DNA from: Cochliopodium minus
Lineage: Eukaryota; Discosea; Himatismenida; Cochliopodiidae
Assembly (NCBI GenBank): GCA_024220525.1
Contig: JAMYWO010000108.1
Coordinates: 91,329 to 139,232, forward strand
DNA: 47,904 nucleotides
Direction: 5' to 3'
The notes beneath the pieces were generated by a model. That model did not search any database. It had not been told where the DNA came from and was given only the letters and a program-made list of their open reading frames with translations. The position numbers and the translations under genes are program-made. Shown here piece by piece: positions 1 to 47,904 of the stretch; within the stretch, counting starts at the first letter, position 1; each line of letters opens with the position of its first letter.

Positions 1-43
1 TAAAAAATAAAAAATAAAAAATAAAAAATAAAAAATAAAAAAT

Positions 44-75
<32 letters not shown>

Positions 76-130
76 TATAAATAAAAATAAAAATAAAAAT
101 ATAAAAAATATAAAAAATATAAAAATATAA
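1..130. repeat. A-rich tandem repeat at left edge (TAAAAAA unit)
   Basis: The first ~60 bases are a near-perfect tandem array of the 7-mer TAAAAAA, followed by looser TAAAAA/TATAAAAA variants. It lies inside the last visible intron of the armadillo gene, whose donor is at 190. The same 7-mer in the same orientation ends the middle piece at about 34860-34925, which matters for the proposed misjoin. Confidence 0.9.
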
Positions 131-190
131 AAAATAATAAGTAAAAGATTTACAATTATAAAGTAAAAGAAAAAATAAAATTTTGTTTAC

Positions 191-2851
191 CAACACCTTT
201 TTGTGATTGTACCATTTTTGAAACTTCAGGGTTGTTGAAAGTGAAATTCCAAAAACAACCTAAAAAAAATTTATCAAAAAAAAAATTAATCAAAAAAATA
301 ATCAAAAAAAAATATGCTTGAAAAAAAATGATCTCAAAAAAATATTTTAAAAATTAATGAAAAATTTTTTTAAATTTTTTTTTTTTTTGACCACTGGCGG
401 AGGACTTTGATTGAAGGGAAGAATCATGGGAGAGCATTTCCATCAGATCTTTGATGATGGTCGAATCTTTACAAAATTGGAGAGAATAATCCTCCCTGAA
501 CGAAAAACTCTGAATTTTTATTTTTAAGTGAAAATAAATAAAATAAATTAAAATAAATTAAAATAAATTAAAATAAATAAAATTAATTAACAAAATAAAA
601 TATGTTAAAAATATTTTAAGAAAGTTTGTTTACCAAGGTCCAAAATGTTTGTGCAGTTCTTTCTATTATTTTAAAATGGGATAAAATAAATTCAAAAATT
701 TTTTTTAAATGAAAAATATAATTTTTTTCATGTGTTAAACTTTTCCAATGAAAAATAACTAATAATGACCACCAATTACTAATTAATAAAATTTAAAAAA
801 TATAAAAAATAAAAAATAAAAATAAAAACTTTGATAATATAAAAATAGAAATAAAAAATAAAAAAAAAACTAATAAAGTAAAAAATTTTGAATATAAAAA
901 TAGAATAAAGAATAAAATAAAATTTTTTTTTAGTAGCTGACCTTTGAGTGATTGCCTACGGTCCTTCAAAAAAGGCAAAAGAACGTAAGGAACGTTGTGT
1001 TCGATGAGTTTCTCGCAAACCATGAAGCCATCAGGCAAGGAGTCGTGCATGTTGGGAAACAAGTTGATGACATTCCTCAAAATGAGCTCGTTGTCCACGT
1101 TCTGGATTATTTTGATGAGAATCTCTACTATTCCGTTCTCCAAAAGGTATTTTGTGGATTTGGGGTCGTCAATCGATACTCCACTTAATACTACAATAAA
1201 AAAAAAAATTGTCAATAAAATGGTTTTTAAAATGGTTAAAAATAAAAAAACAAAAAAATAAAAAAATAATAAAAAAAAAATTAAAAAGGAACCCATCAAT
1301 TAAAAAAAAAGAATATATTTAAAAAAAAATATTTTTTAAAAAAAAAAATAAAAAAAAAAGTTTGAAACAAATTAAACAACTAAAAAAAAAGAAATAATAA
1401 AAAAAAAATAAAAAACAAACGAATTCATTAATTAAAAAGAAAAAAAATTTAACATTTAATAATATGATGATTATGTAAAAAAAATAATGAAAATAGAAAA
1501 ATTTAAAACACTAAAACAAAAAATAAAAACAAATTAAGAAAAACAAATAACTAAAAAAAATTAATGTAATACCTCCCAAAGCATTTTCCATAACAGCAGA
1601 TGATTTACTTTGAATGAACTTGACAAGTAAAGGAAGTACACCTTCACAATAAAATAATATATTTGATAAATCATTTTCAATTAAAAAAATTGTTTTGTAT
1701 ACCTAATTTTCTTATTAATTTACATGCCTCACTAGATATACAAACATTCCTGCAAAAAAAAAAATTTTATTGTTTTTTTTTATTAAAAAATTTGTGATTT
1801 TTTTTTAAAATTTTTTTTTACCACATACACCCACAACTCTAAAAAAAAAAAAAAAAAATTTTACGAAAATATTTAAAAATTTTTTTTTTTTTGGTTTTTG
1901 AAAAATTACCCACTCTATAATGTCATTATCATCATATTTCTAAGAAATTTTTTAATTTAATTGAATTAATAATTCGACACATTTTAAAATAAGTTATTTT
2001 ATCGATAAAATTAAAAGATTAAACCTTTAAATTATCAGCCATTAACAAAATCCCTCCTTTTTCCGTTATACTAGTCGCAATTTCTTCAAAAAAAAAAAAA
2101 AAAAAAATTAATAAATTTATTAATCTTTTTTTCAAATTTGTCAATAACCTTTCTTCCCAAACACGATGTTACCCAACATACCTGAAGTCTCTTTGATGGT
2201 TTCTGGGTACTTCAAAAGCTCTATTCCGATATCCACTATCTCAGGATGTCTCATAATTATCTCCACATTTTCATCATTACGTGCCAAAAACCTTTCGTTT
2301 GTTAATTGGAGTAAAGATGAATGATATTTTGATTTTTTTATTTTTTTTATTTTTTTTAATATAATTCTCAAAAAATCAAATATTTTTATATTGATCAAAT
2401 TATTACAAATATAATGATTCATACATACATGATTATCTTGGCTGACCATGCCATCACTTCTTTATCTTGTTTTTCACAATTCAGCACGTTGATCACTGGG
2501 GGGATCCCATCCAACGTTTTTCCATACAATACATAGTTGGAATCATTATTGACTATAAGCAATCATGGTATTAATGGATTGATATATCAGTATTGAATTA
2601 AAATGTTGTTAAAGTGAATTATTTTTTCTTTTCAATAATGAAAATATGTTGAGTCAGTATGATCATAATTAATCGATTAATAGCCGTATGTAAATTTATT
2701 TTATATTACTGGTCAATGCTTTGAATAATTCATGGATGGCTTGTCTAATGATCTCTCTTTGATTTGAGAGCAATTGCTCCTTCAAATTATTGAATTTATC
2801 ATACAGTGGATGTTCCAAATTCTGTTCATATGTCCTGATATTCTCCCTCAT
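191..2851 (-). CDS. Armadillo-repeat protein, 5' part (gene runs off the left edge)
   Basis: I read about twelve short exons on the minus strand from ATG at 2851 to an exon ending at 191, followed by a donor (GTAAAC) and an intron reaching the window edge. Exon 1 encodes a helical N-terminus starting MRENIRTYEQ. Later exons carry armadillo-like helices, for example GIPPVINVLNCEKQD, GVLPLLVKFIQSKSSAV, NGIVEILIKIIQN and FWNFTFNNPEVSKM. Armadillo solenoids usually act as protein-binding scaffolds; no enzyme motif is visible and the subfamily is not recognised. The start is the only ATG of the first helical exon and lies 137 bp from the divergent TAF11 start, so the two probably share a promoter. 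The 3' half appears to be the exons at 33076-34804. Some of the smallest exons (around 1820-1935) are uncertain. Confidence 0.75.
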
Positions 2852-2988
2852 TTTTATTTATTTAAGAAAAATAAGATCATTGAAAAAAAATATTTGATGA
2901 TCATCAAAAGCAGTTTCGATCTTAAACAAAATTCCTCTGTCTCATACCCATTTTTGATGTCATTGTCTCATTTAAAAATAAAAAAAAA

Positions 2989-3815
2989 ATGGAATTTAAA
3001 AAGCCCAAGAAGAAGAAAAATGATGATTATGATGAGTATGAAGATGAAGAGGATGAAGATGATAACTATGAATCTGATGAATTGATGTCTCCCAGCTACA
3101 GCACCCCACAATCTTCCTCCAAAAAATTTAAGATCGATCATCCCAAGGATACCAAGGATGACATCTCCAAATCAGAAGATGATAATGAGGCAGAAGAATT
3201 TTATTACGATGATGTGAATATCAATGAGAAAGGGACAACAGATGAGAAAATAAGGCAGATAGTGACCAAATTGGGATCAATTGAAAAAGAAAGATATGGA
3301 GCATTTAAAAATAGGTAAAGGATATTTGAATATAAAAGAGATATTCTGTCATAAAATTGAATTACAAATAATATCTTACACATTATTATATCTCCTTAAT
3401 ATTTGATTATTTGATCTCAATAAAAACCATCCGATATTATAAATGCAGATAATTTGAGATTAATGGCCAAAAACTATATTATAAATAGTTAAATAGAATT
3501 TATGTTAAATTCTATTTAAATTCAATTAATTATTTTCATCCCAAAAGCAAATTCTCAAAATCATCCATCAAAAAAATAATGATGAGGGCAACAGACTCAC
3601 CTCTCGGAGAAGATCTTGTCATCGCAATGAAGAGTATTGCCAAAGTGTTCGTTGGAGAAGTTGTCGAACTCGCACGCGAGTTGATGACTGAAAATAACGA
3701 GACTGGTCCCATCAAACCTAAGTATTACAAGTTGGCTTTCACCAAGATGGCTGAGGAAAAGTTGTTGCCTAGCAGTTTGTGGAAAAACAAGGAAGTTGTT
3801 CTCTTTACTAAATAA
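2989..3815 (+). CDS. TAF11: TFIID subunit TAF11 (histone-fold)
   Basis: Two exons (2989-3314 and 3548-3815) give 197 residues. The first ~90 residues are a basic then strongly acidic low-complexity leader. The C-terminal ~100 residues match TAF11: a KERYGAF segment, then SKFSKSSIKKI, the signature AKVFVGEVVELA helix and the PIKPKYYKLA helix of the histone fold. TAF11 pairs with TAF13 inside TFIID in RNA polymerase II transcription. The 233-bp intron joins in phase 2 (AG + C) and restores the helix before the fold. The gene is divergent from the armadillo gene. The identification rests on the conserved core; the acidic tail is lineage-specific. Confidence 0.88.
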
Positions 3816-4218
3816 ATTTTAAAATGTAAAACAACAAGTGTTTTTGTTGATTAATATTTTTTATCAAATCAAATATAAAAAGTAAAAAATAAAAAAAATT
3901 AAAATTTATTGTTGCCAAATATTAAGTAAAGTCCCTATTTGATAGATAAACACGGATTATGTAAGTAAAAGGCGTAAATAATCTACTATTATAAATCTAC
4001 CAGGAACTTGAAATATCATGACTGTTAAACCTTATTTTAAAAAGTTTAGTTTACAAAAAATTTTAAAAAAAGGGTTTTAAAAAATTTTTTTAATTATATG
4101 TTATATTCAAAGAATTATTTTTCAATTGTGGCACAGTTCATTTTTGCAATAATAGAAGAGATTGAAAGTTTTAATGTTACAAAAAAAATGAATATCATCT
4201 TTTCAGATTAAAAAATTT
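3816..4218. other. AT-rich intergenic stretch, no gene seen
   Basis: This lies between the convergent 3' ends of TAF11 and the EF-hand gene. I see only AT-rich sequence without a supportable reading frame or RNA fold. It presumably holds both polyadenylation regions. Confidence 0.6.
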
Positions 4219-5436
4219 TCAAATTAATTGATTAAGAACCTCAGAAAAGTTAAAAAACTTATCAAATTCTTCTTCATTCTTATTTCTATAAGAAAGAAAT
4301 TCCTCTGCGCCAATTTCAGAGTTTTTGTCTTTGTTGAGAGACTCGAACAGTTTTTCGATAAAAATGGAAACCCTCTCATTGATTGACTGTGTTTTGGAAA
4401 AAGAAGAAGATTCTACTGCAGTGATAAGCTGAACTAAATACTTTGAAATTTCTTCTCTTGATAGCATCCCATTTTGATTTTCATCAATTATGTCTTTTTA
4501 AAAAATAAAAATAAAGTAAATGAAATTTGTTTAAAAAAAAGTTTATTATTTGTTTTTTTACTAAATAGAGATTTGCACTTTGACTCAAAACTTCCTTGGC
4601 TCAATAATGTATAACCCAATATGAATTCGTCAAAGTCGATTTTGTTGTCATTATTTCTGTAAACAAAAAATCAAAAAAATCTCAAACAAAAATATTGAAT
4701 CAAAAATATGGGAACCTGTCAAACATTTTTGCCAATAAATTTAAAATTTTTGAAAACTCCAGATTACTTAAAAAAAAAAAAAAATGAATTCATTTCTTAC
4801 TGATAATATTAAAATTGTTTACCATTCTTGTGCAATTAATAATTGATCTATCGACTTCATATCTGGAATTCTAATTGAGAGAGAATATAAAGAAAAATTC
4901 ATGATCATCATTTTTAAAGTTTTTATTTTATATAATTTAATAAAATATAATTAATAATTATTTAATTTAATATAATTAATAATTATTTAAATAAAAATCC
5001 TATTTGAATCCGAATCGGATTTAAATTTACTCTCTTGCCCAATTTTTCGCTTCAAATTGCTTGTTGTTTATCTTCCACAAGACCGCGGATGCTTGTTGGA
5101 GGCTCAACGTGTCTTGTTTAGCTTAATATATCAATTTGATATTAAAAAAAATTAATTCCCCGCTAAAAACAATAATTTTTATTTTTATAAACTCTAAATT
5201 TGAATTAACCATGTTTTCCAATCGTATTTTTCCTATTGATCAATAGTAAAGTATACTTAATAAGTCATTATTCATTTGTTTTTATTACCACCAGTCCAGA
5301 ATGAGGGTATAATCTTTGCAGTCAGTGATTTCATCTTGTTTCAATTGTGTTCCCTATAAATAAATGGTATTAATTTGGTTGAAAAAAAATTCAAAATTGA
5401 ATTCACCTTTAATTTAGAAGATTTATTTCCTCCCAT
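4219..5436 (-). CDS. N-myristoylated EF-hand calcium sensor (NCS / calcineurin-B-like)
   Basis: Eight small exons (5436-5407, 5353-5289, 5232-5210, 5121-5031, 4870-4823, 4766-4716, 4656-4562, 4493-4219) join in consistent phases to give 225 residues, a usual length for neuronal-calcium-sensor or calcineurin-B-like proteins. The start MGGNKSSKL fits the N-myristoylation pattern (Gly2, Ser6), which favours this ATG. A canonical calcium loop reads DRNNDNKIDFDE, a second DENQNGMLSREE, and a third weaker one NKDKNSEIGAEE. The N-terminal half looks like a degenerate EF-hand pair. It would act as a membrane-anchored Ca2+ switch; the partner is unknown. Exon 3 is only 23 nt and was deduced from phase, so it is the least certain part. 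Confidence 0.78.
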
Positions 5437-5652
5437 TTTTTTTTTATTTTTTTTTATTCATTTTTATTAATTTTTTTGAAATTCAAAAGTAGAAAAAACT
5501 CTAAAATTTTTAATTTTTTTTTTTAAAAAATAAATAATTAATTTCAAAAACTATTAAGAAGAAATTATAAATATCTACACAAATCGTATCTGTCATCTTT
5601 CCCAGTTAGCATCTTTAAATTTGTTTTTTTTTTTTTGAGAAAGGAAGTCCAA

Positions 5653-8600
5653 TCAAATGAACTTGTTCTTCATGTCGGAGCTGTTCTGTTGAAGGAACGG
5701 AATGAGACTCTGGGGATCAACCTTTTCGAGAAAGTTGTGTCCCAGTAACTCCATGGTTGACTTTCTCAATGTAGGATTGGGGTGCAAACAACTTTTGAAT
5801 TTTTTTTTTAAATTTTGTGTAAAAAAAAAAAAAAATGAAAAAAATAAGTACCTTGACAAAAACTGATAAAAACTCTGAGATAAATTGAGAGGTTCAGTTG
5901 AGGTGAAGTTGGGAATCCCCTTGGTCAAGTTTAGCAGTGCCCTGAGTGGAGGATAGTTGACGTAGGGAGGCTCCTTCTCTATCAAAACCCAAAGCAAGAT
6001 TCCAAGAGACCAGATATCTTAAAATAATCACAAATAATAAAAAAAAATAATAAATAAAATAATAAAAATATTAAAATATTTAAAAAAAAATTAAGCAGAA
6101 TTATATATTTTTTTTAAATTTTACCAGCTTTTAGATCGAAGTCTCTTCCCAACAAAATTTCTGGTGGCATGAAGTACTAATTTTATTTAAATAAATGTAA
6201 AAATAAAAATAAAAAAAATCTTCAATAAAAGAAATTTGACAATCAAGAAAATAAAAAAAAATGAAAATGAACGTAGTTATTTTATTTTGATTATTTTTTC
6301 TATTTTCAATTATTTAAAAAATACCAATTTTAATTTAAATAAAAATGAAAATAAAAATAAAAAAAATAAAAAATGAAAAATGAAAAATAAAAAAATAAAA
6401 AATGGGAGGAAAAATATCTCCCAAAAAATAAAAAAGAATATACTGGATATCCAGAAAAAGAATTTTTGTTCGAAACCAAAGGAGTAGAAAATCCAAAGTC
6501 AGAAATTTTGCAAACGGGGACGAACTTGTCTTCAAAGGTGATGAACACGTTTTGTACGTTGATGAACAAGTGGATGCAGAAGAGCTTGTGCATAAAGACT
6601 AGCCCCTGTATGACTTGATCGGCGATGTATTTGACGCATTCTTCGTCTAAAAAAATAATTTTTTAAATAATAGAAATAAATAAAAAACAAAAATTAAAAT
6701 AAATAAATAAAATATTTTTTTTGAAATACAAATGAAGAAAATTGAAAAAATAAAAATATCAATGAAAAAATATAAATCAAAAAAAAGAAAAAAAAAGTAG
6801 AAAAATACTTTTAATGAAAATTTTAAATACAAAAAATAAAAATAATAAAAAAATATGAATGAAAAAATATTAATAAAAAAATTTTAAAATAAAACCAAAA
6901 ATTACCCAAATTTCTGTGAACGTTGATCTCTAACAAATCAGAGAGGGAAAAATTCCCTGAAAACTCCATGACGACCCAAAGTTTCTTTTCGGAGACGAAG
7001 GCGTCCAAATAAGTGACAAATTTCTGGAAATTGTTTTTGAGAATCGAAATTTCGAATGCCAACTGCTTCTCTCTGCCCTCATACTTAATTTTTTTTACCA
7101 CCACGTTCTAAAATATAAAAATATAAAATAACAATATTAAAATAAAAATAAAAATATTAAAAAATAAATAAAAAAATAACAAATAAAATCAAAATTAAAA
7201 ATAATGTGTAAACCTTATTGAGCATACTCCCCTCCTTTTTGCAAATCTCAATGCTGAAATAATTGTCGTCCTGCCTGACGTCAATCAAGTTATGATAGAA
7301 CTTCTCTTCGTTCTTGGGAGAAAAAATGTTGACTTCGGGAACTCCATCGTTGTATTTACCACCGTTCAAGTAATTATTGATGGGGACAGCTTTTTCGTTG
7401 ATGAGCGACTCAAAAATGTAGAGAAGATGGACGATTTCGTTGGGCGCCGTTTCGGGATTTTCAAAGTCTTTGGACATGATTCCGTTCAACATCAAAAGTT
7501 GCTCTTCTTTGAGGCTCAAACCCACAACTATGTTGATTGTAAAAGTGAGTCATAAAATGATTTTTCATTGAACAATGTAAAAAATTATAAAAAAAATTGT
7601 TTTAAAAAATGAATTAATTTTTGAAAGAATATATTTTAAAAGACTATTGCCAGGAAATCTTGCTTTAATTAATTTTTTGATTACAATTTAATTTAAATTA
7701 TAGAATTGAAAAATATGCTAAATGATATGAAATAGTATTTGAAGACAATAAATCAAACATTATTGTAAAAACCACGCTAACAAAATAAAGATTTTGTGCA
7801 CTTTATAATGAAAGAATTTTTTCAAAAAGTTTATTTAAAATTTATTTTACATCCTGTGTCTATGTTGGAGTTGTCGATCTTTACTTTGTGCGGGATGAAA
7901 AAAGTCTGGGAAACAGATATCTTTGAAGCTTTGGAAATAGCCTCCACCCAATCGTTCATCTCATCATTAGAGTTGGCTTGTATAAAATATTTTTTGTCGA
8001 ATTTGGTATCTAAGTTTTTAAAAATGAGAATGTAAAGAAAATATTTTTGTTGACAAGACTTTATAGTTAATTGATCATTTCTATTATGCTTTTTTTTTAA
8101 TGAATTTAATACGAATACAATTCAAAGAGATATTTCAAGAAATACATAAACATAAATTTATATAACGCTCCAATTTAGTTCTATGAAATCATAAATAATG
8201 TACCTAATATTATAACAAATATTTTTTCTTTCTTCATTGAATCATATGATAGAATATGAGATCTCCATTATTATTCAATATTTAATTTAGATATTTTTAC
8301 CTAATACTTCGAATAAAAATGGTCTATTGTCTATGAGATTCTTGGTTGGCATCACTGTGGTCAATCTGATGTTGATGATCCCTTGTGGCTTTCTATCGAT
8401 CTCATTCTTAAAGTAATAGAGTTTATCTTCAGCCAGGATAAAATATCTTGTTTTCCAATTTTTGATGAAATGTCCTTTCTATACCAATAAATTAACAATA
8501 TGATTAATTTGAAACCAAAATTGTGATAAATTCAAATTTGCCTTTGTTAAATATCCTCTCTTTAAAAAAAAAAAATAAATGAAATTTTCATTGAATCTTG

Positions 8601-8677
8601 TATCACGTGTACAATACCTTTAGGGGATGTTTCCAGGGCATATCGATCATGAGAGATTCTCGATTAGAAACAGACAT
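5653..8677 (-). CDS. PAK-like protein: PH, divergent CRIB, STE20-type pseudokinase
   Basis: Ten exons join in phase to give 496 residues. Residues ~17-115 form a PH domain (RGYLTK, then KNWKTRYFIL and the closing Trp in MNDWVEAIS). Residues ~115-145 resemble a weak CRIB (ISVSQTFFIPHKVKID, then TGFVGLS). Residues ~245-490 follow a STE20/PAK kinase fold: VVVKKIK, ISDFGFST (the DFG), MPPEILLG, DIWSLGILLW. The architecture matches PH-CRIB PAKs known from Entamoeba, Dictyostelium and yeast Cla4. The catalytic loop, however, reads IHLFINVQNVF where HRDxKxxN is expected, so the catalytic Asp and Lys are lost, and no glycine-rich loop is visible. It is probably a Rac/Cdc42-binding pseudokinase scaffold. 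Exon 2 is an 18-nt micro-exon followed by a GC-AG intron. Confidence 0.83.
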
Positions 8678-8928
8678 CCTATTTTCTATTTTATTGGAGT
8701 GAAGCTGCATGTACTTCCTTTCTAATTTTATTTATTTATTTTCATAAATTTAAATGAGAACTCAAAAACATAATTTTTTTAAAATGAATAAATCTCCAAA
8801 GAAAAGTATTTTTTTTGAAAGAGGAAACGAAAGATAAAATGAATGTTGTGAAAAATCTTTTAATTGTATACACATACTTTAATGAATGATTCATGCAAAA
8901 TAAAAAAAGTGCAAGGAATTTGAATTCT

Positions 8929-9626
8929 TTAATCATCAATCAAATCAATGAACTTGTCTTTTCTTCTTGGAACAATCACATTGACATTGTTCTCGTTGTT
9001 TGTGTTGTTCTTTCTTTTTTTGTTCTTATTCTTGTCTTCAACATCGATGTTTCTCTTTGGGGATGTTTTCTTAGATGTGTTGGGAGAACAAGTGAGATCG
9101 ATCACATCCTCCGTCAGATCGATGAAATTAGAACTGCTGGAATCATCTCCATCGTAACCATCTTGATATTCGATCTCCCCATCCGAGACCACAAACTCCA
9201 TATCAGCTATCATCTCTTCATCACAAAGATCAATGTGATCCCCCTCGATGAAAATTTCATTTTCATAATATTCATCCTCATAATCTTCATCAGCCTCTTC
9301 ATCGTAATCATCAGCAAATCCATTTTCCCAATTAATATACTCTGCAGTGTAAAAATCTTCTTTTCTTGGAATTTTTGTTTTAATTTTGACTGTTGTTGCT
9401 CTCTTCCCATTGAGTTTCTTTTTTATCTGATTGAATCTTTCTCTGCAAATTGGACAAGAATTGTTAGTTTCTGACCACGTTTTGATGCATTTGAAGCAAA
9501 AACTAGAATGACATCCAATATCTTTTTTTATTCCAAATTTCAGTCTAAATGTTTAATGAACAAAACGAGTCATTTACCTCCAGATTCTCTGATATTATCA
9601 AAACATATATTGCATTCAGTGTTCAT
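8929..9626 (-). CDS. RING-finger protein with C-terminal SUMO-interacting motifs (candidate STUbL)
   Basis: Two exons (9626-9578 and 9521-8929) give 213 residues. The RING-like region starts at the N-terminus: ECNICFDN, then after the intron IGCHSSFCFKCIKTW and NNSCPICRERF, giving paired cysteines in C-x2-C order with one His. The middle is very acidic and Tyr/Glu/Asp-rich. The C-terminus has clustered hydrophobic-acidic motifs typical of SUMO-interacting motifs: NFIDLTEDVIDLT behind a serine run, and FIDLIDD at the end. A KKRK basic stretch suggests nuclear location. RING plus SIMs is the layout of SUMO-targeted ubiquitin ligases such as RNF4/Slx8, although there the SIMs precede the RING. 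The acceptor is a poly-A run ending in AG, chosen because the nearer AG gives a stop. Confidence 0.72.
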
Positions 9627-9959
9627 TTTTTTTTTTTTTTTTTTTTGAAGAGAGAACAAAATTGGATTATTTATTTTTTGAAAGAAAATTCAAAAAACCA
9701 AACTTTTCAAAAATATAAAATATTTGAAATATAGAAAATATTTAATTTTGATTTTTACAATTCAATCTCAAATACACTCTCAAAAAGTGATTTAGGAAAA
9801 TTCTTAATTTATCCATCATTAATTTGAATAAAATAAAATATATTGAGATAAATTTTATTGGTACAAAGGAAATTGACTGTTTGGCATTAAAAGAATATTA
9901 AAAGGAGATCAAATTTGTTTAACAAATTAATGAATAAAATTTATAAAAATAAAATTTTG
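9627..9959. promoter_or_regulatory. Shared upstream region of a divergent gene pair
   Basis: These 333 bases separate the start codons of the RING gene (-) and the Zn2Cys6 gene (+). The sequence holds a long T run at about 9627-9646 and otherwise AT-rich DNA. No specific promoter element is recognisable. Its role as a bidirectional promoter is inferred from position only. Confidence 0.4.
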
Positions 9960-11259
9960 ATGGACGATCAAAAGAGGAAAAGTCCCAACAATAAGAAGAG
10001 GGGATCAATTTGCTCATTTTGTAAATCCACCAATATGAATTGTGATTATTCTCGCCCATGCGGGACATGCAAGATATATGACAGAGAATGCATCCTGCAA
10101 GTTATCAACAAGAGATTGAAGAAGGATCCTCCAACGAACAATTTGATAATTCCTCCCAAAAAATCGATAAACAAAGGAATAATCAATGAAGACAAGATAA
10201 TCGAGGAAATAGATCAAAATAAAAGATATCACAACCAACAAGAATCCATTCCCAAGAAGATGAACAATGATAAGGATCTTCAATCAAATATGAAGACCAT
10301 CAGGATCGACAATAAAGAGCTCAAGATCATTCCCATCAACAATGTGGGGGATCCAAATGAAATGAAACAAAATGTGAAAGATACCATCCAATTATATAAA
10401 TATCAAATGATGAATAACAATAATATCAATAATAACCAATTGTTGAACATGGGGATCAACAAAAGAAATGAGGAGATGGAAATGATCAAGGATCTTCAGA
10501 TTGAAAACCAAAAGTTGAGGGATTCTATCGAGAGGAAGAAGCTAGATAGAGAAGCAGATAGCATGGATCTCAATCCAATCGAGAAATATTATAAAATCAT
10601 TTTCCCAACCATCCCCACATCCTTCTTGCCTTTCATTCAAGGTACAATATTAATTAAAAAAAAAATAAGATTACAGTTAATTATCATGAATATATAATTC
10701 CATTCATTCTTGATGATTGAGATATACTTCACAATCAAAATATAAATATATTTTATTTAATTTTTTTTTTTTTCAGCTAAAATCGGAACCATGTTTATTA
10801 CTGCCAATTTCCCTAAAAAGCTCTCTGATTCTGATTATCATCCCAAATCCTTGATCTTGGGAGAGATATCAACCAATTTGGCTCTGTTGATAGGATATAC
10901 ACCCACACAAATGAAAAACAAATCCTATTCTTTGTTTTCGATAGATTATTCTCCCCAACAAACATTATTGTATTCAAGGGTAAACATATTTTAACTTTAT
11001 TAAAATAATATTTCAAATTATCTTTTTTTTTTTAAAGAGTTTTCTCCAATTATGCAGCAAAAAAGTAAATTACATAAAAATAACAGATTATATAAGAAAC
11101 AAGCTGGGCCCTCGTATCCTCGTCGAATTCTACACTGCTGTTTATTGCGATGAAAGCTCTAAACCTTCTTTCATTTTCTCTTTTGTGAAAAATTGCGGAG
11201 TCCTGGAAAGAAATATTGGTGATCATCTGCTCATTCCCAGATTTGAGTTGATAGAATGA
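9960..11259 (+). CDS. Zn(II)2Cys6 transcription factor with C-terminal PAS-like domain
   Basis: Three exons (9960-10641, 10777-10979, 11038-11259) give 368 residues. The N-terminus has a perfect binuclear zinc cluster, C-x2-C-x6-C-x5-C-x2-C-x6-C, beginning CSFCKSTNMNC and ending CGTCKIYDREC, with basic residues on both sides. A long Asn/Gln/Lys-rich linker contains a coiled-coil-like stretch near LQIENQKLRDS. The C-terminal part (PTIPTSFLPFIQ, then LGEISTNLALLIGYTP) resembles the PAS-type domain of the fungal ERT1/AcuK group of metabolic regulators. It is probably a nuclear DNA-binding regulator. Zn2Cys6 proteins are abundant in fungi and also occur in dictyostelids. ATG 9960 is preferred; an in-frame ATG at 9930 would add ten residues. 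Confidence 0.82.
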
Positions 11260-11459
11260 GATCACTAAGCATTTTCATCAAACTATTTTTAAACGTTAAA
11301 TTTTTTTGCTTTTCAAAACTTGATTTTATTAAAACTTTTATAAAAATATTTGTCTTAGTAAATATATTTTTGAGACAAGTGAGACTAAGGGAAAAGAAAT
11401 TTTCAAAACATCTCCATATATTTTTTTGACAAAATAAATAATTCAAAGAAAAAAAAAAA

Positions 11460-11898
11460 ATGGATAATGATATTGAAATAAGAGAAAAAGATGATAATGA
11501 AACTGATCAAAGAGGAACAACTTTTGATGAAGTAATATATTAAATAATATCCTTTTTTTTCAAATTTTATCTTTCTCCAAATTTGAATCAAAAGAAATTG
11601 GTGAGATTATTGTTGTAAAATAAATAATATTTTTTTTTATTGAGAGTTAAATTCAAAATAATTTGAAAGAAAAAAAGATTGGGACAAGAATACTAAAATC
11701 TATGGAAATGCATCAAAATTGAGTGGTGAATTATTCAGGTAAAAATAAAAGAATGTGTTTTATATTTTTTTGAATATTCCCTCCAGATTATTCATAATAG
11801 AAGCAATCAAACGAGCAAGTTTGATCTCTCAACAAGAATTTGAAATTACCCCAGAGACAATAGAAAAGATTCTTGCTCAATTGCTATTGGATTTCTAA
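11460..11898 (+). CDS. CENPX: CENP-X / MHF2 histone-fold protein
   Basis: Four exons (11460-11531, 11595-11614, 11670-11738, 11787-11898) join in consistent phases to give 90 residues, close to the ~80 usual for this family. After an acidic leader the core reads KLVRLLL, NASKLSGELFRLFIIEAI, then a helix ending with the hallmark LAQLLLDF (human: LPQLLLDF). CENP-X pairs with CENP-S as the MHF histone-fold complex. It works at kinetochores in the CENP-T-W-S-X particle and in Fanconi-anaemia/FANCM DNA repair. One exon is only 20 nt. The gene lies 200 bp downstream of the Zn2Cys6 gene in the same direction. Confidence 0.85.
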
Positions 11899-12095
11899 TT
11901 ATAATAAAATCATCTCTTTGAAACTAGCTCAGTGACTTCCGAAATAAATCATTGGATTGAATAAATAAAGATTCCAAATTCAAAATAATTTCATATAATG
12001 ATTTCTTTCAATTTCAAGAAAATTAATAGATACTCGAAATAGAAATGGGAAGGTAATGATCAACGAGAAGAAAAAAAAAAAACTTTTGATATAAA

Positions 12096-12785
12096 TTATT
12101 TTTTATTGTGTTCTTTGCAAAATTTGGATCTTCCTATTCGATCTTCCTCACATTGCATTTTATTTCCCATCTCTTCTTCTACCATTTCACATCTGGGAAC
12201 ACAAAATTTGATTGAGAGATGAACATTATTTTTATAGTGCTTTTTTGATAGAGGATGGATATTTATGATTGAACTCTTCATATCACCTTCAATCATCTCA
12301 TAATCTGTATTATCTTGCAAGAGAAATTTATTGAGATGAATAAGGATATATCGCTCATATAGAAGAAAAATATCAAATGCATCATATTCAAAGGTATCAT
12401 GCTCAGATTTGAGCTCCATTTTGGCATCTGATGGAATTTTCAAGAATTGTGCCAAAAAGCAATAATTGGTGCCATAAGAGCTTTTATCTCGATTGATCTT
12501 ATTGAGATAACATCTCTCACCCATCTTTAATTCGAGAATAGGATAATATTCTTCGAAGAGGACAATTTTATTTGCCATTTCCTTTGCTATGATCTCACTA
12601 TTCTCCTTGATCTTATAGATATCCACTCTTATATCTTTCTCATTGAAGAGATTAGGAATCTCTATGAATTCTTCTTCCATCGTCACCTTCATCGCCATTT
12701 TTTCAAAGCAATTATCGCAAGTCTCTTTCAAAAAATCGAAATTTGATGCATTTTTCTCTTTCTTGCACTCAAAGCATTTTTTCAT
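12096..12785 (-). CDS. Unrecognised protein with N- and C-terminal zinc-binding-like cysteine motifs
   Basis: A single-exon frame of 229 residues starts MKKCFECKKEK; an in-frame ATG at 12818 would add a lysine-rich decapeptide that looks less coding-like. The N-terminus has two CxxC knuckles about 20 residues apart (CFEC and CDNC), compatible with a zinc ribbon. The C-terminus has a second cluster (CVPRCE, MQCEED, KFCKEHN) ending in a C-x-x-H pair, again zinc-like. The middle is an acidic alpha/beta-looking region without a known signature. Function is unknown. It is convergent with CENP-X. Confidence 0.6.
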   Translation of the reverse strand: MKKCFECKKEKNASNFDFLKETCDNCFEKMAMKVTMEEEFIEIPNLFNEKDIRVDIYKIKENSEIIAKEMANKIVLFEEYYPILELKMGERCYLNKINRDKSSYGTNYCFLAQFLKIPSDAKMELKSEHDTFEYDAFDIFLLYERYILIHLNKFLLQDNTDYEMIEGDMKSSIINIHPLSKKHYKNNVHLSIKFCVPRCEMVEEEMGNKMQCEEDRIGRSKFCKEHNKK

Positions 12786-13187
12786 CTTCCTATTTTTTTT
12801 TTTAAATTTCCTTATCATGATTCATCTTGGTGTATATTGTATCAAGATGGACTTAAGATGTAAATCATCCCAGATCCTACTTTCAGCATTGTAATATATG
12901 GATTAAGATTGGGAGCAACATGTTTATTGGGATATGCAGTATTGATCTTTGCTTCATTGTTCCCTTCCCAACATTTGCAACGAAAAGAGTGAATCAAAAA
13001 CTTCCTATCGCCATCAAATCCTTCAATCTCTTGCTCAAAAACTCTCCCTCCTCTTTGATGATCACAATAGAATCAAATTGAGAAAGGAAACCCATATCAA
13101 ATCATTGTTGATTTAAATTGATTCTTTGATCAAAAGTAAAAAATATTGAAAATTCAAACTGTGTATGTTTAAAAGAAAACTATGGAT
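12786..13187. other. Intergenic, no well-supported gene
   Basis: Only short frames occur here. One of about 53 codons starts with the ATG at 12929 on the plus strand. None shows a domain or clear splice partner. Local composition at 12900-13080 is less AT-rich than intergenic DNA, so a small unrecognised exon is possible. Confidence 0.4.
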
Positions 13188-16100
13188 TTATTTATTTCTT
13201 TGTTTAAAAATATTTCTCTGTTCTTCAATGTTGTCACTACAATGAGGTTGGATAAATTCCTCATCGTTCAAAAATGAAGTTACTATATCAATGGTTTTAC
13301 AATATTCTTTTTCTTTACAAATTTTGAGGAGAGATTGCACCAATGTATCAATGGGGGGTCTAGATTTGATGTTGTATTCGGTCATTGAATCCACCAAGTT
13401 TTTAATCTTTTCATCCAAATCAATTTCCATTTTCCAATGATGAATCATTCTCTCGAAAGTTATTCCCAATGAATAAACATCACCTTATTTAAAAAAAAAA
13501 ACATAATTTATTTTAAATTTCAATGATGTATTTTTACTTCCAAACGATTCTTCTTTTTTGTTTAATTCGCAAGGACTGAAAAGATCTGAATTAATTTCAA
13601 TCTTTTTCTTGTCATCGTTTAAATCATGAGAAGCACCAAAGTCAATGAGGATGAAATAGTATTGATTGTGTTTTGAGTAGAACAAGATGTTATCAAGTTT
13701 AATGTCTCTATGTAAAATGTTACTTTTATGGAGTTTATTGAGTTCGTTCAAAAGCAACAACATCATTCTGACAAAATTAATCTCGTTAAATTCAAAATCT
13801 TTTATCTCATTTTTCTTAAACGAGCACAATGATCCACCTTTAAACAAATAAATTTTGAATTGAATGATTTTTAAAAACAATTTATAAAATTTTATTTTAC
13901 CTTCAATCCATTCCATCAATACGTATTTACCTTTTATTTCATTTATCTTGTCATCTAAAGTTCCAATAAAACGAGAAGTAGTCAGATGAGGAACTTTTTT
14001 TTCAAGATTTTTCAAAATTTCTATCTCTAAATTCCAAAAATTTGTTGCTATTTCATCATTGTTTAATCTCTCTTTAATTGCAACAAATGTATTGGTACTT
14101 AATTCTTTCATTTTAAATAATCTTCCAAACCCTCCTATTAAATAATAAATAATAATTTATTTTAAAAAATTTTAAATTTTTGTTTACCTTGTCGAACAAT
14201 TTTTTCAATTGCAAGTTGTTCATCGAAAAAAACATTCTTTGACATACCTATTATTAATATGTAATGAAAAAAAATGATTTGAATCAGAATAAGGGATCTC
14301 ACATTGATGACACTCTTTTATTTTATCAAAAATCAAACAAGTTTGAATACCACAATTAAAACAGATGAAAATATTGTTCTTTTTTGGTTTTTCTTGGATT
14401 GTTTTTTCATTGTGAGGGGAGATATGGAAAAATTCGTTGGTATTTCGATTTATTGTTTCAAGGTTTCCATTGATCTTTATAATTTCTTTTTTGAAATTGA
14501 TTTGTTCGGAAATAGCCCGACTTATCCATTGATTTATGAAAGACTGGATGGAGGAATGGATTGAAGAAAAGAATAAGTGTACATCTCCTAAATCAGATTT
14601 CAAATCAATTTTCATCACCACTTGATTGGTCTGATCATTTCGTTTGTGGAAAGAAAGATGCAAGTAGGTGACAGTTCTTGTGATGTCATTCTCTATGAAG
14701 TGGAAAACGAACCCATTCGTCCAATACATTTCATTTACCATAGTTTTTTTAGATTCATTCCCAACACAACTTTGTCTGATTCTCACGAAAAGCAATTTCC
14801 AAAGTGATGATGGTTTGAAAGGGAGGAAATACTCTATTTTCAACTCATTTTTGAAATCGTAATCTATTTCAAACAAATTTGGTTCTTTTGAACAAAGAAA
14901 AAGAGGAACTATGAATAACCTTGTAATCTTTAAGGAGGTTGTAAAAAAAAAAACATTTTTTTTTGAAAAAAATAAATTTATGATTTTTTAAAAGGGCACC
15001 TTAAGAGAGTGATTTTCTGTCAAATATTTGACAGGTTTGATTGGAATGATAAATTCAAATTGAGATAATAGTGCAACAAAGATTTCGTAAAATTTTCGAT
15101 TTTTCACAACTTTGAGGAACACATCTTGTTTCAAGTCATTTTCAGTAATGAACAAAAATTGTTGAGAAACAATGGGATGATTGTTGGAAACACTTGTCAT
15201 ATCAAACATTGGTTCTTGTTTTGAAATGTTTTCCAAGATACACTCTAATTTATCCAACAAATTAAAATAACTTATTTTGTCAACGTTGGATATTTTCATT
15301 TCATTCTTGTCTTTCCATATTCCCAGCAAACTTTCCTTCTTTGAATTTCCTTTCAGCCAACTGATCAATTTTGTTGTTTCAATTTTGACGGGGCTGTTGG
15401 AAGGTAATTTGTTGTGAATTCCTTGAATCACAATTTGGATTTTCTTTCTTCCCAAATCCAAAATTTTTTTGAAAACTTTTTTTTAAAAAATAAATTAAAT
15501 ATTCCAGAAAGAAAATTCTCTAAAAAAAAAATATGAAAAAAATAAAATGTAAAAAAAATGGATTGATTTTTCACAAAATAAATTAATAATTTTTTAAAAA
15601 TAATATTAAATATTTACATAGGTTGAACCATTGAGGATTTGTAATGATCACATCTTTAAGTAGATCATTTTTGATGTACACAATGAAACCAAGTTGGTTC
15701 AAATCAGAAAGAAAATTCTCTAAAAATTTTTTTTTGGAAGTTTCTTTTTCATTTACATCTCTCTTCTCCAAATCTAATTTATCCAAGCCACTCTGCTCCT
15801 CCAGTTCAACATTTTCTTTAAATTCATCAAATATGAACGTTTTTAAAGCTTTAACACTAATGAAGGGCACTTCTTTTTCGTCCTCGTAATCATAAGAATC
15901 GACAATTCCCTCGTTTTTATTTGCAAAAAAATAAAAAAGGCTATCGAAATAAGATTTGGATCTCTCATTGACAATTCTGTATTTCTGTTTGAATTGAGAC
16001 AACTTTTCAATTGCTTTTATTATCATTTGATGTTTAGGGGTTGTTTTTACTGAATTTTCAACTTTGTTGTATTTTTTTGAGATTAACTCGTAAAGTTTTT

Positions 16101-17532
16101 GGATTCCTGATTTATTCAGATCGAGTTCTCTGTTCATAATGATGGTGAAAACAAAATTTTCGTTTTTGAGTTTTTCGGTATCACTGTAGTAAATGTAATC
16201 AATATCGTAGTATTTAAAAGAATGAAACTTTAAGGAGATTTTGTTTTCTTTCACAATTCTTGTTATCACTTTGAAAAGTAATGAATTTAAAATTAACATC
16301 AATTAAAAAATGAAAATAAAAATTTTATTTAATCAAAAAAATAATCAGAAAATAATTTAAAAAAATTTTTTTACAGTCATTCACATCTTTGATTCTCTCG
16401 AGAATTACATCTTTTATGGTCTTTTTAGAATCATTAATCCGATTTATTTCCCTTTGGATTTGCAAAGATGAAATCAACAAATCAAATTTAGTGGCAATGA
16501 GAATAACAGGTGAGTGGTGGCCAATCTGTGTTTGCAAAAAATAAAACCAATAAAGTAATTTGTTTTGACTTTCTAGTTCCTTTAAATCAATGGAAATGTC
16601 GAACAAAAGCAAATAAACAGAGCTGCTTTGAAAGAAAAAAGAGTGGATAACATGATACTCTTCATGTCCTGCGAAATCCCAAAGTGAATATGTGCTATTT
16701 GTTTTTTTGTCTTCCCATTTGTATATTTCTACCCCATGTGTCATGTCTTCTTCTCTTTTATCTGACAATACTAACTTGTGAGCATTATTGTTTTCGTTGT
16801 CATCTACAGAACCCATCAACCTTCTTTTTAATGTTGTTTTACCAACATCCCTTTTATGCAATGGAAAAATTTCATTTTTTTTAACAAAAATTAAATAAAA
16901 ATTAAAAAAAAAATTTTTTTTAAAAAATAAAATTTTAATAAAAAATAAAAATTTTTACTTGTTTCCAACAATCATCAACCTTACTCCTTCAAAGGTTCTT
17001 GTCCTGCTCAATTCTTCTCCTTTTTCATTGTATTCAACATTATATTCAAAATTATTTTTGTCTATCAAAATTCCTATCCCAAACTTGAGCCCATTCTTTA
17101 TCACTCCATTAAATAATTCCCCATTTTTCACAACTTTTCCTTTTCCATCCCACTCAATACCCTTTAATAAATCTGTAATTAATAATCAATTTAATAAAAA
17201 AAATTTACATATTTATATTCTCCTTCCCAATAAATGTCTTCTTTTGTTTCGTACTTTTTTGCGTATCCGTGGGGTATGATGGAACATATTGCGTCTCCTT
17301 CATAATTATTTCCATCAAATTGAAATTTGACATTCTTAACTATCTCTTTTTTTTCCAATTTGATCAAAAACTTCATTTCTTTTACTACTTTGAGGGAGAT
17401 TTCTTTATTTTCCTTGAAATCTTGATATCTTAACTCAGCAACATTTTCTGGTTTGATAGAAGGGAAGTTTTCTTCAACACATCTTCGAAATGAAATATAA
17501 GTGCCCTCAAGGTAAGAATTAGAAACACTCAT
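13188..17532 (-). CDS. Roco family kinase: MORN repeats, Roc GTPase, COR, zinc ribbon, protein kinase
   Basis: Ten exons (17532-17209, 17161-16959, 16850-16375, 16268-15618, 15475-15000, 14927-14303, 14247-14188, 14134-13901, 13837-13538, 13483-13188) join in phase to give 1214 residues. Residues ~75-155 are MORN-like (YEGDAI, YWEGEYKYGIEWDGKG, FGIGILID). The Roc GTPase follows with P-loop VGNKDVGKTT formed across an intron, WDFAGHEEY and ATKFDLL. COR spans about 335-860. A C4 ribbon (ICFNCG and ECHQC) precedes the kinase, which has GGFGRLFK, AIK, ILHRDIKLDNIL and LIDFGASHD, so it looks catalytically competent. Roco proteins such as LRRK2 and Dictyostelium GbpC are large signalling GTPase-kinases, usually with leucine-rich repeats before Roc; here MORN takes that place. 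It lies 171 bp downstream of the Rac-like gene. Confidence 0.9.
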
Positions 17533-17703
17533 TTCACAAATATGATCATCCTTATTTATAATATTAATTCAATATTTATACGTATGAATGTTTGGAAATC
17601 TTACCAAATCAATTTGTAAAATGATACGAGATTCTATGAATTTTGATGCTTTTTGCTTTGAAATAATTTTTGTTAAGTAAAAAAAATTATTCATAAAATA
17701 ATA

Positions 17704-18255
17704 TTAATTATATTTTACTCCTAATCCCAATCTTATTGCATTATCAAAAACAAGTTTCAAGTTCTTTTGGGTTTTTGGAGAACATTCTACATAATTTAAA
17801 GCGCCTATCTCTTCCGACATTTTCAATCCTCTTTCATAAGTGATGGGAACTCTTCCCATTTTAGCCAATTTTTCAATGGTATTTGGATCATTTCTCAATT
17901 CTAAATCTGTTCCCACAAGGATCTTTTTTACTTTCGGAAGATATTTATTTATTTCTGGTAGCCATTTCGTTTTTATGTTTTCGAATGATGCAGGGGATAC
18001 CAATGAAAATACAAACATAATCACATCTGTTTGTGGATATGATAATGGCCTCAAATTTTCGTAATCTTCTTGACCTGAAGTATCCCATAATCCCAAATTT
18101 ATATGCTTTCCATCCACCATCAAATTTTGAGAATAATTATCGAATACTGTAGGAACATATTCTCCTAGAAAAGAGTTGGTAGTATATGAAATCAATAATT
18201 TCGTTTTCATATAGTTGCCTTTGTCACCAACGAGTGTCAATTTTAGATTCTTCAT
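17704..18255 (-). CDS. Rac/Rho-like pseudo-GTPase
   Basis: An intronless frame of 183 residues is clearly Rac-derived: [55 protein letters not shown] and [11 protein letters not shown]. The guanine-nucleotide motifs are altered. The P-loop reads [10 protein letters not shown] instead of GDGAVGKTC, with one extra residue and loss of the last glycine before Lys-Thr. The G4 motif is GTDLEL instead of GTKLDL, and G5 reads CSPKT instead of CSALT. The C-terminus GLGVKYN has no CaaX box or polybasic tail, so prenylation is not expected. It is probably a soluble Rac-like protein unable to cycle normally. The uninterrupted frame and otherwise conserved fold argue against a decayed pseudogene. The absence of introns, unlike its neighbours, suggests a retrocopy origin or simple intron loss. 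Confidence 0.87.
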
Positions 18256-18422
18256 TTTTATTTATTAATTTCAAAATAGAAATGAGAAAGAGCTTTATGG
18301 TTTATAGGATAGAAAATATGATTCATCAATCAAATCTACATTAGATTTTAACTTTTTTAATCCCATTGTAAAATCAACGAGATATATCTTTTCATTTATG
18401 GATAGATAGATTGGAATAGAGA

Positions 18423-18500
18423 NTTTTTAATTTTTAATTTTTAATTTTTAATTTTTAATTTTTAATTTTTAATTTTTAATTTTTAATTTTTAATTTTTAT
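18423..18500. repeat. Assembly junction (single N) plus TTTTTAA tandem repeat
   Basis: Position 18423 is an N, the mark of a join between two assembled pieces. To its right the 7-mer TTTTTAA repeats about ten times up to ~18497. The RasGEF gene to the right loses its 3' part here, and the sequence to the left does not continue it. Confidence 0.9.
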
Positions 18501-18523
18501 ATTTAATTTTTTTTTTGTTTACA

Positions 18524-21021
18524 CATGAGGTGGCGTTGAAGCGGGTGATGAAATCGATGATATTAGGAGCTCTGTAGCTTTTGCTCTTTCCTGACCACGC
18601 ATTGTTGACAAACTCCCTTTGCTTTATTTGAGAAAACAACAAAAAATCTATCAAAGTTCTAAAAAAATAATTATTTATCAGTTTTTTGTTATTTTTAATT
18701 TATTTTTTTTATTTTGTTTCTTTTTAATTTTATTAATTGAGTTTTTTTTTTTTTTGATTAAAAATTTTAGTTTTTTGTTATTTTTAATTTATTTTTTTTA
18801 TTTTGTTTCTTTTTAATTCTATTAATTGAGTTTTTTTTGATCAAAATTTTTATTTTTTTTTAATTTTTTTTTTTTGTTTGTTTTTAATTTGATTTTATAG
18901 TATCTTTTTCAATTTTACAATTGTCTCGCCAATTCCTGTGGGTGAACACATGAGAAATCGAACATGCCCAAATTTAGTGGTTTGATCGGTTTTGGAACGT
19001 TGGACATTTCAAAGTAGTTCAAATCGACAATTGCCTCCCTCTTTCAAAAAAAATAAAAAATGTAACAAATGCAAATTTCAAATAAAAATAAAAAATTTTA
19101 ATTTAAAACTTATGAATATGACATTAATAAAAAATAAAAAATAAAAATAATAAAAAATAAAAAATAAAAATAATAAAAAATAAAAATTAAAAAATAAAAA
19201 AATTTTAAAATTAAAAAATTTCAAAAACATTTATTGATTGTTTAAAATTGAAAAATATAAAATAAATATTAAAAAAATAAAAAAAAAAATTTTTTCTCCA
19301 ATAACAATTTGAAAAAAAATTACTCTCTTCTTAAGTTTGAAGCGATTGACCAAAATCTGGAGCTCGTCAATAAACACATCCTTCTCAGTGTAAGAAAAAG
19401 CGAAATATTCAGCGTTGTCGATCTCGTAAGGGAAGTTCTTGAAGAGGATCTCGAGAAGCCTCAAAATGCACTGCTGCACTTTCTTCTCGGAGAAGAGGTA
19501 TCTCACTCTCATCCATTCGAACCACGTCTTTGTGTCTATGATCATTCTGTAGAGCAAAAGTTGAGAATCTACCATTTCTCTGTCTGTTAAACAAACAATG
19601 TCATTTTTTGTCAACAAAAAAAAAAATTCCCAACAAAAAATAATAAAAAGAATTCGAATTTTAATTGAAATAAAAAAAATGTAATAAAATAAAAAATGAA
19701 AAATTAATGAAAATGAAATTTTTAAAACTTTAATTTCAATGAGAGAAAATCTTTGAAAATAAAAATGAAAATTAATAATTAATCAGCAAAAATGAATCCA
19801 AAATGAAAAATATCTTTCAAGAAGAAAAGATACAAAGATCATCTTTCAAATCCAATTTTTTTTTTACCTTTATCCCAAAAATGAGGGTCAGTGATCTTCT
19901 CAATGATCTTCTCCATGTTGGCAGCTAATAAAAAAAAAAACAATTAAATATAAATTTGTTGCATTTTTGTCTTTTTGATTTGATCTGAATCGATCAAATG
20001 GTTAATCTGACTGTTATAGAATTATAAAAATGATAACATAATATATCTTCAAATGTAAAATCAATCAAATTGATCCTTTATTTGAATCCTTATTCTCCGA
20101 TTGTAAAAGAATGATAAATATAAATAATTTTGAATAAATTTTCTTTGCCTATAAAATTCAAAAATTACCTGTTATTTTTCCCTCGTTGAACAAAACATAG
20201 AGGGGATCATCATCTTTCTTGAACAAAAGCTTAGATTGACTTTCATCCTGGGGAGGGAGATTGAGTTCATTGTCCTTCTTGATCATCCCCATCACCTTCT
20301 TTAGAGTCAATCCCCATTTCAATTTGATCTGATACAATTTCCATGCATCCCATATCCTCATCGCAGCATCCCTTTCCCTTACCCTCTCCTTATATTTCAA
20401 AGCTTTTTTTTTCAAGAAAAAAATTTGATTATTTGGAAAAAGAAGCTTTTCATTGAGAGATATTAATAGTCTATATAATATATAAATTTTATTTTAAATT
20501 CAGAGAAAAAAAGTTTGGATCTCTATTTTCTTCCTTCTCTTATATATTTATTCATTTTTAATTTTATCTTTACCTAATTCCAATTGTCTTTTGTTGGCCA
20601 ATAAAAGATTAACTAATTTCCTGAATCTATATCTAATGAGCCATGATTTGATGCATCTTTGGAAGACAGGTCCATATTTTCCCAATTTCTCCAGTATGTT
20701 CTGTTCATCTTTGATTTTATCGTTAGTGTTGATTATGGTGTTGCAATAGGTTGTATTATGATTCCCTCTCAATTTAGATTTGGCTCCAATAGAGATCTGT
20801 CTTTTTATCACCCCAGAAGAAGGACTCCTCCTTATAAAAAATGAATTATTATTATTGCTGGTGGGGCTTGTACTATTGGTATTGTTTGTATTGTTTTTAT
20901 TTGTTCCATTGGGATTATTGTCCAAAAGAATCAAATTATTGTAGGATGAATTCATCAAGGTGTGTTTGATTTGATCAGCCAAAATTGTAAAAATATCCCT
21001 TTCATCTATCTCGGTTAACAT
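18524..21021 (-). CDS. Ras guanine-nucleotide exchange factor, 5' part (RasGEF-N and start of catalytic domain)
   Basis: I read at least six exons on the minus strand from ATG at 21021. The N-terminal ~150 residues are Asn/Thr/Ser-rich low complexity. A basic helical segment follows, including an IQ-like VFQRCIKSWLIRYRFRKL. The RasGEF-N region (DPHFWDKD, LLLYRMIIDTKTWFEW, RLLEILFKNFPYEI) is next. The catalytic domain begins with FDFSCVHPQELARQLTLI, REFVNNAW and YRAPNIIDFITRFN. The last exon ends at about 18523 with a GT donor, and the intron enters the TTTTTAA array and the N at 18423. The remaining ~100 residues of the catalytic core are absent here. The C-terminal end of a RasGEF at 46693-47805 supplies a complementary part. 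RasGEFs load Ras-family proteins with GTP. Confidence 0.82.
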
Positions 21022-21301
21022 TTCTTTGCCTTTTTTTATTTTATTTTTTTTTTCAAATGATTCGCAATGATGTTGAATAAAAGATATTATTTATTAACTC
21101 ACCATATATGAACTGGTATACTCAGATTTATAAATAAAGAAATTATGAAAATGTCAATAAAGATTGCAGGAAGATTAAAATAAATATTTCAAATTCAATA
21201 TAAATTAATAATTGAATTTAATAATATTATTAAATTAAAATACAAAAAAAAAAAAAAGTTTTTTCCTTGAAGAAAGAAAAAAAAAAGGATTTTATAAAAT
21301 A

Positions 21302-24300
21302 TTAATTGTTGTTGATAAAAGGATTGGTGTTGACAGACAAAGTGTTGGTGGACTCTTGAGTGAGAGAGTTCATGTCAATCTCATCGTCGAGCTGTTGATT
21401 GTCTACGCCAGTGAAGAAACCTTCAGGTTGGTTGGGAGTTTCACGAGGAACCTCTGGAGTTTGGAGGCTGTCACCTAAGGAAAAATGAAACAAAATGAAA
21501 AATAGAATGAACAAAATAGATTTTTTAAAAAAAAAAAACAAGAAACAAAAAAAATATGAGAATTAAAACAAAAAAAAAACAGATTATTATTTAAAATATT
21601 TAACAATCAAGTCTTACTGTTCTCAGGAGCAGTTTCATCATCAGAATCAATATTGTTGTTGGTCACTTCGGTAAACTTTGGAACTTCAATGTTGCTTTTG
21701 ATGACCATTTGGTTGGTGCTGGAGTGTCTTTCGATAGGTTTGTTGAAGTTGGACAAGCTGATGGTAGGCATTGAAGTGTTCAGGTCTAAACTCTTGTTCA
21801 AAGGTCCTCTCATCAATTTGTTCATTCTAATTTAAAATTAAGATAATTAAAAGATAAATCTAAAAAACTTTTTAAATTGAAAAAACTTAAACAAAATGAA
21901 ATAATTGAAAGGATTTAAAATAATAAAATAAAAATAAAAATAAAAATTAAAATAACTAATAAATAAAAAATAAAATATCAAACAAAGTTTCAAATTTTTT
22001 TTTTTGAAATTTCTTGCCTGTTCATTGCAACTTTGTCCTGAATACCAATGATAATGTTACGCATTCTCTTTTCGAGCTCTTCATCTTTTGCGTAGAGTGA
22101 GAGAGCAGAGTAGTAATCCTTCCAAGCGTGGGAGAAGTGAATGAGGTTGCTGTTGTGTTTGCGGATCACTCTGTGGATCGACTTGTAACCTGTAAAAGTG
22201 AAGTTGTTGTTATCACAACTCAAACTTTAACAAAAAAGACAATTAAAAAAAATATAAAAAAATTAAGTGAAAAATAAAAAAAAATATTTTATGGATAAAT
22301 TTTAAAAATTAAGTGAAAATAAAAAAAAGTTTTTTTTACTATTCCAATTTAGGATTCTTTTTCAAGAATTGAGCTAACAAAAAAGCGCCTCTGTCTCCAA
22401 GTTGGTTGTTGGAAAGATCCATCTTCAAAATGGTACAAGAAGGGGACAAGTTCTCAAGAATGGTGAGCATCATTTTGTTTCCCACCTCCTTCATGGAGAG
22501 CTCGCGAATGGTTTGAGGAGAGTTGAAAGTAGAAGCGAGAGCACTGGCAATAATTGGGATTTGGTTGTCTTTTTTTTTGGACTGTTGAAGAAGGGTTGGA
22601 TAAAAAAACAAAACAAAAATTAAAAAATTTGAATAAAATAACAAAATAAACAAAAAACGAACAAATAAATATTGAAAAATACTTTGAAACTAAAATTATA
22701 AAAAATAAAATTCTATAAAAAAAATTAAATGAAATGAAAAATAATGTTTTTTTTTTTACAGAAAACATATTGTCCAAGATGAACTCGTTGAGCACGTAAG
22801 TGTTGTTGTTTGTTGTTCTGTTCAATACAATAGACTGAGCGAGGGAAATGGTGGCGACGGTTGAAAACTTGTTTTTGGAGAGATCCAAGGACTGGGAGGT
22901 CTTGCAAGCGATGATGGCGTCGGAAAACTTGTCGCTTCCTCTCAAGACGTTGCCGGAAATGATGGTCTTCAAACCGTTAAGTTTGCTGTTGGAACCAGCC
23001 TGCTTGATGATGAAGGGGATGTAGGTGTCGTTGACAAGCTCACATTGAGCGAGACCCAAGTGCTTTATGTTGTTGTTGTTGGCAAGGAAATTCAATAAAT
23101 ATTGCACACATTTTTTGATGTACTCCTCCTTTGTGACGGCCAAGTCTTTTGTGTAGTTGATTTTGCTGGCGGAGATGTCGAGATACTCGATTTTAGTCAA
23201 GTTGGGAAGAATGGGCAACAACTTATCGATATAAAACCCGGTGTTGGAGAGATCAATGTGAACTAGACTGAATCCTTCTTGTGTGGACAACGGCTGGAGC
23301 CATCCACAGAAGACTTCGGAGACGTTTTGGTCGATCTTGTTCTTAGGAAGAGCAAGCTTCTTGATTTTTTCGGAAAACTTTCCCTTTCTCAAACCAAGGA
23401 GAAGAGTGGACAAAGAATCTCCAGAAAGGTCGCAAGAAATCTCCAAATTCTCGATGATCTTGTCTGTAGACTCGAAAAAGGTAGCAAAGCTTTGAGCGTC
23501 GACAAGTTCAAATCTACAGTCAGAAATGTGGATGTCTTTGATGTTGGTGTTGTGGTTCATTTTGATAGCCTCCATCACTTGGGAGATACCCTCTCTTTCA
23601 ATATCAAGTTTGGAGATGTGGAGCTTGGTCACGGTGGTGTTTCTTTGGAGGACGTATGCCAATGTTTTCATGAGCTCCTTTTCGTTAACACCTCTCATTC
23701 TAATCTCTGTGAAGTGAGAGTTGAAAGAGAGTGCCTTTAAAACAGGTCCGAGCCTATTCGAAAAAGAAGTGAATTGGTTTAAAGTTTAAAGAAATTTTGT
23801 TTGGTTTATTGTTACTCTAATCTCATTTCACTTTCTTTGTCCATACCTGGGCAATCATCAAAGTCCAAGATGGTGGACTTTTCTGCCATCAAGTCGTCAA
23901 TCCAAGAAAGAAAATCGAGATTGTATTTTCTGCCTTGGTGGAAGCAGGTTGCTTTGTATACTTCGCACACACCCCCCATTGATGCAACTAAAAAAAAAAA
24001 AAATGTTGGATCAAATTTTGTAATTCCGATTTGAAATTTAATTTAACCCAAAATTATTTTATGTGGAAACGAAAAATTGAATGAAATAAGTTTTTAAATA
24101 ATGAAAAATATACCTCCTGTTGTTAATTCCTCCTCAGTCCATTCAGGCAATGGAGATAATCTTTGTTGTGGAACATTCAAGAGATAGGTCGAGATGGATG
24201 AGAAATTGATGGTGGATTTTCTGTATTGCAATTGGATGGAGTGGATAAGCTCATCTGCATCTTCCTCGCTTCCTTTTGGAACTTGCAATTCTACTATGAT

Positions 24301-24860
24301 AGGAGAATCCTTTTTAGGATTGTTGATTTTCAAGACAACTACATCCCTCCCAATCAATCCCAATTCTATTCAGAAATATTAATTATTTATTATCGTTTAT
24401 TATTTGGAAAATTTTTACCTTTGATATCATAGAAATGTACATTCATATCAAGCTATAAATATTCAGTAGGCGCAAATTTATTAAAATCAATATTTATATG
24501 AATTTGTATCATTGAGAAAGAATTTATAATTTTACCTTCAATGATCCCATCATACTGGTTTTGATAAAAACCAAATAGTATTTACTAATTACAAATATTC
24601 TCTTTTTCTGTGCTTGTTTTTCGATATCTTTCCTTGTGGAATAGACCCATTTGGTATAGCCAGGGTACTATTGGTTATTAAACAAGAAATTTAAAAATTT
24701 CATAATAAGGAAGATTTTGTTTACCTTATTGTAATCGAGTTGAAGGCAATGTTCTTGGACGTATTCTGGATATAATAAAAATATATATTTTTTTATATTT
24801 TTTCAATTAATGTGAAGGAAAATTATATTTTTGACCATATTCTTTCTTTTTGATCTCCAT
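21302..24860 (-). CDS. CARMIL: CARMIL-like leucine-rich-repeat actin regulator
   Basis: A multi-exon minus-strand gene from ATG 24860 (MEIKKKEY) to the stop at 21302. The first ~100 residues form a PH-like domain (KKRIFVISKYYLVFIK, HFYDIKELGLIGRDVVVLK). A linker contains VYKATCFHQGRKYNLDF. An LRR array of about 400 residues then begins near FNSHFTEIRMRG, with repeats such as IKKLALPKNKI, VHIDLSNTGFY, IEYLDISASKI, SQSLDLSKNKF and ILKMDLSNNQLGD. After the LRRs a helical segment (FSHAWKDYYSALSLY) fits the CARMIL dimerisation region, followed by a short Ser/Asn-rich tail. CARMILs regulate capping protein, Arp2/3 and myosin I at the leading edge. I do not see the usual capping-protein-binding or proline-rich tail. 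The intron near 23740-23815 was placed by phase. Confidence 0.82.
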
Positions 24861-24976
24861 TTATAGAGGCTGAGGGATTTGCAATTTTTTTTTTTTTTTT
24901 TCATAATTTATAACTGAAATAAAACTAATTTAATTCCACCCTTTGAAATTGATTGATAATATCGATCAAATCATTA

Positions 24977-27180
24977 TTATAAATTGGATAGAATTGATTC
25001 ATTTTGGATGATATATTTCTCGTTTTGTTCGTAGGAAATCATTAATTGATTATAGATGCTGAGGAGAATTTTATCTGGCTGGCAAATCAACTTGAGATGA
25101 TCGTTGGTGGATTGGAACAAAGAGTCAAAAGGAACGAATTTGTTGGAAAGATGGATCAAATGAGAATGATAAGCACGATAAGCAGCACCAACAGAGGCAG
25201 ATTGAGGTTGATCAGTAGTATAAACAGGTACACCAAAAACATTTGACAGAATCTGGATGATGTTTTTGTTTTGGGAAGCACCCCCTGTCACAATGATTCT
25301 GCCAATATTCTCGTAGTTGAGCCCTATACGTCCAGAGTGTAATTTCATAGAAAGAAACTGAGATTCAACAACGGATCTGCACTTCAACTTATCGTTGAGA
25401 GATGGATCCTCAGAGAAATTTTTAACTCTTTGTCCTTGAAATTTAAGAATAAGAATAAGTAAATTCCATAATTGTTTGGTTGACTTTTCGATCACTCACT
25501 CATAAAATCAAGTTTACCTTTCTCGTTGAAAATGTAAGAACATTTTTTAACGGGAGGAATGATCTCAGTTTCTATGAAATTGAAAAAAGTGTACCCATTG
25601 CAACCAGCAGAAGTTTCATCAATGTACCTATCAAAAGTCTTCCAATCTCTGTTAGAACTTTCGTTCCTAACGTGTTCTCTCGACAAAGAGCCGTTTTTGT
25701 AGCAGAGTAAACTGATGAAACAGTTGTTGGTCAGAGGGTCGCAAAAAATGTGACCTTCGTCAGAGTTTTCTTTCTTGTTTTCGAGATAAAGAAATAAAGT
25801 ATCGCTAGTACCTAAAGATACGGCAATGTCTCCCTTGGTGAGTCTTAGTCCTGTAAAAAAAAAAAGAAATTTTAGTTGAGAAAAAATAATTTTTTCTTAA
25901 ATTGTATAACCAGCGACAGAGTTTAAACTAAAAAATTTTGATCGATTTAAATTATAAATTTTGCAGAAACGAAATCTTTACTTATCTCCAGAAAAAGCGC
26001 TGATGATACAAGTGTCCGAAAAATTGTATCTCTTTACGAAATATTGATTAATTTTTCCCAAAACTTTGTAGGATTCACATGTGCCCGAAAGTTTTTGATC
26101 CAAACCCTCTCCTGAATACTCTAAAGCTTCTTTTATCCATTGTTTGGTGTTTATATCCATACAATTCATTCCAGATCCGTCTCCATGGTCTATTGGTGCA
26201 TACTCACCAAGAAAAATACTTGGAATAAACGAAGATATTAGAGAAATTCTTTCTGTGTTATCATAAATCTAAATTTTATTATTAAAATATAAAATCTATT
26301 CAAAAAAAAAAAAAATACCTCCTTTTTTTCTCTATTTATTTTGGTAATCTGATGAATGGTGAATCTCTCAAATCTTGATTAATAGGAATTTTTAAATTTT
26401 AATTAATCCAATTGAAATTTCAAATGCGGATATAAAATAATAATTATTGTGATCATATGAAATGCTTTTTTTTTTTACCCTCTTGATCCTAACTCATATA
26501 AACAATTTGATTATCTATCCTTTGATTATAATTCATATTACCTGTTCTGCTTGCCAATTTATATGATCCACCAAACAATTGTTCCAATTCTTTGCAATAT
26601 TTTGTGGTGCTTGAATCCATCCATATGGGAGAATTGGCTAGCGAAAAAGCATCAGATAATAGGATTTCGAGGGTCTGATTGGGATCCAAATTGCTCAATA
26701 TTTTACTTGCCCCTTTCTTCCAAAACACACTCCCATGTTGTTGACCAGAACCTTTAAATCAATTTTGAATTTGTTAGGTATAAATGTTTAGGAGATTTCA
26801 TATTGAAGATAGAAATATGGATCAAAAAAGAGATAATTTAAATTTACCAGAAATAGCTCTGATATTTTTGAAATCATTGAATCCATTATTTTTCAATTTT
26901 TCAAATAAAAGATCTAAAGCATGAACAAACATGAGAGTCGGAGAGGTGACCTCATTTCCATTTCGATATACACCATCCTTTGTTTTAAATTTCTTACATT
27001 CACTTTCGAAAACAATACTTTCTTGTGCTATCGATTCCAATTTCGAATTTATTATGGAGGCTTGACAAAAAATAAATTTGATTTTGACAAAAATTCTATA
27101 TAAATTATTTATATGGTTCTTAAATTACCTTTAAATGATTGGGTACTGCAATCTAATCCCAAAAATAAATCACCATTCAT
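24977..27180 (-). CDS. XYLB: Xylulokinase (FGGY family, XYLB type)
   Basis: A multi-exon gene starts [17 protein letters not shown] at 27180 and stops at 24977. The N-terminal FGGY lobe has LGLDCSTQS, then [17 protein letters not shown] formed across an intron (human XYLB: SGAGQQHGS), and [13 protein letters not shown] carrying the catalytic-type Asp. The C-terminal lobe has [21 protein letters not shown] and [17 protein letters not shown], all close to eukaryotic XYLB, and the [21 protein letters not shown]-binding block near the end. It phosphorylates D-xylulose to xylulose 5-phosphate, feeding the pentose phosphate pathway in the cytosol. No key residue appears lost. The gene is tandem with CARMIL, about 116 bp apart. 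Confidence 0.9.
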
Positions 27181-27384
27181 TTTTTTAAATATAATTTAAT
27201 TTAATTTAATTCTCTTCAAAATATTTTCTTAAATTTTTTAAGTGGACAATATCAACAAATTGTTATTTTGTCTATCTTTAGCACAAGGATTCTTATTACC
27301 TATATTAATATTTAACAGAGGAATTAAGAATTAAAAATAAAACATAGATGTTTGCAATAAATACACGATTTGATTGTAAATAAA

Positions 27385-27906
27385 TTAGTTTCCTTTTTTT
27401 ATTATGAACAGTTCCTCGAATTTGCTGAAGCAAATCAGTAGGAATTCAGAAATAAGGTCTTTAAATATTTCAACATTACTTCCCCGCTCTTTCTTCTTTA
27501 AATTAATGTTGAATCTATCCGCGAAATCTTGCATTTCAATGTATATCTCTTTTTCATCTTCATTATTCAAAATTTTCTGCAGATTAAAAAAAAATGATTA
27601 TTGAATGATTTTTTATCAAGTGCAAAATAAATTAATCATTTAAATCAAAATATAATTATTTTATAAGCAATTAAAAAGGGAGTATTTTACATTATAAATC
27701 GATACAAAGAAAACAAAATCTTCCAAAATAAGATACAAAGATTTTCCATCAATTTTATGTGTAACACAATTATTAATAATCTCTAAATCCAATTCTAATT
27801 CCAACAATATTTCTTTCACAACCTCTATGGACAACCCTTTGATGATATAGTCTTGGTTTACCTTCCCAAAGAGCTTCCCAAGCAGAGTTAAATCTTTATT
27901 TTCCAT
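27385..27906 (-). CDS. Small helical protein, unrecognised
   Basis: Two exons (27906-27691 and 27576-27385) join in phase 0 to give 135 residues. The sequence is rich in Leu, Ile, Glu and Lys and looks all-helical (VKEILLELELDLEIINN, IFKDLISEFLLICFSKF). No signal peptide, membrane segment or known motif is visible. It is divergent from the small gene at 28240, with 333 bp of AT-rich sequence between them. Function is unknown. Confidence 0.6.
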
Positions 27907-28239
27907 TTAAATTTTTTAATTTTTTATTTTAAAATAAGAAAAATTAAAAAACACTATCAAAATATTTGTAAAAAAAATATTTCTTTTTTCATTGATTCTC
28001 CTTATTATCCATTTGTGAGAATTTAAATTTTTTTTTTTCCTAAATTGATATTTTTATTATTTCTATATCTTAAGAAATTTGATTCATCCTCTTCACAGTT
28101 GAAGCATTTTGAAAAATATTTAGCTTTTCCTTCCTCTCAATATGAATATATTGAATAAGATTTAAAACCATTTGTAACATCTTTTTTTTTGTTCACCATT
28201 TTAATCTAAAAAAAATTGATTAATATCCTCGTTGTAAAT

Positions 28240-28689
28240 ATGAATCAAGATAATTTAGGATTATTGATAGAATTGGAGAAGATAGGGAATGAATTTTTCT
28301 CTAAATTGTAAAAATCATCACAAAATTTTAATTATCAACGTATATAAATATATTTTTTTGATTATCAAAGAGAAAATGCGATATTTGATGAATATTCAAT
28401 GGATGATTTTGATAGTATGTTCAACAAATAAATTATATTGGAATATCTTTCAACCCATTTAAAAATTTTTCATTTTTCTTTAATAGAGGATAAAAAGAGT
28501 ATAGGCGAATTGATAAACAAATTGGAGAAGGATGACATGATCTTGGTTGAAAATTATTTACAAGATAAAGATAAAAAAGACCAGGAAATAAATGATCAAA
28601 ATCAAAAACTCCAAGAGATCATTGATACAGCAAAATATTGCAAAAATAGATTGGACAAAAAGCCAAGATATTCACAAAACAAAAATTAA
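28240..28689 (+). CDS. Small coiled-coil protein, unrecognised
   Basis: Three exons (28240-28307, 28371-28414, 28487-28689) join in consistent phase to give a protein of about 105 residues starting MNQDNLGLLIELEKIGNEF. The second half is a charged heptad-like helix (QEINDQNQKLQEIIDTA). The size and layout recall small coiled-coil subunits of nuclear complexes such as Mediator or kinetochore proteins, but no signature fixes this. A coding-looking segment at 28834-28955 may be a further exon under another splicing model. Confidence 0.55.
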
Positions 28690-29431
28690 AATAAAAATTT
28701 TGAAATACAAAAAATATTTAATCTTCTCAAATATATTTTTGAAAACAAAAGTTGATTCAAATGATTTCCATCTTCAATGTAAGTTAATCTACAATTGATT
28801 ATTATAATTTTCTTATATGATTAATCTTTTAGATATCAGAGATTATGAAATAAAAACAAATCCATTTTTATTCCAACCCAAAAATCTAATTTTATATGTG
28901 AATAACCTCTTTAGAAACCACTATTTTTTTTTTTTTATCAATAAAATTTAAAGGAACTTTACATTGGCCTTTTCGCTGTTTTTCAATTTACAATTTAATT
29001 AAAACTTATATTTACTTAAATTTTAATTTTTTTTAATATATTTAAATCATCTTTAATATAAATTCAATTTAAAATTTATTAGAGGATATTAATATAAAAG
29101 GCCATTCTCCTTCCATTCAATTTCTCAATTTTAAATTTTTTTTAGCGGCAAAAAAAAATTTTTCGCTGTATTCATGACAATTTGTTGAAATACCCCAAAG
29201 TTATTCAAAACCTCAAGCATATATATTATGCAAATTATATTCCTATTCAAAAGGATTAATATCCATTCTTTTTAAAAACCAAAGTTAGATAATTGAGAGG
29301 ATTTTTGAATTAAAAGATATAATTATTATAATTGAATTTATTTTTGAAGAGAAAATAGTATTATCACAGAAAAAACTAAAAATAATAAAAAAAAAAGATT
29401 CCAAATCTATTTTAATTGAATTTATAATTTA
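28690..29431. other. Mostly AT-rich non-coding; one orphan coding-like segment
   Basis: Positions ~28834-28955 can be read on the plus strand after a TTTTAG acceptor as DIRDYEIKTNPFLFQPKN and onward, which looks protein-like but has no clear partner exon. A short inverted match (AAAGGCCA-type) lies at about 28965 and 29097. The rest, including runs near 29000-29080, shows nothing recognisable. Confidence 0.35.
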
Positions 29432-29955
29432 ATGTCTGGAAACATCAAGAACTTACATATGAATACACAATTGAAAATTGTTAGAAAAAGGAAACTGATA
29501 GAGGATTTTGATAATGTTGGGACAAAATACGCCTTTTATAAAAGAAATACTGTTACTTTGAATAATAATACGAGTGAGAAGAGTTTCATTCAAGATCAAG
29601 ATCCAGTTAATGAAGTTAGGGGAGTGGTTGTTTATAAAGAGAAAGTAGAAAAAGAAAATGCTATCGGAGAAGTAATAAACTAGATAATAAAAATATATTA
29701 AAAATTAATTATCCTTTTTATTAAAAGAAATTATTATAATTCATTATCCTTTTTATTAACCAGATAATCATCTTCAAAAACACTACAATCATGCAAGTGA
29801 AGGAATTGATCTGCAACGAATTGGGACAAGAGTTACCATTTGACTTGAAGAGATGCCACGTTCCGATTCCAGAGACACAATATCACAAGCTAGCTTTCTT
29901 ATATTTTTCCGAGAGAGTGGGAGATAATATCGTCATAATCCCTCCTAAAGATTGA
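29432..29955 (+). CDS. Small two-exon protein, unrecognised
   Basis: Exon 1 (29432-29671) ends at a GAA|GTAATA donor and exon 2 (29764-29955) begins after ACCAG. Both are phase 0 and keep one frame of 143 residues. The N-terminal part is basic (LKIVRKRKLIEDF); the C-terminal half is well-structured looking (VKELICNELGQELPFDL, RVGDNIVIIPPKD). Exon 2 also has an in-frame ATG at 29791, so an unspliced 54-residue protein is an alternative. Without splicing, exon 1 alone would stop at 29683. No family is recognised. Confidence 0.5.
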
Positions 29956-30256
29956 TCGAAAATCGAAAAACAAATTATTTATTTGTCAAATACATATTTT
30001 TTCCCTTATTTTTCTATTAAACATATTTTTCCTTAAATTCTGAACACATTTCTTATAATTTTTTAAAGCTGTAATCAGTACGAATCCACATGTTTTTTAA
30101 AATAAAATTCATTCCGCATTCTTTAAATTTAGTTAATTTTTGAAAGCAGAGTTTTGAGAAAAATGTAAGACAAGCGGATTAATAAAAAAAATCCAAAATA
30201 AAAAAAAATTAAATTTAGAATTTCAAACACATTTCAATCTCCGTTTAGTTTTAGAT
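29956..30256. other. AT-rich intergenic stretch, no gene seen
   Basis: This lies between the convergent ends of the small gene at 29432 and the HMG-box gene. No supportable frame, repeat or RNA gene is seen. Confidence 0.5.
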
Positions 30257-30520
30257 TTAAAAGATTGTTTTCTTATTAAATTCCCTTTTTTCTTTTTTAT
30301 ATTTCCTCTTCTCTCGATCTGATTGCATCTCGTAGGGCTCCTTCAGCTCACCATCTAGATTGTTCCAGATCTCCATGATCATCTCGCTCAATTCAGAGAA
30401 AGGGATGGGTTCTTCGTTTCTCTCCTTCAAGATCTCCGCCTTCTTTTGCTTAAAGAAGATTTGGTACGCACTCGCATATTTTTTGGGAGGCTTCTTTTCA
30501 TAGGATTTTTTTTCTGTCTT
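30257..30520 (-). CDS. HMG-box protein (first exon not located)
   Basis: The visible exon encodes 87 residues ending at TAA 30257-30259. It is essentially one HMG box: KPPKKYASAYQIFFKQKKAE, then PIPFSELSEMIMEIWNNL, KEPYEMQSDREKRKYKKE. This matches the non-sequence-specific HMGB/NHP6 type, small abundant nuclear proteins that bend DNA. The exon is opened by an acceptor (ATATAAAG) at 30521 and contains no suitable ATG, so a short upstream exon must lie in 30530-30840. I could not place it. Confidence 0.78.
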   Translation of the reverse strand, partial: KTEKKSYEKKPPKKYASAYQIFFKQKKAEILKERNEEPIPFSELSEMIMEIWNNLDGELKEPYEMQSDREKRKYKKEKREFNKKTIF

Positions 30521-30842
30521 CTTTATATTTAAAAAGAAGAAATTTGAAAAAAGAAAAAAAAGATAAAAAGATGATATGGAAATAATCTCCTAATTCAAAT
30601 ATGAATCTCCACAAATTGTATGTGAAACATTCAGTTTATATAAATATTTTTAAGTAGAAATTTTGGAGCAAATACGTGATAAATATTGAACAAATCCAGA
30701 ATGTGATTTGTGATTTATCAATATTTCTCCATTCCATAAATTTGCTAACAAAAAATTTGGATAATTTTTATATCTTAACATACTATATTATTATTGATCA
30801 ATGACAAATTATCATTTGTATATCTTCTATTATCAATCATTT

Positions 30843-31223
30843 TTACTGTAATAAGAAATGTGAATCCATTACATTTTTCTTTTGGTCAGAAATATCATCC
30901 AATTCTTCTTTATCAATGTCAATATATTTATTGGATTCTATCTCCTTCTTTTTACCCAAGAGGATGCGTATTTTATTTTTCCATATCTCATTATCCTTTT
31001 TCATTTGATTGACTCTCTTCTCATTGCCCTTGATTATCCTGAGCAATTGGTTATTTTCTTCTTGGATCTTGTTGATATCGATTTCGCTGTTGTTGAGATG
31101 GGTGAAGAGATCATTCAATACAGAAATGATCTCTTCATTTTCTGATTTCTTTTTGATGGTGAAGTTGAATACTTCTTTATCATCGTCATCATATTTGAAT
31201 ATATCTTCTGTATCGAATATCAT
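30843..31223 (-). CDS. Small acidic coiled-coil protein, unrecognised
   Basis: An uninterrupted frame of 126 residues begins MIFDTEDIFKYDDDD and has a long charged helix (INKIQEENNQLLRIIKGNEK and onward) typical of a coiled coil. There is no known motif. Its start is 270 bp from the divergent Sel1 gene start at 31494. The lack of stop codons in AT-rich sequence and sensible codon composition support it as real. Confidence 0.55.
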   Translation of the reverse strand: MIFDTEDIFKYDDDDKEVFNFTIKKKSENEEIISVLNDLFTHLNNSEIDINKIQEENNQLLRIIKGNEKRVNQMKKDNEIWKNKIRILLGKKKEIESNKYIDIDKEELDDISDQKKNVMDSHFLLQ

Positions 31224-31493
31224 CCCAATTTTTTTTTTTTTTATAGCAAAGAAAACTCTTTCTTTATTTCAAAAAAAAAAAAAATGAGAAAAATATTGAG
31301 GGAAAGATTAGAGGAAATAAAGAATAATAACATCTTGATTATGAATCAATCATGCAAAAATAAAAGAATAAAATTAGATATTCACCCTGGCAAAATTATT
31401 TTCAAATTTATTTGAGCTTTTCTGTATTAATCAATACATATAGATGCCTTAAAAGAAGGAACCCAAAAGATCAAGAGATTCGAAGAAAAAGAT

Positions 31494-32677
31494 ATGATGG
31501 AGAAGAAAATAATGGAAAAAGAACTCGAAATAATGTTCGATGCTCTGTATGGGATAAAGATGAAGAAAGAAGAGGCGAAATCAAGAGAGATATGCACAAG
31601 ATACATCGAAAAATCAAATCTTCTCGCATTGGGATTAGATCATTTTGAGGGATGGTCAAAATCTGAAACTGATTTTAAGAAAAGTTATCAATATTTCAAC
31701 GAATTTCATCTCACATCCCTTCGAGAAGAAGGTGCAAGCAAAGTTCTTGTGGGATATGCTTTGTATCACTTGGCTGAGCTGTGTGAGAGGATCTATGATC
31801 TTGATGTCGATATGATCGAGATGTTTGAGGGAGCTGTCATTATGGGAAATAGCCAAGCGATGAATGGTAAAAAAAAAAATAACATCTTTATTTTTTTTTA
31901 AATATATTGTAAAGTTTTTTTTAAATGTCAAATCATTTTCTTAAAAATTAAAAATTAAAAATTAAAAATCAAAAATTAAAAATAAAATAAATAATAGTGG
32001 TAGTTTTTAATTACGATGATTAAAAAGTTTAATGAAATGCGAAAGAAAATGATAAAATTTAAAATATTTTAAAGATTTTTTTTTTCGTTATAGCAGAATT
32101 GGGGATGATGTATAAAAATTTGATAGAAAATGGGGGTGGTAATGAAATGGCCTTCGATTTGTTACAAAAATCCGCAGAGATGGAGAACAGCAGTTCGCTT
32201 TACAATTTGGGGAAATTCTACGAAGAAGGTATTCATGTAGGTAAAGACATTGCCAAAGCAGTCCATTTATATGAGAGGGCATTTCTTTTGGGAAACAAAA
32301 AATGTGCAATTCATTTGGCCCATATTTACCGGTCGGATGTTTTCCAAAAAAATGTCCTCAAATCTCTTTTCTATTATCTTGACTTGTATCTATCCACCCT
32401 TAGTTTGAAGGGTAGTCTTAAGGAGAACCGCATTTATTTCCGTGATATCAAAGATTTGATAAAGTTCAATGATGTTATCTTGTGGGAGCCTTCCTATCAC
32501 CTTTTTTGGCAGCGCTCTTCTCTATTTGACTCTTATGTTATTCTCCTTTTGTTAGTTTCCAAGCACAGGAGAGAGAGTACGTTGGCTGAGACTCACTTTT
32601 TGGTTAAGGGGATTATTTTGAAAATAATCAAATTTTTGTGTCATCACCACATCCAAAAAAACTACTTAAAGTTTTGA
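31494..32677 (+). CDS. Sel1-like (TPR-type) repeat protein
   Basis: Two exons (31494-31866 and 32094-32677) give 318 residues. The acceptor is a NAGNAG (TAGCAG), so one residue may vary between transcripts. The middle contains Sel1-like repeats: LGMMYKNLIENGGGNEMAF, LYNLGKFYEEG with AKAVHLYERAFLLGNKKC, and IHLAHIYRS. The C-terminal ~100 residues (LKSLFYYLDLYLSTLSL and onward) are helical and not repeat-like. Sel1 repeats form solenoid adaptors for complexes, for example in ER quality control or signalling; the partner is unknown. A second Sel1-repeat gene lies at 35073-36416. Confidence 0.75.
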
Positions 32678-33075
32678 TGAAAAGATATTTGTATTAAAAT
32701 GTTAATTTACCAACTTAATGCTCTATGATAATAAAACAATAGTCAAATGCGAAAAAGTTGAGGATGTGGTAACATCTGCGATTAATCAGTTGACCCATTA
32801 TATAAGACAATGAAGAGTTTTGACTAATTCAAAAATTCACAGAAACAAATCATTTGCATATGTTCACATCATTATCGTCCAACATAAATGGAATTGGAAG
32901 CTGATATCAAAATTGGTAAAAGAGGGAGTGTTGACATTGGTTCGTTTGGCCAAACATTTAAGTAAAAAAATATTTTAAACTTTTTATTTTTTGATTCTTT
33001 ATCCTCTATTCTCAAAAAAGAAATTTCAAGGCTTATTTAGTTCAATCAGGTTCCTTTTTTAAATGAAGAACATAT
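32678..33075. other. Intergenic, no well-supported gene
   Basis: A short plus-strand frame from ATG 32888 (MELEADIKIG, then GSFGQTFK before a GTAAAA donor) has a faint kinase glycine-loop look. The following sequence does not continue it in frame, so no gene is called. Confidence 0.4.
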
Positions 33076-34804
33076 TTAAATATGGATGACATTTTCTTCA
33101 TCTAATTCGGGCAAATTATCACGAAAGGCATCCTCCAACGCCGAAGCAATTTCCTTGGGGTCTGCCTCAAGAATGTCAACATGTTCGAGGGTGTAAGACA
33201 AAAACTCGATGATGAGGATAAGAATGGGTTTGGGGATGAACTTCAAATATGTGTTGTAAGAATGTTTTTTGCAAAGCAACAGCGCGACTGCGGACGATTT
33301 AAAAGATCTTGGGTAGCCTGTTTAAAAAAAAATGTTTTTGATTAAGAATTTTTCAAAAAAAAAAATCAAAAAAAAAAATAAAATATTTTTTTTCAAATAA
33401 ATTTTATTTTACAAAGATCATGTAGTTGCACCGACCAATTGTATTTGAGTAAATCAAGCACAATGTCCTTTGGATCTGGATCTAGTATTAAATTATTATT
33501 AATTTATTTCTAAAATTAAATATTAAATAATTTTTATTTCTTATATTTATTTCTTATTTTTAATTTTATTTCAAATTTTTTTTTAAAAACGAGAATATGA
33601 ATACCCATTCTTCCTGTAAGTGTGAACACCCTGAAATGGGACATGGAGACCATATTGTAGTCTATGTTTTTCTTTTTCAGCTCGAAAAACATTTTCAAGT
33701 ATTTATTGTTTGAGATTACTGAAAAAAATTAAAAAAATTAAAAAAAATTAAAAAAAAATTAAAAAAAAATTAATAAAAAATGTTTTGAACAATATATAAT
33801 CAAAAAATTATCAAAGGATATTTTACTTTCAATGTCTTTTGAGTCTGAATCACCTATCAAATTTTAATTTTTAATTAATTTAAAATAATTTAATGTGATT
33901 TATTCTCTTTAAAAAAAAAAATTACTCAGTGTAAAATCAATTAGGCATTTCATTTGTGCCTTGGATGATCTCGAAAAATTCCTTTTTTTAAAAAAAAAAA
34001 TGAATAAATAAATAATGGAGCTAATTTTGGAATGAAAAAAAAAAAAAAATTGTTCACAAATTTTTGATGGCGCTCATTGCCCTCTTTTGATTGTTATCTT
34101 TTTAAAAAAAGATATTTAATTTTTATTGAAAATAAAAATCAAAAAAATATAAGGGAAAATAAAAATAACAGTAAAACAATTTCATAAAATAAAAATAAAA
34201 AAATAAAAAAAATCGGAAAACAATTTCGTAAAATAAAAAAATAAAAAAAATAAAAATGAATAATTTCACAAAAAATTTTAACTTGTTAATGAAATTAAAA
34301 AATAAAAAAAATTAATTAATTAATTAATAAAAATTCTAAAATCTAAAATAAAAGAAATAAAAATTGTAAATAAATAAAAGGGTAATTAAATACCTTTTGA
34401 ATCTGTCAACATTAAATACCTATTAATAAAGTTGTTAATAAAATTTTTTTATTTTTTTTAAAAATAAAGTTACATAAGTGAGAATACTCCTCCACTCGAG
34501 AGAACTTCCAAACAGCTTTGGTCAGATGCATAAGTGATATTATTGATACAACTAAAAAATAAAAATAAAATAAAATAAAATATAATAAAATAATAAAAAT
34601 AAAATAATAAAAAAAAAAATAAATAAAAAATAAAATAATAAAAAAAAAAATAAATAAAAAAAAAAATATGAATAAAAAAGTTTACCTGCAACTATTTTTG
34701 ATACAAACTAGAAAATTTAAATTTTGATTAGAAATTTTGATTTGTTAAATAAAAAAAAAAATTCATACTGTCATTTTTGGTTAACAAAAGGTCACACAAT
34801 TTTC
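33076..34804 (-). CDS. Armadillo-repeat protein, 3' part (5' part missing on this side)
   Basis: Nine or so short exons on the minus strand can be joined in consistent phase from an acceptor at 34805 to the stop at 33076. The first exons form armadillo-like helices: GKLCDLLLTKNDSI, SCINNITYASDQSC, GGVFSLMYLML and NNQKRAMSAIKNL. Later exons (NNKYLKMFFELKKKNID, DPDPKDIVLDLL, KPILILIIEFLSYTLEH) are helical and end in an acidic tail, PELDEENVIHI. There is no start codon: the upstream intron enters the TAAAAAA array and the N at 34926. The missing 5' part is very probably the exons at 191-2851, whose last exon ends in the matching phase and armadillo register. Confidence 0.72.
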
Positions 34805-34859
34805 CTTTAACAAAAAATAGAAAATAAAAAAAAATAAAAAATAAAATGAAATAAAAATT

Positions 34860-35040
34860 AAAAAATAAAAAATAAAAAATAAAAAATAAAAAATAAAAAA
34901 TAAAAAATAAAAAATAAAAAATAAANTTTATTTTTATTTTTATTTTTATTTTTATTTTTATTTTTATTTTTATTTTTATTTTTATTTATTTTTATTTTTA
35001 TTTATTTTTATTTTTATTTTTTATTTTTATTTTATTTTGT
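34860..35040. repeat. Assembly junction (single N at 34926) between opposite-polarity A/T repeats
   Basis: Left of the N is a TAAAAAA array; right of it is a TTTTTA array. The abrupt A-rich to T-rich switch at the N marks a join of two assembled pieces. Genes on both sides lose their 5' ends here: the armadillo gene (-) to the left and the Sel1-repeat gene (+) to the right. Confidence 0.9.
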
Positions 35041-35072
35041 CATTCATTATTTTTTTAATTTTTTTGGATCAG

Positions 35073-36416
35073 ATTTAAATTGGGCCTTTTATATGAGGAA
35101 GGAGCTCAAGGTGTTGGACAAAACACGAAACACGCCATCCAATACTACCAGAGAGCTTCTGACTTGAATCATCCCAAAGCGACTGTCAATCTAGCAGGTA
35201 AAATAAAAATAAAAAATAAATAAAATGAATAAAATAAATTTGATAAACGAAACTAATAAAAAATAAAAAATAAAAAAAGATAAAAATAAATAAATTAATT
35301 TTAATAAATAAAATAAAAATTTAAAAAATAAAAATAAAAAGGGTCTTTTCACTTCAAAATGTATTAAATAAAAAGTAAATAAAAAAATCAAGTTAAATTA
35401 TTTTTTATTAAAAATTTTAAATATTTTTTATAAATTGGATATTTAATTTCTTTTGAAAGTTATTCTACAAAAGGGACTGGGAGGAACAAGAAAGGACATA
35501 AAAAAAGCAATTAAAACGTATGAAAGAGCAGGAGAGATGGACTGCACGGAAGCTTTGTTGAACTTGGCTTTCATTTATGAACATGGGGAAACTGGAGTTC
35601 CTGTTGACTTTAAAAAGGTTGTCATGTATTTGAACAAGGCTGTACACTTGAAAGATCCTCGTGCAATGAATTGTAAAAAAAAAAAAAATAACAAAAATCA
35701 AAAAATATAAAAATAAGATTTAATATGAAAATTTAAATAAAATTTTAAAATGATAAATAAAATTGAAATAATAGTTTTAAAAAAGATTAAAAAATAATAA
35801 TAAATAAGTAAAATATAAATTAAATAATAAATAAATAAATAAAAATAAAAAAAACAATCTAAAAATAACTAAAGAAACACTTAATAAAACAATGATGAAA
35901 TTATAGAAAATAATTCACTTTATTTAAAGATAATTTAAACAATACAAATTTTTTTTACATTTGAAGATCTTGCTTACTTATACCAAACTGGTGTTTCGGG
36001 AAACAAAGACATCAAACAAGCCATTCTACTTTATAATAAAGCCATTGCCTTGGGACATGTTGATTCTATGTAAAAAAATATACATATTTTTTAGCAAAAG
36101 CAAAATATTTTTCACTTATTAACTTTTATTTAGCAGAGAAATTTATCTCAATTAATAAATATTATTTTTAATTTCAAATTAAAAAAAAATTAATTATAAT
36201 TAATTATGATTCGCATTCTAATTATATTATATTTAAATCCTCAATTAATTTTTCATTTCCACAAGGTATAATTTGGCTCTCATTTATGAATCAGGCAAAG
36301 ATGGCGCCAAAAAAGATTTTAAGAAGGCTTATGATCTCTATAAGAAAGCAGCCGAAAAAGGTCATCATTTCTCCAATGTCAAGATTTTAAATTTGAATCA
36401 ACACAACTTCAATTAA
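35073..36416 (+). CDS. Sel1-like repeat protein, 5'-truncated
   Basis: Four exons (35073-35197, 35460-35672, 35967-36069, 36266-36416) join in phase and end with HNFN and a TAA. Each exon carries about one or two Sel1 repeats: LGLLYEEGAQGVGQNTKHAI, KDIKKAIKTYERAGEMDC, LAFIYEHGETG, LAYLYQTGVSGNKDIKQAI, LALIYESGKDGAKKDFKKAY. The upstream exons and start codon are missing because the sequence breaks at the N at 34926. It is a solenoid adaptor-type protein; function is unknown. Confidence 0.75.
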
Positions 36417-36588
36417 AAGAAAATTTCTTTTTTTTAAAATGAAAGAAATCTTTGTTTATTATTTGTAACATTTAATAAATTATTATTATTTTATGATTTT
36501 TTCATTTGTATCAAAAAAATTCATAAATGTATTAAAAATTAAAATAAAAAAAAACAAAACCATTTTGATTTCAGGGAAAAATAAAGAA

Positions 36589-37800
36589 ATGACAAATGTC
36601 ATTAACAATTTATACAAAAATGATAGAAATCAAAATGATATATGGGATATTGATTTGGGCAAACAAAAAAAAATTATATACTTCATAGGGAAAACAGGTG
36701 TTGGTAAAAGCACTATTGCCAATAATTTAATGCGGGAGGTTATTTTTCAATCAGGGATCTATCCAAGAAAAAAATCTAAACACTATGATATTAAAACTAA
36801 AATTTATTACGAGATTTCTATGGTTGATACTCCTGGTCTTTCTGAAAAAGAAAAAACTATAATTGAAACCGAGAATATTTTTAGAAAACTTAAGAAAAAT
36901 GGGCTGGTAAAATTATTTTTTGTAGTTACTCTTGATGGTGGGGTTCAAAATGATATTGCAAAAATTAATTCTTTTATGGACAAATTGGGGAGCAACTTTG
37001 AATTTGGGATCATCATTAACAAGGTTTCCAAACGATTATTGAATAGAAAGAATACTCAATATAATATGATTGCTAATCTTTTGGATCAATTTAATGGAGG
37101 GAAATATAGAACTCATCATATTTTTTACTTGGAAAGAAAAGAGGAGATAGACGATCTTGAGAACAAATTGTTCAGGTCTTCCCCTGAATTAAGCCATTTT
37201 GTGGATCGAGTTGATTTCAATTGTGAAAAAAGTCTTCAAAAAATTTACAAAAATGGCAGCAATTTTACTAATCATATTGATAACTGTGATTTGTATTCCT
37301 TTTTAAGTAGTCTTGAAATTGGTTACTATTACTTTAAGATCAAAAAGATGGGTTATGAAAGTCTTGAAGAATTTTTAGAATTAGATCCAATTGATTTGAA
37401 GCTCATTTTGACTTCCTTTCCTATTTCAATATTACATCAGAAAATGATAATGCATGAAACGTACAAATTTAAAGTACTATATATTCATAACATTTTAATT
37501 TTCTTAAAATTTTGTTTCACATTAATTTTTTTTTTTTATATCTAGTTCACCGATGTATGGAGTTTTCTCAAATTTTTAAATTGTGGAAGATTTTTATGTG
37601 AATTTATTCATAGAAATTTTACCACCCTCGAACATCTCAAATCTCTTACTTTACAAATTCTCAAAGATATGCAAGTGGGTGAAATCTACAGGCTAATCAT
37701 CATGAAAGAAGTCAAAAGATTGAGAGGAGAAAATCCTCCTCCCTTAAATATCAATATTAACAAGTATTTAGATTCACATCTCATTTTAATGAAAAATTGA
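36589..37800 (+). CDS. AIG1/GIMAP-like P-loop GTPase with tandem SAM domains
   Basis: Two exons (36589-37473 and 37546-37800) give 379 residues. Motifs are a P-loop IGKTGVGKSTIANNL, switch II region MVDTPGLSEKEK and a G4-like IINKVSKR, in the order of the AIG1/Toc/septin-like GTPases. Residues ~225-295 form a SAM-like domain (YSFLSSLEIGYYYFKIKKMG, LDPIDLKLIL), and a second follows the intron (FTDVWSFLKFLNCGRFLCEF, LKDMQVGEIYRLIIMKEVKR). GIMAP-type GTPases assemble on membranes in immunity. SAM domains usually oligomerise, so this may be a nucleated scaffold. The start is the first Met of the dense coding region; an in-frame ATG at 36493 would add 32 unlikely residues. The paired SAM tail and the intron between them are shared with the NLR-like gene at 40381. 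Confidence 0.8.
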
Positions 37801-37980
37801 AAAAAAATTGCTCATTTTTAAAAATTATTTCCATTTAGAGAAAAAATTTCACTGAAATTTTGCTCCACAATCACAACATTAAAAAAAAAAAAAATTCAAA
37901 ATAAAAATCTCACAATATATAAATATTTTATTAATATAATTATTTAAAACAATCAATAAAAAAAAAAATTGAGCTATTTT

Positions 37981-40149
37981 ATGGAGAATGACTATGAAAT
38001 TTTCTTAGGAAACCTTCCCCACAAAATAAAAGAAAGCATAAAAATAAAATTTAAAACTAAAAAAATTCTTTTGGATAACTTTCTAAACGAAGAACCCATA
38101 CTATCTCACATATTTGGGGAAGAAACAGAAGCTCAAGAAAAATTTTATTGGAGTATTTATCAAGCTTTGGTAAAAATCAAATAAAAATTAATTTTAAATT
38201 AATCTTTCTTTTTCAAGGATTCATCCTTATTTCAACAAATAGTAAACAGAGAGGGGGATAATAAAGGAAAATTTTTAGACACATTTTTTTTGGAAGAAGG
38301 TTTACTTTTAAAAGATAAAGACGTAAAAATTATGATTTATTCATGAAATTATAAATTTAAATTTAAATTAATATTTTTTTATTCAGGGATCCTTTTTTGA
38401 AAATCTGAAAGCTCTGAAATTCAAAAAATCTTTGAAAAAAGATGTTAATAGAACAACAATTGTGACCTCTGTATCAAATCAAAAAGATCTTATTCCATTT
38501 TATCAATTGTTGGAGGCAAATTTTTTTTTTTTTGATAATTACATTTTCTAAGAAACAATAAAAAAAAAAAGGGATTTGTTCTTGTTGATGATGACACATT
38601 CAACTGCAAATTTAAATCCAAGAATTTTATAAATGAGGATATCAATTCTGTGTATTTTGTGGACCATCATTTAAGTGATGAAGAATTAAATCAGGAAGAA
38701 AATTTGGAAAAGAGAATCGCATATTGGCTCTCCATTTCCAAAATTTTTATCATAAACGTCAATCATGGAGAAATAAATAAGAATAAGAAATTGTTGGAGA
38801 AAATATTGGAGATAAAGAAATTGCAAGAGGGAAAGAAAGATAGTGAAAATAATCCAACATGCTTATATATCTTGGTTCATAACGTCTATTTCCAAATTTT
38901 GAACGATGCTAAAGAAGAGAGATTGGAAGATATAGAAGATTTGCTTAAAAAGAATTTTCAATTTAAAGTAATTTATCTTACACCATCCCTCTCAAACTGC
39001 AAATCCATAAAATCGATCAAAAGAAATGATGTTTGTTCTTCATATTTTTTTATTTTGAAAGAATTGGTGAAAGAAATTTTTCTTTTCTCAAGTATCTCTT
39101 CTCTAAGCGAAGGATCAGGTGAAAGTGGAATAGGCTTGATGTTTTTCATGCGGAGATTTGAAGAAGCAATCAAAGGAGATATTGGGAAAATAAACAAGGA
39201 TCATCTTTGGGTTAATACAATGTATGATCTTCTTCACTATGCAGTTGATCAATGTATCTCGAGATATAAAAGGAAAATGAAAGAATATATCTCCTCAAAG
39301 AAAAGAATCTCTCAAAGAAACTTGATGAATCAACACAATCGGATCTTTATGGTTGAGATTATCCCTCTTTTCTTGGAGTTAGTGAGATATGTACCAAATA
39401 AATGCTTAAATCTTGTTGAATTATCCATCTCCAACTTGCACAAAAAACTCTGCTTAATTGAAACAAAACATTGTATATCCAAAGTAGCAGGAGGTATTTT
39501 TTCTATAATACTTCCAGGAAATCCGCAAGAAGTCCACGTTTCTATACTCCCAGAACAAATTGAAAAATATGAAACTCTTGGCACTTACCTCTTCAATAAA
39601 TTTCTTATTCAACATTATTTTGAGTCGTTGTTGTTTTACAAAAAAAGAATTGCAAGTGAAATCAACTTTGGATTTCAACTTGATCATCACAAGAAGATTG
39701 AAGAAATTGAAAAATCTTTGTCTGAAAGGAAATCCTTGGGTAGAAATTACGATAGTTGGATGGATAACAAAATCTCGGAATCATTTCAGATAATCCATTT
39801 GTATATTCCTATTCATCATTCCGAGTTCTTTGATTATTTGAAGAAAAACTTTCTCGTTCCCTTTGAAAATTATAAATCAATCACTTATGAGCAAGCTAAT
39901 GTAAGCTCTTCTCTCAGTCCAAAAAATCCCTTTCTCCATAAATTTAAGATCTACCATTTCATAGGCAAGCAAAAGAAAACTCTTTCCTACCTCGACAACA
40001 TGAACAGTACTGTTCCTATCTTAATCGAAAATGAAAATGGGTTATTTACTCTTAAGCTTATTGTTAAGTACTCTCACAAAGGAAAAGGAAAAGAATTAGA
40101 ATTTACTTTCATGGATAAGATTATCAAGGGTACTAATGTGAAAAGGTAA
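37981..40149 (+). CDS. Large unrecognised protein between the GTPase and NLR-like genes
   Basis: Four exons (37981-38169, 38218-38322, 38387-38515, 38572-40149) give 666 residues starting MENDYEIFLGNLPHK. The third intron begins GAG|GCAAAT, a GC-AG intron. I recognise no domain. The C-terminal half mixes helical segments (FMVEIIPLFLELVRYVPNK, YFESLLFYKKRIASEINFGF) and beta-rich stretches (SKVAGGIFSIILPGNPQEV, FTLKLIVKYSHKG). There is no P-loop, signal peptide or membrane segment. After the stop at 40147 coding-like sequence continues in another frame to 40286 (IYKKIQFEGEIPKNINF, FGKIHFHIPIFF). One more A in the AAAA run at 40141-40144 would connect it, so either a sequencing error or a real C-terminal frameshift is likely. 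Confidence 0.72.
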
Positions 40150-40380
40150 GAAATAGAATCTACAAGAAAATACAATTCGAGGGAGAAATTCCAAAGAATA
40201 TAAATTTCATGTCGATTGCTGATATTAAATTTGGGAAGATCCATTTTCATATCCCCATCTTTTTCCAATCTAACATCTTCAGATGAAAACATTTCGGCCC
40301 TCCATTGACTTTCATGGGCGGATTTCAGATATTTCTTTTAATATTTGAGGAAATAATAAAAATTTTAAAAAAATCGGAGG

Positions 40381-43300
40381 ATGAACACTGTTACTGATTT
40401 ATTGAATTTATTGGACAGAAATAAACTGATTTTTTGGATATCCAAAATAGAGAATCTGAAAGACTTCTCTTTTGAAGATTTTGAGACCTTTAATTTTAAA
40501 TTTCAAATCAATAAAGATATATTTGAAGAAATAAATGAAAAATGGGCTCACATAAAGGTATAAATTTGAAACCATTTATTTATTTATTTTTTATATTATT
40601 TATTTTAAGTGAAAATATTATATTCAAATCAAATAAAATCAAAAAACATCTCCATGTTAAATGAAACATTGATCAGAACCATTGTTTCCAATAAATTAGA
40701 ATCCAATCATTTTTATATAGAAATCATCTAAATGAGGAGTTCTTATTTCTTAAATTATTTATAAATAGTCCTCAAAATCATCCTTATTCATTTTTAATAT
40801 TATTCAACAAAAAAAAATTGTTGCATATCATCATCCTTACTATACTCTTTTCAACTACAGGTGAATAATAACTTGTTGAAAGAATTTGAAGAAAAGCTGA
40901 AAGAAATTTCCATGAATATTGAACCAAAACTACATAATTATCAAAATCTATCTCAAGATAAGAATGGAGATATATCAAATGAACTATCAATTGAATCTGT
41001 AAATTGAAAAAAATTATATTTTTAAAATATAATTGAATAATTTTTTCATTTCTTTGATTAGATATTAAATGATATGGATGAATATATCAATACAATGAAG
41101 GTAATAAAGAAAATTAACATCGATTGATTGAAAATAATTGAAAATAATCAAAATCAAAATATTTATTTTCAATCAGAGTGAGAATGTGTCACACCAGTTG
41201 TACTCAAGTTGCCATGCTGTGTACATTGGAATATCAAACTACGAGCATCTTTATTCTTTTAAAGGAGGGCCTGTGAACGATGTAGAAGCAATGAAAGAAA
41301 CTTTGGAGGAAGTAGGATTCCACAAAGAAAAAAACAACAAAAACGTGTTATTGAATGAAAATGCAACGAAAGAGAACATCGAAAACTTGTTTGAACATTG
41401 CTTCAACAAGTTCAATGGAGTAACCGAAGAAGAAAAAAGGCATTTCGGAGAATGTTTGTTTGTTATCTATTTCTCGGGACATGGGGACAAGAGTAAGGAG
41501 GGGATCGAGGAATCGTATTATATATGTCCTTATGATTACGATACAAGCAATAGAAAAACAAAAATAAATTTGCACAAATTAGTTATAGAATTGAAAGAAT
41601 TCAACTGTAGACATATTGTATTAATATTAGATTGTTGTTATGGAGGTGGAGTGTTTCGGTAATTTTTTTTTTTACAAAAAATTCTAAAATTTTTTTCATA
41701 AAATTTTTTTAATCTATTTTTTTAGGTTGAATTTTGAAGATTCTCAAATCAAAAGCGTGAGTACTTCTAGGGATATTCTTATGGTAAAAAATTCAATGAA
41801 AAAATCGATTTGGGCAATCACTTCAAGCGATTATAACGAAAAAGTAATCACCAAAAACAATAGCACAAACAAGCAGGTGGGATTCTTCACTCACGCCTTG
41901 ATCCAGACTATAAATCCAAAAAACAAAAATTCTATTTTCAAAATAGACAAGGCTGTAGTGTTCTTATCAGAAATATACATTCATTTGCAACAAATCATGA
42001 AATTTTCTAGTAATGAAGAATATCACAGACCTCAATGTAGTCCTCTAACTGACTCTCTCATTGACAATAATTATGGAGAACCTTTATTCTCAAATAACTT
42101 TGTTAACTACAAAATCCGGGTTTTGAAGAGTCATTATGATCAAATCGTTACCTCACATAACCAATTGATCCTCGAAAAAGAAAATAGAATACGATTGGGA
42201 CTAAAGAAAGACTACAACTCTCCTATCATCATGACGAATACTGTTCCTTTGTCTCCCAAAAAAGAGAAGAGCGTTTCTTCATCTCCTGAAATAGACGTGT
42301 CCAGTCTAAAAGAGGAATTAAAAATATTTATGAAAAAATATTATGAAAAAAATCTAGAAATTTTATCCATTGATAGTGAAAAAAGAAGAAAGGTTTTGTC
42401 TTCTTTTGTTTCTCTTAAAATAAAATCTCAAAACGAAAATGAAGAACCAAATGTTGAAAGTGAAGAGGTAAATAGAGTTGAATTAATATCACTTTTTGAA
42501 GGAATGAAGGAATTTGGTGAAAAGAGAATTTGGATGGAAGGGAAAGCGGGAATAGGAAAATCAACACTCTCCAAATTTATTTGCCATTTATTTCTGAACA
42601 ATGGTCTTTGGAAAGATACTTTCGAATTCGTTTTCTTTGTTGATTTGAAAAAAATCGAAGAAAATAGTGTGGATATCTTCAACTATATCTCCAAAAATTA
42701 TTTAAGAAATAATTTTGAGCCCAAAAAGTACAAAAAATTAAAGTCTTTGCTGATCGAAATGAACAATGAAAATAAAATTCTTTTTCTTTTCGATGGGTTT
42801 GACGAAATTGAAATTTCTTCCTATCAAAACAAGAATTTGTTGAAAATCATGGATTCCTTGAACGATCTATCTCTCTTTAGAAATATCATCATCTTTTCCA
42901 GACCAGAAACAAAGACAAAACTAAAGTCAATCTCTCAAAGATTAATTATAGAAGGTTTTGAAACAAGAGATATTTATTCTTTCATTGGGAAATATTTTGG
43001 AGATGGTCAAGACAACAAAAGAATTTTGATCAATTTTTTGAAACAAAACAAATCTATTGAATCATTTTGTCATGTTCCTTTGTTTCTCGAAGTAATTTGT
43101 TTGATCTTTCAAAGCAACAATCATGTGGATACTGAAAAATTCAAAGTTGGCAACATTTACAAAACACTGTGCAAAATTTTGTTGAAAAAATACATCCAAG
43201 ATGAATATTCCAGGAAAAATTCCAAAAAGATCATCCAAAAAATATCTTTCGATACATTTTTCAAGAAAACTCTCTTTATCTCTGAAAAGGAAATTGAAGT

Positions 43301-46300
43301 TGAAATCGAAATATCGATTGAAAATTATTCAAAGTTTTCAAAAGAGAAAATCGAGGAAAAGAATGAAATCATGGAGTCGATAAAAAGATGTGGGATCTTC
43401 AAGAAAACTAAATCTCATAAAATAAATAACCCTATTTATGAGTTTTCTCACTTCTCATTCCAAGAATACTATTGTTCAAAATTCGTGTTCAAAAATCTGA
43501 TTTATGAACATGACAATGAAAATAACAACATGTTGAAGTGGATTGAAAAAACAAAGAAAGAGTGGAAATATTCGACAATGATGTTCCCATTCTTATCTTT
43601 TTATTGTAGCAAAATTTATTCAACAGAATACTTTGATTTGTTCACTTTTGTATTTGGAGAAATATTCGACAAAGATTATACTTTCAGATTTGAAAATTTG
43701 CGCCAAATCTGCTTGTGTTTTGATGAATACTTTGGAGATTGTTACACAGAGGACAACATTTTGAATATCATAAAAGAAATTGAAAATAATGACAACATTC
43801 TCGAAATCTTCTCAAACACCAACAATCTTAGTCTCATTCAGTTTTTGTTGTCCAAAACAAAAATAAACAGGTTGAAAACATCATATGAAAAATCGAGTTT
43901 CATGCACTTTATTTGTAAAAATAACAATAATGTTGAAGTGATTAAATATCTCATTGAAAACAAAAGCAACCTAAACTTGAAAAACAAGAACGGCTACACC
44001 CCTTTCCATTTGGCCTGCTTAAATTATGAGATAAAGTTTGAAGTGATCAAGTGTTTGGTCGAGAACAAAAGTGATTTGAATTTGAAAGACAAAAACAGAA
44101 ACACTCCTTTTTTCTTGGCTTGCGGAACAAATGAAAACATGGAAATTATCAAATATTTAGTGGAGAATAAAGGGAATTTAGATCTGAAAGATAAGAACAA
44201 AAACACCCCTTTCCATTTGGCTTGTGAAACAAATGTAAACTTGGAGATCATCAAATTTCTGATCGAAAGCAAGAGTGATTTGAACATGAAAGGCTCTGAT
44301 TGGAAATCCTTCTTTCATTTGGCTTGTGAAACGAATGAAAATCCTGAGATAATCAAATTTCTCATCGAAAAGATCAGCGACACAAATCTGAAAGATAAAA
44401 AAGGAAGCACTCCCTTTCATCTCATCCAAAATAACCAAGATTTGAATGGCAATATCGAATTAATCAAGCTTTTCGTTGAAAAGAAGGCAGATCTTAACAT
44501 GGCAGACAAAAATGGGAGAACATGCTTTCACTTGGCTTGTGAAAACAACGAAAGTGTTGAAGTAATAAAATTTATGGTTGAAAACAAATGTGATGTGGGC
44601 TTGTTTGATAAAGACGGAAGAATTCCATTTCATTTGGCTTGTGAAAGCAACCAAAATATCGAAGTGATCAAGTATTTGGTTGAGATCAAATGTGAAATGA
44701 ATGTGGTAGATAACAATGGGAAAACACCTTTTCATTTAGTTTGCAAACACAATGAGAACGCTGAAATAGTGAAATATTTGATACAAATTAACGGAGATCC
44801 GAATTCAATGGACAACTTGGGAAAAACGCCTTTCCATTTGGCTTGCGAGAGCAATGAGAACATCGAAACAATTAAATATCTTGTTGAAAATGATGGCAGA
44901 GTTAATTCACTTGACAAAAACGGAAGAACTCCTTTTCACTTGGCTTGTGAGAACAACAAAAATGCGGAGATAATAGAGTATCTTCTCCAAAACCACAGTG
45001 ACATAGATACAACAGACAACTTTGGAAAAACACCGTTTCATTTGGCGTGTGCAAATAACACCAACATCGAGATCATCGATCTCCTCATCAAAAATGACGG
45101 AGATCTATATCTGGAAGACAACAATGGGAAAACCCCCTTTCATTTAGCTTGTGCAAATAACACCAACATCGAGGTAATTCATGCTTTGTATGAGAGTGGC
45201 AGCGATTTAAACGCAAAAGATAGAAACGGGAAAACACCCTTCCATTTGGCTTGTGGAACAAATAAAAACATTGAGATAATAAACTTTCTAATAGAAATCA
45301 AAAGTAACATCAATTTGAAAGATGACAACGGAAACACTCCATTTCATTTGGCTTGCGGAAGTAACAATGATGTTGAAATAATCCATTTTTTGATCGAAAA
45401 GAAAAGTGGCCTCAATGTGATCGACAACAATGGAAAATCTTGCTTCCATCTCGCTTGTGGGAATAACAAGAACTTTGAGGTGATCATGTACATGCTCGAG
45501 ATCAAATGCAACTTATTCTTAAAAGATCACAGCGGGAATTCTCCTCTCCATTTGGCCTGCATCAACGAAAACAAGTTTGAAATCATAAAGTATTTGATAG
45601 AGAATAAAAGCGATGTGAACTTAAAGGACAAATACAAGAACACTCCTTTTCATTGGGCTTGCATGAAAATCGAAAGTCTGGATACCATTAAGCTATTTGT
45701 AGAAAATAAAAGCGACTTTAATCTCAGAGACAAATATGGAAAAACTCCTTTTCATTTGGCTTGCGGAAGCAACAAAAACCTCGAAGTTATCAAGTATCTG
45801 ATCGAAAACAAGAGCAGCATGAATCTCAGAGACAAATATGGGAAGACCCCTTTTCATTGGGCTTGCGGAAAAAACAAAAACCTCGACATCATCAAGTATC
45901 TCATCGAAAACAAGAGTGATCTCCGTTTGTTAGATGGGAAAAGAGAGAACTTTCTTCAGATCATGCAAAAAAATTGGCTAATAAACAAAAATATCAACTC
46001 TGATTTTTACAAGTTTTTGATGGAGGTGTGAAAATTTTTATTTAAAATATCTTTTAAATAAAAATTTTTTTTAAAGGTTGGCAATATGAATAACTTTTTG
46101 GAAAGATGTGATTTACATAAGCGATTAGATGAGCTCATCATCCAAGGTTTTGTGGATATCCAAAACTTCAAGGAAACCAACGAAACTGAGATCACCAATT
46201 TGATGTTAAACCTTAAACTAGAAACTGCCCAAAAAAACATGATCTTGTTGGAGTGGAAAATACTAAAGGTATTTCTTGAACAAATTTTTTTTTTCATTTC

Positions 46301-46603
46301 AATATGATTTTTTTTGATTTGTTTTGATAGTTTTCTGATGTTTGGGAGTTTCTCAAGGAATTGGGTTGTGGTTTATATTTTTACAATTTCCTCTTCAATG
46401 GATATACTTCCCTTGGGTCTTTTAAACTTATCCAAATAGATGACCTTGAAAAAATGGGGATTGGTGCAAACCACAAAAGAACTATCATGAACAAGATAAA
46501 TGAGATGATAATCGAAGATGGTAATCACGATATAGTTCAAGTCAATGACACAATACAGGAAAATCAAGATTTTGAGAACTTGAAAAAAAGCGAAGATAAT
46601 TAA
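40381..46603 (+). CDS. NLR-like receptor: caspase-type peptidase, NACHT ATPase, ankyrin repeats, tandem SAM
   Basis: Seven exons (40381-40557, 40861-40998, 41062-41100, 41177-41658, 41726-46025, 46077-46268, 46331-46603) join in phase to give 1866 residues. Residues ~130-390 are a peptidase C14 (caspase/metacaspase) domain: HAVYIGISNYEH, CLFVIYFSGHGD with catalytic His ~220, and LILDCCYGGG with catalytic Cys ~272. Residues ~545-800 are a NACHT NTPase: MEGKAGIGKSTL (Walker A), ILFLFDGFDEIE (Walker B) and IIIFSRPET. Residues ~1000-1685 are 20 ankyrin repeats with consensus TPFHLACxxNxNIEIIKYLI. Residues ~1713-1866 are two SAM domains separated by a phase-0 intron. This is the receptor-ATPase-effector plan of NLR proteins, with ankyrin as the likely sensor and caspase as the likely effector. 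All key catalytic residues are present. Confidence 0.92.
43885..45940 (+). repeat. Tandem ankyrin-coding repeats (99-bp period, about 20 copies)
   Basis: Within exon 5 of the NLR-like gene, a ~99-bp unit encoding a 33-residue ankyrin repeat recurs about 20 times. Nearly all copies have PFHLAC, with Phe where generic ankyrins usually have Leu. Neighbouring copies are close at DNA level, especially the pair around 45720-45910 (both NLRDKYGKTPFH) and the pair around 45030-45175 (both CANNTNIE). This suggests recent unit duplication or homogenisation. Copies 1, 5 and 6 are the most divergent. Confidence 0.88.
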
Positions 46604-46692
46604 ATATTTTTTATTATTTGTCACAAACTTTTTTAAAGTAATGAATTACAAAATTTTTAAAAAAAATTTTAATATTGAACAAAAAAATTTTA

Positions 46693-47805
46693 TCAGTTTT
46701 TCTTCTCAAACTTGCCCAAATTAGCAGATTGTGAAAAAGTAAACTTCCTCCTTATAACTGGTTCCTCTTCTTTCTCGGTCTTTTCTATTTGAACAGAAGT
46801 GATGACCCCTCTCATATGGCCACCCTTGTTCTTTTCTTCTTTCAGGCTGATGTCCGAATCCACTCCTATTGTCAACCTCTTGAAATTGATTATTTGGGGT
46901 GGGTCATCTGAATCATCGCTGGAAAAGCCCATCTTGGAAGTGGTTTTGTTTAATACTAAAATTTAAATTTTGAAAATCAAAAAATTAAATAAAAAATAAA
47001 ATAAAATAAAAAATAAAATAAATAAAATAAAATAAAATAAAAAATAAAATAAAAATAAAATTAATAAAATAAAATAAAAAAATTAAATTAAAAAATTTTA
47101 AAAAATAAAATAAAAATTATGATTGGTTTGTTACCTTTTGATTCCCTTTTCTTTGGATCAAAAGTATTTATGTTGTTAGAAACAGTTTTGGGATCTACCA
47201 AAATGGATTCTCTGGATTGTTTCCCAATCTTTTTTAAAAATAAAAAATAAATTTAATTAATTGTTTATAAAATCAAAAAATCTAAAATAAAATTAAAATG
47301 GTTTTTTTTTTTACGTTAACTTGGTAGATAGATTTTTCTTTGGGAAGAGAAATTTTGTCGATGATTTTCAACTTTATACTTTTTGGCTCCCTCTCTAGTG
47401 AAAGCTTGGAGAGGGATTCCTCCTTGACAATCTCGGAGAGAGTGGTGGAGATATATTTTTGGATGACGATGACAGGTTCTTAAAAAAAAAATGGTGTTAA
47501 AAATGAAAATATAAATAATAAAAAAATAAAAATAAAAAAAAGTAAAAAAATAAAAAAATAAAAATATGGAAAATAAAACATGAAAATACAAAAAAAATAA
47601 AAAATATAAAAATATAAAAATATTAAAATATAAAATACAAAAAATAAAAAAATAAAAAAAATACCTAGTTGATATGGCACCTTTTGAAAATTCATTAAGG
47701 AGCGGATCACCTTCCATATTTTTCGAAAAAGAACGATGTTGATGAGGTTGTTGTCTTTGAACAAAGGGTTTTCGTACAAAAAAGTGAGATCGGTCAAAAA
47801 TGGAC
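46693..47805 (-). CDS. RasGEF, C-terminal part (5' part missing at right edge)
   Basis: Four exons run from an acceptor at 47806 to the stop at 46693. The first encodes the end of a RasGEF catalytic domain: PFLTDLTFLYENPLF (family: YLGIYLTDLTFIEEGNP), LINIVLFRKIWKVIRSL and QKVPYQLEP. The second closes it (VIVIQKYISTTLSEIVKEE, LSKLSLEREP). A hydrophilic tail follows (RLTIGVDSDISL, RRKFTFSQSANLGKF). There is no start, and the upstream intron runs into the AAAAAAT array at the window end. It could be the missing 3' part of the RasGEF gene at 18524-21021, with about 100 catalytic-domain residues still absent between them. Confidence 0.82.
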
Positions 47806-47809
47806 CTTA

Positions 47810-47904
47810 AAAATAAAAAAATAAAAAATAATAAAAAATAAAAAATAAAAAATAAAAAATAAAAAATAAAAAATAAAAAATAAAAAATAAAAAATAAAAA
47901 ATAA
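47810..47904. repeat. A-rich tandem repeat at right edge (AAAAAAT unit)
   Basis: The last ~70 bases are an almost perfect array of AAAAAAT, the same unit as at the left edge and at 34860-34925. It sits in an intron of the RasGEF fragment. Such arrays are probably where assembly stopped. Confidence 0.9.

Follow-up and report, generated by a model that had tools for sequence, protein, structure and literature searches.

A eukaryotic gene family that joins a paracaspase-type peptidase to a NACHT ATPase and ankyrin repeats in one predicted chain

Our analysis indicates that one gene encodes, in a single predicted chain, a small N-terminal domain, a Peptidase_C14 domain, a NACHT ATPase and an ankyrin array, with SAM added via a less certain junction, and that the family of this gene keeps the peptidase and ATPase motifs together. 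The gene lies in a stretch of 47,904 nucleotides, which we call the window. On balance we favour the view that its product is an NLR/STAND receptor with a nucleotide-controlled protease output; whatever is said below of its biological role is held less firmly than that.

The window gene occupies positions 40381-46603 of the forward strand. Its seven exons, when joined, give 5601 nt with one open frame of 1866 amino acids and a stop. The introns were inferred from the DNA sequence without RNA, and all six of them, as the model is read from the sequence, are of the GT-AG type: one is 303 nt long, four are 62-76 nt and the one at 46026-46076 is 51 nt. The G+C content is 0.09-0.20 in the introns versus 0.21-0.35 in the exons. 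The source, AT-rich and plausibly a protist, is a eukaryote, since a U5 spliceosomal RNA (U5 snRNA) is also present in the window; bacterial contamination at this locus was considered and rejected on account of that RNA and the six introns. The features are as follows.

40381-40557, + strand: exon 1, N-terminal domain of 59 aa on its own exon, family-specific
40861-40998, + strand: exon 2, linker; no Pfam family at E<=10
41062-41100, + strand: exon 3, linker of 13 codons, placed by splice sites alone
41177-41658, + strand: exon 4, first part of C14 (p20); PF00656 E=6.7e-15 for exon 4 alone
41726-46025, + strand: exon 5, whole
41726-41942, + strand: start of exon 5, remainder of the C14 match (Pfam C14 aa 131-351; same-frame continuity in a paralogue)
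42525-43001, + strand: NACHT domain (Pfam E=2.9e-15)
43002-43880, + strand: post-NACHT region with the motif FSHFSFQEYYC (tblastn to paralogue loci, best E=1.3e-63)
43881-45959, + strand: ankyrin repeats, about 20 (Pfam stretches and motif anchoring)
46077-46268, + strand: exon 6, weak SAM-like segment (SAM_NCD1 below cut-off; SASH3 structure matches)
46331-46603, + strand: exon 7, SAM (to about 46510) and C-terminal tail; stop 46601-46603

All four modules named in the original prediction exceed the curated cut-offs when the window protein is compared with Pfam-A: Peptidase_C14 (aa 131-351, E=1.5e-15), NACHT (aa 546-704, E=2.9e-15), Ank (20 stretches) and SAM_2 (aa 1776-1836, E=8.7e-8). The claimed catalytic dyad is indeed intact and lies inside the C14 domain, as in peptidases of the caspase fold, with the histidine in FSGHG (codon 41480-41482) and the cysteine in LDCCYGG (codon 41636-41638). 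The Walker motifs are as complete as had been said: Walker A, GKAGIGKST, is read at 42540-42566 and Walker B, FDGFDE, at 42789-42806. By analogy, the region following NACHT would be a winged-helix/helical region. The protein thus has the make-up of an NLR or NACHT-type STAND protein, i.e., a NACHT with both Walker motifs, C-terminal repeats and an N-terminal effector, here C14.

These motifs are shared by the paralogues. In a nine-row alignment of C14-NACHT paralogues the invariant positions include G-H (84-85), D134 and C136 of the peptidase, G377, G380, G382 and K383 of Walker A, D458 and D461 of Walker B, and T492 and R494, a T-x-R motif which we take to be sensor 1; the window protein carries the same motifs. 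When the profile of these nine rows was compared with solved structures, NLRP3 was the best match (1.6e-20), followed by other NLRPs, NLRC4 and NAIP.

The original prediction called the peptidase caspase-type, which is right for the C14 fold with its intact dyad, but MALT1 and the metacaspases are nearer to it than the caspases are. A 14-row C14 alignment that includes window exon 4 has D-x-C in all rows and the catalytic histidine in 13 (the locus L024 has lost it), and the aspartate of the 'IND' motif was counted by eye in 12 of the 14; the window protein has both aspartates. The profile of this alignment matched MALT1 first among solved structures (3.6e-8), then MCA2 (1.3e-5) and metacaspases 1, 9 and 4, and at E<=0.01 the caspases were represented by a single entry, an ancestral caspase-3/6/7 (0.0013). 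The C14-NACHT profile gave a similar list: MALT1 5.5e-7, MCA2 1.7e-4, metacaspase-9 5.8e-4 and caspase-1 7.1e-4. A caspase proper (C14A, Asp-specific) is therefore unsupported, MALT1 and MCA2 being closer than caspases with both profiles, and we class the peptidase of the window family, from its sequence relationships, as paracaspase/metacaspase-type rather than caspase-type. The two family aspartates align with the S1 positions of MALT1 and represent the acidic residues characteristic of C14B; we take D365 and D462 to be the S1-pocket aspartates at those positions in MALT1, and D95 and D211 in MCA2. In both enzymes these two aspartates confer specificity for a basic P1 residue. Given this closeness to MALT1 and the metacaspases, cleavage after Arg or Lys is predicted for the window family; the available part of PMC7475262 describes caspase homologues as cleaving after these residues.

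In the receptor reading that we favour, the protein would reside in the cytosol, where its ankyrin array would bind a ligand or a guarded host protein. Binding would free the NACHT domain and lead to nucleotide exchange and then oligomerisation, in which the N-terminal and SAM domains may help. The peptidase domains, once brought close, would dimerise and become active, and would then cut after Arg or Lys both themselves and a downstream target, the end result being signalling or regulated death. MALT1 likewise becomes active on filaments by peptidase dimerisation. One chain would in this way do the job of an apoptosome or inflammasome plus a caspase, normally that of several proteins; an immune or regulated-death role is, as the original prediction already said, an inference.

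One could argue instead that the protein is a signalling protease of the MALT1 kind, in which C14 would cut a small number of regulators, or its own chain, and adjust gene expression, a stress response or development, with no death involved. Among solved structures the peptidase is most closely related to MALT1, itself a signalling protease. SAM domains and ankyrin arrays are typical scaffolds, and the SAM of exon 7 resembles those of Eph receptor, ANKS1B, SASH1 and Caskin-1. However, the shape of the family is more like that of a defence repertoire, although this is a pattern argument only. In the assembly searched (44.65 Mb, 598 contigs) NACHT was found at at least 26 places, therefore at at least 25 loci, two places on contig C296 being pieces of one locus, and C14 at at least 24 places. 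A search for NB-ARC gave seven matches, six of which coincide with places found by the NACHT search. With all counts as lower bounds, C14 lies upstream of NACHT on the same strand and within 2.5 kb at 14 of the 25 NACHT loci, the window's included; 10 of the 24 C14 places have no NACHT at that strand and distance, and 11 NACHT loci have no C14 match upstream in the genome search, one of which (L024) nevertheless has a weak in-frame C14. The paralogue stretches examined were 20 plus five more, six regions with C14 alone or weak NACHT being left out. The tails of the members differ: TPR matches follow the ankyrins at L016 and L020, and L030 is NACHT-pentapeptide-WD40. L028 is NACHT-ANK without C14, L037 has C14 in one frame and NACHT-ANK in a following one (NACHT 24.4 bits versus a cut-off of 26.7 or 26.9), L036 is ANK-C14 plus a second, weak C14, and L040, a C14 match of the genome search, lacks both the His and the Cys motif as read by eye and continues with ankyrin-like repeats. 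Several peptidases have decayed: besides the histidine lost at L024, C14 is below cut-off at L025 and is not called at L021. A family whose tails vary (ankyrin, TPR, SAM) and some of whose members have decayed resembles a repertoire in turnover, and the decayed peptidases together with the NACHT loci without upstream C14 mean that protease action is not required in all members. We consider a death-free signalling protease rather unlikely, and continue with the receptor.

The SAM part of the chain is less secure. Two SAM domains had been claimed; the one in exon 7 stands, with SAM_2 at E=3.9e-9 for this exon alone, and the one in exon 6 is possible. There SAM_NCD1 is below the Pfam cut-off (E=0.028), the two best solved-structure matches are SAM domains of SASH3 (E=0.0085 and 0.0094), and AlphaFold2 gives one long helix and no SAM fold in a single-sequence run that we take as uninformative. 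The predicted phase-consistent seven-exon gene likewise holds for its six GT-AG introns and its frame continuity from C14 through NACHT to the ankyrins, but the weakest point of the gene model is the intron at 46026-46076, which lies ahead of the SAM exons and forms the least secure junction. Its donor is GTGTGA, whereas the model's other five donors and the donors of six paralogue copies of exon 1 begin with GTA. It is therefore conceivable, though unlikely, that a separate or alternative transcript carries the SAM exons and that the main protein stops just past the ankyrins: with read-through, the frame of exon 5 reaches a stop (46029-46031) one codon past the donor, the frame of exon 6 has an in-frame ATG close to its beginning, and the SAM exons have no tblastn match at E<=1 in 20 paralogue stretches. 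On the other hand, some paralogue gene ends may fall outside the stretches compared, the intron is T-rich and, at 51 nt, near in size to four of the other five, it preserves the frame, and a separate gene would put the coding parts only about 50 nt apart.

The 20 ankyrin repeats of the original prediction are confirmed as about 20, of which 19 are anchored by motif and follow a 34-residue period in 16 of 18 spacings. The mean pairwise identity of these 19 repeats is 0.46 and the maximum 0.76, and positions 16, 29, 32 and 11 of a 33-residue frame vary most; the comparison was ungapped, with two repeats at least one residue out of register. This similarity and the location of the variable positions suit a putative binding array. 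They would also suit a receptor for allorecognition or incompatibility like the fungal HNWD NLRs, diversifying for the distinction of self from non-self and using the protease as effector, given that the repeats are mutually similar with few very variable positions, and fungal NLR families with protease effectors do exist according to the available part of PMC12881547; we regard such a function as quite improbable.

The joining of peptidase, NACHT and ankyrins in one chain, as originally predicted, is borne out by its recurrence in uninterrupted frames of the paralogues. Both C14 and NACHT exceed their cut-offs in one uninterrupted frame at nine other loci (L011, L013, L014, L015, L016, L018, L019, L020 and L027), and seven of these, L014 and L027 being the exceptions, continue in that frame into ankyrin repeats. 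A further locus, L024, has the two domains in one frame with a weak C14 (25.7 bits versus 21.4), and at L017, L022 and L029 they are in neighbouring frames as in the window gene. The closest paralogue, L014 on contig C24, is 49% identical to window residues 118-790 in a single uninterrupted frame, and its alignment runs across the window exon 4/5 junction, from C14 into NACHT. The idea that neighbouring genes were falsely joined, which the placement of six introns without RNA might invite, is for C14-NACHT-ANK virtually dismissed and largely refuted by this continuous relative and by the uninterrupted C14-NACHT frames of the nine loci.

The N-terminal domain in exon 1 is, judging from its distribution, a small domain that some members of the family share. 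It has relatives at six other loci: three were found by tblastn at E values of 1.6e-5, 8.9e-5 and 3.6e-4, two more at 0.13 and 0.88, and the sixth (L027) by reading translated frames. All six start with Met and end with I-K or I-R directly before a GT donor. A genome search with the L013 copy gave five places at E<=1, among them L013 and the window gene, and all five are C14-NACHT loci. A pattern scan detected no such exon at nine paralogue loci (L014, L017-L022, L024 and L025), the closest paralogue among them. No Pfam family exceeded a cut-off with this domain, and its alignment gave nothing better than E=0.89 against solved structures. The notion that it is a SAM is unsupported: set against four SAM or SAM-like rows, its profile reached a probability of 3.8% (E=0.011). 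A single-sequence AlphaFold2 model has four helices at a mean pLDDT of 76 and no Foldseek match. An adaptor role for the domain is a guess, considering this pLDDT, the missing fold match and the nine loci without such an exon.

Chains of similar plan are known from bacteria. According to the available parts of the sources, 15 bacterial sequences join a metacaspase with NACHT, metacaspase-NACHT-WD40 among them (PMC3501461), and enzymatic N-terminal domains, e.g., metacaspase, are common in complex bacterial STAND proteins (PMC4986451). The metacaspase-NACHT-WD40 orthocaspases (PMC3501461, PMC7475262, as far as available) share with the window family C14, NACHT and superstructure-forming repeats in one chain. 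However, the repeats of the bacterial fusions are WD40, HEAT or pentapeptide in the portions seen, whereas those of the window family are ankyrin, a word absent from the main text of PMC3501461. Furthermore, the solved structure closest to the NACHT of the window family is that of an animal protein, NLRP3. A prokaryote scan with the family profile gave seven loci with NACHT-side residues only, the single pattern of the scan coming from the P-loop, and in these loci no tblastn match for C14 better than E=2.0. A recent bacterial origin of the C14-NACHT fusion is accordingly unsupported by that scan and its one P-loop pattern.

Fungi offer eukaryotic NLRs that also use a protease domain as signalling module. 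The portions available of PMC9815663 and PMC12881547 describe NLRs with CHAT or S8 protease domains linked to gasdermins, and such domains fused to WD40, TPR or ANK repeats as well. In those accounts the fungal proteases are CHAT (PF12770) or S8 and stand beside gasdermin genes, whereas the window family has Peptidase_C14; our search for Gasdermin (PF04598) as a pore-forming partner gave no match, but with the control equally silent this carries no weight. NACHT-ankyrin is reported to have arisen in parallel in winged insects and fungi (PMC3499355, in the part available). The original prediction saw in the built-in peptidase a one-protein sensor-to-protease switch; for a receptor with its own peptidase the bacterial metacaspase-NACHT-WD40 proteins and the fungal CHAT/S8 NLRs are precedents as far as these sources go (PMC3501461, PMC9815663, PMC12881547).

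The animal NLRs NLRP3, NLRC4, NAIP and NLRC3 share with the window family the NACHT, Walker A and B, the sensor arginine, an N-terminal signalling region and C-terminal repeats. They recruit caspases via CARD or PYD, and PF00656 is listed in none of the 29 matches, mostly fish NLRs, obtained with L018, whereas the window family has C14 built in. MALT1 and metacaspases (MCA2) share the C14 fold, the His/Cys dyad and the DxC and IND aspartates; MALT1 is not known to have a NACHT, and CARD-BCL10 filaments drive it.

Database searches, in each of which 7999 or 8000 candidates were scored, gave seven matches with the window protein, the 29 with L018 and 68 with the nine-row profile. None of those proteins has PF00656 and PF05729 together among the domains listed, the lists of P0046 and P0087 being partial; P0079 (Scytonema), from the nine-row profile search, has C14 listed with the STAND model PF20703. 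As the search missed the known bacterial fusions, this absence is weak evidence. Among the open-licence PMC papers listed, none concerned a eukaryotic C14-NACHT family by title and abstract start, no such fusion appears in the available portions of PMC8195603, PMC4083563, PMC12258605 and PMC7539657, and the term 'C14' is absent from the main text of PMC4986451, PMC9815663 and PMC12258605.

It is possible, and we propose it tentatively, that a probably unicellular eukaryote lineage has evolved a multigene set of one-chain 'receptor-proteases', with a paracaspase-type peptidase within an NLR and a previously undescribed N-terminal domain, for regulated death or for defence against invaders. Animal cells keep sensor ATPase and caspase on different proteins, which adaptors bring together. 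If the proposal is true, the apoptosome or inflammasome and its executioner would be combined in a single polypeptide. A eukaryotic one-chain family, its protease closer to MALT1 and metacaspases and its NACHT close to NLRs, is a simple system in which the control of a caspase-fold protease by an ATP switch could be tested directly. Such a family also bears on the question whether the all-in-one plan came first, a plan that is perhaps ancestral according to the available part of PMC4986451. If the host is a protist, NLR-type repertoires with proteolytic effectors would extend beyond animals, plants and dikaryan fungi.

The window holds the following features besides the main gene, which joins C14 peptidase, NACHT, ankyrin and, less certainly, SAM parts:

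3894-4008, minus strand: U5 spliceosomal RNA (RF00020, 47.7 bits)
13485-16954, minus strand: consecutive Roc, COR-A and protein kinase frames (COR-A below the cut-off)
36469-37545, plus strand: AIG1-type GTPase frame (PF04548, E=1.4e-9), upstream of the main gene
38539-40149, plus strand: 536-aa open frame, immediately upstream of the main gene

The Roc, COR-A and protein kinase frames likely constitute a ROCO kinase gene. The C-terminal part of the AIG1-type GTPase frame has a SAM-like appearance when judged by eye, and a search of solved structures gave no support for it. The 536-aa frame had no Pfam match at E<=0.01, and its single solved-structure match (E=0.46) was at chance level; by eye, it resembles large GTPase proteins.

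C14 peptidases also occur in other architectures in the same genome. In locus L036 (contig C42) ankyrin repeats are followed by a C14 domain with intact motifs and, farther on, by a weak degenerate C14. Locus L038 (contig C17) is a tandem C14 pair with the motifs DCCHSG and DCCYSG. Behind each copy of this pair, cysteine-rich, zinc-finger-like stretches can be made out by eye. The NACHT search of the genome gave no matches on C17.

In locus L030 (contig C306), pentapeptide and WD40 repeats accompany a NACHT domain, and no C14 was matched. The locus resembles the pentapeptide-WD40 variant which PMC3501461 describes from cyanobacteria.

In the prokaryote scan, the NACHT part of the profile built from nine C14-NACHT paralogues of this genome was matched by NACHT-like frames in loci L041 and L044 of a Coxiellaceae MAG and L043 of a Chlamydiae MAG, with no C14 match of note within these loci. 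Both lineages are known for intracellular life.
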